This document shows positions 1 to 64,000 of a DNA stretch of 64,000 bases, piece after piece. A program made the position numbers and the translations under genes. Numbering within the stretch: position 1 is the stretch's first letter; each line of letters opens with the position of its first letter. The stretch spans positions 23,100 through 87,099 of the forward strand of contig NZ_QLAE01000021.1 in assembly GCF_005876855.1 (NCBI RefSeq). The letters run 5' to 3'. The DNA comes from Stutzerimonas nosocomialis. Lineage in GTDB: Bacteria > Pseudomonadota > Gammaproteobacteria > Pseudomonadales > Pseudomonadaceae. The notes under the pieces are model-generated. The model was given only the letters and a program-made list of their open reading frames with translations, was not told the DNA's origin and did no database searches.

Positions 1-1
1 C

Positions 2-1132
2 GGCGCCGACAGCTTCCCGCTGCTGGCCGTGCCTTTCTTCATCCTGGCCGGCGAGCTGATGAACGCCGGCGGGATTTCACGCCGCATCATCGCCATGGCG
101 CAGGCCTATTTCGGCCACAAGCGCGGTGGCCTGGGCTACGTCGCCATCGCCGCCTCGGTGCTCCTGGCGAGCATGTCCGGCTCGGCCCTGGCCGACACCG
201 CCGCGCTGGCGACGTTGCTGCTGCCGATGATGCGCGAGCGAGGCTACCCGCTGAGCTCGTCTTCGGGGCTGGTGTCGGCGGGCGGCATCATCGCGCCGAT
301 CATTCCGCCGTCGATGCCCTTCGTCATCTATGGCGTGGTGACCAATACCTCGATCAGCCAGCTGTTCCTCGCCGGGATGGTGCCGGGGCTGATCATGGGC
401 ATGGGGCTGGTGGTGGCCTGGACCATCATCGCCCGCAAGATCGACGAGCCGAAGCAGGAAAAGGCCAGCGCGGCGGTGCGCCGCAAGGTGCTGGTGGACG
501 GCGCGGCGGCGCTGATGCTTCCGGTGATCATCGTCGGCGGGCTGCGCGGCGGGCTGTTCACCCCGACCGAAGCGGCGGTGGTGGCGGCGGTCTATGCGCT
601 GGCCGTGTCCACGCTGCTGTATCGCGAGCTTAACTGGGCGGGGCTGGTGGAGGTGCTGACCCGCGCCAGCCGGACCACCGCCTCGGTGATGTTCCTCTGC
701 GCCGCGGCTACCGTGTCGGCCTACATGATCACCCTGGCGCAGCTGCCCGACGAGATTGCCGTGATGCTCGGCCCGCTGGCCGAGAATCCCAAGCTGCTGA
801 TGGTCGCCATCATGCTGCTGATGATCGCCGTCGGCATGGTGCTCGACCTGACCCCGACCATCCTGATCCTGGGCCCGGTGCTCGCGCCGATCGCCATCAA
901 GGCGGGCATCGACCCGGTCTATTTCGGCGTGATGTTCGTGCTGATCGGCTCGATCGGCCTGATCACGCCGCCGGTGGGCACGGTGCTCAACGTGGTGGGC
1001 GGCATTGGCCGGCTGCGCATGGAGACGCTGGTGCGCGGGGTGGTCCCGTTCTTCCTGATCTACATGGTCATCGTCGTGCTGCTGATCGCCGCGCCGTCGA
1101 TCATCACCGCGCCGCTGGCCTGGCTTCGCTGA
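2..1132 (+). CDS. TRAP transporter large permease (DctM family), 5' truncated
   Basis: Inner-membrane ion-coupled permease of a tripartite TRAP uptake system. The reading frame is open from base 2, and the first residues (GADSFPLLAVPFFILAG) match the conserved early helix of DctM proteins. About 50 N-terminal residues of a ~425-residue family therefore lie before the window. Family hallmarks seen are the glycine/serine-rich SMSGSALADTAAL stretch and the GGIIAPIIPPS motif, plus about ten hydrophobic segments. The binding protein follows 88 bp downstream, giving a permease-then-binding-protein order like yiaMNO. The small DctQ permease should lie just outside the window. The substrate is not evident; the following LacI-type regulator suggests a sugar acid (inference). 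Confidence 0.93.
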   Translation, partial: GADSFPLLAVPFFILAGELMNAGGISRRIIAMAQAYFGHKRGGLGYVAIAASVLLASMSGSALADTAALATLLLPMMRERGYPLSSSSGLVSAGGIIAPIIPPSMPFVIYGVVTNTSISQLFLAGMVPGLIMGMGLVVAWTIIARKIDEPKQEKASAAVRRKVLVDGAAALMLPVIIVGGLRGGLFTPTEAAVVAAVYALAVSTLLYRELNWAGLVEVLTRASRTTASVMFLCAAATVSAYMITLAQLPDEIAVMLGPLAENPKLLMVAIMLLMIAVGMVLDLTPTILILGPVLAPIAIKAGIDPVYFGVMFVLIGSIGLITPPVGTVLNVVGGIGRLRMETLVRGVVPFFLIYMVIVVLLIAAPSIITAPLAWLR

Positions 1133-1220
1133 GCACCACCTGCCTGGCCCGCGATTCGACGGGCCAGGCCCTCGCCACGGCGAGGAATGATTCTTCCCAC
1201 AACAACAAAAGGTACGTGTC

Positions 1221-2237
1221 ATGAAAAGCTTGCTCATCGCCGCCCTGGCGGCCGCCACCTTCGGTGGCTCCCTCGTTGCCGTCAGCGCCCAGGCGGCTGA
1301 CGACATCCGCCCACGGATGATCCGCTTCGGCTACGGCCTCAATGAAGACAGCAACCAGGGACGCGCGGCCAAGCTGCTCGCCGAGGAGGTCGCCAAGGCC
1401 TCGGGCGGCAAGCTGAAGATGCGCACCTTCGCCTCGGCCAGCCTCGGTTCGGACGACCAGATGCAGAACGCGCTGATCGGCGGCGCCCAGGAAATGATGG
1501 TGGGTTCGACCGCGACGCTGGTGGGCATCGCCAAGGAAATGGCCGTGTGGGACACGCCGTTCCTGTTCATCAACGAGAAGCAGGCCGACCATGTGCTCGA
1601 CGGCCCGGTAGGGCGGCAGGTGATGGACGCGCTGGAAGCCAAGGGCATGGTCGGGCTGGTGTATTGGGAGAACGGCTTTCGCAACCTGACCAACAACGTC
1701 CGCCCGATCGAGAAGATGGAAGATTTCAACGGCGTGAAGCTGCGGGTGATGCCCAACCCGGTGTTCATCGACACCTTCCGCCAGATGGGCGCCAACGCCG
1801 TGCCGCTGCCGTTCTCCGAGCTGTTCACCGCGCTGGAGACCAAGGCGGTCGATGGCCAGGAAAATCCCTACAACACCATCCTGTCGTCCAAGTTCTACGA
1901 GGTGCAGAAGTACCTGAGCGTGACCAACCACGTCTACAGCCCCTGGATCGTGACCGCGTCCAAGCGCTGGTGGGACGGCCTGTCCAAGACCGAGCAGGAG
2001 ATCATCATGCAGGCGGCCGTGAAGGCCCGCGATGCCGAGCGTGAGGACACCCGCGCCGAAGCCCGCGAGGCGCTGGCAGCGATCAGGGAGCACGGCATGC
2101 AGATCAACGAGGTCACCCCCGAAGAGGTGGCGCGGATGCGCGAGAAAGCCAAGCCGGCGATCCAGACGGTGATCGACACGGTGGGGCAGCCATTGTTCGA
2201 TCAGGTCCAGGCCGAAATCGCAAAGGCACCGCAGTAA
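1221..2237 (+). CDS. TRAP transporter periplasmic solute-binding protein (DctP family)
   Basis: Periplasmic binding protein of 338 residues that should deliver substrate to the DctM permease encoded upstream. A signal peptide is visible (KSLL, hydrophobic core, cleavage after AQA near residue 26). The DctP fold shows in FGYGLNEDSNQGRAAKLLAEE near the N terminus and in the central GVKLRVMPNPVFIDTFRQMG segment with its conserved Arg for a substrate carboxylate. QENPYNTILSSKFYEVQKY is the typical late motif. The length is normal. The start is an ATG after a purine-rich AAAAGG stretch. Substrate specificity cannot be read from sequence; carboxylates such as sugar acids are usual for the family. 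Confidence 0.93.
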   Translation: MKSLLIAALAAATFGGSLVAVSAQAADDIRPRMIRFGYGLNEDSNQGRAAKLLAEEVAKASGGKLKMRTFASASLGSDDQMQNALIGGAQEMMVGSTATLVGIAKEMAVWDTPFLFINEKQADHVLDGPVGRQVMDALEAKGMVGLVYWENGFRNLTNNVRPIEKMEDFNGVKLRVMPNPVFIDTFRQMGANAVPLPFSELFTALETKAVDGQENPYNTILSSKFYEVQKYLSVTNHVYSPWIVTASKRWWDGLSKTEQEIIMQAAVKARDAEREDTRAEAREALAAIREHGMQINEVTPEEVARMREKAKPAIQTVIDTVGQPLFDQVQAEIAKAPQ

Positions 2238-2245
2238 GGCTGTCG

Positions 2246-2265
2246 GGCGCCTCTTCGGAGGCGCC
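2246..2265 (+). terminator. GC-rich hairpin with TTCG loop after the TRAP binding-protein gene
   Basis: A perfect 8-bp stem GGCGCCTC / GAGGCGCC closes on a TTCG tetraloop nine bases after the TRAP binding-protein stop. No T-run follows, so it may be an mRNA 3' stabiliser or a weak terminator rather than a classical intrinsic terminator. A TAGAAT hexamer at 2276-2281, just before the LacI-family gene, could be that gene's -10 element. Confidence 0.5.
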
Positions 2266-2308
2266 TGCCAAACGGTAGAATCGCGCCTCCCCAGTTTCCG
2301 GATCCGTC

Positions 2309-3328
2309 ATGAGTTCTCGTCGCCGCCGCTCGCCGGAGCGAGCCACCCTGTCCGATGTCGCCAAGAGCGCCGGCTGTTCGCTGATGTCCGCATCGCGGGC
2401 GCTGTCGCAACCCGAACGGGTATCCGATGCCCTGCGCGAGCGGGTCATGGAGGCGGTGCGGGCGCTGGGCTACGTGCCGCACCCCGCGGCCCGCAGCCTG
2501 GCCAGCGCCCGTTCCAACCTGGTCGCGGTGATCATCCCGTCGCTGTCCAACGCGGTCTTCGTCGACACCGTGGAGGCGATCCAGCGGGTGCTGATGCCTG
2601 CCGGCTACGAGCTGATGATCGGGGTGAGCCATTACCGTCCCGAAGAAGACGAGCGGCTGCTGCGGGCCTATCTGGCGCATCAGCCGGCCGGGCTGCTGGT
2701 GACCGGTTTCGAGCGCAGCGACGCGGCGCGCGAGGTGCTCGGCAGCTACGACAGTCCCATCGTGACCCTGATGGAGCTCAGCGACGCCGAGGAAGACTAT
2801 TGCGTCGGGTTCTCGCAGTTCGACGCCGGCGCGCAGATGACGCGCCACCTGCTGCAGCGCGGTTACCGGCACATCGCCTTCGCCGCCGCCCAGCTGGACC
2901 CGCGAACCCTGCAGCGCGCCGAAGGTTATCGCCAGGCGATGCGCGAGGCCGGGCGCCACGAACCGGCGCTGGAGCTGCTGACCCCCGCGGTGTCGTCCAT
3001 TGGCCTGGGCGCCGAGCTGCTCGACCAGTTGCTGGCCCGCCATCCCGAAATCGATGCGGTGTTCTTCAACAACGACGACCTGGCGCTCGGCGCGCTGTTT
3101 CGCGCGCGTCAGCTGGCGCTCGAAGTGCCGCAGCGCCTGGCCATCGCCGGTTTCAACGATCTGCCGGCGGCGGCCTGGATGCATCCGGCGCTGACCACCG
3201 TACGCACCACGCGCGGGCGGATAGGGGAGCTGGCCGGGCAGATGCTGCTCAGCCTGATGCGCGGCGAGCAGCCGCCGCAGCGGCGCATCGACGTGGGTTT
3301 CGAGGTGGTGATGCGTGACAGCGCCTGA
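2309..3328 (+). CDS. LacI-family transcriptional regulator (GntR/PtxS-like)
   Basis: DNA-binding repressor of 339 residues. The N-terminal LacI helix-turn-helix covers about residues 12-60: ATLSDVAKSAGCSLMSASRA followed by the hinge motif HPAARSLASARS. A periplasmic-binding-protein-like effector domain follows from about residue 68, with the usual FNNDDLALGAL and IAGFNDLPAAAWMHPALTTV motifs. It lies 71 bp after the TRAP binding-protein gene on the same strand and so probably controls that transporter in response to its sugar-acid substrate (inference from context). It resembles the LacI-type gluconate regulators of pseudomonads, but the ligand is not proven. Confidence 0.9.
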   Translation: MSSRRRRSPERATLSDVAKSAGCSLMSASRALSQPERVSDALRERVMEAVRALGYVPHPAARSLASARSNLVAVIIPSLSNAVFVDTVEAIQRVLMPAGYELMIGVSHYRPEEDERLLRAYLAHQPAGLLVTGFERSDAAREVLGSYDSPIVTLMELSDAEEDYCVGFSQFDAGAQMTRHLLQRGYRHIAFAAAQLDPRTLQRAEGYRQAMREAGRHEPALELLTPAVSSIGLGAELLDQLLARHPEIDAVFFNNDDLALGALFRARQLALEVPQRLAIAGFNDLPAAAWMHPALTTVRTTRGRIGELAGQMLLSLMRGEQPPQRRIDVGFEVVMRDSA

Positions 3329-3342
3329 GGCGCTGCGCCCGC

Positions 3343-4260
3343 TCACTCGGCCCGGCTTGCCTGGGCGGTGACCTGCTGGGCGATCTCGATCATCTGTTCG
3401 CGCATCCAGCGGTTGGCCGGGTCCTGGTCCGTGCTCTCGTGCCAGTAGATGTGGGTTTCCAGCGTCGGGATGTCCACCGGCAGCGGCGCCTGATGCAGGT
3501 CGTGGCGGCGGGCGAAGCGCTCCGGCACGGTCACCGCCATGTCGGTCTGCTGGATGACCTGGGTCGCCATCATGTAGTGCTGCGAGCGCAGGGCGATCTT
3601 GCGCTGCTGGCCCATCTTGCCCAGCGCCAGGTCGACCATGCCCAGGCCGCTGCGGCGGCTGGAGATGTGGATGTGCGACAGCGACAGATACTCCTCCAGG
3701 CTCAGGCGTTCCTTGGCCAGCGGATGCCCGCGGCGCATGGCGCAGACGTAGCGGTCCTCCAGCAGCTTGACGTGGCGGACCTGCGGATCGGTATTGAGGG
3801 GCGCGTCCATGGCGAAATCCAGCCGCCCGGCGGCCAGTTCCTTGGTGGTCTCGCGGCGCTTGGCCAGCATGCTTTCGATCTTCACGTTCGGCGCAAGCCG
3901 GCGCAGCCGCTGGAACAGGGGCGGCAGGACCACCGCCTCGGTGAGGTCGGTCATGCTGATGCGGAAGGTCTTGTTGGCCTGCAGCGGGTTGAAGGTGCGG
4001 CTTTCCTGGACCGACACCCGCAGCAGCTGCAGTGCGTTGCGCACCGGGCCGATGATGTTCTGGGCCATGGGTGTGGGCACCATGCCTTGCGCGGTGCGCA
4101 CGAACAGCGGGTCGTTGAAGGTCTCGCGCAGGCGGGCCAGGGCGTTGGAAACCGCGGGCTGGGTGATGCCGACGATCTGCCCGGCACGGGTCAGATTCGC
4201 CTCGGTATAGATGGCATCGAACACGATGAACAGATTGAGATCGACCTTGTTCAGATTCAT
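3343..4260 (-). CDS. LysR-family transcriptional regulator
   Basis: LysR-type regulator of 305 residues. I chose the ATG at 4260 because the canonical opening (MNLNKVDLNLFIVFDAIYTE) begins there; the open frame runs about 33 codons further upstream without family similarity. The winged helix covers residues 5-65 (ANLTRAGQIVGITQPAVSNAL is the recognition region), followed by a PBP2-type effector domain. The opening resembles the NodD/SyrM/LeuO branch. It diverges from the acyl-CoA dehydrogenase gene across a 141-bp AT-richer gap, the normal arrangement for a LysR regulator and its target, so control of that gene is likely (inference). Confidence 0.9.
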   Translation of the reverse strand: MNLNKVDLNLFIVFDAIYTEANLTRAGQIVGITQPAVSNALARLRETFNDPLFVRTAQGMVPTPMAQNIIGPVRNALQLLRVSVQESRTFNPLQANKTFRISMTDLTEAVVLPPLFQRLRRLAPNVKIESMLAKRRETTKELAAGRLDFAMDAPLNTDPQVRHVKLLEDRYVCAMRRGHPLAKERLSLEEYLSLSHIHISSRRSGLGMVDLALGKMGQQRKIALRSQHYMMATQVIQQTDMAVTVPERFARRHDLHQAPLPVDIPTLETHIYWHESTDQDPANRWMREQMIEIAQQVTAQASRAE

Positions 4261-4401
4261 TTCCGTATGTGCTCCGCTTCTATTTGTTTTCGCGATCATA
4301 TATCGGTGATGAATGTTAATACACACCGAAAATAGCTTAGATAAATCAAAGTCCCTCAACTAGCATTCCTGCCACAACACCCACCCGCAGAAGGTATCCC
4401 C

Positions 4402-5628
4402 ATGGATTTCGCCTACTCCCCCAAGGTTCAAGAGCTGCGAGAGCGCGTCCAGGCGTTCATGGATGCGCATGTCTATCCGGCCGAAAAGATCTTCTACCAG
4501 CAGGTCGCCGAAGGCGATCGCTGGCAGCCCACCGCGATAGTCGAAGAACTCAAGGCGAAGGCGAAGGCCGAGGGACTGTGGAACCTCTTCCTGCCCGATT
4601 CCGAACTCGGATTCGGGCTCACCAACCTCGAATACGCGCCGCTGGCCGAAATCATGGGCAGCTCGGGGCTGGGCTCCGAAGCCTTCAACTGCTCGGCGCC
4701 GGACACCGGCAACATGGAAGTCCTGGTGCGCTACGGCAGCGAGGCGCAGAAGAAACAGTGGCTCGAGCCCCTGCTGCGCGGCGAGATCCGTTCGGCCTTC
4801 GGCATGACCGAGCCGGCGGTGGCGTCCTCCGACGCGACCAACATGCAGGCCCGTGCCGTGCGCGAGGGCGACGAGTGGGTGATCAACGGCCGCAAGTGGT
4901 GGACCTCCGGTGCCTGCGACCCGCGCTGCAAGGTGATGATCTTCATGGGCCTGACCAATCCGGATGCGCCGCGCCACCAGCAGCACTCGATGATCCTGGT
5001 GCCGATGGATGCGCCCGGCCTGAAGGTACTCCGCCCGCTACCGGTGTTCGGTTACGACGATGCGCCCCATGGCCACGCCGAAGTGCTGCTGGAGAACGTG
5101 CGGGTGCCGTACGAGAACGTGCTGCTGGGCGAGGGCCGCGGGTTCGAGATCGCCCAGGGTCGCCTGGGACCGGGCCGTATCCACCACTGCATGCGTTCGG
5201 TGGGGGTCGCCGAGCGCGCCCTGAAGCTGATGTGCGAGCGCTCGGTCAGCCGCACCGCTTTCGGCAAGCCGCTGGCGCGCCTGGGCGCCAACCTCGACCA
5301 CATCGCCGAGTCGCGGATCGAGATCAACATGGCGCGCATGCTGACGCTCAATGCGGCCTACATGATGGATACGGTGGGCAACAAGATCGCGGCCAGCGAG
5401 ATCGCCCAGATCAAGGTCGTGGCGCCGAACGTCGCGCTGAAGGTGATCGACCGCGCCATCCAGATCCACGGCGGTGCCGGTGTGTCCGAGGACTTCCCGC
5501 TGGCCCACTGGTATGCGGCGCAGCGCACCCTGCGTCTGGCCGACGGCCCGGACGAAGTGCACCGCGCCTCGATCGCCAAGCTGGAGCTCGGCAAGTACGT
5601 GCCACGCGAGCTGTTGCGCAGTCACTGA
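4402..5628 (+). CDS. acyl-CoA dehydrogenase family protein (ACAD10/11-like)
   Basis: FAD-dependent flavoprotein of 408 residues that should introduce an alpha,beta double bond into an acyl-CoA. The family signatures [15 protein letters not shown] (FAD/substrate loop) and [11 protein letters not shown] are near residues 133-175. The C-terminal [20 protein letters not shown] and [18 protein letters not shown] are typical of the long ACAD10/ACAD11-like branch rather than short-chain enzymes. The gene is monocistronic, with a LysR gene divergent upstream and a strong terminator 16 bp downstream. The actual acyl substrate is unknown; the isolated position argues against a complete beta-oxidation operon here. 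Confidence 0.9.
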
Positions 5629-5644
5629 TCGAGCGACAGCACAT

Positions 5645-5671
5645 AAAAAGGCCCGCGTAAGAGGGCCTTTT
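5645..5671. terminator. bidirectional intrinsic terminator
   Basis: AAAAAGGCCC, an 8-base spacer, then GGGCCTTTT. The stem is flanked by an A-run on one side and a T-run on the other, so it can terminate both the acyl-CoA dehydrogenase gene (plus strand) and the convergent xylulokinase/mannitol operon (minus strand, stop at 5703). Confidence 0.9.
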
Positions 5672-5702
5672 GCATCACGCCAGGCCGGGCGGCGGCGAGG
5701 CC

Positions 5703-7190
5703 TCAGCCGTGCAACGCTTCGATATGGCGCCGATAGCGACGATAGGCCTCGTCGTAGAGCGGCACGTTGTCCTGGATCGGCTGCACCGCGCTGCTCGCGT
5801 CCAGCCGCACGCAGCGCTCGCAGATGTCGGCGAGGCTGGCCGTCGGGTCGTCCTGACGGGCCAGGCACCAGGCCGCCTGTATCGCGCCTCCCAGGGCGGC
5901 CGCTTCGCTGTGCTCGGTGCAGATCACCGGCATCGCCATGCTGTCGGCCACCAGCTGGCGCCAGAGCGGGCTTTTCGCGCCGCCGCCGATCAGGCGGATG
6001 CTGTCGCTGTCGATCCCGTTGTCGTGCAGCAGGTCCAGGCCGAAGCGCAGGCCGAAGGTGGTGCCTTCGAGCACGGCGCGGCAGAGGTTGGCGCGGGTCA
6101 GGTTGTCGGCGGTCAGGCCGAGCAGGGTGCCGGTGGCGTTCGGCAGCGGCGGTACCCGCTCGCCGTTGAGAAAGGGCAGCATGCTGATGCCTTCGGCACC
6201 GATCGGCGCCTGGGCGGCCAGCGTGCCGAAGCCCTCCAGATCCAGTTGCAGCAGCTCGCGCACCACGGCGTTGGCGTTGGTCAGGTTCATGGTGCAGATC
6301 AGCGACAGCCAGCCGCCCGAGGACGAGCAGAACGCGGCCACTTCCGGGTGGCGGCTCACCGCTGGCCGGTCGGTGTAGGCGTAGAGCGTGCCCGAGGTGC
6401 CGAGGCTCATGGTGATCATGCCCGGCGCGATGTTGCCGGTGCCGATCGCCCCCATCATGTTGTCGCCACCACCGCTGGAGACCAGCGCCCGCGGGTTCAG
6501 CCCCAGCCGTTCGGCGATCCCGGGGCGCAGCGTGCCGACCGGTGCGTGCGGTTCTATCAGCTCGGGCAAGGCCCGCTCGAGGCGTCCGCTGGGGTCGATC
6601 TGGCGCAGCAGCGGCAGGTCCCATTGGCGGGTGCGCACGTCGAAGTAGCCGCTGCCGGAGGCGTCACCGTATTCGGTGCAGCAGCGCCCGGTGAGCCAGT
6701 AGTTGAGGTAGTCGTGGGGCAGCAGGATGTGAGCGATGCGCTCGAACAGCGCGGCGTGATGGCGCTGCGTCCAGAGCAGCTTGGACAGCGTGTAGCCCGG
6801 CGCGATGGCGACCCCGAGCCGCTGCAGGGCGCCTTGCTGCCCGCCCAGCAATGCCAGCAGCTCATCGTTCTCGGGCGTCGATTCGGTATCGCACCAGAGC
6901 TTGGCCGGACGCAGCACCTCGCCGGCGGCATCCAGCGCGACGAGCCCGTGCTGCTGACCGGAAATGCCGATGCCGAGCACATCCCGACCCGGGCGACCGG
7001 CCTGGGCGAGCGCCATGCGGGTGGCTCGCTCGAAGGCATCGGTCCATTGCGTGACCTCCTGCTCGCGGCGCCCGTTGGGCCCGCTGATCAACTGGTGCGC
7101 AGCCGAGCCTTCGCCCAGCACCTGCCCGGTTTCGGCATCGAGCAGGATCGCCTTGGTGCCCTGGGTGCCGCAGTCGATGCCGAGGTACAT
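5703..7190 (-). CDS. xylB: xylulokinase-type carbohydrate kinase (MtlY/XylB)
   Basis: FGGY-family kinase of 495 residues that phosphorylates D-xylulose with ATP. The N-terminal phosphate motif GIDCGTQGTKAILLDAETG is at residues 4-22. GISGQQHGLVALD is present, and the C-terminal IRLIGGGAKSPLWRQLVAD matches the second FGGY signature. It is the last gene of the mtl operon, starting 14 bp after mtlD. In P. fluorescens the matching gene is mtlY, which lets arabitol-derived xylulose enter the pentose phosphate pathway. A bidirectional terminator lies just beyond its stop codon. Confidence 0.94.
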   Translation of the reverse strand: MYLGIDCGTQGTKAILLDAETGQVLGEGSAAHQLISGPNGRREQEVTQWTDAFERATRMALAQAGRPGRDVLGIGISGQQHGLVALDAAGEVLRPAKLWCDTESTPENDELLALLGGQQGALQRLGVAIAPGYTLSKLLWTQRHHAALFERIAHILLPHDYLNYWLTGRCCTEYGDASGSGYFDVRTRQWDLPLLRQIDPSGRLERALPELIEPHAPVGTLRPGIAERLGLNPRALVSSGGGDNMMGAIGTGNIAPGMITMSLGTSGTLYAYTDRPAVSRHPEVAAFCSSSGGWLSLICTMNLTNANAVVRELLQLDLEGFGTLAAQAPIGAEGISMLPFLNGERVPPLPNATGTLLGLTADNLTRANLCRAVLEGTTFGLRFGLDLLHDNGIDSDSIRLIGGGAKSPLWRQLVADSMAMPVICTEHSEAAALGGAIQAAWCLARQDDPTASLADICERCVRLDASSAVQPIQDNVPLYDEAYRRYRRHIEALHG

Positions 7191-7204
7191 GAGCGACCTC
7201 CTGT

Positions 7205-8680
7205 TCAGTAGGTGAGCAACAGCTCGAGGGTGCCCTTGACGCCCAGGCTGCGCAAGCGTTGCAGGCCGCGCTCGAAGGCTTCGACGAAGGCGGCGGAGCG
7301 GATCAGGTGCGGGCCGAAGATCTCTTCGCGGCCGAGCAGGCGCTGGGCGAGGCCTTCGTCCTGGTCGACCAGTGCCTGGCAGAAATCCGCACGCGGGTCG
7401 GGAATCCGGTAGCGGTTGCCCAGCTCGTCCACGCCCCGCAGATAGAGCGCCCAGGCGGCCACGACCAGGGCCGCGCGATCGAGCTGGGCGTGGTCGGCGA
7501 TCAGGCGGTTGATGGTCGGGATGGTGAACTTGGGAAACTTCGACGAACCGTCCGAGCAGACGCGCTCGAGCTGGTCGGCAATCGCCTGGTTGGAGAAGCG
7601 CTTGATGAGGGTGTTCTTGTACGCGGTCAGGTCGATGCCCGGAACCGCGGCCAGTTGCGGCGTCACGTCCAGGTCCATGTAGGCGCGGATGTAGCCGACG
7701 AACAGCGGATCGGCCATGGTCTCGTGGACGAAACGGTAGCCGCGCAGCCAGCCGAGGTAGGTCAGGGCCAGGTGGCTGCCGTTGAGCAGCTTGATCTTCA
7801 TCTCCTCATAAGGCGTGACGTCGTCGGTGAACTGCACGCCGACCTTTTCCCAGGCCGGGCGGCCGTTGACGAACTTGTCTTCCAGAACCCATTGCAGGAA
7901 GGGTTCGCAGACCACCGGCCAGGCGTCGTCGATGCCGTGTTCGTCATGCAGGTCGAGGCGATGCTGGGTGCTGGTCATCGGTGTGATGCGGTCGACCATG
8001 GCGTTGGGGAAGCTCACGTGCTCGGCGATCCAGTCGGCCAGCTGCGGATCGAGCAGGGTGGCGAAGGCGATCAGCGCCTTGCGCGTGACCTCGCCGTTGT
8101 GCGGCAGGTTATCGCAGGACATCAGGGTGAAGGGCGCGACGCCGGCGCGCCGGCGCGCGGCGAGGGCGGCGCAGATCAGGCCGAACACGCTGATCGGCTC
8201 GTCGCGGTTCATCAGGTCGTGCTGGATCAGGGGCAGCCCGGCGTTGAACTCGCCGGTGCTGTCGTCCATGCAGTAGCCGCCTTCGGTGATGGTCAGGGAG
8301 ACGATGCGAATGGCCGGGTCGGCCAGCCGGGCGATCACGGCGGCGGAACCGTCCTCGACCAGCAGCATGTCGCGGATCGCCCCCATCACCTGCACCTTGG
8401 TGTCCGGATGGTCGTCGAGTTCGACCAGGGTGTAGAGGTAGTCCTGGCCGGCCAGCGCGTCGCGCATGGCGCGCTCTTCAGGGCGCGTGCCGATGCCGCA
8501 GATGCCCCAGTCCAGGCCCTCGCCCTCGTTCATCAGCGCTTCGGTGTAGACCGCCTGGTGGGCCCGGTGGAAGCCGCCCACGCCGATGTGGGCGATGCCG
8601 GCGGTCACGCTGTCCAGGCGATAGGTCGGCTGGCGCACGTGGGCGCCCAGGTTCGGCAGGTTGTTCTGGTTCAACTTCAT
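7205..8680 (-). CDS. mtlD: mannitol 2-dehydrogenase (polyol dehydrogenase)
   Basis: Long-chain NAD-dependent polyol dehydrogenase oxidising mannitol to fructose, and usually arabitol and sorbitol too. The Rossmann motif GIAHIGVGGFHRAHQ is near residue 30 and the catalytic-region signature KIKLLNGSHLALTYLG is in the C-terminal half. I set the start at the ATG at 8680, giving 491 residues, the normal family length. The open frame continues upstream to 9124, but that part is antisense to the end of the ATPase gene and has no family similarity. It lies between mtlK and the kinase gene in the operon. Confidence 0.93.
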   Translation of the reverse strand: MKLNQNNLPNLGAHVRQPTYRLDSVTAGIAHIGVGGFHRAHQAVYTEALMNEGEGLDWGICGIGTRPEERAMRDALAGQDYLYTLVELDDHPDTKVQVMGAIRDMLLVEDGSAAVIARLADPAIRIVSLTITEGGYCMDDSTGEFNAGLPLIQHDLMNRDEPISVFGLICAALAARRRAGVAPFTLMSCDNLPHNGEVTRKALIAFATLLDPQLADWIAEHVSFPNAMVDRITPMTSTQHRLDLHDEHGIDDAWPVVCEPFLQWVLEDKFVNGRPAWEKVGVQFTDDVTPYEEMKIKLLNGSHLALTYLGWLRGYRFVHETMADPLFVGYIRAYMDLDVTPQLAAVPGIDLTAYKNTLIKRFSNQAIADQLERVCSDGSSKFPKFTIPTINRLIADHAQLDRAALVVAAWALYLRGVDELGNRYRIPDPRADFCQALVDQDEGLAQRLLGREEIFGPHLIRSAAFVEAFERGLQRLRSLGVKGTLELLLTY

Positions 8681-8778
8681 GATCGGTCTCGCTGGCATGA
8701 GGGGGCGTTGCAGCGCCGCTGCCCAGGCGCGGCCGGGCAACGGGTCCACGAAATGGCGGCCGCCGCGGCGGCCCGGAC

Positions 8779-9882
<1,104 letters not shown>

Positions 9883-9953
9883 GGGAGTTCCTCTTCAGAG
9901 AGCGTCGTGACGCGCGGCGCCTGCCGCGAGCGATGGAGTGATCGGGCGGCCGC

Positions 9954-10787
9954 TCATTTCACGGCACCGAAGGAAAGGCCGCGCACCAGCTGCTTCTGGC
10001 TGATCCAGCCGAAGACGAGAATGGGGGCGCAGGCGAGGGTGGAAACGGCCGAGAGCTTGGCCCAGAACAATCCCTCGGGGCTGGAGTAGGAGGCGATCAG
10101 CGCCGTCAGCGGCGCCGCGTTGGCCGAGGTCAGGTTGAGCGACCAGAAGGCCTCGTTCCAGCACAGGATCAGCGACAGCAGGACGGTCGAGGCCAGGCCG
10201 CCCTTGCTGATCGGCAGCAGCACGCGGGTCATTTCCTGGAAGATGCTGGCGCCGTCCATCCGCGCCGCTTCGAGGATGTCGCGGGGGATGTCCTTGAAGT
10301 AGGTGTAGATCATCCAGACCATGATCGGCAGGTTGATCAGCGTGTAGATCACGATCAGCACGCTGCGGCTGTCGAGCAGGCCGAACTGCTTGGCCAGCAG
10401 GTAGATCGGCACCAGTACGCCCACCGGCGGCAGCATCTTGGTCGAGAGCATCCAGAGCAGGGTGCCCTTGGTGCGCTTGGTCTCGAAGAAGGCCATGGAG
10501 TAGGCCGCGGGAATGGCGATCAGCATGCCCAGCGCGGTGGCGCCGAAGGAGATGGTCACCGAGTTCCAGGCGTACTTGAAGTAACCGCTGCGGTCCTGGA
10601 TGTGCAGGTAGTTTTCCAGCGTCGGGGTGAAGATGAACTGCGGCGGCGTGGCGAAGGCGTCGATCTCGGTCTTCAGGCTCGTCAGCAGCATCCAGAAGAT
10701 CGGGAAGAACAGCAGCAGCGCCACCGTCCAGGCCGCGATGCCGACCAGCGTGGTGTTCAGTCGGCGGCTTTGTTTGAGCGTCAGCAT
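9954..10787 (-). CDS. mtlG: polyol ABC transporter permease (MalG-like)
   Basis: Inner-membrane permease of 277 residues with six predicted membrane helices. The EAA loop (EAARMDGASIFQEMTRVLLP, about residues 177-196) contacts the ATPase. It matches the shorter partner of CUT1 systems (SmoG/MtlG). It starts 10 bp after the mtlF stop codon, so the two permeases are translated together and probably form a heterodimer. Confidence 0.92.
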   Translation of the reverse strand: MLTLKQSRRLNTTLVGIAAWTVALLLFFPIFWMLLTSLKTEIDAFATPPQFIFTPTLENYLHIQDRSGYFKYAWNSVTISFGATALGMLIAIPAAYSMAFFETKRTKGTLLWMLSTKMLPPVGVLVPIYLLAKQFGLLDSRSVLIVIYTLINLPIMVWMIYTYFKDIPRDILEAARMDGASIFQEMTRVLLPISKGGLASTVLLSLILCWNEAFWSLNLTSANAAPLTALIASYSSPEGLFWAKLSAVSTLACAPILVFGWISQKQLVRGLSFGAVK

Positions 10788-10797
10788 GAGTCCGGCC

Positions 10798-11733
10798 TCA
10801 GTATTTTTCGGTGAGGTTCTTGCCGAGCATCCGCACCAGGATGATCGCCGCGATGTTGGCGATGACCACCGCGATCAGGCCGCCGGCCGATGCCATGCCG
10901 ACGTCGAACTGCAGCAGCGCCTGGTTGTAGATCAGGTAGGCGAGGTTGGTGGAGGCGTAGCCCGGCCCCCCGCTGGTGGTGGTGAAGATCTCGGCGAACA
11001 CCGAGAGCAGGAAGATCGTCTCGATCATCACCACCACCGCGATCGGCCGCGCCAGGTGGGGCAGCGTCAGGTGCCAGAAGATGGCGATGGGCCCGGCGCC
11101 GTCGAGGCGGGCGGCTTCCTTCTGCTCCTGGTCGAGCGACTGCATGGCGGTCATCAGGATCAGGATGGCGAAGGGCAGCCACTGCCAGGAGACGATGATC
11201 ACGATCGACAGCAGCGGGTGCTGGGCCAGCCAGTCCACCGGCTGCGCGCCGAAGAAGCGCCAGACCGCGGCGAGGATGCCCGAGACCGGGTGGTAGATCA
11301 GGTTCTTCCAGACCAGCGCGCTCACCGTCGGCATGATGAAGAACGGCGAGATCAGCAGCACCCGGGTGATGCCCCGCCCGGGGAAATCGGCCGCTTCGAG
11401 CAGGGCCGAGATCAGCACGCCGAGCACGACGCTGATCAGCAGCACGCTGCCGACCAGGATCAGGGTGTTGAGCATGCCGGGCATGAAGCCGGCGTCGGTC
11501 AGGAAGTACTCGAAGTTCTCCAGGCCGACGAAATCGTTGTCGCCGGGATAGAGCAGGTTGTAGCGGATGACGGAGAAGTACACCGTCATCCCCAGGGGCA
11601 CGATCATCCACAGCAGCAGCAACGCCACCGACGGGCTGACCAGAAACCAGCCGGGCTTGAGGCGACGCCGGGACGAGGGCCGGTCCTGGTGGGCGTCGGC
11701 CCGCTCGGTATCGAGAGTCGTGGTGCTAGTCAT
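10798..11733 (-). CDS. mtlF: polyol ABC transporter permease (MalF-like)
   Basis: Inner-membrane permease of 311 residues. A hydrophilic basic N terminus leads into helix 1 (FLVSPSVALLLLWMIVPLGM). The EAA loop EAARLDGAGPIAIFWHLTLP is in the second half. It pairs with the MalG-like permease immediately downstream, and both follow the binding-protein gene, the standard mtlEFG/smoEFG order for mannitol/sorbitol importers. Confidence 0.92.
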   Translation of the reverse strand: MTSTTTLDTERADAHQDRPSSRRRLKPGWFLVSPSVALLLLWMIVPLGMTVYFSVIRYNLLYPGDNDFVGLENFEYFLTDAGFMPGMLNTLILVGSVLLISVVLGVLISALLEAADFPGRGITRVLLISPFFIMPTVSALVWKNLIYHPVSGILAAVWRFFGAQPVDWLAQHPLLSIVIIVSWQWLPFAILILMTAMQSLDQEQKEAARLDGAGPIAIFWHLTLPHLARPIAVVVMIETIFLLSVFAEIFTTTSGGPGYASTNLAYLIYNQALLQFDVGMASAGGLIAVVIANIAAIILVRMLGKNLTEKY

Positions 11734-11819
11734 CAGGCTGTGCTCCGGGGACAGCGGCGCGCAGCGGACCGGATCGAGGCGATCCGGCCATGCGCATGTC
11801 CATCAGCGAGTGGGGTGGC

Positions 11820-13124
11820 TTATTTCGGGTAGCCGGCGCGTTTCATTTCCCGCGTCGTCGACTGCTGCACGGCGTTGAGCATCTGCTCGACGGGCATCTG
11901 CCCGGTCAGCGCCGCGGCGAACATCTTGCCGACCTGCGTACCGATGGCCTGGAACTCGGGAATGGTGACCAGCTGGATGCCGACGTAGGGCACCGGCTTG
12001 GCCGACGGGTCGGCCGGATCGGCCTGCTTGAGCGATTCCAGCGTCACGCGGGCGAAGGGCGCGGCCGTCATGTACTCGTCGTTGTAGGTCGATTCACGGG
12101 TGCCTGGCGGCACGTTGGCCACGCCATCGGTCTCGGCGACCAGTTCGGCGTATTCCCTGGAAGTCGCCCAGGCGGTGAAGGTCTTGGCCGAGTCCTTGCT
12201 CTTGGAGCTGGTGGGGATCGCCAGCGCCCAGGAATACAGCCACGCCGAGCCCTTCTCGGTGGTCTCGTGGGGCGCGAAGGTGAAGCCGACCTGGTCGGCG
12301 ACGCGGCTCTGGGAGGCATCGGTGACGAACGAGCCGGCCACGGTGGCGTCGACCCACATGGCGCACTTGCCGCTGTTGAACAGCGCGAGATTCTCGTTGA
12401 AGCCGTTGCTCGACGCGCCGGGCGGGCCGTAGTTGCGCAGGGTGTCGACGTAGAAGTTCGCCGCCCGGGTCCATTCCTCGCCGGTGAATTCGGGCTGCCA
12501 TTTCTCGTCGAACCAGCGCGCGCCGAAGGCATTCGCGACCGTGGTCACCAGCGCCATGTTCTCGCCCCAGCCGGCCTTGCCGCGCAGGCAGATGCCGTAC
12601 TGGTCCTTGCCGGGCTGGTGGAGCTTCTGGGCGAACTCGGCCATCTGCGTCCAGGTCGGGCGCTCGGGCATCTGCAGGCCCGCGGCCTCGAACAGGTCGG
12701 TTCGGTAGTAGGTCATCGAGCTTTCGGCATAGAACGGCAGCGCGTACAGGGTGCCGTCCACCGACAGACCCTCGCGCACGGAGGGGAAGACGTCGTCGAG
12801 ATCGTAGCCCTCGGGCAGGTCCGTCATGGCTTCGAGCCAACCCTTGGCGCCCCACAGCGAGGCTTCGTACATGCCGATGGTCAGCACGTCGAACTGGCCG
12901 CCCTGGGTGGCGATATCGGTGGTCAGGCGCTGGCGCAGCACGTTTTCCTCGAGCACCACCCAGTTGAGGTTGATGTCGGGATGATGCTGTTCGAAGGTCT
13001 TGGAGAGGCGCTGCATGCGGATCATGTCAGCGTTGTTGACGGTGGCGATGGTCAGGGTTTCTGCCGACGCTGCGCTGGCCAGGACCAGGCAGGCGGTGCC
13101 AACAAGAGTTTTGCCGATATGCAT
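11820..13124 (-). CDS. mtlE: mannitol/polyol ABC transporter substrate-binding protein
   Basis: Periplasmic binding protein of 434 residues, first gene of the minus-strand mtl operon. The chosen ATG at 13124 gives a clean signal peptide (MHIGKTLVGTACLVLASAASA) and has GAGGAG six bases upstream; the open frame extends 55 codons further but without a signal sequence or ribosome site. The mature part has the CUT1 binding-protein pattern (TVNNADMIRMQRLSKTFEQ, then LTIGMYEASLWGAKGWLE). The 240-bp gap upstream, before mtlR, should hold the MtlR-dependent promoter; it has an AT-rich patch at about 13250-13290, but I could not define the operator. Confidence 0.92.
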   Translation of the reverse strand: MHIGKTLVGTACLVLASAASAETLTIATVNNADMIRMQRLSKTFEQHHPDINLNWVVLEENVLRQRLTTDIATQGGQFDVLTIGMYEASLWGAKGWLEAMTDLPEGYDLDDVFPSVREGLSVDGTLYALPFYAESSMTYYRTDLFEAAGLQMPERPTWTQMAEFAQKLHQPGKDQYGICLRGKAGWGENMALVTTVANAFGARWFDEKWQPEFTGEEWTRAANFYVDTLRNYGPPGASSNGFNENLALFNSGKCAMWVDATVAGSFVTDASQSRVADQVGFTFAPHETTEKGSAWLYSWALAIPTSSKSKDSAKTFTAWATSREYAELVAETDGVANVPPGTRESTYNDEYMTAAPFARVTLESLKQADPADPSAKPVPYVGIQLVTIPEFQAIGTQVGKMFAAALTGQMPVEQMLNAVQQSTTREMKRAGYPK

Positions 13125-13364
13125 GTCGGACTCCTCTTCCACGCCGACGTGGGCGTCGGAAGTTTTTATTGTTGTTGTGGATGCCGCGCGATGAACGCGG
13201 CCCTCTCGCAGGCCATTACAACGCTGCCGACGCACGGCAACAAAGCCGTGAATACACATCAATTGGTACTTTTTTGCACTCGTCAGCAAATTGGCTCTCC
13301 CGCCTGAGCCCGGCCTGTGTCGGTGGGCGAAGCGGGCGTACGGTTTTTTGGCGGGATTTGCGTA

Positions 13365-14270
13365 TCAGACGGCGAGGTTCTGCTCGGTCATGCGCACCAT
13401 CGCCAGGCGCCGGTAGCGTGAGGGCGTCATCCCCTTGAGCTGCTGGAAGCGGCGATTGAAGTTCGAGAGGTTGTTGAAGCCCGACTCGAAGCAGACGTCG
13501 GTGACCGGCTTGTCGCTTTCCACCAGCAACTCGCAGGACTTGCTGATGCGCAGGCTGTTGACGAACTCGACGAAGCAGCGCCCGGTCGCGCGCTTGAAAA
13601 AGCGCGAGAAGTAGGTGGGCTTCATGCCCAGGTGGGCGGCGACCTCTTCGAGCGGCAGGTCGCGCATGTAGTGCTCGAAGATGTAGTTCACCGCGAGGTT
13701 GGTGCGGTCGGCATGGTGTTCGTCGCCCAGCTGCGCCGAGGTGGCGCCGGAGAGCAACTGGTAGTCGTCACAGCGGGCCAGCAGCTCGAGCATGATCAGG
13801 AAATAGCCCAGGCGGGTGACGCCCTCGCTGTCGGCGACCTGCTGCATCAGCTCGCGTGCCTGGCGGATGGTGCGCGGGCAGCGGAACTCGATGCCGTAGC
13901 GCGCGCGCTCGAACATCGGGGCGAGCTGCCGCAGTTCCGAGAAGACGCCGTTGCCGGCCTCGAACAGCTCGTCGGTGAAGTTCACCAGCATGTCGCGCGT
14001 GTGCACGACCTCGCCATCCTCGACCTGGCTGATCCAGTTGTGGGGCAGGTGCGGGCCGGTGAGGAACAGGCTGTCGGGCCCGAAGTTGCCGACGTAGTCG
14101 CCGATGAACACCTTGCCGGAGCTGGCCACGATCAGGTGCAGCTCGTATTCCTTGTGGTTGTGCCAGCGCACCAGCGGGCAGGGGAAGCCATGCTCCCGGT
14201 AGATCAGGGAGTTGCCGTTGTGGTCGTCCATCAGCTCGTAGGACGGATCGGTCGTTCTTGTGCTTTTCAT
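13365..14270 (-). CDS. mtlR: AraC-family activator of the mannitol operon
   Basis: AraC/XylS regulator of 301 residues. The N-terminal cupin-like sensing domain (about residues 15-100) contains WHNHKEYELHLIVASSG. The C-terminal double helix-turn-helix (about 195-290) contains LPLEEVAAHLGMKPTYFSRFFK and DVCFESGFNNLSNFNRRFQQ, the P. fluorescens MtlR pattern. The start at 14270 was chosen because the upstream extension overlaps the fructokinase gene and has no similarity. It is transcribed toward mtlE and lies 43 bp after the fructokinase gene. Polyol-responsive activation of the mtl genes is expected from the family. Confidence 0.9.
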   Translation of the reverse strand: MKSTRTTDPSYELMDDHNGNSLIYREHGFPCPLVRWHNHKEYELHLIVASSGKVFIGDYVGNFGPDSLFLTGPHLPHNWISQVEDGEVVHTRDMLVNFTDELFEAGNGVFSELRQLAPMFERARYGIEFRCPRTIRQARELMQQVADSEGVTRLGYFLIMLELLARCDDYQLLSGATSAQLGDEHHADRTNLAVNYIFEHYMRDLPLEEVAAHLGMKPTYFSRFFKRATGRCFVEFVNSLRISKSCELLVESDKPVTDVCFESGFNNLSNFNRRFQQLKGMTPSRYRRLAMVRMTEQNLAV

Positions 14271-14313
14271 GGCGCCGCTGTCATGAGCCCAATCCGCAGA
14301 GGGTATAGCGCTT

Positions 14314-15282
14314 TTACCCCTGATTTCCAGGCGGCTGCTCCAGGACGGCAAGTTCGCGGCGGTAGGGCAGGTCGGGACCGGTGCGCGAGCAGGTGATCGC
14401 CGCGGCTTCCATGGCGAAGGCGAGCATCTGCACGAGCGTTTCGCGATCGAGCCCGGCGAGCGCGTCGGGACGGTCGAGCCGGCGTTCGTGCAGGAAGGCC
14501 AGCATGGCCGCCTGGAAGGTGTCGCCGGCGCCCACGGTGTCGCGTAACTGCACCGGACGCGCCGGGCCGTGCAGCATGCCGACGCCACGGCTGAAGGCCT
14601 GGGCGCCATCGGCGCCGCGGGTGAGTACGACCAGCTGGCAATGGTCGGTGAGCCAGCTGCGGGCGACGTCCTCCGGGTTGCGGTCGGGGTAGAGCACCTC
14701 GAGATCCTCGAGGCTGACCTTGATCAGATGGGCCTGCCTGGCCAGGTGCTCGATGCGCTCCCGCCAGATCGCCAGGCTCGGTTCCACGTTCAGTCGCACG
14801 TTGGGGTCCAGGGAAATCAGCCGCTGGCCACATTCGCGCGCCACCAGTGACGAAATCGTATCGGCGACCGGTTGCACGACCAGCGAAAAGGAACCGATAT
14901 GAATACCCCGGATTCGTTCGTCCAGCGCCGGCAGGTGCTCTTCGCGCAGCAGGCGGTCGGCGCAGCCTTCGCCGCGGAAGCTGTATTGCGGCGAACCGTC
15001 GGACCCGACCGCGACCATCGCCAGCGTGGTGGGCGCGTCGAACTCGATCAGGTAGCGCGCGTCGACCTGCTCCTGCGTCAGGACCTGGCGCAGCTGTCGA
15101 CCCAGCGGATCGTTGGAAAGGCCGGCGAGGAAGGCGACGGGAACGCCAAGGCGGCTCAGGCCGATCGCGACGTTGAACGGCGAACCGCCGGCGACGGCTT
15201 CGAGAGTCAGACGATTGCAGCGCTCCGGCGCGGCTGCGCCGGCAAAGACGTCGAACAGGGCTTCGCCACAGACCAGGTACAT
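14314..15282 (-). CDS. mtlZ: fructokinase, PfkB/ribokinase family
   Basis: ATP-dependent sugar kinase of 322 residues that should phosphorylate the fructose formed by mannitol dehydrogenase. The PfkB signature 1 region is VAGGSPFNVAIGLSRLG near residues 30-46. Signature 2, with the catalytic Asp, is DTVGAGDTFQAAMLAFL near residue 250. In the P. fluorescens mtl operon the equivalent gene is the last one; here it is upstream of mtlR instead, so it is probably co-transcribed with the regulator. A roughly 230-bp gene-free region with direct repeats lies upstream. Confidence 0.9.
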   Translation of the reverse strand: MYLVCGEALFDVFAGAAAPERCNRLTLEAVAGGSPFNVAIGLSRLGVPVAFLAGLSNDPLGRQLRQVLTQEQVDARYLIEFDAPTTLAMVAVGSDGSPQYSFRGEGCADRLLREEHLPALDERIRGIHIGSFSLVVQPVADTISSLVARECGQRLISLDPNVRLNVEPSLAIWRERIEHLARQAHLIKVSLEDLEVLYPDRNPEDVARSWLTDHCQLVVLTRGADGAQAFSRGVGMLHGPARPVQLRDTVGAGDTFQAAMLAFLHERRLDRPDALAGLDRETLVQMLAFAMEAAAITCSRTGPDLPYRRELAVLEQPPGNQG

Positions 15283-15427
15283 GCAGGTGCTTCCATCCGC
15301 GATAGGTGCGGGGAGCTTAGTCCGGGCATCGCCCGGACAACAGTACGAAACGGCTGTGGCAGTGATACGTTCTTGTCATGAGCACAGGGCTAAAGACTTC
15401 GAATTGAAGTCAGGAATCGCCTCTAAC

Positions 15428-15510
15428 TCATTGAAAATAAAGGAAAGCACGCTTTATCTAGAGTTTTTCTAGAAATTCCATTATATCATTGAAAAACAAG
15501 GAATATTCCT
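15428..15510. repeat. AT-rich segment with paired direct repeats and palindromes
   Basis: Two similar 19-base boxes, TCATTGAAAATAAAGGAAA at 15428 and TCATTGAAAAACAAGGAAT at 15486, are 58 bp apart in the same orientation. Between them lies TCTAGAGTTTTTCTAGA, and the second box runs into the perfect palindrome AGGAATATTCCT at 15499-15510. The segment is far more AT-rich than its neighbours and lies upstream of the fructokinase-mtlR transcript, so regulatory use is plausible. Confidence 0.5.
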
Positions 15511-15516
15511 GATTTT

Positions 15517-15540
15517 GCGGGGCGTTATGAAATGCCCCGC
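15517..15540 (-). terminator. hairpin after the phosphate-binding/OmpA gene
   Basis: Perfect 7-bp stem GCGGGGC / GCCCCGC with a 10-base loop, 7 bp beyond the minus-strand stop codon at 15548. On that strand the stem is followed by A residues rather than U, so it is a weak intrinsic terminator candidate or a 3' end stabiliser. Confidence 0.45.
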
Positions 15541-15547
15541 AGACGCC

Positions 15548-16921
15548 TCAGTACACCCAGATCTCGACACGGCGGTTGCGAATCCGGCCATTCGCGTCAT
15601 CATTCGAAGCTACTGGAAGTTCGTCTCCCAAACCACTGATTTCTTTGAATATTACGCCGCCTTTTACCAGCTCACGGCGAACCGCCATGGCCCGCAGTCG
15701 AGAGATCAGCGCGGCGCGTGACGGGTCCAGGTTGCTGTCGCCGAAGCCCACCAGGACCGCGCGCTGGCGGAGCAGGTCGTTCTCACGCAGGTACGCGATG
15801 ACCCGATCGATGTCGCGCTGGGCCTTGTTGTCGAGGCGAGCGCTGCCATCGTCGAAGCGGAAGTTGACCGTCAGCCGCTTGGCTTCGCGGGCCAGCTGCC
15901 GATAGGCCGCCGGCATGCTCTGGGAGGGTGTCTGGGTCACGGCCTGGATGTTCTGGGCGATATAGCCGGCCTTCACCACGACCGCCTGGCCGGCATCGCT
16001 GTGGGCGAAGTCGATGAAGCGGCGCACCCAGTCAGAATGGCTGGAGGGATTTGCATAGAAGAACAGGCGGCGCGACAGCGGATAGTCTTCGGTGGCGACC
16101 GTCGTCGTTTCCGGGAACATCGGCAGCGAATTGCCATCGGTGATCGCCAGCGCCTTGGCCCGACCGACCGACGCCAGCCCGACGAAGCCAACGGCCCCGG
16201 GGTCGCCCACCACGGCGGCGGAGAGTTCGTCGTTGGATTCGTAACGCAGCGCGCTGCTGTGCAGCGACGTCGAGTGGCTGGCCAGGACCAGCTCCTTGAA
16301 GGTGTCGTAGGTACCCGACATGTCATCGCGTGCGTGCAGCCTCACGGAGAGGTCGGCCCCGCCGATCTCCGCCCAGTTCTTCACCTGGCCGGCGAACAGT
16401 CGCGCCAGCTGCTCCGAGGAGATGCTCTGCATCGGGTTGGACGGGTGCACGATGATCGCCAGGCCGTCGATGGCGACGACCTGCTCGGCCTGCATGCTCT
16501 TGAGATCACCGAGGGAGGCCAGCGAAGCCAGTTCGCTGTCCTTGATCGGCCGCGAGGAGGCCGCCAGATCGGTGGTGCCATTCTTCAATCCGACGAAACC
16601 GGTGCCCGAACCGTGTGCCGCGACGGTGGCGATTACCGGCTGGCCCTGCGCGTCCCTGGCGCTGACCTGCTGCTCGTTCTCGACCCCGGTGGGGCGGATG
16701 GCGACGTCGGTGAAGCCTTCGGCCTTGAACAGCTCCGCCACGAGCATCGGGGCCAGCTTGGCACCGACGGTGTTGGAGCCCTGGATGCGCAGTACCGGCT
16801 GCGCAGCGGTCTGCTGTGCAAGCGCCTGACCCGCCAGCGGCAACAGCCCCAGCAGCCCCAGCGACAGGCTGCGCAATGCCTTGCCCCAACCCTGACGACC
16901 CTTATCCCTGCTGATGTCCAT
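15548..16921 (-). CDS. phosphate-binding (PstS-like) protein fused to an OmpA-family C-terminal domain
   Basis: Secreted 457-residue protein. I chose the ATG at 16921, preceded by AGGGAG, over a TTG six codons upstream. A long signal peptide ends near LAGQALA. Residues ~30-315 are a PstS-type phosphate-binding domain (LRIQGSNTVGAKLAP, DMSGTYDTFKELVL, GFVGLASVGRAKAL). The last ~120 residues are an OmpA/MotB-like peptidoglycan-binding domain (LTVNFRFDDGSARLDNKA, VGFGDSNLDPSRA, NGRIRNRRVEIWVY). This suggests a phosphate scavenger tethered to the cell wall. No PstCAB genes adjoin it. A Pho-box-like sequence upstream supports induction by phosphate starvation. Confidence 0.88.
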   Translation of the reverse strand: MDISRDKGRQGWGKALRSLSLGLLGLLPLAGQALAQQTAAQPVLRIQGSNTVGAKLAPMLVAELFKAEGFTDVAIRPTGVENEQQVSARDAQGQPVIATVAAHGSGTGFVGLKNGTTDLAASSRPIKDSELASLASLGDLKSMQAEQVVAIDGLAIIVHPSNPMQSISSEQLARLFAGQVKNWAEIGGADLSVRLHARDDMSGTYDTFKELVLASHSTSLHSSALRYESNDELSAAVVGDPGAVGFVGLASVGRAKALAITDGNSLPMFPETTTVATEDYPLSRRLFFYANPSSHSDWVRRFIDFAHSDAGQAVVVKAGYIAQNIQAVTQTPSQSMPAAYRQLAREAKRLTVNFRFDDGSARLDNKAQRDIDRVIAYLRENDLLRQRAVLVGFGDSNLDPSRAALISRLRAMAVRRELVKGGVIFKEISGLGDELPVASNDDANGRIRNRRVEIWVY

Positions 16922-16965
16922 GCTGAGCTCCCTACCCAAGAAGGCGGGGAGAATAAGTCAGAATG

Positions 16966-16983
16966 ATGACCGATTGATGACGG
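16966..16983 (-). promoter_or_regulatory. probable Pho box for the phosphate-binding/OmpA gene
   Basis: On the minus strand CCGTCAT-CAAT-CGGTCAT matches the PhoB direct repeat CTGTCAT-N4-CTGTCAT at 12 of 14 positions. About 11 bases after the second repeat a TTATTC/TATTCT hexamer can serve as -10, the usual spacing for PhoB-activated promoters. The gene starts 45 bp downstream. Confidence 0.7.
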
Positions 16984-17016
16984 GGTGCGGCCTGCCGGAA
17001 GGGCGTCACATTTCAG

Positions 17017-17829
17017 TCAGGCCAGCTCGACCCAGACCGGACAATGGTCGGAGGGTTTGTCCATGGCGCGGATCTCGTAATCGACGCCGGTGTGCTTCAG
17101 GCGCGGGCGCAGACCGCTGGAGGTCATGATCAGGTCGATCCGCAGGCCGCGACGGGGCGAATCCTCGAAACCGCGGCTGCGGTAGTCGAACCAGCTGAAG
17201 CGGTCGTTCACCTCGGCATTGAGCGTGCGGAAGCTGTCCTCCAGCCCCCAGGCCTTGAGCTTGCACAGCCATTCGCGCTCTTCGGGCAGGAAGCTGCACT
17301 TGCCCGTGCGCAGCCAGCGTTTGGCGTTCGCCTCGCCGATGCCGATGTCGCAATCCTCCGGCGAGATGTTGAAGTCGCCCATCACGGCGATGGCCTGGTC
17401 GGGGGTGAAGCGCTCTTCGATGAAGGCCTGCAGGTCGGCGTAGAACTTGGTCTTGGCCGGGAACTTGACGGGGTGGCTGCGGCTTTCGCCCTGGGGGAAA
17501 TAGCCGTTCATCACGGTGACCGGCATGCCGTTGGCATCGGCGAAGCGGCCCCAGATGAAGCGTTTCTGCGATTCCTCGCCGTCGTTGGGCAGGCCCTTGT
17601 GGATTTCCAGCGGCGCCTGGCGCGAGAGCAGGGCGACGCCGTAGTGACCCTTCTGGCCGTGGTAATGGACGTGGTAGCCCAGCGCCTCGACCTCCGCCTG
17701 GGGGAACTGCTCGTCGGAGACCTTGGTTTCCTGAAGGCCGATGACGTCGGGCTGGTGCTTGTCGATCAAGGCGGCGAGCTGATGGGGGCGAGCGCGCAGG
17801 CCGTTGATGTTGAACGAAACGAGTTTCAT
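17017..17829 (-). CDS. xthA: exodeoxyribonuclease III
   Basis: AP endonuclease/3'-5' exonuclease of 270 residues for base-excision repair in the cytoplasm. The ATG at 17829 gives the canonical start [18 protein letters not shown]. Active-site motifs present: [12 protein letters not shown] (catalytic Glu), [16 protein letters not shown] (Asp/Asn pair) and the C-terminal [10 protein letters not shown] (Asp-His). The length matches XthA. It diverges from the acetyltransferase gene. Confidence 0.95.
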
Positions 17830-17986
17830 GGGCTGTCCGGTTCGCAAAAGCGCAGATTCTAGAGGCTCGGGAAGCTGCCGGCGAGCCCGGCGGGCCGCCC
17901 CGGGCTTCGGCTGACGTCGGTCCGGACGCGTGGCGAGCCCTTTGCGGCGGTGCTACCGTCCCTGTAACCCTCATGCGAGAACTGCC

Positions 17987-18625
17987 ATGCCGACCACTGC
18001 CGAAATTCGCATGCTCGATAGCGGTTATGCCCGGGAAACCTGCTCGCTGCTGTATCACGCCTATCGGCACGAGCCGACCTTTTCCTACCTGTTCGAGGCC
18101 GACCGTCCGGGCTACGACCACCGGGTACGGGCCACGGCGCGCGAGCTGGTGCGTCAGCATTTCTTCCAAGAGCAGCCGGCCCTGGGGCTGCTGGTGGAGG
18201 ATCGCCTGGTGGCCGCCGCGCTGATCGCGCCGCCGCAGCGCAGGCTCGATGTCACCGAAAGCTGGGCCTGGCGCATGCGCATGCTGCTGTCGGCCGGGTT
18301 TCGTTGCACCCGCCGCTACCTGGATTACCACGCCGCGGTGCTGTCCTGCCTGCCGCCGGGCGCTTTCCACGTGCTGCCACTGATGGGCGTGCACCCCAAT
18401 TACCAGGGGCACGGCTATGGCGAGCAGTTGCTCGAGGCGCTGCATGACTGGTGCGCCGAGGACCCGAATTCAGAAGGCCTGGTGATCGACACCGGCAACA
18501 GCCGATACCGAGGCTTCTACGAACGCCAGGGGTACCAGGAGATCGGCGAGGTGGCCATCGGGCCGGTGGTCGAGCAGCTGTTCTTCCATCCTTCGCCCGG
18601 ACACCAGCAGGCGGCGAGCGGCTGA
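17987..18625 (+). CDS. GNAT-family N-acetyltransferase
   Basis: Single-domain acetyltransferase of 212 residues. The acetyl-CoA-binding motif A is near residues 127-146 (GVHPNYQGHGYGEQLLEALH, containing Q-x-x-G-x-G). A C-terminal NSRYRGFYERQGYQEIG forms the expected last strands. The start at 17987 (MPTTAEIRMLDSG) was chosen because the upstream frame has no recognisable content. The acceptor substrate cannot be told from sequence. The gene diverges from xthA and is followed by tamA. Confidence 0.8.
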   Translation: MPTTAEIRMLDSGYARETCSLLYHAYRHEPTFSYLFEADRPGYDHRVRATARELVRQHFFQEQPALGLLVEDRLVAAALIAPPQRRLDVTESWAWRMRMLLSAGFRCTRRYLDYHAAVLSCLPPGAFHVLPLMGVHPNYQGHGYGEQLLEALHDWCAEDPNSEGLVIDTGNSRYRGFYERQGYQEIGEVAIGPVVEQLFFHPSPGHQQAASG

Positions 18626-18765
18626 GCGCGCCGAGAATTTTCGCCCAGCGCGGCAGTCTCAAGCTGCCGGATACTTTCAAGATGTACATCATGTCCTCTA
18701 CACGGCAGCCGCTTTTGAGCCTTCCTCGCGCCTCGGCGGCAAGCGCCGTGCTAGCATCCGCGGCC

Positions 18766-20493
18766 ATGTGGTCATCGAACAAAAACCGTCTGGCAGCCCT
18801 CGGCGCGTTGTCTCTTTTTGCCGGCAACCTCATCGCCGCCGAACTCGAGGTCCGGGTGCAGCCAGGCAGCCGCGCGGTACGCGAGAACATCGAGAATTAC
18901 ATCGGCGGCCTGGGCGAGCGCGACGAACGCGAGCTGCTGCGCTACAGCCGCATCGCCCAGCAGCAGGCCGAGAAGGCGCTTCAGGCGCTGGGTTACTACC
19001 GCAGCGAAATCACCAGCGAAGTGGTGGGTGGCGAGAATCCCCGGCTGATCCTGACGGTCAAGCGTGGCGAGCCGGTGCGCCTTCGCCACGTGACGCTCCG
19101 GCTCGAAGGTCCTGCTTCGGAATTCCGCTCGTTCACCGTGCCGCGCCGCGTGCTGGTCGCCGGGGAAGTGCTCAACCACGGGCGCTACGAGGAGGTGAAG
19201 CAGCAGTTCCTCAACCAGGCTTCCCGCTACGGTTACTTCGACGGACGCTTCTCCGCGCAACGGCTTGCCGTCGATCCGGCCGAGAATGTCGCGGACGTGG
19301 AGCTGGTGTTCGTCAGCGGGCCGCGTTACCGGCTCGGCGACGTGCGTTTCGAAGGCGATGCGCCGTTCGATGACGACCTGCTCGCGCGCATGGTGACCTT
19401 CGAGCCCGACACCCCCTACGATTCCGAGCTGATCGCGGAACTGAGCCGCGCGCTGCAGTCGAGCGGCTATTTCGAAGGCGTGCGGGTCGATGCCAACCCG
19501 GCCAACAGCGAGGCGCAGCGCATTCCGGTCGCGGTCCAGCTGACCACGCGCCGGCCGCGAACCCTCGGTGTCGGGCTTGGCTATTCCACCGACGTCGGAC
19601 CGCGCGTGCGGCTGAACTGGACGCGCCACTGGGTCAACCCGCAAGGCCACAGCTACGGGGCTGAGACCGAACTCTCCGCGCCCCGGCAGAATGTCGGCCT
19701 CTGGTACGACATTCCGGGCGACCCGCCGCTGACCGACAAGCTGCGCCTGGCCGGCGGCTATCAATATGAAGAGATTTCCGGCACCGACACCCTGAGCCGC
19801 CTGCTGACGGTCGGCCCGGAGTGGCACAGCCAGCGGCCCAGCGGCTGGCAGCGGGTGCTCTCGGTCAAGTGGCAGCGCGAGGAATACCGCCTGGGCGACG
19901 ACTCCGGGCTGAGCACCCTGTTGATGCCGGGCGTCTCCTATAGCTACCTGCGCAGCGACAGCCGGGTCGACCCGAGCCGGGGCTACCGGCTGCAGTTCGA
20001 GCTGGCCGGGGCCAAGGAAGGGCTGCTGTCGGACGCCGACCTGATCCACGGCAACGCGATGTTGCGCGGCCTGACCACCCTCGGCGGGCGGCACCGCTTC
20101 CTCGGCCGCGTGCAGTTCGGCGGCAACCTCACCGACGAATACAAGGCCGTCCCGCCCTCGCTGCGCTACTTCGCCGGCGGCGACCAGAGCGTGCGCGGTT
20201 ACGACTACCAGACCCTGTCGCCGACCAACAGCGACGGCGATCGCATCGGCGGGCGCTACATGTTCGCCGTCAGCGCCGAATACCAGTATTCGGTGGCCGA
20301 ACGCTGGCGTATCGCGACCTTCGTCGACCAGGGCAACGCATTCAATTCGCTCGATTTCCCCACCCTGAAAAGCGCCGTGGGCGTCGGCGTGCGCTGGGTT
20401 TCGCCGGTCGGGCCGATCCGCGTCGATCTCGCGCATCCGCTCGATAGCGAGGGTGGCGTGAGGCTGCATTTCTCCATGGGCCCCGAACTGTGA
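18766..20493 (+). CDS. tamA: translocation and assembly module outer-membrane protein TamA
   Basis: Omp85-family outer-membrane protein of 575 residues, the partner of TamB in delivering proteins and phospholipids to the outer membrane. The start at 18766 gives a signal peptide (ALGALSLFAGNLIAAELEV). Three POTRA-like domains span about residues 25-270, followed by a 16-strand barrel with the Omp85 motif VRGYDYQTLSP and a final WVSPVGPIRVDLAHPL. Length fits E. coli TamA (577). A TAGCAT hexamer lies only nine bases before the ATG, so the transcript may have a very short leader. The stop overlaps the tamB start. Confidence 0.93.
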   Translation: MWSSNKNRLAALGALSLFAGNLIAAELEVRVQPGSRAVRENIENYIGGLGERDERELLRYSRIAQQQAEKALQALGYYRSEITSEVVGGENPRLILTVKRGEPVRLRHVTLRLEGPASEFRSFTVPRRVLVAGEVLNHGRYEEVKQQFLNQASRYGYFDGRFSAQRLAVDPAENVADVELVFVSGPRYRLGDVRFEGDAPFDDDLLARMVTFEPDTPYDSELIAELSRALQSSGYFEGVRVDANPANSEAQRIPVAVQLTTRRPRTLGVGLGYSTDVGPRVRLNWTRHWVNPQGHSYGAETELSAPRQNVGLWYDIPGDPPLTDKLRLAGGYQYEEISGTDTLSRLLTVGPEWHSQRPSGWQRVLSVKWQREEYRLGDDSGLSTLLMPGVSYSYLRSDSRVDPSRGYRLQFELAGAKEGLLSDADLIHGNAMLRGLTTLGGRHRFLGRVQFGGNLTDEYKAVPPSLRYFAGGDQSVRGYDYQTLSPTNSDGDRIGGRYMFAVSAEYQYSVAERWRIATFVDQGNAFNSLDFPTLKSAVGVGVRWVSPVGPIRVDLAHPLDSEGGVRLHFSMGPEL

Positions 20494-23400
20494 GGCGCAT
20501 CGTCAAAGGCCTTGGCTGGACGCTGCTGGCACTCGTTCTGCTGCTGGTGCTCGCCGTGGGGACGATCCTCGGAACCGCCGCCGGCAGCCGCTGGGCGCTG
20601 TCGCAGGTCCCGGGCCTGGCGCTGGAAGGCTTCGACGGGCGGCTGGGGGGCAGCTGGCAGGCGCAGCGGCTGGTCTGGACCCAGGACGGCAACCGCGTCG
20701 AGATCAGCCAGCCGGCGCTGGCCTGGCGCCCCGGATGCCTGTTGAAACGCACGCTCTGCGTGGATGAGCTGCGGGCGGCGGCGGTCGACCTGCAGTTTCC
20801 GCCCGGCGACGAGCCGCCGACGGACGAGCCCCTGACGCTGCCCGATATCGATCTGCCGCTGGCCCTGCACATCGAGCGCATCGACGTCGGGCCGCTGCGC
20901 CTGAACGGCGTCGAGCAGCTGCAGTCGTTGCAGCTGCGGGCGGACTGGAATGGCGGCGGGCTCGACATCCATGCGCTGCAGGTGCGTCGCGAGGACCTTT
21001 CGCTGGAGGCCACCGGGCGCCTCGAACCCACGGGACAGTGGCCGCTGCGGTTGCAGGGCGATGCTGCCGTGAGATCGCCCGACGAGCAACCCTGGGCGCT
21101 GAAGCTGGCGGTCGACGGCGAAGTGCGCGAGCGGGTGCGCCTCGACGTGGAAAGCCAGGGTTATCTCGATGGCCGCCTGCAGGGCGAGGTCCAGCCCCTG
21201 GACGATCGCCTGCCGGCCACCGTGCGCCTCACCGCCACCGGCTTCAAGGCGAGCCCCGAGTTGCCCGAAACCTTGCGCGTCGACGACCTGGAGCTGACTG
21301 CCGACGGCAATCTCCAGGACGGCTACCGCCTGCTGGCCACCAGCCGCCTGCCGGGCGAGGGCGGCGACGTGCGCGTCGCGCTGGAGGGGCTGGTGAACCT
21401 CGCCGGTGCGCGGCTCGACAGCCTCGAGCTGGACGCCGGGGGCAACCGCTGGGTCCGCCTCAACGGCAACCTGGACTGGGAAGAGGCGATCACCGCCGAT
21501 GCCCGTCTGGCCTGGCGAGAGTTTCCCTGGCGCCGGCTGTATCCGGACATCGACGAGCCGCCGGTGGCCCTGCGCGAGCTGACTGCCGAGGCGCATTACG
21601 ACGACGGCAACTACTTGGGCAATTTCGCCGCGGCGCTGACGGGCCCTGCGGGCGATTTCAGCCTGGCCAGCCCGTTCAGCGGCGACCTGGGCGCCATCCA
21701 CCTGCCGCAGCTGGAACTGAAGGCGGGACAGGGCCGGGCGGCGGGCAGCGTGAGCGTCGGTTTCGCCGAACACATCGAGTGGAAGGCCGACCTGGCCCTC
21801 GAACAGATCGACCCCGCCTATTGGGTCGCCGAGCTGCCGGGCCGCCTGGGCGGTTCGCTGGCCAGCCGGGGGTCGCTGCGCGACGACGCGCTGCAGGCCG
21901 ATGCCGCGCTCGACGTCAACGGACGCCTGCGCGGCCAGCCGACGCGCCTGCAGCTCAAGGCCAGCGGGGAAGGGGAGACCTGGACGCTGGCGGGCCTGGA
22001 TCTGCGCATGGGCGACAACCGCATCCAGGGCGACGGGCGACTCGCCGGCGAGGCCCTGAGCGGCAAGCTGGCGCTGGACCTGCCACGCCTGGCGCAACTC
22101 TGGCCGGGACTGGAAGGGCGCATCACGGGCCGCGCGAGCGCCGGCGGAACCTTGCAGCAACCCCAGGGGCAGGTGAGCCTGGACGGGCAGGGCGTCCAGT
22201 TCGAAGGCAACAGCCTGAGCCAGTTGCGCCTGACGGCGAACCTCGCCGAGGGCGAACGCGGCAGCCTGGAACTCGTCGCCAGCGGCATCGAGGCGGGCGA
22301 GACCGATCTCGGGGACTTGAGGGTGGCCGCCAACGGCACCCGCCCGCAGCACCAGGGCAACCTCGAGCTGACCGGGCCGACCGCCAACCTGTCGATGGCG
22401 CTGGATGGCGGTCTGCGCGGTGACGACTGGCGAGGGCGCCTGCTGCGTGCGCGGCTGGACGCCTCCGGCCAGGACTGGCGATTGCAGGAGTCGGCGACGC
22501 TGGAGCGCCTGGCCAACGGCCGGATCAACCTGGGAAGCCATTGCTGGGCGTCCGGCCCGGCGACGCTGTGCGCCGAGGACCAGCGGCTGATGCCCGATCC
22601 GCGAATCCGTTACCGCTTGCGCAACTTCCAGATCGCCAGCCTCGCCGAGTACTTCCCGGCGGAGCTTGCCTGGGAGGGCGTGGTGAGCGCCGACATCGCG
22701 CTCGACCTGCCCAGCGCCGGGCCGAGCGGCAACATCCGCGTGGATGCCGGGCCGGGCACCTTTCGCATGCGCGAAGAGGATCGCTGGCACGACTTCCCCT
22801 ACAGCACCCTCACGCTCAACAGCGACCTGAGCCCCCAGCGCGTCGACGGCCGCCTGAGCTTCGACGGGGGCGAGCTGGGGGAGCTGGAGGTGAGGCTCGG
22901 CCTGGACCCGCGCACCGACGCCAAGCCGCTGGACGGTGAGTTCCGCCTGCGCGGGCTCAACCTTGCGGTGGGACGCCCGTTCATCGCCCAGGTCGAACGC
23001 ATGGAAGGCCAGCTCAACGGCAGTGGCGTGATCGGCGGGACCCTGCTCGATCCTCGGATTAACGGCCAGCTGCTGCTCAGCGGCGGGGAAATCTCGGGCA
23101 GCGAGCTGCCCATGAGCTTCGAAGGCCTGCAGGTGCGCCTGCAGATCGAGGGCCAGCAGGCGACCCTCGATGGCGACTGGCGCAGCGGCCAGCAGGGCAG
23201 CGGTCGACTGGGTGGTTCGGTGTCCTGGATGGACGAACTGGACGTGGACCTGAGGATCGCCGGCACGCGCCTGCCGGTGGTCGTCGAGCCGTTCGCCGAA
23301 CTCGAAGTGGAGCCCGACCTGCGGATTCGGATGGACGAGCGTCGGCTCGCCATCAGCGGCCAGGTCAACGTGCCGCGTGGCGACATCACCGTGCGCGAGC

Positions 23401-24173
23401 TGCCGCCGACGACGGTCAGGGTATCGGAGGACGCGGTGATCGTCGGCGAAGAAGCCGAGGCGGCCGACATGCCGATGGAGCTGGCCATGGACATCAACGT
23501 CGAGGTCGGCCAGGACCAGCTGCGTTTCAGCGGTTTCGGCCTGACCGCCGAGCTGGTCGGCTACCTGCACATCGGCGACAACATGGACGCGCGCGGCGAA
23601 CTCAACCTGCGCAACGGGCGCTACAGCGCCTACGGCCAGCGCCTGATCATCCGCCGCGCGCAGCTGCTGTTCACCGGGCCGGTGTCCCAGCCGTTCCTCA
23701 ACATCGAGGCGATTCGCCGGATCGATGCCGACAACGTCATCGCCGGGCTGCGCATCACCGGCAGCGCCGAGCAGCCGCGTACCGAGGTCTTCTCCGAGCC
23801 GGCGATGAGTCAGGAACAGGCCTTGTCTTACCTTGTCCTGGGGCGCGCCCTCGGCGCCGACACCGGGGACAGCAACCTGCTTGCCCAGGCGGCCCTGGGC
23901 CTGGGCCTCGCGGGCAGTTCGTCGCTCACCGGCGGCGTGGCCCAGCGCCTCGGCATCCAGGACTTCCAGCTCGATACCGAGGGCAGCGGTGCGGCTACCA
24001 GTGTGGTCGCCAGCGGTCGGTTGACCGAGCGCCTGTCGCTGCGCTACGGGGTGGGCGTGTTCGAGCCGGCCAACACCTTCGCGCTGCGCTACGAGCTGAC
24101 GCGCCGGCTGTTTCTCGAGGCGGCCAGCGGGCTGGCCAGTTCGCTGGATATCTTCTACCGGCGCGATTTCTGA
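20490..24173 (+). CDS. tamB: translocation and assembly module inner-membrane protein TamB
   Basis: Very large periplasm-spanning protein of 1227 residues (E. coli TamB is about 1260). One N-terminal membrane anchor (TLLALVLLLVLAVGTILGT, about residues 10-28) precedes a long beta-helical body. The C-terminal TamB/DUF490 region contains LNLRNGRYSAYGQRLIIRRA, SYLVLGRALGADTGD and a closing LRYGVGVFEPANTFALRYEL. It starts with GTG overlapping the tamA stop (GTGA), so the pair is translationally coupled. It forms an envelope-spanning groove with TamA for lipid or protein transfer. Confidence 0.93.
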   Translation: MRRIVKGLGWTLLALVLLLVLAVGTILGTAAGSRWALSQVPGLALEGFDGRLGGSWQAQRLVWTQDGNRVEISQPALAWRPGCLLKRTLCVDELRAAAVDLQFPPGDEPPTDEPLTLPDIDLPLALHIERIDVGPLRLNGVEQLQSLQLRADWNGGGLDIHALQVRREDLSLEATGRLEPTGQWPLRLQGDAAVRSPDEQPWALKLAVDGEVRERVRLDVESQGYLDGRLQGEVQPLDDRLPATVRLTATGFKASPELPETLRVDDLELTADGNLQDGYRLLATSRLPGEGGDVRVALEGLVNLAGARLDSLELDAGGNRWVRLNGNLDWEEAITADARLAWREFPWRRLYPDIDEPPVALRELTAEAHYDDGNYLGNFAAALTGPAGDFSLASPFSGDLGAIHLPQLELKAGQGRAAGSVSVGFAEHIEWKADLALEQIDPAYWVAELPGRLGGSLASRGSLRDDALQADAALDVNGRLRGQPTRLQLKASGEGETWTLAGLDLRMGDNRIQGDGRLAGEALSGKLALDLPRLAQLWPGLEGRITGRASAGGTLQQPQGQVSLDGQGVQFEGNSLSQLRLTANLAEGERGSLELVASGIEAGETDLGDLRVAANGTRPQHQGNLELTGPTANLSMALDGGLRGDDWRGRLLRARLDASGQDWRLQESATLERLANGRINLGSHCWASGPATLCAEDQRLMPDPRIRYRLRNFQIASLAEYFPAELAWEGVVSADIALDLPSAGPSGNIRVDAGPGTFRMREEDRWHDFPYSTLTLNSDLSPQRVDGRLSFDGGELGELEVRLGLDPRTDAKPLDGEFRLRGLNLAVGRPFIAQVERMEGQLNGSGVIGGTLLDPRINGQLLLSGGEISGSELPMSFEGLQVRLQIEGQQATLDGDWRSGQQGSGRLGGSVSWMDELDVDLRIAGTRLPVVVEPFAELEVEPDLRIRMDERRLAISGQVNVPRGDITVRELPPTTVRVSEDAVIVGEEAEAADMPMELAMDINVEVGQDQLRFSGFGLTAELVGYLHIGDNMDARGELNLRNGRYSAYGQRLIIRRAQLLFTGPVSQPFLNIEAIRRIDADNVIAGLRITGSAEQPRTEVFSEPAMSQEQALSYLVLGRALGADTGDSNLLAQAALGLGLAGSSSLTGGVAQRLGIQDFQLDTEGSGAATSVVASGRLTERLSLRYGVGVFEPANTFALRYELTRRLFLEAASGLASSLDIFYRRDF

Positions 24174-24365
24174 AACTGCCGGACGTATCGCCCGCCCGGG
24201 CCGGGAAAAGTGGTGGTAGCATCGCGCGGCAATCTTCCGTAGAGGCGTTACAGCACCTCTAGCGCGGCACTGCTGCGCAGGCGACGGCAGGATCCCCGGC
24301 CGTTCGCAACGGCATATCCACTGGGCGCGCACAACGTGCTTTCAAAAATAAGAAGGAGCCTTGAA

Positions 24366-25709
24366 ATGGAATCCCTGGAAAACCTGGTCAACAGCGTCAA
24401 CGGACTCGTCTGGGGGCCACCGATGCTGGTCCTGATCCTGGGCACCGGTCTGGTGCTGATGGTGATGCTCAAGTTCATGCCGCTGACCCGCATCGGCACC
24501 GGTTTCGCACTCATGTGGCGCGGGCGCGCCAAGGGCGACGCCACCACCGGTGAAATCAGCCCGTTCCAGGCGCTGATGACCTGCCTGGCAGCCACCGTGG
24601 GTACTGGCAACATCGCCGGCGTGGCCACTGCGATCTTCCTCGGCGGCCCCGGCGCGCTGTTCTGGATGTGGTGCACCGCGCTGGTCGGCATGGCCACCAA
24701 GTACTGCGAAGTGGTGCTGGCGGTTCACTACCGGGAGAAGGACGACCGCGGCGAGCACGTCGGCGGCCCGATGTACGCGATCAAGAACGGGCTCGGCAAG
24801 AAGTGGCTGTGGCTCGGTAGCGCCTTCGCCATCTTCGGCGGTTTCGCAGGCTTCGGCATCGGTAACATGGTGCAGGTCAACAGCATGGCCCATGCCCTGG
24901 AAACCACCTTCTCGGTGCCGCTCTGGGCGACCGGCCTGGTGACCATGATCGTGGTCGGCCTGGTGATCCTCGGCGGTATCCGGCGCATCGGCAAGGTGGC
25001 CGCCTCCCTGGTGCCGTTCATGTGCGTGGCCTATCTGATCGCGGCGGCGGTGGTGCTGGTGGTCAACGCCTCGGCCATTCCGGATGCCTTCGCGCTGATC
25101 TTCACCCACGCCTTCAGCCCGGCTGCGGCGACCGGCGGCTTTGCCGGTGCGGCGGTGATCGCGGCGATCCGTTTCGGTGTCGCCCGCGGCATCTTCTCCA
25201 ACGAAGCGGGTCTGGGCACGGCCGGTATCGCGCAGGCCGCCGGCACCACCAGCAGCCCTGTGCGTTCGGGCATGATCGGCATGCTCGGGACGTTCATCGA
25301 CACCCTGATCGTCTGCACCATGACCGGTCTCGCGATCATCTGCTCGGGCGTCTGGACCAGCGGGCAGAGCGGGGCGGCGCTGTCGGCCGCGGCGTTCGAG
25401 TCGGCGATGCCCGGCATGGGCGGGGCGATTCTGACCATCGCACTGGTGGTGTTCGCTTTCACCACCATCCTCGGCTGGAGCTATTTCGGCGAGAAGTGCT
25501 GGGAATACCTGGTCGGCACCAAGTCGATCCTGCCGTTCCGCATCATCTGGGTGCTGGCGGTGCCCTTCGGCGCCGTGGCGCAGCTGGACTTCGCCTGGCT
25601 GCTGGCCGATACGCTCAACGGCCTGATGGCCATCCCCAACCTGTTGTCGCTGCTGTTGCTGAGCCCGGTGGTGGTGAAGCTGACTCGGGACTATTTCGCC
25701 CGCACCTGA
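24366..25709 (+). CDS. sodium:alanine (amino acid) symporter, AGCS family
   Basis: Inner-membrane Na+-coupled symporter of 447 residues for alanine/glycine-type amino acids. The AGCS signature GTGNIAGVATAIFLGGPGALFWMW is near residues 78-101. SNEAGLGTAGIAQAA and WSYFGEKCWEYLVG are further family motifs, with about ten membrane helices. ATG 24366 is preceded by AAGGAG; an in-frame ATG ten codons upstream lacks a ribosome site. The gene is monocistronic, with a hairpin just after the stop. Confidence 0.92.
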   Translation: MESLENLVNSVNGLVWGPPMLVLILGTGLVLMVMLKFMPLTRIGTGFALMWRGRAKGDATTGEISPFQALMTCLAATVGTGNIAGVATAIFLGGPGALFWMWCTALVGMATKYCEVVLAVHYREKDDRGEHVGGPMYAIKNGLGKKWLWLGSAFAIFGGFAGFGIGNMVQVNSMAHALETTFSVPLWATGLVTMIVVGLVILGGIRRIGKVAASLVPFMCVAYLIAAAVVLVVNASAIPDAFALIFTHAFSPAAATGGFAGAAVIAAIRFGVARGIFSNEAGLGTAGIAQAAGTTSSPVRSGMIGMLGTFIDTLIVCTMTGLAIICSGVWTSGQSGAALSAAAFESAMPGMGGAILTIALVVFAFTTILGWSYFGEKCWEYLVGTKSILPFRIIWVLAVPFGAVAQLDFAWLLADTLNGLMAIPNLLSLLLLSPVVVKLTRDYFART

Positions 25710-25730
25710 GGCGGCGCCGTTGCATTCAAT

Positions 25731-25754
25731 GGTCGCGCGGCTCGCCGCGCGACC
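25731..25754 (+). terminator. hairpin terminator of the alanine symporter gene
   Basis: Perfect 10-bp stem GGTCGCGCGG / CCGCGCGACC with a CTCG loop, followed by CTTTC. The stem is strong and the U-tract short. It lies 22 bp after the symporter stop and 31 bp before tpx. Confidence 0.7.
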
Positions 25755-25784
25755 CTTTCAAAGGTACTCAATGAGGAGTCGGAC

Positions 25785-26285
25785 ATGACTGAAATTACCC
25801 ACCGTGGCAACCCGATCCAGGTCGTCGGCGATTTCCCCCAGCCGGGCCAGAAGGCCAAGGCGTTCCGCCTGGTCGGCGCCGGCCTGGCCGACGTCGAGCT
25901 GTCGTCCTTCGCCGGCAAGCGCAAGGTGCTGAACATCTTCCCGAGCATCGATACGCCGACCTGCGCCACCTCGGTGCGCAAGTTCAACGCCCAGGCGAGC
26001 TCGCTGGACAACACCGTCGTGCTCTGCATCTCGGCCGACCTGCCGTTCGCCCAGGCGCGCTTCTGTGGCGCCGAAGGCCTGGAGAACGTGGTGAACCTGT
26101 CGACCATGCGCGGTCGCGAGTTCATGACCGACTACGGGGTGGCCATCGCCAGCGGTCCGCTGGTCGGCGCGGCGGCACGTGCCGTGGTCGTGCTCGACGA
26201 GCAGGACAACGTGCTGCATAGCGAGCTGGTACCCGAGATCGGCAGCGAGCCGAACTACGACGCGGCGATCGCCGCGCTCAAGTAA
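25785..26285 (+). CDS. tpx: thiol peroxidase
   Basis: Atypical 2-Cys peroxiredoxin of 166 residues that reduces hydroperoxides with thioredoxin. The peroxidatic Cys is in [14 protein letters not shown] near residue 60 and the resolving Cys in [15 protein letters not shown] near residue 94, the Tpx spacing. GAGGAG precedes the ATG. The length matches E. coli Tpx (168). A large palindrome follows the stop codon. Confidence 0.96.
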
Positions 26286-26292
26286 GCCGCAG

Positions 26293-26314
26293 GCGGCGCG
26301 TCGCGACGCGCCGC
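26293..26314. terminator. 22-base perfect palindrome after tpx
   Basis: A perfect palindrome running from GCGGCGCGTCG to CGACGCGCCGC lies 7 bp after the tpx stop codon. Its very GC-rich stem can form a hairpin in either strand; no long T-run follows. Probable transcript end or stabiliser. Confidence 0.55.
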
Positions 26315-26433
26315 TCGTTCGGCACATTCCCTCCCGATATCCATTTGTCGCGCCGTTGGTCGGTGCAACGCGATGCCCCTCCGTTCAGAACTACGCTCAA
26401 CAAGGCAGCTGGAAGCCGTAATTGAGCGCTGCC

Positions 26434-26451
26434 TGTCACATCTGAGTGACA
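26434..26451. promoter_or_regulatory. operator-like inverted repeat upstream of the SAF-domain gene
   Basis: TGTCAC-ATCTGA-GTGACA is a perfect 6-6-6 inverted repeat about 100 bp before the SAF-domain oxidoreductase start, inside an AT-richer 260-bp gap. The size and symmetry suit a dimeric regulator; the protein is unknown. Confidence 0.4.
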
Positions 26452-26549
26452 TTTAATGGCGAAGGGCCAGAAATTTCGAAGAAACCGCAAAATCTTTTTC
26501 GAAGTCGGTGGTCCTATTTTTTGATGCCCATTTGAACGGATTCGCTTCT

Positions 26550-27767
26550 ATGTCTACTTCCTCGCAAGTCAAAAGGGTCGGCGTATCTGGTACGGGGATG
26601 ATCGCTCACTGCTTCGTCCGCCTGGTCAAACAGCACTACAAAGACCTTCAAATCACCCGAGTCCTCACGCGCCGTCAACTCACAACCCTTTCCGACTTTC
26701 CGCTCGATGGCGTACTCACCAATTCAATCGATGAACTGATCGACAATTCCGACATCATCGTCGAGTGCAGCGGAGACGTCTTCCACGGTACCGATGTCAT
26801 CGAGCGCGCCTTCCAGGCGGGGCTGCCGGTGGTCACGGTCAATGCCGAATTGCAGGTGACCACCGGCTCCTACCTGGCCGGCAAGGGGTTGCTCACCGAG
26901 GCCGAGGGCGATCAGCCCGGCTCGCTCGCGGCGTTGCACGAAGACGCGGTACAGATGGGCTTCAAACCGCTCGTCTACGGCAACATGAAGGGGTACCTGA
27001 ACCTCGACCCGACGCCCGAGGACATGGCGTACTGGTCGCGTCGGCAGGGCATCAGCATCGATCAGACCACGTCCTTCACCGACGGCACCAAGGTGCAGAT
27101 CGAGCAGGTCGTCGTCGGTAACGGCTTCGGCGCGACGATCACCCGCCAGGGTCTCGAAGGGCTGGCCTCGACCAACCTCAACGACAGCGCCAGCGTGCTG
27201 GGCATGATGGCCGAGCGGTTGGATCAGCCGATCGTCGATTACGTGATTCCCAGCGGCTATCCCGCCGGCGGCGTGTTCCTGGTGTGCCGTCACGACGAGG
27301 ACCAAGCCCCGGCTATCGAGTACTTCAAGCTCGGCCAGGGCCCGTACTACGTACTGGTCCGCCCGTATCACCTGTGCTCGCTGGAGGTGGGCAAGACCGT
27401 TCGCCGCGTGCTGGCCGGCGGTGGCGTGCTGCTGAACAACTCCACCGCACCGACCTTGAGTGTCGGCGCCGTCGCCAAGCGTGCGATGAAGCCCGGCGAA
27501 CTGATCGAGCGCGGCATCGGTGGTTTCCAGTTCCGCGGTGAGGCGGTGAAGATCGCCAACAACCCGAACCACGTGCCGATCGGCCTGTTGCGCAAGACGG
27601 CGCTGATCCGCCCGGTCGAGCCGGGACAGATGATCACCTTCGACGACGTGGACATCCTGCCGAGCCGTGCGCTGGACATCGTCCTGCAAGAGCGTCAGCA
27701 ACTGCTCAACCCGACCGAAGTGCAGACCTGGCCGAACGTCGGCAACCTGAAGCTCGCGCTGGGCTGA
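26550..27767 (+). CDS. homoserine-dehydrogenase-like NAD(P)-dependent protein with C-terminal SAF domain
   Basis: Protein of 405 residues with a Rossmann fold (RVGVSGTGMIAHCFVRLVK near residue 10) and the homoserine-dehydrogenase-like segment VECSGDVFHGTDVIERAFQA. A SAF domain (about residues 325-395, RKTALIRPVEPGQMITFDDV) follows, as in sialate synthases. The family (COG4091 type) has diverse sugar- or sugar-acid-related roles. The ATG at 26550 was chosen because the codons upstream have no similarity. It is monocistronic, with a strong terminator following, and is convergent with a MurJ-type flippase gene. The exact reaction is unknown. Confidence 0.78.
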   Translation: MSTSSQVKRVGVSGTGMIAHCFVRLVKQHYKDLQITRVLTRRQLTTLSDFPLDGVLTNSIDELIDNSDIIVECSGDVFHGTDVIERAFQAGLPVVTVNAELQVTTGSYLAGKGLLTEAEGDQPGSLAALHEDAVQMGFKPLVYGNMKGYLNLDPTPEDMAYWSRRQGISIDQTTSFTDGTKVQIEQVVVGNGFGATITRQGLEGLASTNLNDSASVLGMMAERLDQPIVDYVIPSGYPAGGVFLVCRHDEDQAPAIEYFKLGQGPYYVLVRPYHLCSLEVGKTVRRVLAGGGVLLNNSTAPTLSVGAVAKRAMKPGELIERGIGGFQFRGEAVKIANNPNHVPIGLLRKTALIRPVEPGQMITFDDVDILPSRALDIVLQERQQLLNPTEVQTWPNVGNLKLALG

Positions 27768-27781
27768 CATCAGCCAGACCC

Positions 27782-27811
27782 AAAAACCGCTGCGGCCGCA
27801 GCGGTTTTTTT
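27782..27811. terminator. strong bidirectional intrinsic terminator
   Basis: A-run, then the palindromic stem CCGCTGCGGCCGCAGCGG, then seven T residues. It lies 14 bp after the SAF-domain gene stop. The symmetry allows termination from either direction. Confidence 0.93.
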
Positions 27812-28139
27812 ATGCCCGCGATTCTGGGGCGGTCGTGGCGCGGTGGCCACCCGGCGCGGCTGAACGTCCCGACAGGTCTGTGCGGCAAGCACGTTCCGTT
27901 CGGGCATAACCGCAAAAATAGAAGCCGCCGGTAAAGGCAGTTTTCGGTGGGTATGACCGCGCGGGTTTCACCCGTCCTACAACCCGGGGCGGGCGCAGCT
28001 GAACGACCTCGACGGTGTAGACGACGGAGCGTTTAAGGGCAGCGTTTTGCAGGCGGGACGCGCAGCGTCGGGTGATCTTCGAAGAAGGGTGAAGCGTCTG
28101 CCGGGCGGGCAGCGCACGCGAGTCGAAGGGGCGGGAAAG
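27812..28139. other. gene-free stretch between two convergent genes
   Basis: About 330 bp between terminators with no credible gene on either strand. It contains a short hairpin-forming block CGGGTTTCACCCG near 27963 within a GTTTCACCCGTCCTAC context. This resembles repeated intergenic elements of pseudomonads, but no second full copy was recognised in this window. Confidence 0.5.
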
Positions 28140-28160
28140 CTGGCGGTGGAGACCCGCCAG
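28140..28160 (-). terminator. hairpin after the MurJ-family gene
   Basis: 7-bp stem CTGGCGG / CCGCCAG (8 bp if the outer G-C pair is counted) with a 7-base loop, 17 bp beyond the minus-strand stop at 28178. The stem is followed on the minus strand by CTTTC. Confidence 0.6.
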
Positions 28161-28177
28161 CAGAGATTGACCTGGGA

Positions 28178-29644
28178 TCAGGCGCGCTTCGGCGACCAGT
28201 AGCTGAGCCTGAACAGATCGCGTTCGCCCAGTACGACGACACCCACCACGAAGCTCACCAGGACCAGGCAGATATAGCCGACCAGCTCGTAGAAACCGAC
28301 CGGCTGGGGCAGGTAGCGCAGGGCCGTGACGATCGCCACGGCGGTGGCGATCCAGCGTGCCAGTACCGAAAGGCCAAGTCCGGCCGGCGATGAGCGGTAG
28401 ACGAAGAAACCCATCAGCACCGCCTGCAGTACTGCGCCGATCGAGAAGGCCATGGCCAGGCCGTCCGGGCCGAGTGGGCGATAGAGCAGGGCATCGAGGC
28501 CGATGGTGGTGCCGGAGCTGATCAGCGTCAGCCCGAGGAACAGCCGTGAGCGGTGCTGGGCGAGCAGGGCGCGTCCCCAGAGCAGCGCCAATCCCATGGC
28601 CGGCAGGCCGAAGCCGTAGGCCACCACCAGCGAAGCGGTGGCCTCGGTCTGCGCGACGCCGAATTCGCCTCGCTCGAGCAGCACCTGCACGACGGTTTCC
28701 GGGAAGGAGCAGAGCACCACCGAGGCCGGAACCAGGAACAGAAGGGTCGCCAGCAGCCCCTTGCGGATCGCCGCGGCATAGGCGTCATGGTCCTCGTTGT
28801 TCCAGCTTTCGGCGAACTGCGGGAACAGCACCGCCAGCACCGACAGCGCATAGAGCGTCAGCGGGATGGTGACGATGCGAAACGCGAAGGACAGCATCGA
28901 GATGCTGCCTTCGTCGAGGAAGGAGGCGAACATCCGCTCGGCGAGGATGCAGGCCTGCTGCGCACCGGCGGCCAGCAGGATGGGCGCGAACGCCAGGCCG
29001 AAATCCGTGCTGCGCCCCTTGCCCTCGATCTTCGCCGGCCCGTTGAGGTAACCGATTCGCCGATGCTGGACCAGGATCAGCGCCAGCTGTGGCAGCAGCA
29101 TGCCGATGAAGATCACCATGCCGGTGGGTTCGAACAGCAGGATGCCGATGATCGCGCCGGCATTGAGCAGCACCGGCCGGACCACCGGCAGCACGAAGAT
29201 GCGGTCGAGGTTGAGCAGGGCGCCCTGGCAATAGAGCGCGGCCTGGACCGCGATCAGCAGGGTGCCGACGCAGAACACCAGGCGTCCGGCTTCGATCTGC
29301 TCGGGTGTCCAGCCGGGCGCGAGAAACTTCATCAGCCAGTAGCTGCCGAGGATCGCGATCACGCTGGTCAGTACGCCCATGATCAGCACGCGCCAGTAGA
29401 GCCAGCGGCTGACGTTGATGAACAGTTCCTCGGACTGGCTGCGCAGCTTCTGCAGGTACGGAATCATGGTGTCGCGCAGGGCGAGACCGAGGAAGTTCTC
29501 GAAGAACACCGGAAGGATCAGGGCGACGAAAATGAGGTCGGCCTCCCAGCTCAACCCGAACGTCTTGGCGATGAACAGATCACGCAGAAAAGCCAGCAGA
29601 AAACTGGCGACGGTCAGCGCCAGTATGATGATCGATGCGTTCAT
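28178..29644 (-). CDS. MurJ/MviN-family lipid-linked oligosaccharide flippase
   Basis: Integral membrane protein of 488 residues with about 14 hydrophobic segments, of the MOP superfamily. The N-terminal LRDLFIAKTFGLSWEADLIFVALILP matches the MviN/MurJ opening. AERMFASFLDEGSISMLSFAFRI, LLERGEFG and the late LVVAYGFGLPAMG pattern are also typical. It probably flips a polyprenyl-linked glycan. It may be a second MurJ-like protein for an envelope or exopolysaccharide pathway rather than the essential murein flippase; neighbours do not decide this. Confidence 0.8.
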   Translation of the reverse strand: MNASIIILALTVASFLLAFLRDLFIAKTFGLSWEADLIFVALILPVFFENFLGLALRDTMIPYLQKLRSQSEELFINVSRWLYWRVLIMGVLTSVIAILGSYWLMKFLAPGWTPEQIEAGRLVFCVGTLLIAVQAALYCQGALLNLDRIFVLPVVRPVLLNAGAIIGILLFEPTGMVIFIGMLLPQLALILVQHRRIGYLNGPAKIEGKGRSTDFGLAFAPILLAAGAQQACILAERMFASFLDEGSISMLSFAFRIVTIPLTLYALSVLAVLFPQFAESWNNEDHDAYAAAIRKGLLATLLFLVPASVVLCSFPETVVQVLLERGEFGVAQTEATASLVVAYGFGLPAMGLALLWGRALLAQHRSRLFLGLTLISSGTTIGLDALLYRPLGPDGLAMAFSIGAVLQAVLMGFFVYRSSPAGLGLSVLARWIATAVAIVTALRYLPQPVGFYELVGYICLVLVSFVVGVVVLGERDLFRLSYWSPKRA

Positions 29645-29907
29645 TCCTTGATCCCTTTTGACGGCACGATAGCGCGAGTGCAGGCGCCTATGCCAAGCTG
29701 CTCCTGCTGGGCGGCGGGTGCGCAGAAGCCTGGCCCTCGTCGCCGAACGCTAGATAGACTTTGCCGCTTCTGCTTGGTTCCAGCCTTTTACCGCTAAGCC
29801 AAAGGCCGCCGACGATGCGCGCCGTTACGTAAAAATGCCGTAAAGCCCCTTTGCTCCGGGGCTGTCACTGCTTATGGTTCACGCTCCTTTCAAAGCGATC
29901 CGAGTTC

Positions 29908-31149
29908 ATGTCCGAGGCACATCCTTCTTCTTCGCGGTCAGGCCGTCGCTGGCTGGTCGTTCTGCTCGTCGTTGCAGCCGTCGCGCTGCTGGTCTGGTGG
30001 TTCTGGCCCAAGGCTCCCGAAACCACGCCCCAACGGGCGGCAGGTGCCCGTCCGGCCTTCGGTGCCGCCGGGCCGACGCCGGTGCGCGTGGCGCGGGTCG
30101 AATCAGGCGAATTCCAGGTGTTCTACAAGGCATTGGGCTCTGTCACGCCGCTCAATACCGTGAACGTGCGCAGCCGCGTCGCCGGGGAACTGAAGGAGGT
30201 TCGCTTCGAGGAAGGCCAGCGGGTCAAGGCCGGCGACGTGCTCGCCATCATCGATCCGCGCAGCTATGAAGTCGCCCTGCAGCAGGCCGAAGGCACCCTG
30301 CGGCAGAACCGGGCGCTGCTCCAGAATGCCCGGGTCGACCTGGACCGCTATCGCGGCCTCTACGCCGAGGACAGCATCGCCAAGCAGACCCTCGATACCC
30401 AGCAGGCGCTCTACAACCAGTACGAAGGCACCCTGGCGGCCAACCAGGCGGCCGTCAACGAAGCGAAGCTGAACCTGGAATTCACGCGGATTCGCGCGCC
30501 GATCGACGGCCGCCTCGGGCTGCGTCAGCTGGACCAGGGCAACCTGGTCGCCGCCAACGACGCCACCCCCCTGGTGGTCATCACCCAGACCCAGCCGACG
30601 GCCATCACCTTCACCCTGCCCGAAGGCAACCTCACGCCCGTGCTGTCTCGTTTTCGCGACGGCAACCCGCTGGCCGTCGAGGCCTGGGACCGTGGCGAGA
30701 CGACCCAGCTCGGCAGCGGCGTGCTGCACAGCGTCGACAACCAGATCGACGCGACCACCGGCACCCTGCGGCTGAAGGCGCAGTTCGACAACGAGCAGGA
30801 GCTGCTCATCCCCAACCAGTTCGTCAACGTGCGCCTGCACGTGCAAACCCTCGAGAACGTCGTGCTGGCGCCTTCGGCTGCGTTGCAGTTCGGCAATCGC
30901 GGCACCTTCGTCTATGTCGTCGGCGAGGAAGACAAGGTGGAGCTGCGCCTGATCAAGACCGGCCCCAGCGACGGCGAGACCACGGTGATCACCGAGGGCC
31001 TGCAGCCCGGCGAGCGCATCGTCATGGAAGGCACCGACCGCCTGCGCGACGGCAACCGCGTCGAGGTGGTCGGCAGTCGGCGGATGGCCGAGGGCGCCGC
31101 CGAACGCCCGGTACTGGGCGGTGAGGAAGCGGAGCGCCGCGAGCAATGA
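29908..31149 (+). CDS. muxA: RND efflux periplasmic adaptor MuxA (MdtA-like)
   Basis: Membrane-fusion protein of 413 residues linking the RND pump to the outer-membrane channel. An N-terminal membrane anchor ([19 protein letters not shown]) follows a short basic stretch. The lipoyl/hairpin region ([20 protein letters not shown], then the coiled-coil about residues 115-180) and the beta-barrel domain match MdtA. The start at 29908 was chosen because the upstream codons lack similarity. Its stop overlaps the muxB start (ATGA). Two RND genes plus an OMF downstream identify the MdtABC/MuxABC-OpmB type. Confidence 0.92.
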
Positions 31150-34100
31150 ACATCTCGCGGTTGTTCATCCTGCGGCCGGTCGCGACCACTCTCAGCATGA
31201 TCGCGATCCTGCTGGCCGGCCTGATCGCCTACCGGCTGCTGCCGGTCGCGGCCCTGCCGCAGGTGGACTACCCGACCATCCGGGTGATGACGCTCTATCC
31301 GGGCGCCAGTCCCGAGGTGATGACCAGTGCGGTGACGGCGCCGCTGGAACGTCAGTTCGGGCAGATGCCCGGGCTGCAGCAGATGTCCTCGACCAGCTCC
31401 GGTGGCGCCTCGGTCATCACCCTGCGCTTTTCCCTGGACGTTCCGCTCGACGTCGCCGAGCAGGAAGTCCAGGCCGCGATCAACGCCGGCTCCAACCTGC
31501 TGCCCAACGACCTTCCGGCCCCGCCGGTGTACAACAAGGTCAACCCGGCCGACACGCCGGTGCTGACCCTCGCGATCACCTCCGAGAGCCTGTCGCTGCC
31601 GGCCCTTCACGATCTGGTCGATACGCGCATGGCCCAGCGCCTGGCGCAGATCAACGGCGTCGGCATGGTCACCCTGGCCGGTGGTCAGCGCCCGGCGGTG
31701 CGCATCCGCGCCAACCCCGAGGCGCTTGCCGCGTACGGCCTGTCGATGGCCGACGTGCGATCGCTGATCACCAGTGCCAACGTCAACCAGCCCAAGGGCA
31801 ACTTCGACGGCCCGACCCGGGTGTCGATGCTCGACGCCAACGATCAGCTGCGCTCGCCCGAGGAGTACGGCGAACTCATCCTGGCCTATCAGGACGGTGC
31901 CACGCTGCGCCTGAAGGACGTCGCCACCATCGTCGATGGCGCCGAGAACGAGCGTCTCGCGGCCTGGGCCAACGAAAGCCGTGCGGTGCTGGTGAACATC
32001 CAGCGCCAGCCCGGCGCCAACGTCATCGACGTGGTCGAGCGAATCCAGGCGCTGCTGCCCGAAGTGGCCAAGAGCATGCCGGCCGGCCTCGACGTCGTCG
32101 TGCTCACCGACCGCACCCAGACCATCCGCGCCTCGGTGCGCGACGTGCAGCACGAGCTGCTGCTGGCCACCGCGCTGGTGGTGATGGTGACGTTCGTGTT
32201 CCTCAAGCGCCTGTCGGCGACCATCATTCCGTCCATCGCGGTGCCCCTGTCGCTGGTCGGCACGTTCGCGGTGATGTACCTGTGCGGGTTCTCGCTGAAC
32301 AACCTCACCCTGATGGCTCTGACCATCGCCACGGGTTTCGTGGTGGACGACGCCATCGTCATGCTGGAGAACATCGCCCGGCACCTGGAGGAGGGCGAGA
32401 CACCGCTGCAGGCGGCGCTCAAGGGCGCGCGGCAGATCAGCTTCACGCTGATCTCGCTGACCTTCTCGCTGATCGCCGTGCTGATTCCGCTGCTGTTCAT
32501 GCAGGACGTGGTCGGGCGGCTGTTCCGCGAGTTCGCCATCACCCTGGCGGTGGCGATCCTGATTTCGCTGGTGGTGTCGCTCACGCTGACGCCGATGATG
32601 TGCGCCAAGCTGCTCAAGCGCGAAAGCGACGAGCACAGCAAGCCCGACTGGGTCGAACGGCTGATCGGTGGCTATTCGCGATGGCTCACCTGGGTGCTGC
32701 GGCATCAGACCCTGACCCTGCTGGTCGCCGTCGCGACCCTGGGCCTCACGGTGCTCCTCTATCTGATCGTGCCCAAGGGCTTCTTCCCGGTGCAGGACAC
32801 CGGTGTGATCCAGGGCATCAGCGAGGCACCGCAGTCGATTTCATTCCGCGCCATGAGCGAGCGTCAGCAGGAGCTGGCCAGGATCATCCTCGCCGACCCG
32901 GCGGTGACCAGCCTGTCTTCTTATATAGGTGTCGACGGCGACAACGTGACGCTCAACAGCGGCCGGATGCTGATCAACCTGCTGCCCCACGGCGAGCGCA
33001 CCGAGACGGCCAGCCAGGTGATCGAACGCCTGCGCCCGCAATTGGCCGAGCTGCCGGGTATCCAGCTCTATCTGCAGCCGGTCCAGGACCTCTCCATCGA
33101 GGATCGCATCAGCCGCACGCAGTTCCAGTTCAGCCTCGAGTCGCCCGATTCGGCGCTGCTCGAGGAGTGGACGCCGCGCCTGGTCGAGGCGCTGCGCGAG
33201 CGTCCGGAGCTGACCGACGTGGCCAGCGACCTGCAGAGCAGCGGCTTGCAGGTCTACCTGGACATCGACCGCGACGCGGCGGCGCGACTGGGCATCAGCA
33301 TCTCGGCGATCACCGATGCGCTCTATGACGCCTATGGCCAGCGGCAGATCTCGACCATCTTCACCCAGGCCAGCCAGTACCGCGTGGTGCTGGAGGCCGA
33401 GGCGGGCGGCCAGCTCGGCGCGCGGGCGCTGGAGCAGCTGTTCGTCGACAGCGAGGGCGGCACGCCGGTACGCCTGTCGAGCCTGGCGCGGATCGAGCAG
33501 CGCTCCGCGCCCTTGCTGATCAATCACATCGGCCAGTTTCCGGCGGTCACGCTGTCGTTCAACCTGGCGCCGAGGGTTTCGCTGGGGCATGCGGTCGAGA
33601 TCATCGAACAGGTCGAGCAGGAAATCGGCATGCCCGGCGGTATCCAGACGCGCTTCCAGGGCGCGGCAGAGGCCTTCCGTGCGTCGCTGTCGAGCACGCT
33701 GCTGCTGATCCTGGCGGCGGTGGTGACGATGTACATCGTGCTGGGGGTGCTCTACGAGAGCTACATCCATCCGATCACCATCCTCTCGACGCTGCCCTCG
33801 GCCGCGGTCGGCGCATTGCTGGCGCTGCTGATCAGCGGCAACGACCTGGGCCTGATCGCGATCATCGGGATCATCCTGCTGATCGGCATCGTCAAGAAGA
33901 ACGCGATCATGATGATCGACTTCGCCCTCGAGGCCGAACGTCACCAGGGCATGACGCCCGAGCAGGCGATCTACCGTGCCGCGCTGTTGCGCTTCAGGCC
34001 GATCCTGATGACGACGCTGGCGGCGCTGTTCGGCGCGATCCCGCTGATGCTCGCCTCCGGCTCGGGCGCCGAGTTGCGTCAGCCGCTGGGTCTGGTGCTG

Positions 34101-34226
34101 GTGGGCGGGCTGCTGGTGAGCCAGGTGCTGACGCTGTTCACCACGCCGGTGATCTACCTGTTCTTCGATCGCCTCGGGCAGCGCTTGCGGCGCAACGAGG
34201 ACGGCAACCTGGAGGTGCAGGCATGA
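31146..34226 (+). CDS. muxB: RND efflux pump subunit MuxB (MdtB-like)
   Basis: Inner-membrane proton-drug antiporter of 1026 residues, with 12 membrane helices and two large periplasmic loops. The N terminus [18 protein letters not shown] and the proton-relay motif [13 protein letters not shown] (adjacent Asp pair in TM4) are present. It forms a hetero-multimer with MuxC, as MdtB and MdtC do in E. coli, where they export bile salts, novobiocin and similar compounds. It is fourth-base coupled to muxA. Confidence 0.93.
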
Positions 34227-34257
34227 CGTGCGGATGCCAGGCGGCAAGCGGCAAGCC

Positions 34258-37200
34258 ATGAACCTTTCCGCTCCTTTCATCGCACGCCCGGTGGCGACCA
34301 TGCTGCTGAGCCTGGCGATCCTGTTGCTGGGCGGCGTCAGCTTCGGCCTGCTGCCGGTCTCGCCACTGCCGAACATGGATTTCCCGGTGATCACGGTGCA
34401 GGCCAGCCTGCCCGGCGCCAGCCCGGAAATCATGGCGTCCAGCGTGGCAACGCCTCTCGAACGCGCCCTGGGCACGATCGCGGGCGTCGACCAAATGAGC
34501 AGCCGCAGCAGCCAGGGCTCGACGCGCATCACCATCCAGTTCGACCTGGGGCGCGACATCAACGGCGCGGCGCGGGACGTGCAGGCGGCCATCAATGCGT
34601 CGCGCAACCTGTTGCCCAGCGGCATGCGCAGCATGCCCACCTACCGCAAGATCAACCCGTCCCAGGCGCCGATCATGGTGCTGTCGCTGACCTCCGAGGT
34701 GCTCGACAAGGGGCAGCTCTACGACATCGCCTCGACCATCATGGCGCAGAAGCTTTCCCAGGTGGTCGGGGTCGGCGAGGTTCAGGTCGGTGGCAGTTCG
34801 TTGCCGGCGGTGCGCGTCGAATTGCAGCCGCAGCAGCTGGAGCAGTACGGCGTGTCCCTGGACGAGGTGCGCCGCACCATCGCCGAGGCGAACGTGCGGC
34901 GGCCCAAGGGCATGGTCGAGGACGACACGCAGCACTGGCAGATCCGTGCCAGCGACCAGCTGCGCAAGGCCGCCGACTACGTGCCGCTGATCATCCGCTA
35001 TCAGGATGGCGCGAGCCTGCGGCTGGGCGACGTGGCCAAGGTGCAGGACGCGGTCGAGGACCGTTACAACGCCGGCTTCTTCAATAACGAACAGGCCGTG
35101 CTGCTGGTGATCAACCGCCAGGCCGGCGCCAACATCATCGAGACCATCGAGGGGATTCGCGCCGAACTCCCGGCCCTGCAGGCGATCCTGCCCGGCAGCG
35201 TCAACCTGGACGTCGCGATGGACCGCACACCGGTGATCCGCGCCACCCTGCACGAGGCCGAGCGCACCCTGCTGATCGCCATCGCGCTGGTCATCCTGCT
35301 GGTGTTCCTGTTCCTCGGGCGCCTGCGCAGCGCACTGATTCCCGCGCTGGCCGTGCCGGTCTCGCTGGTCGGCACCTTCGCCGTGATGTACCTGTTCGGC
35401 TTTTCCCTCAACGTGCTCTCGCTGATGGCGCTGATCCTGGCGGCCGGGCTGGTGGTGGACGATGCCATCGTGGTGCTGGAGAACATCGCCCGGCACATCG
35501 ACGAGGGCATGCCACCCTTGAAGGCGGCCTATGTCGGCACCCGCGAGGTCGGGTTCACGTTGCTGTCGATGAACCTGTCGCTGGTCGTGGTGTTCGTCTC
35601 GATCCTGTTCATGGGCGGCATCGTCGAGCGGCTGTTCCGCGAATTTTCCATCACGCTCGCCGCGGCCATCCTGGTTTCGCTGCTGGTCTCGCTGACCCTG
35701 ACGCCGATGCTCTGCGCGCGCTGGCTCAAACCGCACCGGCAGGAAGAAGAGGGGCGCCTGCACCGCTGGAGCCATCAGGCGCACCAGTGGCTGCTGGGCT
35801 ACTACGACCGCTCGCTGAGCTGGGCGCTGCGTCACCGCCTGATCACCCTGATCAGCCTGCTTGCGACCATCGTGCTGAACGTCGTGCTCTACGTCATGGT
35901 GCCCAAGACCTTCCTGCCGCAGCAGGACACCGGCCAGATCACCGGCTTCATTCGCGGTGACGACGGCATGTCGTTCCAGGTGATGCAGCCCAAGATGGAG
36001 ATCTTCCGCAAGGCGGTGCTGGCCGATCCCGCTGTCGAAAGCGTGGCCGGCTTCGTCGGGGGGCAGGGCGGCATCAACAACGCCTTCATGATCGTGCGCC
36101 TCAAGCCCCTGTCCGAGCGCGGCATTTCGGCGCAGAAGGTGATCGAGCGCATCCGCGCGCAACAGCCGACGGTGCCGGGGGCGCGGATGTTCCTGATGGC
36201 CGACCAGGACCTGCAGTTCGGTGGCGGTGGGCGTCAGCGCAGCTCCGAGTATTCCTACACGCTGCTCAGCGGCGACCTGGAGCAGCTGCGCACCTGGCTG
36301 CCGCAGGTCAACCAGGCGCTGCGCGAGCTGCCGGAGCTGACCAGCATCGACGCCAACGAAGGGCGGGGCGCCCAGCAGATCAGCCTGAAGGTCGATCGGG
36401 ATGCCGCGCGGCGCCTGGGCGTGGACATGGCGACCGTCACCACGCTGCTCAACAACGCCTTCAGCCAGCGGCAGATCTCCACCATCTACGAGAGCCTCAA
36501 CCAGTACCGGGTGGTGATGGAGATCGACCCCAGATACGCCCAGTACCCCGAGGTACTCGAACAGGTCCATGTCATCACCAGCGACGGCCGACGGGTGCCG
36601 CTGTCGGCCTTCGCCCGCTACGAGCGCAGCCTGGAGAACGACCGGGTCAGCCACGACGGGCAGTTCGCCGCGGAGAACATCGACTTCGACCTGGCGCCCG
36701 GTGTCAGCCTGGATCAGGCCACCGTCGCGATCGAGCGCGCCGTCGCGGCCATCGGCCTTCCGTCGGAGGTGCAGGGCCGCCTCGGCGGCACGGGCAGCGC
36801 GTTCCAGTCGACCCAGGACAGCCAGCCGCTGATGATCCTCGGCGCGCTGCTGCTGGTGTACATCGTGCTCGGCATTCTCTACGAGAGCTACATCCATCCG
36901 TTGACGATCCTGTCCACCCTGCCTTCGGCCGGCGTCGGCGCGCTGCTGGCGATCCTCCTGACCGGCCAGCAGTTCAGCCTGATCTCGCTGCTCGGCCTGT
37001 TCCTGCTGATCGGCGTGGTGAAGAAGAACGCCATCCTGATGGTGGACCTGGCCCTGCAGTTCGAGCGCTACGACAAGCTGGCGCCGGAGGAATCCATTCG
37101 CCGGGCTTGCCTGTTGCGTTTCCGGCCCATCCTGATGACCACCCTGGCGGCGATTCTCGGTGCGCTGCCGTTGCTGCTCGGCGGCGCCGAGGGCTCGGAG

Positions 37201-37365
37201 ATGCGCCAGCCCCTGGGCCTGTCGATCATCGGCGGGCTGTTGCTGAGCCAGGTGCTGACGCTTTACACCACGCCGGTGGTCTATCTGTATTTCGACCGCC
37301 TGCGTCATCGGTTCAATCGCTGGCGTGGTATCCGTACCGACGCCGCTCTGGATAACCCGTTATGA
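34258..37365 (+). CDS. muxC: RND efflux pump subunit MuxC (MdtC-like)
   Basis: Second RND transporter, 1035 residues. The ATG at 34258 gives the standard RND opening MNLSAPFIARPVATMLL; a GTG ten codons upstream is also in frame but less likely. The proton-relay Asp pair is in LVVDDAIVVLENI, and KKNAILMVDLALQFER marks TM10-11. It lies 31 bp after muxB, and its stop overlaps the opmB start. Two adjacent non-identical RND genes are diagnostic for the MdtBC/MuxBC class. Confidence 0.93.
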   Translation: MNLSAPFIARPVATMLLSLAILLLGGVSFGLLPVSPLPNMDFPVITVQASLPGASPEIMASSVATPLERALGTIAGVDQMSSRSSQGSTRITIQFDLGRDINGAARDVQAAINASRNLLPSGMRSMPTYRKINPSQAPIMVLSLTSEVLDKGQLYDIASTIMAQKLSQVVGVGEVQVGGSSLPAVRVELQPQQLEQYGVSLDEVRRTIAEANVRRPKGMVEDDTQHWQIRASDQLRKAADYVPLIIRYQDGASLRLGDVAKVQDAVEDRYNAGFFNNEQAVLLVINRQAGANIIETIEGIRAELPALQAILPGSVNLDVAMDRTPVIRATLHEAERTLLIAIALVILLVFLFLGRLRSALIPALAVPVSLVGTFAVMYLFGFSLNVLSLMALILAAGLVVDDAIVVLENIARHIDEGMPPLKAAYVGTREVGFTLLSMNLSLVVVFVSILFMGGIVERLFREFSITLAAAILVSLLVSLTLTPMLCARWLKPHRQEEEGRLHRWSHQAHQWLLGYYDRSLSWALRHRLITLISLLATIVLNVVLYVMVPKTFLPQQDTGQITGFIRGDDGMSFQVMQPKMEIFRKAVLADPAVESVAGFVGGQGGINNAFMIVRLKPLSERGISAQKVIERIRAQQPTVPGARMFLMADQDLQFGGGGRQRSSEYSYTLLSGDLEQLRTWLPQVNQALRELPELTSIDANEGRGAQQISLKVDRDAARRLGVDMATVTTLLNNAFSQRQISTIYESLNQYRVVMEIDPRYAQYPEVLEQVHVITSDGRRVPLSAFARYERSLENDRVSHDGQFAAENIDFDLAPGVSLDQATVAIERAVAAIGLPSEVQGRLGGTGSAFQSTQDSQPLMILGALLLVYIVLGILYESYIHPLTILSTLPSAGVGALLAILLTGQQFSLISLLGLFLLIGVVKKNAILMVDLALQFERYDKLAPEESIRRACLLRFRPILMTTLAAILGALPLLLGGAEGSEMRQPLGLSIIGGLLLSQVLTLYTTPVVYLYFDRLRHRFNRWRGIRTDAALDNPL

Positions 37366-38843
37366 GCATGACCCGTTCCAACCCGGATCGTCCTATCCCG
37401 GCGATGCGTCCCCTTGCCGTCGCCGTGCTGGCGCTGTCCCTTGGTGGCTGCACCCTGGGCCCCGACTACCAGCGCCCGACGTTGCCCGCGCCGGCTGAAT
37501 TCAAGCAAGCCTCGGGCTGGAAGGCCGCAGCGCCCGCCGACGCCTTGCAGCGCGGCGCCTGGTGGCAGCTGTATGGCGATCCCGAGCTCGACGCGCTGGT
37601 CGAGCGCCTGAACGTCTCCAACCAGAGTCTGGCCGCGGCCGAAGCGCAGTACCGCCAGGCCCGCGCACTGGTGCGCGGTGCCCGTTCGCAGCTGTTCCCG
37701 CTGGTCGGCGCGAGTGGCGGTGTCACCCGCTCCAGCCAGGGAAGCGGGAGCAGCAGCTCGCAGTTCGACCAGGGCAGCAGCCGTCGCGACAACTACGAGG
37801 CGGGAGTGAGCGCCTCCTGGGAACTGGATATCTGGGGCCGCCTGCGGCGCAACCTGGAGGCCAACCGGGCCAATGCCGAGGCCAGCGCCGCCGACCTTGC
37901 GGCGGTCAAGCTGAGCCTGCAGGCCGAGCTGGTGCAGACCTACCTGCAGCTGCGGGTGCTCGATGAACAGCAGCGCCTGCTCGACCAGACCGTGGCGTCC
38001 TTCGAACGCTCGCTGCGCCTGACCCAGAACCAGTACAACGCCGGCATCGTTCCGCGTTCGGACGTCGCCCAGGCGATGACTCAACTCAAGAGCACCCAGG
38101 CCCAGGCGATCGACCTGAAGTGGCAGCGTGCGCAGCTCGAGCACGCGATCGCCGTGCTGGTCGGCGTTGCGCCGTCCGAACTCGGCATCGCCGTGAGCGA
38201 CCGCATCCCGTCGTTGCCGCACGTCCCGCTTGCCTTGCCGAGCGAGCTGCTCGAACGGCGGCCGGACATCGCTTCGGCGGAGCGCCAGGTGATCGCCGCC
38301 AACGCGCAGATCGGTGTTACCCAGGCAGCCTGGTATCCGGACCTGACCCTGTCGGCCAGCGGCGGCTATCGCAACAGCAGCTTCAGCGATCTGTTCAGCG
38401 TGCCCAACCGTTTCTGGTCGCTGGGCCCGCAACTGGCGGTCACCTTGCTCGACTTCGGCAGTCGCCGCGCCGAGCTGGAACGCGCCGAGGCGGCGTACGA
38501 CCAGACGGTCGCCAACTACCGGGAAACGGTGCTGCAGGGCTTCCGCGAGGTCGAGGACTACCTCGTCCAGCTGCGCGTGCTGGAGGAAGAGGCGGTGGTA
38601 CAGCGTGAGGCACTGGAGGCGGCCCAGGAGTCGCTGCGGCTGATCGAAAACCAGTACCGTGCCGGTACGGTGGACTTCATCAGCGTCGCCACGGTGCAAT
38701 CCAACGCGTTGAGCAACGAGCGCACCAACCTCAGCCTGCTGGGCAGCCGCCTCACTGCCAGCGTGCAACTGATCGCCGCGCTCGGCGGCGGCTGGCAGAG
38801 CAGCGCACTGCAATCCGACGCGCCGGGCGCGAGCACCGAATAG
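37362..38843 (+). CDS. opmB: outer-membrane efflux channel OpmB (OprM/NodT family)
   Basis: Outer-membrane factor lipoprotein of 493 residues. The lipobox LSLGGC gives an acylated Cys near residue 28, followed by TLGPDYQRP, the usual OprM-family start. Two coiled-coil repeats (SWELDIWGRLRRNLEANRA and SAERQVIAANAQIGVTQAA, with WYPDLTLSASGGYR) form the trimeric tunnel. It overlaps muxC by 4 bp and ends the operon at a strong terminator. Confidence 0.93.
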   Translation: MSMTRSNPDRPIPAMRPLAVAVLALSLGGCTLGPDYQRPTLPAPAEFKQASGWKAAAPADALQRGAWWQLYGDPELDALVERLNVSNQSLAAAEAQYRQARALVRGARSQLFPLVGASGGVTRSSQGSGSSSSQFDQGSSRRDNYEAGVSASWELDIWGRLRRNLEANRANAEASAADLAAVKLSLQAELVQTYLQLRVLDEQQRLLDQTVASFERSLRLTQNQYNAGIVPRSDVAQAMTQLKSTQAQAIDLKWQRAQLEHAIAVLVGVAPSELGIAVSDRIPSLPHVPLALPSELLERRPDIASAERQVIAANAQIGVTQAAWYPDLTLSASGGYRNSSFSDLFSVPNRFWSLGPQLAVTLLDFGSRRAELERAEAAYDQTVANYRETVLQGFREVEDYLVQLRVLEEEAVVQREALEAAQESLRLIENQYRAGTVDFISVATVQSNALSNERTNLSLLGSRLTASVQLIAALGGGWQSSALQSDAPGASTE

Positions 38844-38859
38844 CCATCCACCAGGCATG

Positions 38860-38888
38860 AAAAAACCAGGCCGGAGCCTGGTTTTTTT
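38860..38888. terminator. bidirectional intrinsic terminator between opmB and the orphan dctP-type gene
   Basis: A-run, stem CCAGGC / GCCTGG with a CGGA loop, then seven T residues. The A-run before the stem lets it work on the minus strand too, ending the convergent binding-protein gene (stop at 38908). Confidence 0.93.
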
Positions 38889-38907
38889 ATGCCTTGCTGC
38901 GCGGCGC

Positions 38908-40504
<1,597 letters not shown>

Positions 40505-40518
40505 TTGATATTCATCAA
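40505..40518 (+). promoter_or_regulatory. FNR/DNR box and promoter of the nos operon
   Basis: TTGATATTCATCAA is a perfect match to the FNR/ANR/DNR consensus TTGAT-N4-ATCAA. With the box centred at -41.5, the -10 should fall at 40541-40546, and TACCAT is found at 40542-40547. Transcription is therefore expected to start near 40554, about 26 bases before the nosR ATG. Confidence 0.92.
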
Positions 40519-40579
40519 GGAGAGACGCCCGCAGCGCTGACTACCATCGCGTCACATTCAGCTGTGAAGCAGACACGTC

Positions 40580-42814
40580 ATGCAGCCACGTCCTCATCTC
40601 GCCATCGGTGCCGAGCACGCGTGGCCGCGTGGCTTCACCCTGTTGTTAACCCTGATGCTGTATGCCTTCCCTTCGCAGGCCTGGGAGTACGACGCCGAGC
40701 GACAGCGCATCGAGCGGTTCTTCCCCGATGCCGAGAGCATTTCCGAGCCCGAAGGCGCGTACCAGGTTCGTTCGCTGCGCAAGGGCAACGACATCCTCGG
40801 CTACGCCTTCCAGAGCATTCACGTCACCGACATCCCGGCGTACTCCGGCAAGTCGATCAACCTGCAGGTGCTACTCGACCCTCGGGGCGTGATCCGCGAC
40901 GCCTATGTGCTCGAGCATCACGAACCGATCCTGCTGATCGGCATTCCCGAGCAGAAGCTGCACAACTTCATCGCTAAGTACCAGGGCATCAAGGTGGACC
41001 AGCGCGTGGCGGTTGGTCGCTCCAGTGACAGTAACGTCATGACCATCGATGCCATAACCGGTGCCACCGTCACCGTCATGGTGGTCAATGAGATCGTCAT
41101 GCGCGCCGCCCATGAGGTGGCAATGTCATTGGGGTTGATCGAAGGCATCAGGAACGCCCGCCCGAAAATCGCCCTGGTGCGTGAAGGCGTCTACCAACCG
41201 GCTAGCTGGACAGAGCTGACCGGCAACGGCGGCATCCGCCGGCTGCACCTGACGCGCGGCCAGGTAGACGAGGCGTTCGAGGGCACCGAGGCCGAGGGCG
41301 TCGACGCGGCGTCCGAGGAGCAGGCCGACGACACCTTCATCGACCTCTATGTGGCCCACCTGAACGCACCGACCATCGGCCGCAACCTGCTCGGCGACAA
41401 CGGCTATCGCTTCCTGATGCATGCGCTGAAGGAGGGCGAGCATGCCATCGCGGTCATGGCCAAGGGCATGTATTCCTACAAGGGCTCGGGATACGTGCGC
41501 GGCGGCATCTTCGATCGGATACAGTTGCGCCAGTTCGGCAGCGTCATCAGCTTTCGCGACATGGACCATGATCGCCTGAGCGACCTGTTCGCCGAAGGTG
41601 CGCCCGAATTCGGCGAGATGTCGGTCTTCACGATCCGCGAGCCGGTCGGATTCGACCCCGGCACACCCTGGAGCCTGGAATTGCTGGTACGTCGCCAGAC
41701 GGGCCCGGTCGATGGCACCTTCACCAGCTTCGAGCTGCCGTACCAGATTCCCGAAGCTTACGTCGAGCGCCCGCAGTCAACCGCCGATGAGTTGGCCGCG
41801 GCCGCAGAAGCCAGCCGGCCGATGTGGGTCAACATCTGGTACCGCAAGAGCTTCCAGGTCGGAGTGATTCTCGCCGCCCTGGGCCTGCTGACGGTGATCC
41901 TGTTCCTGCAGGACAGCTTCACCCGCAAACCGCAGTTCCTGCACTGGCTGCGCCGCGGCTATCTGGTGTTCACCGTGGCGTTCATCGGCTGGTATGCGCT
42001 GGGGCAGCTGTCGGTGGTCAACGTGCTGACGTTCGTCCATGCGCTGTTCCAGGAATTCCGCTGGGAGCTGTTCCTCTCCGATCCGGTGATCTTCATCCTC
42101 TGGACCTTCACCGCGGCCAGCATCCTGCTCTGGGGGCGCGGCGTGTTCTGTGGCTGGCTGTGTCCCTTCGGCGCGCTGCAGGAGCTGATCAACGAAGCCG
42201 CGCGCAAGCTGAAGATCCGGCAGTACGAGCTGCCCTTCGCCGTGCACGAGCGGCTCTGGGCGATCAAGTACATCGTCCTGCTGGTGCTGTTCGGGCTCTC
42301 GCTTGAATCCATGTCGATGGCCGAGCGGGGGGCGGAAGTGGAGCCGTTCAAGACCGCCATCACCCTCAGGTTCGATCGCCAATGGTGGTTCGTCGCCTAC
42401 GCCCTGGCTCTGCTCGTGGTGAACGTCTTCACCCGCAAGGTGTACTGCCGGTACGTCTGCCCGCTGGGCGCGGCGCTGGCCATCCCCAGCAAGTTCCGCC
42501 TGTTCGACTGGCTAAAGCGCCGAAAGGAGTGCGGCAACCCCTGCCAGCTGTGCGCCAGGGAGTGCGAGATCCAGGCGATCCATCCCGACGGACGCATCAA
42601 CGCCAACGAGTGCCACTACTGCCTCGATTGCCAGATGACCTACCACAACGAACACAAATGCCCACCCCTGGTGCTGAAGAACAAGCGCAAGGGCGGAAAG
42701 GGCAAGCAGAAGGCATCCGCCGACCCACAGCTCATCGAGGTCATGCAGGTGCAACCCCGGGAGCCGATCACCACCTCGACCGCTGGGTCGACGGTGGGCC
42801 ATACCGCGCCCTGA
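40580..42814 (+). CDS. nosR: NosR, flavin/iron-sulfur membrane protein for nitrous oxide reduction
   Basis: Polytopic inner-membrane protein of 744 residues needed for nosZ expression and electron delivery to N2O reductase. A signal/anchor (FTLLLTLMLYAFPSQAWEY) leads a periplasmic FMN-binding domain with the attachment motif TGATVT at residues 160-165. Membrane helices follow from about 420. Two Cys-Pro motifs (CGWLCPFGALQE, CRYVCPLGAALAIP) and two C-terminal 4Fe-4S sets (CGNPCQLCARECEIQAI, CHYCLDCQMTYHNEHKCPP) are present. The lysine-rich tail makes it slightly longer than typical NosR (~725). First gene of the nos operon, behind a DNR box. Confidence 0.96.
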   Translation: MQPRPHLAIGAEHAWPRGFTLLLTLMLYAFPSQAWEYDAERQRIERFFPDAESISEPEGAYQVRSLRKGNDILGYAFQSIHVTDIPAYSGKSINLQVLLDPRGVIRDAYVLEHHEPILLIGIPEQKLHNFIAKYQGIKVDQRVAVGRSSDSNVMTIDAITGATVTVMVVNEIVMRAAHEVAMSLGLIEGIRNARPKIALVREGVYQPASWTELTGNGGIRRLHLTRGQVDEAFEGTEAEGVDAASEEQADDTFIDLYVAHLNAPTIGRNLLGDNGYRFLMHALKEGEHAIAVMAKGMYSYKGSGYVRGGIFDRIQLRQFGSVISFRDMDHDRLSDLFAEGAPEFGEMSVFTIREPVGFDPGTPWSLELLVRRQTGPVDGTFTSFELPYQIPEAYVERPQSTADELAAAAEASRPMWVNIWYRKSFQVGVILAALGLLTVILFLQDSFTRKPQFLHWLRRGYLVFTVAFIGWYALGQLSVVNVLTFVHALFQEFRWELFLSDPVIFILWTFTAASILLWGRGVFCGWLCPFGALQELINEAARKLKIRQYELPFAVHERLWAIKYIVLLVLFGLSLESMSMAERGAEVEPFKTAITLRFDRQWWFVAYALALLVVNVFTRKVYCRYVCPLGAALAIPSKFRLFDWLKRRKECGNPCQLCARECEIQAIHPDGRINANECHYCLDCQMTYHNEHKCPPLVLKNKRKGGKGKQKASADPQLIEVMQVQPREPITTSTAGSTVGHTAP

Positions 42815-42848
42815 TCGGCGGGCCGCTGTTTCACTAAGGAGTGGAACC

Positions 42849-44768
42849 ATGAAAGACAAGCAACCCAAGCCCAACGCCGAGCCTCTCGAACACAGCAGTT
42901 TGAGCCGGCGCAATTTCCTCGGCGCCAGTGCCGTGACCGGCGCCGCGCTGGTCGGTGCGACAGCGCTCGGCGGTTCGCTGATGACCCGCGAATCCTGGGC
43001 GGCGGCGGTGAAGGAATCGCGGCAGAAGATCCACGTCGTGCCGGGCGAACTGGACGAGTACTACGGCTTCTGGAGCGGTGGCCACCAGGGTGAGGTTAGG
43101 GTGCTGGGCATCCCCTCGATGCGCGAACTGATGCGCATCCCCGTGTTCAACGTCGACTCCGCCACCGGCTGGGGCCTGACCAACGAAAGCCGCCACATCA
43201 TGGGCGACAGCGCCAGGTACCTGAACGGTGACTGCCACCACCCGCACATCTCCATGACCGACGGCAAGTACGACGGCAAGTACCTGTTCATCAACGACAA
43301 GGCCAACAGCCGCGTGGCGCGCATCCGCCTCGACATCATGAAGTGCGACAAGATGCTCACGATCCCCAATGTGCAGGCCATCCATGGCCTGCGGCTACAG
43401 AAGGTGCCGCACACCAGGTATGTGTTCGCCAACGCCGAGTTCATCATCCCGCACCCGAACGACGGGGCGAATTTCGACCTGCAGAGCGACAGTGCCTACA
43501 CGCTGTTCAACGTCATCGACGCTGAGAAAATGGAAATGGCCTTCCAGGTCATCGTGGACGGCAACCTCGACAACACCGATGCCGACTATACCGGGAGGTT
43601 CGCTGCCGCCACCTGCTACAACTCGGAGAAGGCCTTCGACCTCGGCGGCATGATGCGCAACGAGCGTGACTGGGTCGTGGTGTTCGACATCCCCGCCATC
43701 GAGGCGGCCGTCAAGGCGGGCAAGTTCACCACTCTCGGCGACTCCACGGTGCCGGTGGTCGACGGTCGCAAGAAGGGCGACAAGGACAGCGCATTCACCC
43801 GCTACATCCCGGTGCCGAAGAACCCGCACGGCTGCAACACCTCGTCCGATGGCAAGTACTTCATCGCCAACGGCAAGCTGTCGCCAACCGTGTCGATGAT
43901 TGAGATCGCCAAGCTGCCGGACCTCTTCGCCGATAAGCTCAAGGACCCGCGCGACACCATCGCCGCGGAAGTGGAGCTGGGCCTCGGCCCGCTGCATACC
44001 ACCTTCGATGGGCGCGGCAATGCCTATACCACGCTGTTCATCGACAGCCAGGTGGTCAAGTGGAACATGGCCGACGCGGTGCGTGCCTACAACGGCGAGA
44101 AGGTCAACTACATCCGCCAGAAGCTCGACGTGCAGTACCAACCGGGGCACCTGCATGCCTCCCTCACCGAGACCAGCGAGGCCGACGGCAAGTGGCTGGT
44201 GGCGCTGTGCAAATTCTCCAAGGACCGTTTTCTGCAGGTCGGCCCGTTGCACCCGGAGAACGACCAGCTGATCGACATCTCCGGCGAGGAGATGAAGTTG
44301 GTGCACGACGGCCCGACCTTCGCCGAGCCGCACGACTGCATCCTGGCGCGCCGTGACCAGATCCGGACCAAAAAGATCTGGGACCGCGACGACCCGTTCT
44401 TCGCGCCAACGGTGGAAATGGCGAAGAAGGACGGAATCACCCTGGAGGCCGACAACAAGGTCATCCGCGACGGCAACAGGGTGCGCGTCTACATGACCTC
44501 GTCGGCTCCGACCTATGGCGTCCAGGAGTTCACCGTCAGGCAGGGCGACGAGGTCACCGTGGTGGTCACCAACATCGACGAGATCGAAGACGTGTCCCAC
44601 GGCTTCGTCATGACCAACCACGGCGTGAGCATGGAGATCAGCCCGCAGCAGACCTCCTCGATCACCTTCGTCGCCGACAAGCCAGGAATGCACTGGTACT
44701 ACTGCAGCTGGTTCTGCCATGCGCTGCACATGGAAATGGTCGGCCGCATGCTGGTCGAGCCGGCGTAA
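42849..44768 (+). CDS. nosZ: nitrous oxide reductase (clade I, Tat-exported)
   Basis: Periplasmic copper enzyme of 639 residues reducing N2O to N2. A twin-arginine signal (SRRNFLGASA, residues 19-28) marks clade I and export in folded form. CuZ ligand histidines are in NGDCHHPHIS, and the other His motifs lie along the beta-propeller. The C-terminal cupredoxin domain has the CuA ligands in DVSHGFVMTNHGVSMEI and HWYYCSWFCHALHMEM (two Cys, His, Met). AAGGAG precedes the ATG. It lies 34 bp after nosR. The length equals P. stutzeri NosZ (about 638). Confidence 0.97.
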   Translation: MKDKQPKPNAEPLEHSSLSRRNFLGASAVTGAALVGATALGGSLMTRESWAAAVKESRQKIHVVPGELDEYYGFWSGGHQGEVRVLGIPSMRELMRIPVFNVDSATGWGLTNESRHIMGDSARYLNGDCHHPHISMTDGKYDGKYLFINDKANSRVARIRLDIMKCDKMLTIPNVQAIHGLRLQKVPHTRYVFANAEFIIPHPNDGANFDLQSDSAYTLFNVIDAEKMEMAFQVIVDGNLDNTDADYTGRFAAATCYNSEKAFDLGGMMRNERDWVVVFDIPAIEAAVKAGKFTTLGDSTVPVVDGRKKGDKDSAFTRYIPVPKNPHGCNTSSDGKYFIANGKLSPTVSMIEIAKLPDLFADKLKDPRDTIAAEVELGLGPLHTTFDGRGNAYTTLFIDSQVVKWNMADAVRAYNGEKVNYIRQKLDVQYQPGHLHASLTETSEADGKWLVALCKFSKDRFLQVGPLHPENDQLIDISGEEMKLVHDGPTFAEPHDCILARRDQIRTKKIWDRDDPFFAPTVEMAKKDGITLEADNKVIRDGNRVRVYMTSSAPTYGVQEFTVRQGDEVTVVVTNIDEIEDVSHGFVMTNHGVSMEISPQQTSSITFVADKPGMHWYYCSWFCHALHMEMVGRMLVEPA

Positions 44769-44774
44769 GCGCCG

Positions 44775-44802
44775 GGGATGCGGCCGTACCCGGTCGCATC
44801 CC
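44775..44802 (+). promoter_or_regulatory. hairpin in the nosZ-nosD gap
   Basis: GGGATGCG pairs with CGCATCCC across a 12-base loop, starting six bases after the nosZ stop. No T-run follows. It may stabilise the nosZ 3' end or partly terminate, giving more nosZ than nosDFY message (inference). Confidence 0.55.
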
Positions 44803-44835
44803 TCCATGGCCTTGTAGCCGAAGAGGAAACCCGCA

Positions 44836-46137
44836 GTGCCCAATGCTCAGGCAATCCGCAAGCTCCTACAGCCGGCAGCGCTGCTGCTGGCCTTGTTCGG
44901 CGGGGTCGCCTGCGCGGCCTCGCAACCGCTGGACCGATTGCCGCTAGCGGAAGAGGGCGACGGGAGCTGGCAACTGCCGCCCGGCGAGTACGTCGGCCAG
45001 TTCGTCATCGACCGGCCGCTGCAGTTGCGCTGCGCACCCGGGGCGATCCTCGACGGAGGCGGGCAGGGCAGCGTTCTGTCGATCCAGGCCCCCGGCGTGA
45101 GCGTCGAGGGATGCCTGCTGCGCAACGGGGGACGTGATCTCACCCGGCTCGACGCTGCCGTTTTCCTCGCGCCGCAGGCCCGTGGCGCGGTGATCCGCGG
45201 CAATCGCCTGCGTGTGGCGGGCTCCGGCATCTGGGTTGACCGCACGGCCGACGTGGTCATCGAGGGCAACGACATCGAAGGCGATCCGGACCTACGCTCG
45301 CAGGATCGGGGCAATGCGATCCATCTGTACGCGGTCAGGGGCGCGCGGGTGATCGGTAACCACGCGCGCCACGCCCGCGACGGCATCTACATCGACACCT
45401 CCAACGGCAACCACCTCGAAGGCAACCTGCTCGAGGATCTGCGCTACGGCGTGCACTACATGTTCTCCAACGACAACGCGGTGATCGGCAACACAACCCG
45501 CCGTACCCGCACCGGATACGCGCTGATGCAGAGCCGCAAGCTGACGGTGATCGGTAACCGTTCCGAGCAGGACGAGAACTACGGCATCCTGATGAACTAC
45601 ATCACCTATTCCACGCTGCGCGACAACCGCGTCAGCGACGTGCGCAGCGGCTCCACCGGCGACGCCATGATTGCCGGCGCCGAGGGCAAGGCGCTGTTTA
45701 TCTACAACTCGCTGTTCAACCTCATCGAGGGCAACCGCCTCGAGCACAGCGCGCTGGGCATCCACCTGACCGCCGGCTCGGAGGACAACCGTATCGCCGG
45801 CAACGCTTTCGTCGGCAACCGGCAGCAGGTCAAGTACGTCGCCAATCGCACGCAGGAGTGGTCGCACGACGGGCGCGGCAACTACTGGAGCGACTACCTG
45901 GGCTGGGACCGCAACGACGACGGCCTGGGCGACATCCCCTACGAACCGAACGACAACGTCGATCGCCTGCTCTGGCTCTACCCGCAGGTCCGCCTGCTGA
46001 TGAACAGCCCCGGCATCGAAATGCTGCGTTGGGTTCAGCGCGCCTTCCCAGTGATCGCGGCGCCGGGCGTGCGGGACGGCCATCCACTGATGCGGCCGCC
46101 TGCCCAATCACCGATCAGCGAGGAGTCCCGGCCATGA
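44836..46137 (+). CDS. nosD: NosD, periplasmic copper-site maturation protein
   Basis: Periplasmic right-handed beta-helix (CASH-domain) protein of 433 residues, which with NosF and NosY assembles the CuZ centre of NosZ. A signal peptide ([15 protein letters not shown]) and many parallel-helix repeats of the N-x-I-x-G-N type ([46 protein letters not shown]) are visible. Translation starts at GTG with AGAGGA upstream; no better start is seen. It overlaps nosF by 4 bp. Confidence 0.94.
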
Positions 46138-47060
46138 ACGCCGTCGAAATCCAGGGCGTGACCCAAGGCTACGGCCCGCACACCGTGTTGCACGATCTGA
46201 ACCTGACGCTCCCCGAGGGCGAGGTGCTCGGCCTGTTCGGCCACAACGGCGCCGGCAAGACCACCAGCATGAAACTCATCCTCGGACTGCTCGCCCCCAA
46301 CGCGGGGCGGGTGCGGGTGCTGGGCCGGGCGCCGGCCGATCCGGCGGTGCGCCGCCAGCTCGGCTACCTGCCGGAGAGCGTCACCTTCTACCCGCAGCTC
46401 AGCGGCCGCGAGACCCTGCGCCACTTCGCTCGCCTCAAGGGCGCGGCGTCCGGGCAGGTCGACGAACTGCTCGAGCAGGTGGGCCTCGGCCATGCCGCCG
46501 AGCGCCGGGTCAGGACCTACTCCAAGGGCATGCGCCAGCGCCTGGGGCTGGCCCAGGCGATCCTCGGCGAGCCGCGGCTGCTGCTGCTCGACGAGCCCAC
46601 GGTGGGTCTCGATCCGATCGCCACCGGCGAGCTGTACCAGCTGATCGACCACCTGCGCCGGCAGGGGACCGGCGTGATCCTCTGCTCGCACGTGCTGCCG
46701 GACGTGGAGGCGCACATCGATCGCGCGGCCATCCTCGCCAGGGGCCGCCTGCAGGCGGTCGGCAGCCTGGGCGAACTGCGCGCCGAGGCCGGCCTGCCGG
46801 TGCGCATCCGCGTCAGCGGCATCGCCGAGCGTCAGCGCTGGCTACAGCGCTGGGGTACCGCGGGGCATCCGGCGCGCGCGCTCGGCGAGCATGGCGTCGA
46901 GGTCCTGGCGGTCAATGGCTCCAAGCTCCCATTACTGCGCCAGTTGCTCGGTGAGGAGACCCCGGACGACATCGAGATCCACCAACCCTCGCTGGAGGAC
47001 CTGTACCGCCATTACATGGAGCGTGTCGGCGACCTGTGCGACGGGGAGGAAGGAGCATGA
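46134..47060 (+). CDS. nosF: NosF, ABC-type ATPase for NosZ copper-centre assembly
   Basis: Cytoplasmic ATPase of 308 residues that forms an ABC complex with NosY and NosD. Walker [17 protein letters not shown] is near residues 37-52, signature [16 protein letters not shown] near 126-141 and Walker [14 protein letters not shown] near 148-160. ATG 46134 overlaps the nosD stop (ATGA); its own stop overlaps the nosY start. The order nosDFY with tight overlaps is universal for N2O reducers. Confidence 0.95.
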
Positions 47061-47887
47061 ACGCGGTCTGGTACATCGCCCGCAAGGAGCTGGCCGACGG
47101 CCTGCGCAACCGCTGGTTGTTTGCCATCAGCCTGCTGTTCGCCGTGCTCGCGGTGGGCATCGCCTGGCTCGGCGCCGCCGCCTCCGGTCAGGTCGGGTTT
47201 ACCTCGATCTCAGCGACCGTGGCCAGCCTGGCGAGTCTGGCGACCTTCCTCATGCCGCTGATCGCGTTGCTGCTGGCCTACGATTCGATCGTCGGCGAGG
47301 ACGAGGGCGGCACGCTGATGCTGCTGCTCACCTATCCGTTGGGCCGCGGGCAGATCCTGCTCGGCAAGTTCATCGGGCACGGGTTGATCCTCGTCCTGGC
47401 GGTGCTGATCGGCTTCGGCGCCGCGGTGCTGGCGATCGCCGTTGGTGTGGAGGGCGTCGATCTGCCCGACCTCTTCCGCACCTTCGGCCGCTTCATGCTC
47501 AGCTCGGCGCTGCTCGGCTGGGTGTTCCTGGCCATGGCCTACGTGCTCAGCGGCACGGCCCGAGAGAAGTCCACCGCTGCCGGCCTGGCGCTCGGGCTGT
47601 GGTTCCTCTTCGTGCTGGTGTTCGACCTGGCGCTGCTGGCGGTGCTGGTGGTCGGCGAGGGCCGGCTGAGCCCGGACCTGGTGCCCTGGCTGCTTCTGCT
47701 AAACCCGGCCGACCTGTATCGCCTGATCAATCTGGCCGCCCTGGACGGCGGCAGTGACACCGCCGGCGTGATGGTCCTGGCGAGCGATCTGCCATTACCG
47801 ATGGGCGTGCTCTGGCTGTGCCTGGTGGCCTGGATCGCCGGACCGCTGCTGCTGGCCCACTTCATTTTCAAGCGCCGCCCGGCGTGA
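47057..47887 (+). CDS. nosY: NosY, ABC-type permease for NosZ assembly
   Basis: Integral membrane protein of 276 residues with six hydrophobic segments, ABC-2 permease type. The typical opening [20 protein letters not shown] and the loop [20 protein letters not shown] are present. GGAAGGAGC precedes the ATG, which overlaps the nosF stop. It probably moves a sulfur species for CuZ or transmits ATPase motion to NosD (family knowledge; the cargo is not visible in sequence). Confidence 0.94.
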
Positions 47888-47899
47888 GCGAGGCCCACC

Positions 47900-48439
47900 A
47901 TGATGTTATCCACCGTTTCTCCCACCCGCGCGCTGCTGCTGGCGCTCTGTCTTGGCCTAGCCGCCTGCAATGAACCGGAGCAGCAAGGCTCCACCCTCGG
48001 CCCGGTGGCCTTTCATCCGAGCGATGAATGCCATGTGTGCGGCATGGCCATCCAGGAGTTCCCCGGCCCGAAGGGCGAGGCCGTCGGCCGCGAAGGTGTG
48101 CGCAAGTTCTGCTCCACGGCCGAACTGCTGGGGTGGTGGCTGCAGCCCGAGAACCACAAGGCCGCCACCGTGCTGTACGTCCACGACATGGGGCGCAGCG
48201 CCTGGCATGCCCCGGACGACGCCCACCTGATCGATGCCCGTCAGGCCTGGTATGTGGTCGGGCCGAAGTTACAGGGGGCGATGGGCGCGGTGCTGGCATC
48301 CTTCGCCGATGAGCAGGCCGCGCGACAGCTGGCGGCAGAGCACGGCGGAAGAGTGCTGCGTTTCGCCCAGATCGACCAGCAGGTGCTGCAAGAGGCCGCC
48401 AGAGACATCGCCGGGCATGGTGCGCACGGGGCGCATTGA
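47900..48439 (+). CDS. nosL: NosL, copper-binding lipoprotein
   Basis: Outer-membrane or periplasmic lipoprotein of 179 residues that delivers Cu(I) for NosZ maturation. A lipobox LGLAAC gives the acylated Cys near residue 23. The metal motif CHVCGM lies near residues 44-49, and a conserved Met/His pattern follows. A histidine-rich tail (HGAHGAH) may add metal affinity. It lies 12 bp after nosY. Confidence 0.94.
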
Positions 48440-48482
48440 TCCGGCTTCGCCATTCCCGGCACGGGCCAAACGAGGAGAGATC

Positions 48483-48650
48483 ATGGGTATCGGTATCTGG
48501 CAGCTGCTTATCCTGTTGCTGATCGTGGTCATGCTGTTCGGCACCAGGCGCCTGCGCAGCCTGGGCTCGGACCTGGGCGGGGCGATCAGCGGTTTCCGCC
48601 GCGCGTTGAACGAGGCGGAGCCCGAGCGCGAAGGCTCCGAGCGCAGGTGA
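48483..48650 (+). CDS. tatE: TatA/TatE-family twin-arginine translocase subunit
   Basis: Tiny protein of 55 residues: one N-terminal membrane helix ([16 protein letters not shown]) followed by an amphipathic helix ([22 protein letters not shown]), the TatA/E layout. GAGGAG precedes the ATG. It closes the nosRZDFYL-tatE operon as in P. stutzeri, fitting the need to export Tat-dependent NosZ. Confidence 0.93.
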
Positions 48651-48823
48651 GGCGACCGGGAGCGATCGATCAAAGTTGCGGTCAAGCGCCGATCAGCGTG
48701 GCGGGCGGTAAGGTAAACAGTCGTGTGGTTTCACCCAGGGCGCGGCCGTGTGTCAGGCGCCCGTCTCCTTCCGGACGGTCTGTGGTCACCGCTCTGTCGA
48801 GATCCGGCCCGAGCGCGTGCGGG

Positions 48824-50350
48824 CTACTTCAGTCGTAGCCGGCGGGCCAGTTTGTGCAGGTTGCTCGAATCGACGCCGAGCAGGCGGGCGGCCTGCGCCC
48901 AGCTTTCGCCGCTGGCCTTCAGTGCGCGGACGATCGCCTGGCGTTGGCTGGCCTCGACCACCGTCCGCAGCGGCAACACCGCGTCGTTCCCGGCAGCCGG
49001 CGGTTCGGCGACGACAGTGGGCGTCGGCGACCGGCTCGGAGTCAGGTCCAGCACGTCGGGCTCGAGGGTCAGGATGTCGGCACGCGAGGCCCCGCGACTG
49101 AGCAGGCGCAGGGCGGCGCGGCTGATCACGTGTTCCAGTTCACGCACGTTGCCGGGCCAGTCGTAGGCGAGCAGGGCGCGCTCGCTGGCTGGCGACAGGC
49201 GCACGCCGCGCAGGCCGAGGCGTGCGCGGTTGAGCTCGAGAAAGTAGCCAGCGAGGATCAACACGTCGTTGCCGCGTTCGCGCAGCGGCGGAATCGGTAC
49301 CGGGTAGACGGAAAGGCGGTGGTACAGGTCGGCGCGGAAATGGCCGTCTCGCACGCTCTCGCTGAGGTTGCGGTTGGTCGCGGCGATGATCCGTACGTCG
49401 ACCTGACGTGGCCTGTCCGCCCCGAGCCGCTGGATTTCGCCGTTCTGCAGGGTGCGCAGCAGCTTGGCCTGGATAGGGAGCGGTAGCTCGCCGACCTCGT
49501 CGAGCACCAGGGTCCCGCCGTTGGCTGCATCGAAGCGGCCGGGACGGTCGGTGGTCGCGCCGGAGAAGGCGCCCTTGACGTGCCCGAACAGCTCGCTTTC
49601 CGCCAGCGACTCCGGCAGTGCGGCGCAGTTGACCAGCACCAGCGGCTTGTCGCGCCGCCGCGAATGTCGATGCAGCCAGCGCGCGAACATCTCCTTGCCG
49701 ACCCCGGTTTCCCCCAGCAGCAGCACTGGCAGGTCGGAGTCGGCGACGACGCCCAGCTCGTGCAGCAGCCTGGCGATCACTTCGCTCTGGCCGAGAATCT
49801 CGCCCGAAGCCGGGGCCCGTTCGTCGTCCGGCGAGTCGTTGCGCGACAGCCGCAGACCGCGGTTCTCCTGCTCCAGCCGGGTGACCCGGATGGCGGCCTC
49901 GATCAGCAGCGTGTAGCGCTGCAGCGCGAGGCGCGAATCCTCATCAAAAGTGCCGGCCTGCAGCGCGTCCAGGGTCAGGGCGCCCCATGGTTTGCCTTCG
50001 ACGTAGAGGCTGATGCCCATGCAATCGTGCACCGGCAGCGGCTCGCCGGCATGTTCGCCGAGCAGGCCGTCGTAGGGATCGGGCAGGCGACTGTCCGGCT
50101 CGAACCAGGTCGGCTCGCGGCGCGACAGGATGGCCGCGAAGCGCGGGTGCTGGGCTACCACGAAACGGCGTCCCAGCGCTTCCTGCACCAGGCCGGTCGC
50201 CGCCAGCGGACGCAGCGTATCGCCGTCCAGGCGCAGCAGCACGACGGAACCGCAGCCGAAATGCTGCTGCAGCGTGCCGACCAGCCGCTGCAGCCGAACC
50301 GCATTGGGAAGCTCGGTGACGAGGTCGGCGAGAAGCGCTTGTTGCATCAT
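48824..50350 (-). CDS. norR: NorR-type sigma54-dependent nitric oxide-responsive activator
   Basis: Enhancer-binding protein of 508 residues. An N-terminal GAF domain (~20-165) holds residues used for the NO-sensing iron in NorR: Arg in RREPTWF, the Asp pair in PDSRLPDPYDG, Cys in VHDCMGIS and Asp in LTLDAL. The AAA+ domain has Walker A GETGVGKEM and Walker B VLDEVGELP. Its sigma54-contact loop reads GAFSGA instead of the usual GAFTGA. A Fis-type helix-turn-helix closes the protein (GESWAQAARLLGVDSSNLHKL). Tandem ATGs lie at 50350 and 50347. No norVW, hmp or norCB target adjoins it, so its regulon is unclear. Confidence 0.9.
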   Translation of the reverse strand: MMQQALLADLVTELPNAVRLQRLVGTLQQHFGCGSVVLLRLDGDTLRPLAATGLVQEALGRRFVVAQHPRFAAILSRREPTWFEPDSRLPDPYDGLLGEHAGEPLPVHDCMGISLYVEGKPWGALTLDALQAGTFDEDSRLALQRYTLLIEAAIRVTRLEQENRGLRLSRNDSPDDERAPASGEILGQSEVIARLLHELGVVADSDLPVLLLGETGVGKEMFARWLHRHSRRRDKPLVLVNCAALPESLAESELFGHVKGAFSGATTDRPGRFDAANGGTLVLDEVGELPLPIQAKLLRTLQNGEIQRLGADRPRQVDVRIIAATNRNLSESVRDGHFRADLYHRLSVYPVPIPPLRERGNDVLILAGYFLELNRARLGLRGVRLSPASERALLAYDWPGNVRELEHVISRAALRLLSRGASRADILTLEPDVLDLTPSRSPTPTVVAEPPAAGNDAVLPLRTVVEASQRQAIVRALKASGESWAQAARLLGVDSSNLHKLARRLRLK

Positions 50351-50646
50351 GGTCTTTCGTACCTGGGTTTCGATCACCTTAGCAGGGTGCCAGTGCGGGC
50401 GTCTGCGACCGATAGGCACTGGCGCCAGGGCGCACCGCCGACAGCTCGGCCCGGTCGCGGACCACCTGCTGCCCGGTAACCAGGTTCCGGTTACGGTGCT
50501 CTGTGTGCCCGGTATGACGCGGCTTGCGAGGCGCCGGTAGTTACCTCCTCGCTACGCGGCGTTCGCTCATCCGTAGGGTCGGTTGCACCCTCGGGCGGAT
50601 GCCCGGCAGGGACCGGCACGCGTCTTGGGCGGGGGACATACGAGAC
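50351..50646. other. gene-free stretch upstream of norR
   Basis: About 300 bp with no credible gene. It contains the inverted repeat GTAACC-N7-GGTTAC at 50476-50494, and within it GTTCCGGTTAC fits the short GT-N7-AC pattern described for NorR sites, a weak match on its own. A second hairpin-like block with AGGGT / ACCCT lies near 50575. No other signals are clear. Confidence 0.4.
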
Positions 50647-50671
50647 AAAAAAGGCGCACCAGGGGTGCGCC
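50647..50671 (-). terminator. intrinsic terminator of the cytochrome c551 gene
   Basis: On the minus strand an 8-bp perfect stem GGCGCACC / GGTGCGCC with a 3-base loop is followed by six T residues, 24 bp after the cytochrome stop. A textbook terminator. Confidence 0.95.
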
Positions 50672-50694
50672 AGGAGAGAGGTGTCAGCGGCGGT

Positions 50695-51012
50695 TCATTG
50701 GTGGGTGAGCACCCACTCGGCCAGGGTACGGGCTTCCTCATCGCTAACCGGGTTTGGCGGCATCGGGATCGGGCCCCATTGCCCCTGGACGCCGTTCTTG
50801 ATGGTGTCGCTCAGGTGGGTGACCGCCTCGCCGTCGCCGGCGTACTTGGCAGCGACCTGCTTGTAGGACGGGCCGACCAGTTTGGTGTCGATCGAATGGC
50901 AGGCTGCACAGCCCTTGGTCTTGAACAGTACCTCGCCGCTGGCCGCCAGGGCGGACTGCTGCAGTAGGGCGGCGGCGCCCAGGGTCAGCAGCGGAATCAG
51001 GACTTTCTTCAT
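50695..51012 (-). CDS. nirM: cytochrome c-551 (NirM-like)
   Basis: Small periplasmic c-type cytochrome of 105 residues including a signal peptide ([22 protein letters not shown]). The heme motif CAACH is at residues 35-39, and the axial Met lies in [20 protein letters not shown], the P. aeruginosa c551 pattern. It donates electrons to periplasmic reductases such as cytochrome cd1 nitrite reductase. It is monocistronic between a DNR-type promoter and a strong terminator, and no nirS is next to it. Confidence 0.93.
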
Positions 51013-51164
51013 GCGGTTTCCTCAAGGCTACGAAGGGCGGACGTGTCCCGGAAACCGGTGACACGCCGAACGGCTGTGTCGAGCGCCTGGGGCTATTCGC
51101 TGTCATGCCAAGCGCCGGGCTGCCGGTCTGATCCGAATGCTACCGAGGCGTTTCGACATCGCGC

Positions 51165-51178
51165 TTGACCGCGATCAA
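51165..51178. promoter_or_regulatory. shared DNR box between nirM and nirQ
   Basis: TTGACCGCGATCAA differs from TTGAT-N4-ATCAA by one base. On the minus strand the -10 position for a box at -41.5 is 51137-51142, which reads TAGCAT, so nirM looks like a class II promoter. On the plus strand TTGAGG at 51197 and TAGCTT at 51221, 18 bp apart, put the same box at -61.5 for nirQ, a class I position. Confidence 0.85.
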
Positions 51179-51311
51179 GAGCTGCCGGCGCCGCGCTTGA
51201 GGCGCCTCGGGCAGCCTCGGTAGCTTGTTCCAAGGTCGCCCGGCACCGCCAGCGGCGACTCGGTCCGTCGGGTCAACCACGGCGAGTCCACTGCAAGCTT
51301 GAGGTGATTCC

Positions 51312-52118
51312 TTGAACGCACCTGTTGAAACTCCGGCCCCACCGGGCCCTCTTTTCTACCAGCCACAGGGCAATGAGCTGGCGATCTTCGAACAGGCCTG
51401 GCGGCATGGCATGCCGGTGCTCATCAAGGGCCCGACCGGCTGCGGCAAGACCCGCTTCGTGCAACACATGGCGCAGCGCCTTGAATTGCCGCTGTACACC
51501 GTCGCCTGTCATGACGACCTGTCCGCCGCCGACCTGGTCGGCCGCCACCTGATCGGCTCCGAGGGTACCTGGTGGCAGGATGGGCCGTTGACCAGGGCGG
51601 TGCGCGAAGGCGGCATCTGCTACCTCGACGAGGTGGTCGAGGCCCGCCAGGACACCGCGGTGGTGCTGCACCCGCTGGCCGACGACCGCCGCGAACTGTT
51701 CATCGAGCGCACTGGCGAAGCACTGCGTGCGCCGCCGGGATTCATGCTGGTGGTGTCCTACAACCCGGGCTACCAGAACCTGCTCAAGGGCATGAAGCCC
51801 AGTACACGCCAGCGCTTTGTCGCACTCCGCTTCGACTACCCCGCACTGGAGGAGGAGGTGCGCATCGTCGCAGCCGAGGCCGGTGTCGACCGCTCGCTGG
51901 CCGAGCAGGTGGTGAAGCTGGGGCAAGCGCTGCGTCGACTCGAACAGCACGACCTCGAGGAGGTGGCCTCGACCCGCTTGCTGATCTTCGCTGCGCGCAT
52001 GATCGGTGCCGGGATGGCGCCGCGCGAAGCCTGCCTGGTCTGTCTCGCCGAGCCGCTGAGCGACGACGCGCAGACGGTCGCCGCGCTGATGGGCGTGGTC
52101 GATGTCCATTTCGGCTGA
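51312..52118 (+). CDS. nirQ: NirQ, MoxR-type AAA+ ATPase (CbbQ/NirQ/NorQ)
   Basis: AAA+ ATPase of 268 residues that activates nitrite and nitric oxide reductases, probably by inserting metal or remodelling. Walker A GPTGCGKTRFVQHM is near residues 40-53, and the DEVVEARQDTAVVLHPLADDRRELF block follows. It is close to P. aeruginosa NirQ along its whole length. The start appears to be TTG at 51312, with GAGGTGA just before it; no in-frame ATG fits. It overlaps nirO by 17 bp. Confidence 0.92.
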   Translation: MNAPVETPAPPGPLFYQPQGNELAIFEQAWRHGMPVLIKGPTGCGKTRFVQHMAQRLELPLYTVACHDDLSAADLVGRHLIGSEGTWWQDGPLTRAVREGGICYLDEVVEARQDTAVVLHPLADDRRELFIERTGEALRAPPGFMLVVSYNPGYQNLLKGMKPSTRQRFVALRFDYPALEEEVRIVAAEAGVDRSLAEQVVKLGQALRRLEQHDLEEVASTRLLIFAARMIGAGMAPREACLVCLAEPLSDDAQTVAALMGVVDVHFG

Positions 52119-52680
52119 GCCCGTCGCCCACCGGCTGCCCGGCGACCTGGCGATGTGGTTCTTCATCTTCGCCGAGCTGGCGGTATTCGGCGTGCTGATT
52201 CTCGCGTTCGCCGTGACCCAGTGGTTGCAGCCGGCACTGTTCAGGGGCGGGCGCCAGGCGCTGGACGGATCCACCGGCCTGGCGCTGACCGCCAGCCTGC
52301 TGACCTCCGGCTGGCTGGCGGCAATGGCCGTGGAGCAGGTACGCGCCTGTCGTCCTCAGCCCGCGGCCGGGCTGCTGTTGGCTGCGTTTGCCTGCGCGGG
52401 GGTCTACGTCTGGCTGAAGCTAGCCGAATACGCGCATCTGGCCGGCGCCGGGCTGGGACTCGAATACGACACTTTCTTCACCCTGTACTGGATTCTCACC
52501 GGTTTCCATTTCCTGCACGTGCTACTGGGTATCGTCATCCTCGGCTGGATGGCGCTGCGCTGCCGGCAGGGGGCGTACCTCCCGGACACCCGCGCCGGCC
52601 TGGAATCGGGAGTGCTGTACTGGCACATGGTCGATCTGGTCTGGGTGCTGCTGTTTCCGCTGGTCTACCTGCTCGGCTAG
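52102..52680 (+). CDS. nirO: NirO/NorE, cytochrome c oxidase subunit III-like protein
   Basis: Membrane protein of 192 residues with about five helices, related to CoxC (subunit III). Typical motifs are GDLAMWFFIFAELAVFG at the start and FHFLHVLLGIVILGW plus YWHMVDLVWVLLFPLVYL at the end. It is encoded after nirQ as in P. aeruginosa nirQOP and supports full NO reductase activity; it lacks any catalytic metal site. It overlaps nirQ. Confidence 0.9.
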   Translation: MSISAEPVAHRLPGDLAMWFFIFAELAVFGVLILAFAVTQWLQPALFRGGRQALDGSTGLALTASLLTSGWLAAMAVEQVRACRPQPAAGLLLAAFACAGVYVWLKLAEYAHLAGAGLGLEYDTFFTLYWILTGFHFLHVLLGIVILGWMALRCRQGAYLPDTRAGLESGVLYWHMVDLVWVLLFPLVYLLG

Positions 52681-52689
52681 GAGATGCGC

Positions 52690-52938
52690 ATGGGACGTCT
52701 TTCCGTGTTCTGGATTGCGCTGATCGGGTTGTCGCTGATCACCGTCAATCTTGCCGAGGTGGCCGCCGCGGTCCCGGCACTCGGCGGCCTGATACTGCTG
52801 GTGGCGCTAGGCAAGGCCTGGTTAATCACCGAGGGCTTCATGGAATTGCGCCACGCCCCCCGGCTCTGGCGCGGCCTGATGCTGGCCTGGCCACTGCTGG
52901 TCGGGCTTGGTGTATTCGCCTCGCTGCTTGCCCGCTGA
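52690..52938 (+). CDS. nirP: NirP/NorF, small membrane protein of the NirQOP set
   Basis: Protein of 82 residues with three hydrophobic segments (VFWIALIGLSLITVNLAEVAA, LGGLILLVALGKAWLITEGF, LMLAWPLLVGLGVFASLL), similar in layout to COX4-like NorF. I chose the ATG at 52690 over 52684, because AGGAG at 52679-52683 is correctly spaced only for the later one. It lies directly after nirO. Confidence 0.85.
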   Translation: MGRLSVFWIALIGLSLITVNLAEVAAAVPALGGLILLVALGKAWLITEGFMELRHAPRLWRGLMLAWPLLVGLGVFASLLAR

Positions 52939-53074
52939 CGTCCGCATGCGCGGATGCCCTTGGTTTTCGTGCGATCGCGCTCGTCGCCAACAGGCCGGCA
53001 TACCTCCACGGAGGGATGGGTACGAGCGCCAGGCCGGTGCAGGCTAAGTTCAACGCCTACCGGAGGTTCAACCC

Positions 53075-53629
53075 ATGTCGCATCTCGCCAGTACCGATTT
53101 CCAGCCGCTTCGCATCGCGGTGTTGACCGTCAGTGATACCCGCAGCCCGGATACCGACACGTCGGGGGATACGCTGGTCGACGGCCTGCAGGCCGCCGGT
53201 CACCTGTTGGCCGAGCGCGCCATCGTGCGCGACGACATCTGGCAGATCCGCGCGCGGCTCTCGGCCTGGATCGCCTCGCTGGACGTGCAGGTGGTCATCG
53301 TCACCGGTGGCACCGGCTTCACCGCGCGGGACAACACCCCGCAGGCGGTGGCGCCGCTGCTGGACAAGACGGTGGAGGGCTTCGGCGAGCTGTTCCGCCA
53401 GGTTTCGCTGGAGGATATCGGCACTTCCACGGTGCAGTCGCGCTCGTTGGCCGGCATCAGCAACGGCACGCTGGTGTGCTGCCTGCCCGGCTCGCCGAAC
53501 GCCTGCCGCACCGGCTGGCAGCGAATCCTGCGTGAGCAGCTGGACAGTCGCACGCGACCCTGCAACTTCGTCCCGCATCTCAAACGTCTGCCCGAGCAGG
53601 CGCAAGCCATCTGTGGGGGACGGTCATGA
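53075..53629 (+). CDS. moaB: MoaB, molybdenum cofactor biosynthesis protein
   Basis: MogA/MoaB-fold protein of 184 residues acting in adenylylation or insertion steps of molybdopterin cofactor synthesis. The family motif VIVTGGTGFTARDNTPQAV is near residues 71-89 and the second motif GTLVCCLPGSPNACRTGW near 131-148. CGGAGG precedes the ATG. It overlaps moeA by 4 bp. Nitrate reductase NarG, encoded nearby, needs this cofactor. Confidence 0.93.
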   Translation: MSHLASTDFQPLRIAVLTVSDTRSPDTDTSGDTLVDGLQAAGHLLAERAIVRDDIWQIRARLSAWIASLDVQVVIVTGGTGFTARDNTPQAVAPLLDKTVEGFGELFRQVSLEDIGTSTVQSRSLAGISNGTLVCCLPGSPNACRTGWQRILREQLDSRTRPCNFVPHLKRLPEQAQAICGGRS

Positions 53630-54858
53630 GCGGCTGTGGCTGTGCCGGCGCAGGCCTGAAGCCGGTCGAGGAGGCCATCGAACAGTTGCTGCGCCAGGCA
53701 CCAGCCGCTCCGGCGGTCGAGGACGTCCGCCTGCAGGATGCGCTCGGGCGTGTACTGGCCCGCCCGGTCGTGGCGCCTTTCGACATGCCGGCCTGGGACA
53801 ATAGCGCCATGGACGGGTATGCCCTGCGCGCCGGCGACCTGTCGGCCGAGGGGGGCTGCTTGCCGCTGGCGGGCAGGATTGCCGCCGGCGATGCGGCCGA
53901 GACGATCCTGCCGCCCGGCCATGCGGTGCGCATCTTCACCGGGGCACCGCTGCCGCCAGGGGCCGACACCGTGGTGCCACAAGAGCAATGCGAGGCTACG
54001 GAGGCGGCGGTTCGCCTGCCGTCCGTGCGGGTGGGCGAGCATGTGCGGCGACGTGGCGAGGAACTGCTCGCCGGCACCACGGTGCTGGCGGCCGGGCAAC
54101 GCCTGCAGCCACAGGCGCTCGGCCTGCTGGCCAGCTTCGGCATCGACCGGGTGCCGGTCTACCGTCGATTGCGCGTCGGCCTGTTGAGCAGTGGCGACGA
54201 GTTGCGCGAGCCCGGCCAGCCGCTGGCGCCGGGGCAGATCTACAACGCCAACCGCTACACCCTGCGCGGCGTGCTGGAGTCCCTGGGACTGGAGGTCCAC
54301 GACTACGACATCCTTGCCGACGAGCTGGCCGCCAGCCGCGACGCCCTGAGCCTGGCGGCCTCCGAGTGGGACCTGCTGGTGACCTCGGGCGGGGTGTCGG
54401 TCGGCGAGGAAGACCATCTCAAGCAGGCGATCCGCGAACTGGGGCACCTGCACCTGTGGCGACTGGCGATCCAGCCGGGCAAGCCGCTGGCGTTTGGCGA
54501 GGTGGGCGGCAAGCCCTGGATCGGGCTGCCCGGCAACCCGGTGGCCGCCTTCGTCACCGCGCTGGTGGTCGCCCGTCCGTTCCTGCTGCGCGCCCAGGGT
54601 TGCCAGGCGGTGCGCCCGGCGCCGCTGCGCCTGCCCGCCGGTTTCGCCTGGCCCCGACCGAATGCCCGCCGCCAGTACCTGCGTGCCAGCCTGCAGAACC
54701 TGGGAGGGCAGTGGTGGGTGGTGCCGCATGCGCGGCAGGGCTCGGCGATGCTGGCTTCGGCCTGCCAGGCCGAGGGGTTCGCGGTGATCGAGCGCGACAG
54801 CACCCTGGCCGAGGGCGATCTGGTGGATTACCTCCCGTTCAGCGCACTGCTGGGGTAG
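53626..54858 (+). CDS. moeA: MoeA, molybdopterin molybdenumtransferase
   Basis: Four-domain enzyme of 410 residues that inserts molybdate into adenylylated molybdopterin. Visible motifs are the opening DMPAWDNSAMDGYALRAGDL, the ATP/molybdopterin motif LLVTSGGVSVGEEDHLKQAI near residue 250 and WIGLPGNPVAAFVTALVV near 300. The N terminus is unusual, with SGCGCAGAGLKPVEEA containing two Cys before the usual start. It is translationally coupled to moaB and convergent with the dnr gene. Confidence 0.94.
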   Translation: MSGCGCAGAGLKPVEEAIEQLLRQAPAAPAVEDVRLQDALGRVLARPVVAPFDMPAWDNSAMDGYALRAGDLSAEGGCLPLAGRIAAGDAAETILPPGHAVRIFTGAPLPPGADTVVPQEQCEATEAAVRLPSVRVGEHVRRRGEELLAGTTVLAAGQRLQPQALGLLASFGIDRVPVYRRLRVGLLSSGDELREPGQPLAPGQIYNANRYTLRGVLESLGLEVHDYDILADELAASRDALSLAASEWDLLVTSGGVSVGEEDHLKQAIRELGHLHLWRLAIQPGKPLAFGEVGGKPWIGLPGNPVAAFVTALVVARPFLLRAQGCQAVRPAPLRLPAGFAWPRPNARRQYLRASLQNLGGQWWVVPHARQGSAMLASACQAEGFAVIERDSTLAEGDLVDYLPFSALLG

Positions 54859-54872
54859 TTGCGGCAGTCACG

Positions 54873-55559
54873 TCAAGCGGCTTCGAGGTAGGCCGAAAGG
54901 CTATTTCGGTCGAGGATCTCGATGCGCCGCTTGCGTACCGCGATCAGGCCCGCATCGGTGAGCCGGTGCAGGATGCGGGAAAAGGTTTCCGGCTGGATGC
55001 CCAGTTGCAAGGCAATCAGCCGCTTGGGCATGTCCAGGTCGATGACGCCGTTGTGGGTGCTTCCCAACTGCTGGAACAGGTAACGCACTACGCGCTGGCT
55101 GACATTGGACGAGGTCAGGTAGTCGATCTGATGCAACCGCTGGTTCAGGCGTGCGCTCAGGCTACCGAGCAGGCTCAGGCAGAGCTGCGGCTGTTCGTGC
55201 AGCAGGCGGCGGTAATGCTCGTGTTGCACGCGAAGCACCAGGCTTTCCTTGATGGCGGTGGCGTTGAGCGGGTGCTGCGGTACGTTGTCGAACAGCAGCG
55301 CCTCGGCGAAGGCCTCGCCGGGGCGGATGACCTCGATGACCTTTTCCTGACCGTCGGCGGTGACCCGGTGCAGCTTGATCTGGCCGCTGACCAGCAGGTG
55401 CAGGTGCTGCACCGCATCGCCCTGGCGGAACAGCGTAGCGCCCGCCGTCATTCGCCGGGCAGAGGCATGGGGGGCGATGCCCTGCAGCGCTTTTTCCGGC
55501 AGGCCGCGGAACAGGTAATGACAGCGCAGCGTGTGGAGCAGCATGGAATCGGCCAGCAT
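54873..55559 (-). CDS. Dnr-type CRP/FNR-family regulator (NO-responsive)
   Basis: Regulator of 228 residues: cyclic-nucleotide-like sensory domain (~20-135) and winged helix (~150-225). The recognition helix QPETFSRILHRL has the E-x-x-S-R residues that read TTGAT half-sites. There is no N-terminal Cys cluster, so it is not an oxygen-labile FNR/ANR but a Dnr-type protein; such proteins sense NO through heme. I set the start at 55559 (MLADSMLLHTLRCHYLF). By position beside narXL it probably corresponds to P. stutzeri dnrE, though the paralogue cannot be fixed from sequence alone. It should act on the FNR/DNR boxes in this window. Confidence 0.9.
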   Translation of the reverse strand: MLADSMLLHTLRCHYLFRGLPEKALQGIAPHASARRMTAGATLFRQGDAVQHLHLLVSGQIKLHRVTADGQEKVIEVIRPGEAFAEALLFDNVPQHPLNATAIKESLVLRVQHEHYRRLLHEQPQLCLSLLGSLSARLNQRLHQIDYLTSSNVSQRVVRYLFQQLGSTHNGVIDLDMPKRLIALQLGIQPETFSRILHRLTDAGLIAVRKRRIEILDRNSLSAYLEAA

Positions 55560-55624
55560 GAGTGTTCGTCCCTTTTGACGGATGCTAGGCCGCGCCACGC
55601 TGCTATCCCATTTCCCTTAAGCCA

Positions 55625-55643
55625 TACCTCTTCCGGAGGGGTG
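55625..55643 (-). promoter_or_regulatory. NarL-type heptamer pair upstream of the dnr gene
   Basis: TACCTCT matches the NarL heptamer TACYYMT exactly. After five bases AGGGGTG matches the inverse AKRRGTA in 6 of 7 positions. The pair lies 66-84 bp before the dnr ATG, suggesting nitrate control of the regulator (inference). Confidence 0.5.
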
Positions 55644-55651
55644 GTCCGGCC

Positions 55652-56437
55652 TCAGCGGGTACCGCCGGCCAGGCGTTCGTACTCGCGGGTCAGTTCTTCC
55701 ATCTTTTTCAGCAGCGATTCGCAGGTGGTGACGATGACGGTCGGCACGAAACGCGAGTCGTCCGCGAGGCTGAAGCCAGCCTGGGCGAAGCGCCATTGGC
55801 TGATGGCCTGGTCGAGCTGCTGCTTGATCCGTTCATTGTTCTGTGGCGCGGCCTGCAGCTCCTGCAGGCCACGGTCGAATTCCTCCACGGCGGCTTCGAA
55901 ATCGCCGCGCAGCGCGTTGTCCGGCAGTTTCCAGGCCATTGCCAGGTAGAGCATGGCGATGCGCTGGCTGAGCATGCGCTGCCGGCCGCTGCGGTTGACC
56001 AGCCGCGCGGCTTGGTTGCCGCTTTCCCGCTCGATTTCCTGCACCAGTGCTTCGCTCTGGACGAGGAAGCGGTCCGCAAGGCGCAGCACCTCGGCCGACT
56101 GCTGCCGGTCCGGGCGGGTCAGCGCCAGTTGCCGGTATTGCACCCAGGTCTGCCCGGCTTCGTCCAACGCCTTGCGGATGCTCGTGCCGAACGTGTAGTC
56201 GTTCAGGGCCTGGGTGTTTTCCTCGACGATGGCAATGCTGGCGTCCAGCTGACCGGCAGCCAGGTCAGGACGGGTTTCGGTGGCGATCATCAGATAGCTC
56301 TTGGCGATGCGCTGGCTGAGCATGCGCTGCATGCCGGCGCGGTTGACCGCTTCGGCATCGCCGATGGCGGCATGCCCGGGCAGATGGGTGAGCAGCAAGC
56401 CCATCGACAGCAAGAGCTGCGGAAGGTATCGGAGCAT
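55652..56437 (-). CDS. periplasmic protein with two PilJ/NarX-type sensory repeats
   Basis: Exported protein of 261 residues with a signal peptide (YLPQLLLSMGLLLTHLPGHA) and no further membrane helix or signalling domain. Two repeats carry almost the same motif: NRAGMQRMLSQRIAKSY (32-48) and NRSGRQRMLSQRIAMLY (148-164). This is the hallmark of the PilJ-type ligand-binding domain (PF13675 type), also found in the NarX periplasmic part. I set the start at 56437, where the signal peptide begins. It lies between narL and the dnr gene on the same strand, so it may bind nitrate or nitrite in the periplasm. Function unproven. Confidence 0.82.
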   Translation of the reverse strand: MLRYLPQLLLSMGLLLTHLPGHAAIGDAEAVNRAGMQRMLSQRIAKSYLMIATETRPDLAAGQLDASIAIVEENTQALNDYTFGTSIRKALDEAGQTWVQYRQLALTRPDRQQSAEVLRLADRFLVQSEALVQEIERESGNQAARLVNRSGRQRMLSQRIAMLYLAMAWKLPDNALRGDFEAAVEEFDRGLQELQAAPQNNERIKQQLDQAISQWRFAQAGFSLADDSRFVPTVIVTTCESLLKKMEELTREYERLAGGTR

Positions 56438-56549
56438 GGTGAGGGTCCTTGATCGTGGGGCGGCATGGCCGGTCACCGTTACGGGCGGTTCGGCCTGATC
56501 TGTCAGTCGCTGTGCGGAAAGGAATCGGCGCGATCCCGGAGTCGGGGCT

Positions 56550-56669
56550 TCAACGCCGGTGGCGTGCGGAACGCGCGTCGGTCGCTGTGGCATGGCCGTC
56601 AGGCTGACGGTGGTGCCGCATGCGACGCCTGCAGAGTGCGGGGTGGGGGACAGGCGAAAAGGCAGTCAT
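56550..56669 (-). CDS. possible 39-residue small protein or leader ORF
   Basis: Short ORF with a good ribosome site (GAGGAG, six bases before ATG 56669) located about 22 bases after the transcription start predicted from the DNR box upstream. The product (MTAFSPVPHPALCRRRMRHH...) is rich in Arg and His (about a third of residues), has one Cys and no membrane segment. No family recognised. It may be a real microprotein, a leader peptide or a chance ORF; the signals around it are its main support. Confidence 0.35.
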   Translation of the reverse strand: MTAFSPVPHPALCRRRMRHHRQPDGHATATDARSARHRR

Positions 56670-56724
56670 CGGGGGCTCCTCGTGGGTGTCGGAGCGAACG
56701 ATAGGCCGCCTGCCATCGTTTCCC

Positions 56725-56738
56725 TTGACGGCCGTCAA
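56725..56738 (-). promoter_or_regulatory. DNR-type box upstream of the small ORF and PilJ-domain gene
   Basis: TTGAC-GGCC-GTCAA is a perfectly symmetrical 14-base site (18 bases with the flanking CC/GG), with one change per half from TTGAT-N4-ATCAA. On the minus strand TATCGT at 56703-56698 lies within one base of the class II -10 position, so transcription should begin near 56691. Confidence 0.65.
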
Positions 56739-56835
56739 GGTGGCCAAAAAGCCCCCGGATTTCGTTTCAAAAGCCGCAATGCTCGCGCTTTTACGCGCCT
56801 GGGCAGCGCTCGCGGGGCCGTTTCTCGTCGCGAGC

Positions 56836-56866
56836 GACAAGCCGGCGAGGAGGGCGCCGGCCTGTC
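56836..56866 (-). terminator. hairpin after narL
   Basis: GACA-A-GCCGGCG, a seven-base loop, CGCCGGC-C-TGTC: an 11-bp stem with one mismatch, 12 bp after the narL stop. No U-tract follows, so termination may be partial. Confidence 0.5.
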
Positions 56867-56878
56867 GTTGGGAAGAGG

Positions 56879-57529
56879 TCAGGCCCGTGTCGGTTGGTTT
56901 TCCAGGATCCAGACGGCGGCTTCGACCCGCGAGCGCAGCCCCAGCTTGTGCAGCAGGTTCTTGACGTGGACCTTGACGGTACCCTCGGTGATGCCCAGCT
57001 TGCGCGCGATCATCTTGTTGCTCTGGCCCTTGGCGATCAGGCGCAGCACCTCTTTTTCGCGCTTGGTCAGGCTGGCGAACTGCACCTGGCCGGACGGCTT
57101 GGGACGCACGCGTATGGCTTCGGCGAGCACCTGGGTCAGCTCGGGATCGAGTGCCATCTTGCCGGTGGCGGCCGCGCGAATCTGCTCGACCAGCTGGTCG
57201 GCGTCCATGTCCTTGAGCAGATAACCGTCTGCGCCGTTGCGCAGGGCCTCGAGTACGTGGCTCTGTTCGTCCGAGACGGTGAACATGACGATGAAGGCGT
57301 CGACTTCGGCGTCGCGCAAACGCCGGGCGGTCTCCAGGCCGTCCATGCCGGGCATGTTCAGGTCCAGCAGGATCAGGTCGGGCTCCAGTTCGGCGGCCAG
57401 CCTGATGGCGTCCTCGCCGTTGCCGGCTTCGCCCACCGTTTCCAGGTCGTCTTCCAGATCCAGCAGGTCACGCAGACCGCGACGCATCATCGGGTGATCG
57501 TCCACCAGCAAGATGCGGGTGCTGGTCAT
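56879..57529 (-). CDS. narL: NarL, nitrate/nitrite response regulator
   Basis: Two-component regulator of 216 residues, the same length as E. coli NarL. The receiver has VDDHPMMRRGL near residue 9, the phospho-acceptor Asp in LILLDLNMPGMDGL and the switch Lys in GYLLKDMDADQ. A LuxR-type DNA-binding domain (LTKREKEVLRLIAKGQSNKM, ITEGTVKVHVKNLLHKLGL) ends it. The start at 57529 has AAGGA upstream, better than an ATG five codons before. The first 62 bp overlap the end of narX. Confidence 0.95.
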   Translation of the reverse strand: MTSTRILLVDDHPMMRRGLRDLLDLEDDLETVGEAGNGEDAIRLAAELEPDLILLDLNMPGMDGLETARRLRDAEVDAFIVMFTVSDEQSHVLEALRNGADGYLLKDMDADQLVEQIRAAATGKMALDPELTQVLAEAIRVRPKPSGQVQFASLTKREKEVLRLIAKGQSNKMIARKLGITEGTVKVHVKNLLHKLGLRSRVEAAVWILENQPTRA

Positions 57530-59393
57530 CGTTCCTTCGTTCATGCGGGACAGGCTCCAGTGGCAGGTGAATGTGACGATAGGCGGGCGGGAAACGCAGG
57601 TGCACCCGGGTGCCGCCGCCGGTGCGCGGGCCGATGGCGATGCTGCCATCCAGGCTGCTGGCGCGTTCGCGCAGGATGATCAGCCCGTAGTGGCCGTCGC
57701 GGCTTTCCTGGTGGCTGATGCCGATGCCGTCGTCTTCGATGCTGACGTCGATGGCGCCATTCGGGTCCTGGGTCAGCGTCAGCCAGCAGCAGCTGGCCTG
57801 GGCATGCCTGACCACGTTGCTCAGCGCCTCGCGGACGATCTGCAGGCAATGCACCTCTTCGTTGGGCGTCAACGGGCAGTGGTCGAGCTGGAAGTCGAGT
57901 TCGATCTGCAGGCCGGAGTTGGCGCTGAACTCGTCGAGGGTGGCCTGCACGGCTGGCTTGAGTCCCGGCTCGTCGACCTTGATGCGGAAGGTCGTCAGCA
58001 GCTCGCGCAACTGGCGATAGGCCGAGTTCAGGCCGCGGTCGATCTGCCGGACGCTGTCATCGAGCTGTGCCTTGCCGCTGTCCTTGTGCATCAGGCGCTT
58101 GAGCCGCGCCAGTTGCAGTTTCTGCGCCGACAGCGCCTGGGCCAGGGAGTCGTGCAGCTCGCGGGCGATCACCGCGCGCTCTTCCATCAGCGCCAGGCGC
58201 GCCTGCTTCTGGCCAAGACGTGCCAGGCTCAGGGAGGCGGCGAAGAGGTCCGCCAGGGTCGTCAGCAGCAGGGTCTGCCAGGGCTCCAGCGGCGTGCCCG
58301 GCACCAGCGCGACCCTCAGCAGGCCAAGCTCGTCCTGTCCGGAGCGCAGCTCGAAGCTGATCAGCTTTTCCCCGCCCGGCAGCGTGCCGGAGCGGTTCAC
58401 CGGGCACTGATCGCAGTCGGGCAGCCGGCAGTAGTCCGGGGGTTGTCGATCCCGCGAGGTCATCGCCGTGTGGCTACCGGCGTCGCTGTCGTGCTTCAGG
58501 CACAGCGAAATCTGTCCGGTGCCGAGCGCCTGCTGCACCTTGGGCAACAGCGAGCCCATCATCTGCGACGGGTCTTCCGGCTGGCTGTAGAGCATCTGCG
58601 CGCTGTTGAACAGCAATTGCAGGCTGGCGTTGCTGCGCGTCAGGGCAGCGGTCTTCTCGTCCACCTTCTGTTCCATCTGCGCATACAGGCTGGCCAGCTC
58701 CTGGCTCATCTGGTTGAGCGTGCGCGCCAGCAGGCTCAGCTCGGTATCGCCGGGAATCCGCACCTGGCCGCTGAAGTCGCCCTGGCCGATGTCCCGCGCC
58801 ATCCGGGTCAGGCTGCGCAGCGGCGTCGCCAGGTTGTTGTGCAGGCCGTAGACCAGCACGAAGGCAATCGCCACGATGAGGAACAGGGTTCCGACCTGCA
58901 GGGCGCGAATCACGCCCAGCGTGCCCTCCGAGGACTCCTGGAGCGTGCGCACGAGAACGTCCAGTTCATTGACGAAGGTGTGCGCCTCCCGACGGTACTC
59001 GTCCAGTTGCGCTGTCGGGCCGTCGAGCAGGGGGCGCATGCGCTGCTGCCAGTGCTGCACGACGTTGGCATGCAGTGCCGGCAGCGCGCTGTTGCGGTGG
59101 CGGTGCAGGGCCGAGCGCAGCGAAGGCGAATGCAGGGTGCTTTCCAGCGCGCCGATGTACTCCTCCAGGGCAGGCGGCGAGCCCTGCTCGGCGGCGAAGG
59201 CCAGGCGGTAGGTCTGCATCCGCAGGCTGCCGGCGTGGTTGATCGCCTCGGCGTCGCCCTCCAGGGCATCGGCCAGATACAGGCTGCCGAGCAGACTCAT
59301 GAGCGAGAACCCGATGATCACCACGAACGCCACGAGCGTGTTGAACACGATCGAGTGGCGGGTGGAGAGCTGCTCGCTTTCGGAAGGGGGCAT
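57468..59393 (-). CDS. narX: NarX, nitrate/nitrite sensor histidine kinase
   Basis: Membrane sensor kinase of 641 residues. TM1 (VFNTLVAFVVIIGFSLMSLL) and TM2 near residue 170 enclose a periplasmic domain with the P-box nitrate motif INHAGSLRMQTYRLAFA. A HAMP domain (LRSLTRMARDIGQGDFSGQV) follows, then a central module with a Cys cluster (CRLPDCDQCP), and a HPK7 kinase core: the His in VIARELHDSLAQALSAQK, the N-box REALSNVVRHAQA and DDGIGI. The last ~20 codons overlap narL in another frame. Divergent from narK. Confidence 0.95.
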   Translation of the reverse strand: MPPSESEQLSTRHSIVFNTLVAFVVIIGFSLMSLLGSLYLADALEGDAEAINHAGSLRMQTYRLAFAAEQGSPPALEEYIGALESTLHSPSLRSALHRHRNSALPALHANVVQHWQQRMRPLLDGPTAQLDEYRREAHTFVNELDVLVRTLQESSEGTLGVIRALQVGTLFLIVAIAFVLVYGLHNNLATPLRSLTRMARDIGQGDFSGQVRIPGDTELSLLARTLNQMSQELASLYAQMEQKVDEKTAALTRSNASLQLLFNSAQMLYSQPEDPSQMMGSLLPKVQQALGTGQISLCLKHDSDAGSHTAMTSRDRQPPDYCRLPDCDQCPVNRSGTLPGGEKLISFELRSGQDELGLLRVALVPGTPLEPWQTLLLTTLADLFAASLSLARLGQKQARLALMEERAVIARELHDSLAQALSAQKLQLARLKRLMHKDSGKAQLDDSVRQIDRGLNSAYRQLRELLTTFRIKVDEPGLKPAVQATLDEFSANSGLQIELDFQLDHCPLTPNEEVHCLQIVREALSNVVRHAQASCCWLTLTQDPNGAIDVSIEDDGIGISHQESRDGHYGLIILRERASSLDGSIAIGPRTGGGTRVHLRFPPAYRHIHLPLEPVPHERRNDDQHPHLAGGRSPDDASRSA

Positions 59394-59464
59394 GGTGCGC
59401 TCGCGGTGATGGCATGGCCCTCATTCTGCGCTCGTCCAAGGGCGCTTGGCCATGCTGCAGGGCA

Positions 59465-59580
59465 TACCTCCAACGCTTTCAGGCGGCCGGAGATGCGTGG
59501 CAAAAGGTGTTAGAGGTGAGCACAACCAATTGATTTCTATGGTTTTTCCAGGGCGACACGGGAGTAGCTCGAAAGAGGTA
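59465..59580. promoter_or_regulatory. NarL heptamer cluster upstream of narK
   Basis: Three candidate heptamers: TACCTCC at 59465-59471 (6/7), AGAGGTG at 59512-59518 (6/7) and AGAGGTA at 59574-59580 (7/7 to AKRRGTA). The perfect one ends 37 bp before the FNR box. They flank the IHF site, as in other nitrate-induced narK/narG promoters. Confidence 0.6.
59523..59535 (-). promoter_or_regulatory. IHF-binding site in the narX-narK gap
   Basis: On the minus strand AATCAATTGGTTG matches the IHF consensus WATCAA-N4-TTR at every position. It lies about 95 bp upstream of the FNR box, between NarL heptamers, suited to bend DNA and bring NarL to the promoter. Confidence 0.75.
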
Positions 59581-59617
59581 GATGCGCCCGGGCGAACCAG
59601 TTGTCGCGCCTGGCGTG

Positions 59618-59631
59618 TTGATTTGAATCAA
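59618..59631 (+). promoter_or_regulatory. FNR/DNR box and promoter of narK
   Basis: TTGATTTGAATCAA is a perfect TTGAT-N4-ATCAA palindrome. Centred at -41.5 it predicts a -10 at 59654-59659, where TAGCGT is found, and a start near 59666, about 56 bases before the narK ATG. Confidence 0.92.
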
Positions 59632-59721
59632 CGGTGAATCGATCCCCGGCCCTTAGCGTGCCAGCCATTCGTGATCCCGCGGCATCAGCCGGCGGGGTCC
59701 CTGGCGCCAAGAGGATCGATC

Positions 59722-61323
59722 ATGAGCAATATCGAAAAGTGGGACGTGGAGGACCAGGTTTTCTGGGACACCACCGGCAAGCGGATCGCCAATCGCAACC
59801 TCTGGATCTCTATCCCGAGCCTGCTGATGGGCTTCGCCATCTGGCTGATGTGGGGCATCGTCACGGTGCAGATGCTCAACCTGGGCTTCCCCTTCGAGCC
59901 CGCCGAGCTGTTCACTCTGACGGCCATCTCCGGTCTGACCGGCGCCACCCTGCGTATCCCGGCGTCGTTCATGATCCGCATCGCCGGCGGACGCAACACC
60001 ATCTTCCTCACCACCGCGCTGCTGATGGTCCCGGCGGCCGGCGCCGGCATCGCCTTGCAGAACCCGGAGACGCCGCTCTGGGTGTTCCAGCTGCTGGCCT
60101 TCCTCTCCGGCATCGGCGGCGGCAACTTCGCCTGCTCGATGAGCAACATCAGCGGCTTCTTTCCCAAGAGCCAGCAGGGGCTCGCCCTGGGCCTGAACGC
60201 GGGCCTGGGCAACTTCGGCGTCACCACCATGCAGATCCTGATCCCGCTGGTGATGACCGCCGGCGTGTTCGGCTTCATCGCCGGCGACCCGATGACCCTG
60301 GTCAAGGACAGCGGCACGTTGATCGGCCGCATTCCGGCCGGCACCGACACCTGGATTCAGAACGGTGGCTGGGTCTGGCTGCTGTTCCTGATCCCGCTGG
60401 CCTTCGCCGGCTGGTTCGGCATGAACAACCTGCTGGTGATCTCCCCGACGCCCGGCTACCCGCTGAACGCCTTCGGCAAGATTCTCGGCCTCTACGCCGT
60501 GGCCTTCATCGCCGCCGCGATCGGCCTGTACCTCTACCTGCCGGCACCGAGCGGCCTCGGCGTACTGAACATGTGGGGCGTGATGCTGCTCACCATCGGC
60601 CTGACCCTCGGCATGCTGCGCCTGCTGCCGGGCAGCGTGCAGCCGAACATCAAGCGCCAGTTCACCATCTTCGGTGACAAGCACACCTGGTCGATGAGCA
60701 TCCTCTACATCCTGACGTTCGGCTCGTTCATCGGCTTTTCCATGGCGCTGCCGCTGTCGATCACCGTGATCTTCGGCTTCATGAACGAAGTGGCCGCCGA
60801 CGGCACCGTCACCCGGATCGCCAATCCCAATGCGCCGAGCGCCCTGACCTACGCCTGGATCGGCCCCTTCATCGGCGCGCTGATCCGCCCGCTGGGCGGC
60901 TGGATCTCCGACAAGGTCGGCGGCTCGATCGTCACCCAGGTCGTCTCGGTGGTGATGGTAGTGGCCTCGGTCGCGGCCGGCTACGTGATGCAGCAGGCCT
61001 ACGGTTCGGCCCAGCCGGAGCAGTACTTCTTCGTCTTCCTGCTGCTGTTCCTGGTGCTGTTCGCCGCCAGCGGCATCGGCAACGGCTCCACCTTCCGCAC
61101 CATAGGCGTGATCTACGACCGCGAGAAGGCCGGCCCGGTACTCGGCTGGACCTCCGCGGTCGCCGCCTACGGCTCCTTCGTCGCGCCCATCGTGATCGGC
61201 GAGCAGGTCAAGGCCGGCACCCCCGAGGTGGCCATGTATGGCTTCGCGGTGTTCTGCGCGCTGTGCCTGGTCCTCAACTGGTGGTTCTACCTGCGCCCCG
61301 GCGCCTACGTGAAGAACCCCTGA
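59722..61323 (+). CDS. narK: NarK nitrate/nitrite transporter (E. coli NarK-like, type II)
   Basis: MFS transporter of 533 residues with 12 or more helices. The nitrate/nitrite porter motifs GLNAGLGNFGVTTMQ (near 168) and ASGIGNGSTFRTIGVIYDREK (near 450) are present. The N-terminal WDVEDQVFWDTTGKRIANRN and RNLWISIPSLL are typical of type II NarK/NarU antiporters, exchanging nitrate for nitrite. The start at 59722 has GAGGA upstream. It is the first gene of narK-usp-narK-narG. Confidence 0.93.
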   Translation: MSNIEKWDVEDQVFWDTTGKRIANRNLWISIPSLLMGFAIWLMWGIVTVQMLNLGFPFEPAELFTLTAISGLTGATLRIPASFMIRIAGGRNTIFLTTALLMVPAAGAGIALQNPETPLWVFQLLAFLSGIGGGNFACSMSNISGFFPKSQQGLALGLNAGLGNFGVTTMQILIPLVMTAGVFGFIAGDPMTLVKDSGTLIGRIPAGTDTWIQNGGWVWLLFLIPLAFAGWFGMNNLLVISPTPGYPLNAFGKILGLYAVAFIAAAIGLYLYLPAPSGLGVLNMWGVMLLTIGLTLGMLRLLPGSVQPNIKRQFTIFGDKHTWSMSILYILTFGSFIGFSMALPLSITVIFGFMNEVAADGTVTRIANPNAPSALTYAWIGPFIGALIRPLGGWISDKVGGSIVTQVVSVVMVVASVAAGYVMQQAYGSAQPEQYFFVFLLLFLVLFAASGIGNGSTFRTIGVIYDREKAGPVLGWTSAVAAYGSFVAPIVIGEQVKAGTPEVAMYGFAVFCALCLVLNWWFYLRPGAYVKNP

Positions 61324-61338
61324 GCCCGGAGCGCCGCC

Positions 61339-61797
61339 ATGAAAATCATGATTGCCTACGACCACTCCCGTAACGCCAGGAAAGCCCTGGACGCCACCCT
61401 CGCCATGTTCGGCCCGCTCCAGCCGCTGATCATGCTGATCGGGGTGGTGGAGGAGACCCGCGATACCAGCGATTCGGCGGTCGAGCTCCACGAGCGCGAA
61501 CGTCGCGAATTCCAGGCCTTCCTGCAGGAAGCGGCGGCCAAGGTCAGCGTCTTCGGCCTGGACGTCGACGTCATCCTCGCCGAGGGCGACGCCCGCAAGA
61601 TGATCCTCAAGGCCGCCGAACACAAGAAGCCGGACCTGCTGGTCATCGCGCGGCATTCCGAGGAACCGGACGGCGGCTTCATCTCCCGCTCGCTGAATCT
61701 GTTGGTCGACGAGCTCGACTACATGACCTTCGGCAGCGTCAGTGCCTTCCTGGCCCGCCGGGCGCCGTGCCCGGTCCTGATTCAAGCCTGCCCCTGA
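61339..61797 (+). CDS. universal stress protein (UspA family)
   Basis: Cytoplasmic protein of 152 residues with the Usp fold. It opens with KIMIAYDHSRNARKALDATL; LVIARHSEEPDGGFISRSL and SVSAFLARRAPCPVLIQ are the usual C-terminal elements, but the ATP-binding G-x2-G-x9-G-S/T motif is degenerate. It lies 15 bp after narK and 10 bp before the second porter, so it belongs to the nitrate operon. Usp proteins are commonly ANR-induced in pseudomonads under oxygen limitation. Confidence 0.88.
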   Translation: MKIMIAYDHSRNARKALDATLAMFGPLQPLIMLIGVVEETRDTSDSAVELHERERREFQAFLQEAAAKVSVFGLDVDVILAEGDARKMILKAAEHKKPDLLVIARHSEEPDGGFISRSLNLLVDELDYMTFGSVSAFLARRAPCPVLIQACP

Positions 61798-61807
61798 GGA
61801 GCTCATC

Positions 61808-63295
61808 ATGAGAGTTTCGACGCTGTTCGAATGGAAGCGCCCCGAGATACGGGCCCTGCACCTGACCTGGATCGCCTTCTACATCTGTTTCTTCGTCTGG
61901 TTCGGCATGGCGCCGCTGGCCTCGAGCATGCTGAAAAGCGTGAACTGGCTGACGCCCGAGGACCTCAAGCTGTTCGCCATCGCCAACGTGGCGCTGACCA
62001 TTCCGGCGCGCATCCTGGTCGGCATGGCGCTGGACCACTGGGGCCCGCGCCGGGTGTTCTCGGTGCTGCTGGTGGTGATGGCCGTACCGGCGCTGTTCTT
62101 CGCCTTCGGTGACAGCCGTACCCAGCTGCTGGTGTCGCGCCTGATCCTCAGCTCCATCGGCGCCAGCTTCGTGGTCGGCATCCACATGACCGCCATGTGG
62201 TTCAAGCCCAAGGACATCGGCTTCGCCGAAGGCTTCTACGCCGGCTGGGGCAACTTCGGTTCCGCCGCCGCCGCCATGAGCCTGCCGGCCATCGCCATCC
62301 ACGCCTTCGGCGGCCCGGAAGGCTGGCGCTGGGCGATCGCCAGCTCGGCGATCATCATGGCCGTCTACGGCGTGTACTACTGGTTCGCGCTCACCGACGG
62401 CCCGGCCGGCACCGTGCACCGCAAGCCGCACAAGGCCAGCGCGCTGGAGGTCAGCACCTGGGCCGACATGGTCAAGCTGATTCTCTGGACCATCCCCATG
62501 GTCGGCGTGCTGGCCATCCTGGTCTGGCGGGTCGAGGACATGGGGTACCTGGGCGCCACCGGCGCGGCGATCTGCTATGCGGTGATCGCCCTGGTGGTGA
62601 TCTTCCAGGTGGTGCAGATCCTGCGGGTCAACGTGCCGATCCTGAAGAAGGGCGTGCCGGAAGACGACAGATACCCCTTCAACACCGTGGCCGCACTGAA
62701 CTCCACCTACTTCGCCAACTTCGGCGCGGAGCTGGCGGTGGTCTCGATGCTGCCGATGTTCTTCGAGCAGACCTGGGGCCTGACGCCCACCACCGCCGGC
62801 CTCATCGCCGCGTCGTTCGCCTTCGTGAACCTGGTGGCGCGGCCCATGGGCGGGCTGGTCTCCGACCGCTTCGGCAACCGCCGCTTCGTGATGCTCGCCT
62901 ACATGCTGGGCATCGCCGTCGGCTTCCTGCTGATGGGCCTGATGAACTCGAAGTGGCCGCTGATCGTGGCCGTGGCGATCACCGTGCTCTGCTCGGTATT
63001 CGTCCAGGGCGCCGAGGGCGCGACCTTCGGGATCATCCCGTCGATCAAGCGCCGCGTCACCGGGCAGATCTCCGGCATGGCCGGGGCCTACGGCAACGTC
63101 GGCGCCGTCTGCTACCTGACCCTGTTCACCTTCGTGACCCCCTCGCAGTTCTTCATGGTGATCGCCGCCGGTGCGTTCCTCAGCTTCGGGCTCTGCCTGC
63201 TCTGGTTGAAGGAGCCCGAGGGCGCGTTCTCCGACGAGTACTACGTGTCCAGCGTCGACCGGGAGCTGGAGGCCCGCCACAAGCTCGCATCCTGA
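61808..63295 (+). CDS. narK1: second nitrate/nitrite porter (type I, NasA/NarK1-like)
   Basis: MFS transporter of 495 residues, 12 helices. FYAGWGNFGSAAAAMSLPAIA and AGAYGNVGAVCYLTLFTFV are the two conserved porter motifs. The shorter N terminus and the GAEGATFGIIPSIKRRVTGQ loop fit type I porters, thought to be proton-linked nitrate importers and related to plant NRT2. Having both types next to narG gives separate uptake and exchange routes. It may be the gene called narC in P. stutzeri; the symbol is tentative. Confidence 0.9.
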   Translation: MRVSTLFEWKRPEIRALHLTWIAFYICFFVWFGMAPLASSMLKSVNWLTPEDLKLFAIANVALTIPARILVGMALDHWGPRRVFSVLLVVMAVPALFFAFGDSRTQLLVSRLILSSIGASFVVGIHMTAMWFKPKDIGFAEGFYAGWGNFGSAAAAMSLPAIAIHAFGGPEGWRWAIASSAIIMAVYGVYYWFALTDGPAGTVHRKPHKASALEVSTWADMVKLILWTIPMVGVLAILVWRVEDMGYLGATGAAICYAVIALVVIFQVVQILRVNVPILKKGVPEDDRYPFNTVAALNSTYFANFGAELAVVSMLPMFFEQTWGLTPTTAGLIAASFAFVNLVARPMGGLVSDRFGNRRFVMLAYMLGIAVGFLLMGLMNSKWPLIVAVAITVLCSVFVQGAEGATFGIIPSIKRRVTGQISGMAGAYGNVGAVCYLTLFTFVTPSQFFMVIAAGAFLSFGLCLLWLKEPEGAFSDEYYVSSVDRELEARHKLAS

Positions 63296-63307
63296 AATTC
63301 ACCGAAT

Positions 63308-63335
63308 GCGCCAGCCACTCCGGCTGGCGCCAGCC
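63308..63335 (+). promoter_or_regulatory. overlapping alternative hairpins before narG
   Basis: GCCAGCC (63310), GGCTGGC (63322) and GCCAGCC (63329) follow each other. The middle copy can pair with either neighbour, giving two mutually exclusive stems, the first extendable to 9 bp. They lie 13 bp after the porter stop and about 60 bp before narG. Confidence 0.5.
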
Positions 63336-63395
63336 GAGATCGATAAGCCGACCGGGCGGGCCAGTGGTTCGCAACCGGTGTGAGGAGAAAAAACG

Positions 63396-64000
63396 ATGAG
63401 CCACTTGCTCGATCAATTGCGCTTCTTCAACAGGAAGCAGGGCGAGTTCGCCGACGGTCATGGCGAAACCCGCATCGAATCCCGCGACTGGGAGAACGTC
63501 TACCGCTCGCGCTGGCAGTACGACAAGATCGTGCGCTCCACCCATGGCGTGAACTGCACCGGGTCGTGCTCCTGGAAGATCTACGTGAAGAACGGCCTGA
63601 TCACCTGGGAGACCCAGCAGACCGACTACCCGCGTACCCGCAACGACCTGCCCAACCATGAGCCCCGCGGCTGCCCGCGAGGGGCCAGCTACAGCTGGTA
63701 CATCTACAGCGCCAACCGCCTGAAGTACCCCAAGGTGCGCAAGCCGCTGCTGAAACTGTGGCGCGAAGCGCGGCGCAACATGACGCCGGTGGACGCCTGG
63801 GCCAGCATCGTCGAGGACAAGGCCCGCGCCGAGTCCTACAAGAGCAAGCGCGGCATGGGCGGCTTCATCCGCTCCAGCTGGGACGAAGTCAACGAGATCA
63901 TCGCCGCGGCCAACGTCTACACCGTCAAGCGCTACGGCCCGGACCGCGTCATCGGCTTCTCGCCGATCCCGGCCATGTCGATGGTTTCCTACGCCGCCGG
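63396..64000 (+). CDS. narG: respiratory nitrate reductase alpha subunit NarG, 3' truncated by the window
   Basis: First 201 codons of the membrane-bound nitrate reductase catalytic subunit (about 1250 residues complete), which reduces nitrate to nitrite at a bis-MGD molybdenum site facing the cytoplasm. The FS0 iron-sulfur cluster ligands are present: His50, Cys54, Cys58 (STHGVNCTGSCSWK) and Cys93 (EPRGCPRGAS). GAGGAG precedes the ATG. narH, narJ and narI should follow outside the window. It is transcribed with the narK genes. Confidence 0.95.
   Translation, partial: MSHLLDQLRFFNRKQGEFADGHGETRIESRDWENVYRSRWQYDKIVRSTHGVNCTGSCSWKIYVKNGLITWETQQTDYPRTRNDLPNHEPRGCPRGASYSWYIYSANRLKYPKVRKPLLKLWREARRNMTPVDAWASIVEDKARAESYKSKRGMGGFIRSSWDEVNEIIAAANVYTVKRYGPDRVIGFSPIPAMSMVSYAA

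Follow-up and report, generated by a model that had tools for sequence, protein, structure and literature searches.

An exported tandem-PilJ protein encoded beside narXL in Stutzerimonas, a candidate periplasmic nitrate receptor with ties to a porin

The window analysed here is a stretch of 64 kb of Stutzerimonas nosocomialis DNA, from a genome (G000) of 4.76 Mb in 86 contigs. On its minus strand lies the gene of an exported tandem-PilJ protein, PILJ2 (55652..56437; ATG at 56437, stop at 55652; 261 aa), whose nearest named relatives are from Stutzerimonas. On the same strand, narL is found upstream (56879..57535; NF007935, 303.6 bits against a cut-off of 250), as is the gene of a NarX/NarQ-type sensor kinase with one PilJ domain (57468..59393), which scores below cut-off with both the NarX and the NarQ model. 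The next gene downstream encodes a Crp/Fnr-type regulator (54873..55571) in the position for which the name dnrE is in use in Stutzerimonas (PMC13086519, accessible part). The placement between narL and a Dnr-type regulator is thus as an earlier note, made from the DNA letters, had described it. narG is broken off by the end of the window and contig (63396-64000) and continues on contig 42 of the same assembly.

Mechanical calling of open reading frames gives a 313-aa frame that starts at 56593; the 261-aa start is preferred because of the alignment with relatives. Residues 1-23 resemble a signal peptide, as judged by eye and without a dedicated predictor, and the 19-residue Kyte-Doolittle mean does not exceed 0.72 past residue 24, leaving no strongly hydrophobic segment. 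PF13675 matches the protein twice (whole-protein E 8.5e-23; 81 bits against a Pfam gathering cut-off of 26.6). The earlier description of an exported protein with two PilJ-like motif copies and no anchor or output domain therefore holds in both parts, and the chain is of a soluble receptor type. A lipoprotein anchor can be dismissed, as by eye the signal end of the window protein has no lipobox cysteine. Having neither membrane anchor nor kinase module, PILJ2 is not a sensor of the NarX/NarQ kind, and having no signalling domain it is not a chemoreceptor like PilJ or McpN either. It gave no Pfam or NCBIfam match to a solute-binding-protein family of ABC importers, although it may work in a similar way.

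A DNR/ANR/FNR-type box, TTGACGGCCGTCAA (56725..56738, minus strand), agrees with the consensus at 10 of 10 positions, and a putative -10, TATCGT (56698..56703, minus), follows it by 21 nt. The class II spacing from box to -10 is 22 nt, and the symmetrical box with a -10 within one base of that position had been correctly noticed. There are four 10/10 boxes in the 64-kb window (40505, before nosR; 51165, cytochrome c/norQ; 56725; and 59618, narX/narK1), and since every one of them is in an intergenic region among denitrification genes, the box is not a chance occurrence. Boxes of at least 9/10 are found within 450 bp upstream of PILJ2 in 34 of 120 loci, where 4.8 are expected. For the partner porin described below, such a box lies no more than 300 bp upstream in 14 of 46, where 0.9 are expected; both expectations are from single-base shuffles. 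In the genus, 22 fetched loci have a box followed by TATC[GT]T upstream of PILJ2 or the partner porin; the spacer is always 21 nt except in L162, where it is 20 nt. Outside the genus, the -10 is variable or not evident. With a box near the class II distance that recurs in relatives, PILJ2 has the promoter sequence of a DNR/ANR regulon member.

In the window, 301 bp separate box and ATG; for 13 of 16 genus relatives (L008-L023) the distance is 85-105 bp. The gap is long because an intervening gene has been lost. In G080, the nearest relative (82% identity), the box and PILJ2 are separated by a gene of about 417 aa, and the same holds for G015 and S. stutzeri 95A6. The product, here called a porin, matches the alginate-export family PF13372 (E 1.8e-9) and gave no relative of known structure. 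Compared with G080, the window keeps the porin promoter, ribosome site and start codon, after which about 1.2 kb are absent. The ends of the G080 stretch are matched in the window by two blastn blocks, 56603-56778 and 56359-56513, the former of which aligns with the promoter and first codons of L038. Between the blocks, where G080 has its porin gene, the window has an unaligned stretch (56514..56602, minus). A 39-codon frame (56550..56669, minus), starting at the porin start of the relatives, is the remnant of the gene.

The porin has no match elsewhere in the window's genome. In the 17 genus genomes with full-length PILJ2, it adjoins PILJ2 in three, lies elsewhere in seven and is unmatched in seven, the window's genome being among the last. 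The porin is therefore not essential to PILJ2. In the three of the seven "elsewhere" cases that were fetched, a perfect box precedes the porin at -70, and PILJ2 has a separate box. With its porin gone, PILJ2 of the window lineage might be taken for a roleless leftover of a broken operon, the more so as five narG-negative genomes of the genus hold the gene in pieces. We consider this most improbable: the frame is open, the promoter pattern is kept, and dN/dS lies between 0.19 and 0.55 over seven comparisons (0.32 with the nearest relative), the pattern expected under purifying selection.

Each repeat carries a version of the N-box published for McpN, [IVL]-[ND]-x-A-G-x-Q-R-M-L-[ST]-Q. N-box 1, VNRAGMQRMLSQ (residues 31-42; 56312..56347, minus), fits strictly, and its Arg38 is the equivalent of McpN Arg61. 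N-box 2, VNRSGRQRMLSQ (residues 147-158; 55964..55999, minus), contains Arg154 and deviates once, A to S. For comparison, an alignment drew on the loci that the motif had picked out in named genomes, of which the best 80 of 283 were retained: 66 of the 80 were proposed, and 62 were used along with the window protein; L060 and L128 were excluded on a check of their stretches, and L058 and L074 were left out by choice. Among these 63 proteins the fit is strict for repeat 1 in 32 and for repeat 2 in 4. The N-box residues rank among the most conserved of PILJ2, but this conservation is partly built in, because the same motif served to find the loci. A second double-PilJ gene of G000 (L037:8719-9492, contig 31), 38% identical to PILJ2, has altered N-boxes (MNMAGLQRSLGQ and INRSGWNRVLTQ), and the nar and nos genes of the window have no match within 18 kb around it.

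Of the proteins of known structure, the best sequence relative of PILJ2 is the ligand-binding domain of the P. aeruginosa chemoreceptor McpN (PA2788; PDB 6GCV), also of the PilJ family. Both have an N-box with the nitrate-binding arginine. They differ in that McpN is a membrane protein with one PilJ domain per chain, which forms a nitrate-stabilised dimer, whereas PILJ2 has two repeats in a soluble chain. We consider it likely that PILJ2 is a periplasmic nitrate-binding protein. It should be noted that the second repeat rarely has a strict N-box, and that P. aeruginosa PilJ does not bind nitrate according to the part of PMC6381276 accessible to us; both points count against a nitrate receptor. 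The ligand might be another small anion, such as nitrite or chlorate, or several anions, and the departure of repeat 2 from the N-box is in keeping with this, as is the binding of nitrite by NarX and NarQ (same part of PMC6381276). The nitrate specificity of McpN, the closest solved sequence relative, makes this improbable in our judgement.

The predicted model of PILJ2 (pLDDT 94) has eight helices in one chain, which superpose on the receptor region of NasR. In structure comparison of the model, NasR aligns over the full length, PilJ chains over repeat 1 only, and NarQ structures match each repeat singly; the sensor domain of TorS, solved with periplasmic TorT, is also among the matches. With plain Foldseek, nothing matched at E up to 0.001; PilJ (8wdf) was ranked first, with a TM of 0.30, and NasR second and third, with 0.63-0.68. 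The likeness to the NasR NIT domain (PDB 4AKK) is one of overall architecture in the predicted model: identity is 7%, Pfam NIT (PF08376) gave no row for PILJ2 at E up to 0.1, and PILJ2 differs from NasR in being exported, in its PilJ-type motifs and in having no ANTAR or other output. The ligand-binding domain of PilJ (PDB 8WDF, 7ZJR; profile E about 2e-7 to 4e-7) was long annotated as two PilJ domains and has been solved as a single bimodular domain of six helices (PMC12632253, accessible part), a different fold that also counts against the nitrate-receptor reading. Such a bimodular fold is unsupported for PILJ2 by the alignments of the predicted model, because PilJ covers one repeat and NasR the whole length.

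NarX and NarQ are more distant. The window NarX has PF13675 as PILJ2 does, but NarX and NarQ are membrane kinases with one such domain, whereas PILJ2 is exported and has two; the window NarX reads INHAGSLRMQTY at the motif, which by eye fails the N-box, and profile E values are 0.85 for NarX and 0.19 for NarQ. PILJ2 is closer to McpN in sequence and to NasR in architecture than it is to NarX. In P. aeruginosa, the gene of AnvM (PA3880) lies just downstream of narXL, much as PILJ2 lies near narXL, and AnvM is induced by low oxygen and nitrate (PMC6650552, accessible part). PILJ2 is not AnvM, which is described there as having 131 aa and 11 cysteines and as mostly cytoplasmic.

At an identity of at least 42%, full-length PILJ2 is present in 31 of 198 genomes of the family. 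The 32 genomes of the genus comprise 17 with the full-length gene, five with pieces only (all narG-negative, as mentioned), one with a distant paralog only and nine with none. Full-length narG is found in 16 of the 32, and full-length PILJ2 in 14 of 16 with narG vs. 3 of 16 without (Fisher 2.4e-4, kinship ignored). G043 and G172 have narG and no PILJ2. Three keep an intact PILJ2 without narG: in G031 and G160 it has no nar gene beside it, and in G110 (L145) the nar region is gone from inside narX on, while narL, PILJ2 and a dnrE-type gene are kept. A NarX match beyond the kinase core is absent from 12 of the 31 family genomes (G009, G031, G039, G050, G077, G085, G093, G095, G110, G160, G163 and G194; the G039 assembly is 78% complete), and the same 12 also have no narG. 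NirB is above cut-off in 30 of the 31, the exception, G065, having narG, and NapA is above cut-off in 21.

For the 80 loci from named genomes (the best 80 of 283), flanks of up to 8 kb per side were scanned with query proteins that came in part from loci already seen, dnrE being counted. A nitrate gene or dnrE is near PILJ2 in 22 of the 80 (19 without loci that have dnrE only), vs. 0 of 20 arbitrary places in eleven Pseudomonadaceae genomes (Fisher 0.0055). Outside Pseudomonadaceae the count is 12 of 53, four of them weak NarX-like matches (26-28% identity). In Pseudomonadaceae, the commonest neighbour among these 80 loci is the porin (20 of 27 loci; 5 of 53 elsewhere; 25 of 80 in all). It lies upstream of PILJ2 on the same strand, with gaps of 46-216 bp where measured; in L113 the order is reversed. 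A porin, a nitrate gene or dnrE is found in 36 of the 80 loci and none of these in 44, which counts against a porin-receptor proposal.

The nitrate genes are of several pathways. L102, L103 and L118 have the order porin-PILJ2-nirB-nirD with a NarK/NasA-type transporter (in the nas clusters of L102 and L103, no Pfam family matches the porin, which was identified by its 33% identity to the one in L038). In L089, napG-H-B-C precede PILJ2, and in L108, napF-D-A diverge from it. Gene families were confirmed for NapG, NapH and NapC (L089), NirB and NirD (L102), and NapA and NapF (L108). In a sample of 219 genomes across the class, 20 match at 1e-12, nine of them clear double forms (G000, G015, G259, G260, G295, G304, G322, G328 and G334; the G328 copy is interrupted and that of G260 distant). 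Left out were G307, with both repeats in a 712-aa frame, and G392, G408 and G414, each with two neighbouring one-repeat matches. In G322 the napC end of a nap cluster is followed after 2.4 kb by PILJ2; in G334 napA is about 10.5 kb away, in G304 PILJ2 is among nirB, nas and nrt genes, and in G260 two PILJ2-type genes flank a porin. Of the seven besides G000 and G015, the remaining three, on short contigs, have neither nitrate gene nor porin. NirB is found in six of seven double-PilJ genomes of this sample vs. five of 13 genomes without a match, which is suggestive only.

Between the nirB/nas and nrt genes of G304, L192:7572-8921 encodes a single chain that combines ANTAR (2.7e-17) with a double PilJ (1.4e-19). 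Two of its motifs are N-box-like, and a receiver domain matches weakly (0.0098, below cut-off); by its sequence it is a NasR-like regulator with PilJ repeats instead of NIT. In the Bacteroidota L096 and L113, double-PilJ genes, two copies each, are paired with a PF13372 porin. Five Pseudomonadaceae loci (L137, L138, L139, L140 and L142) have, beside fadBA, a distant relative (about 25% identity) with a signal-like start and no N-box motif, the L138 protein being without a PilJ match; these may share the fold and possibly have another role. Plasmid records gave two matches only, both in Cupriavidus; the DNA around one of them (L194) contains neither a nitrate gene nor a porin gene.

In a tree of the 63 proteins, the window PILJ2 falls among the Stutzerimonas copies. 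Eight rows carry the label "narXL- or dnrE-linked", three of them with dnrE only; the label requires three changes, at least two of which are forced by well-supported branches, within a clade of largely porin-linked Pseudomonadaceae. With several changes inside a porin-linked clade, the nar linkage of PILJ2 therefore looks like repeated recruitment, and exchange between copies in one genome (L069, L072) may add to the pattern. The linkage to narXL or dnr that was looked for in relatives does exist in Stutzerimonas and several other Pseudomonadaceae, but it is local. As it arose more than once and 12 of the 31 family genomes have no full-length NarX, the suggestion that PILJ2 feeds NarX is unsupported as a general role, and partnership with NarX is rejected in the same sense. 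Other parts of that reading stand: a soluble, exported, receptor-type domain, likely to bind nitrate, behind a DNR-type box. A broader version, and the main rival to what we propose below, is that nitrate-loaded PILJ2 tunes signalling by docking on a membrane sensor (NarX, NarQ or a chemoreceptor) in the way that TorT docks on TorS. The receptor-type fold, the appearance of TorS among the structural matches and the narXL/dnrE linkage in at least two lineages agree with it. The missing NarX proteins argue against it, though other sensors may serve, and a NarX-type gene is near PILJ2 in 12 of the best 80 of 283 loci, four of them weak. On balance we think it unlikely.

The porin has nitrate connections of its own. 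At 16 fetched porin places away from PILJ2, nitrate-type ABC transporter genes lie within three genes in eight (L154-L156, L158-L161 and L164), a narK-type gene is found at L163, narXL and narK at L157, and no nitrate gene is next to the porin at L151-L153, L162, L165 and L166. For L156 (permease TIGR01183, ATPase TIGR01184) and L155 (TIGR01184) the transporter type is confirmed above cut-off; all other calls are by eye. Four candidate nitrate-binding proteins near the porin gave no NCBIfam match up to 1e-20, a point counted against the proposal. As the PF13372-type porin so often adjoins such genes without PILJ2, it is a candidate nitrate porin in its own right. PILJ2 might then be a periplasmic helical protein that helps the porin to fold or fixes it in place, with no binding of nitrate. 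The frequency, shared strand and close spacing of the porin as a neighbour fit this; the retention of PILJ2 without a porin match in 7 of 17 genus genomes, the high conservation of the N-box residues and the ANTAR fusion, which would not suit a porin helper, do not, and we regard the idea as very doubtful.

From the observed sequence, repeats, promoter pattern, porin remnant and genomic associations, together with the predicted fold, we prefer the view that PILJ2 evolved with a porin and serves whichever nitrate pathway is present. The two PilJ four-helix repeats would pack as a built-in dimer, so that a single chain makes what McpN makes from two. One nitrate would be held on the pseudo-two-fold axis by Arg38 and Arg154, one from each repeat; a single shared site of this kind is fairly probable, somewhat less so than nitrate binding itself. 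In relatives the receptor would be the second gene of a porin-receptor operon, which in the window has an ANR/DNR-type promoter. The porin would pass nitrate across the outer membrane, and the receptor would hold periplasmic nitrate or hand it on to NarK/Nar, Nap or Nrt/Nas. In the window lineage, with the porin body lost, the former porin promoter would drive the receptor alone. That the role is acquisition or buffering and not signalling has a little less than an even chance, in our estimate. Denitrifying cells may have so much nitrate that a binding protein makes no difference, and both the seven genus genomes without a porin match and the three that keep PILJ2 without narG count against the proposal. 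As a whole explanation, a soluble nitrate-binding protein that works with a porin to deliver or buffer nitrate is thus put forward tentatively. The finding itself is real and more general than the first reading, and the NarX link is not central to it.

The earlier note knew of no described function for the stand-alone form, and in the open-licence literature, as far as its accessible text goes, we too found no description of a free exported double-PilJ protein or of such a nitrate porin; an older mention as an open reading frame is possible. Neither "PilJ" nor "type IV pil" is mentioned in PMC13086519, PMC6152468 and PMC11526790. It is conceivable, if less probable than the explanation just given, that PILJ2 represents a widespread and undescribed family of exported single-chain nitrate receptors, in which PilJ repeats reproduce the architecture of the NasR nitrate-sensing module as a free periplasmic protein, and that with its dedicated porin it is a portable nitrate-acquisition module for nar, nap and nas, Bacteroidota included. 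To our knowledge, nitrate entry into the Gram-negative periplasm is treated as unassisted. If the proposal is true, the periplasm would have a pore and a binding protein for nitrate where free diffusion is generally assumed, and, as the two recur with Nar, Nap and Nas, nitrate uptake and denitrification would involve one more step. PILJ2 would also offer a small single-chain nitrate-binding scaffold for sensors, and it gives a testable evolutionary link between the PilJ homodimers, such as McpN, and the one-chain receptor of NasR.
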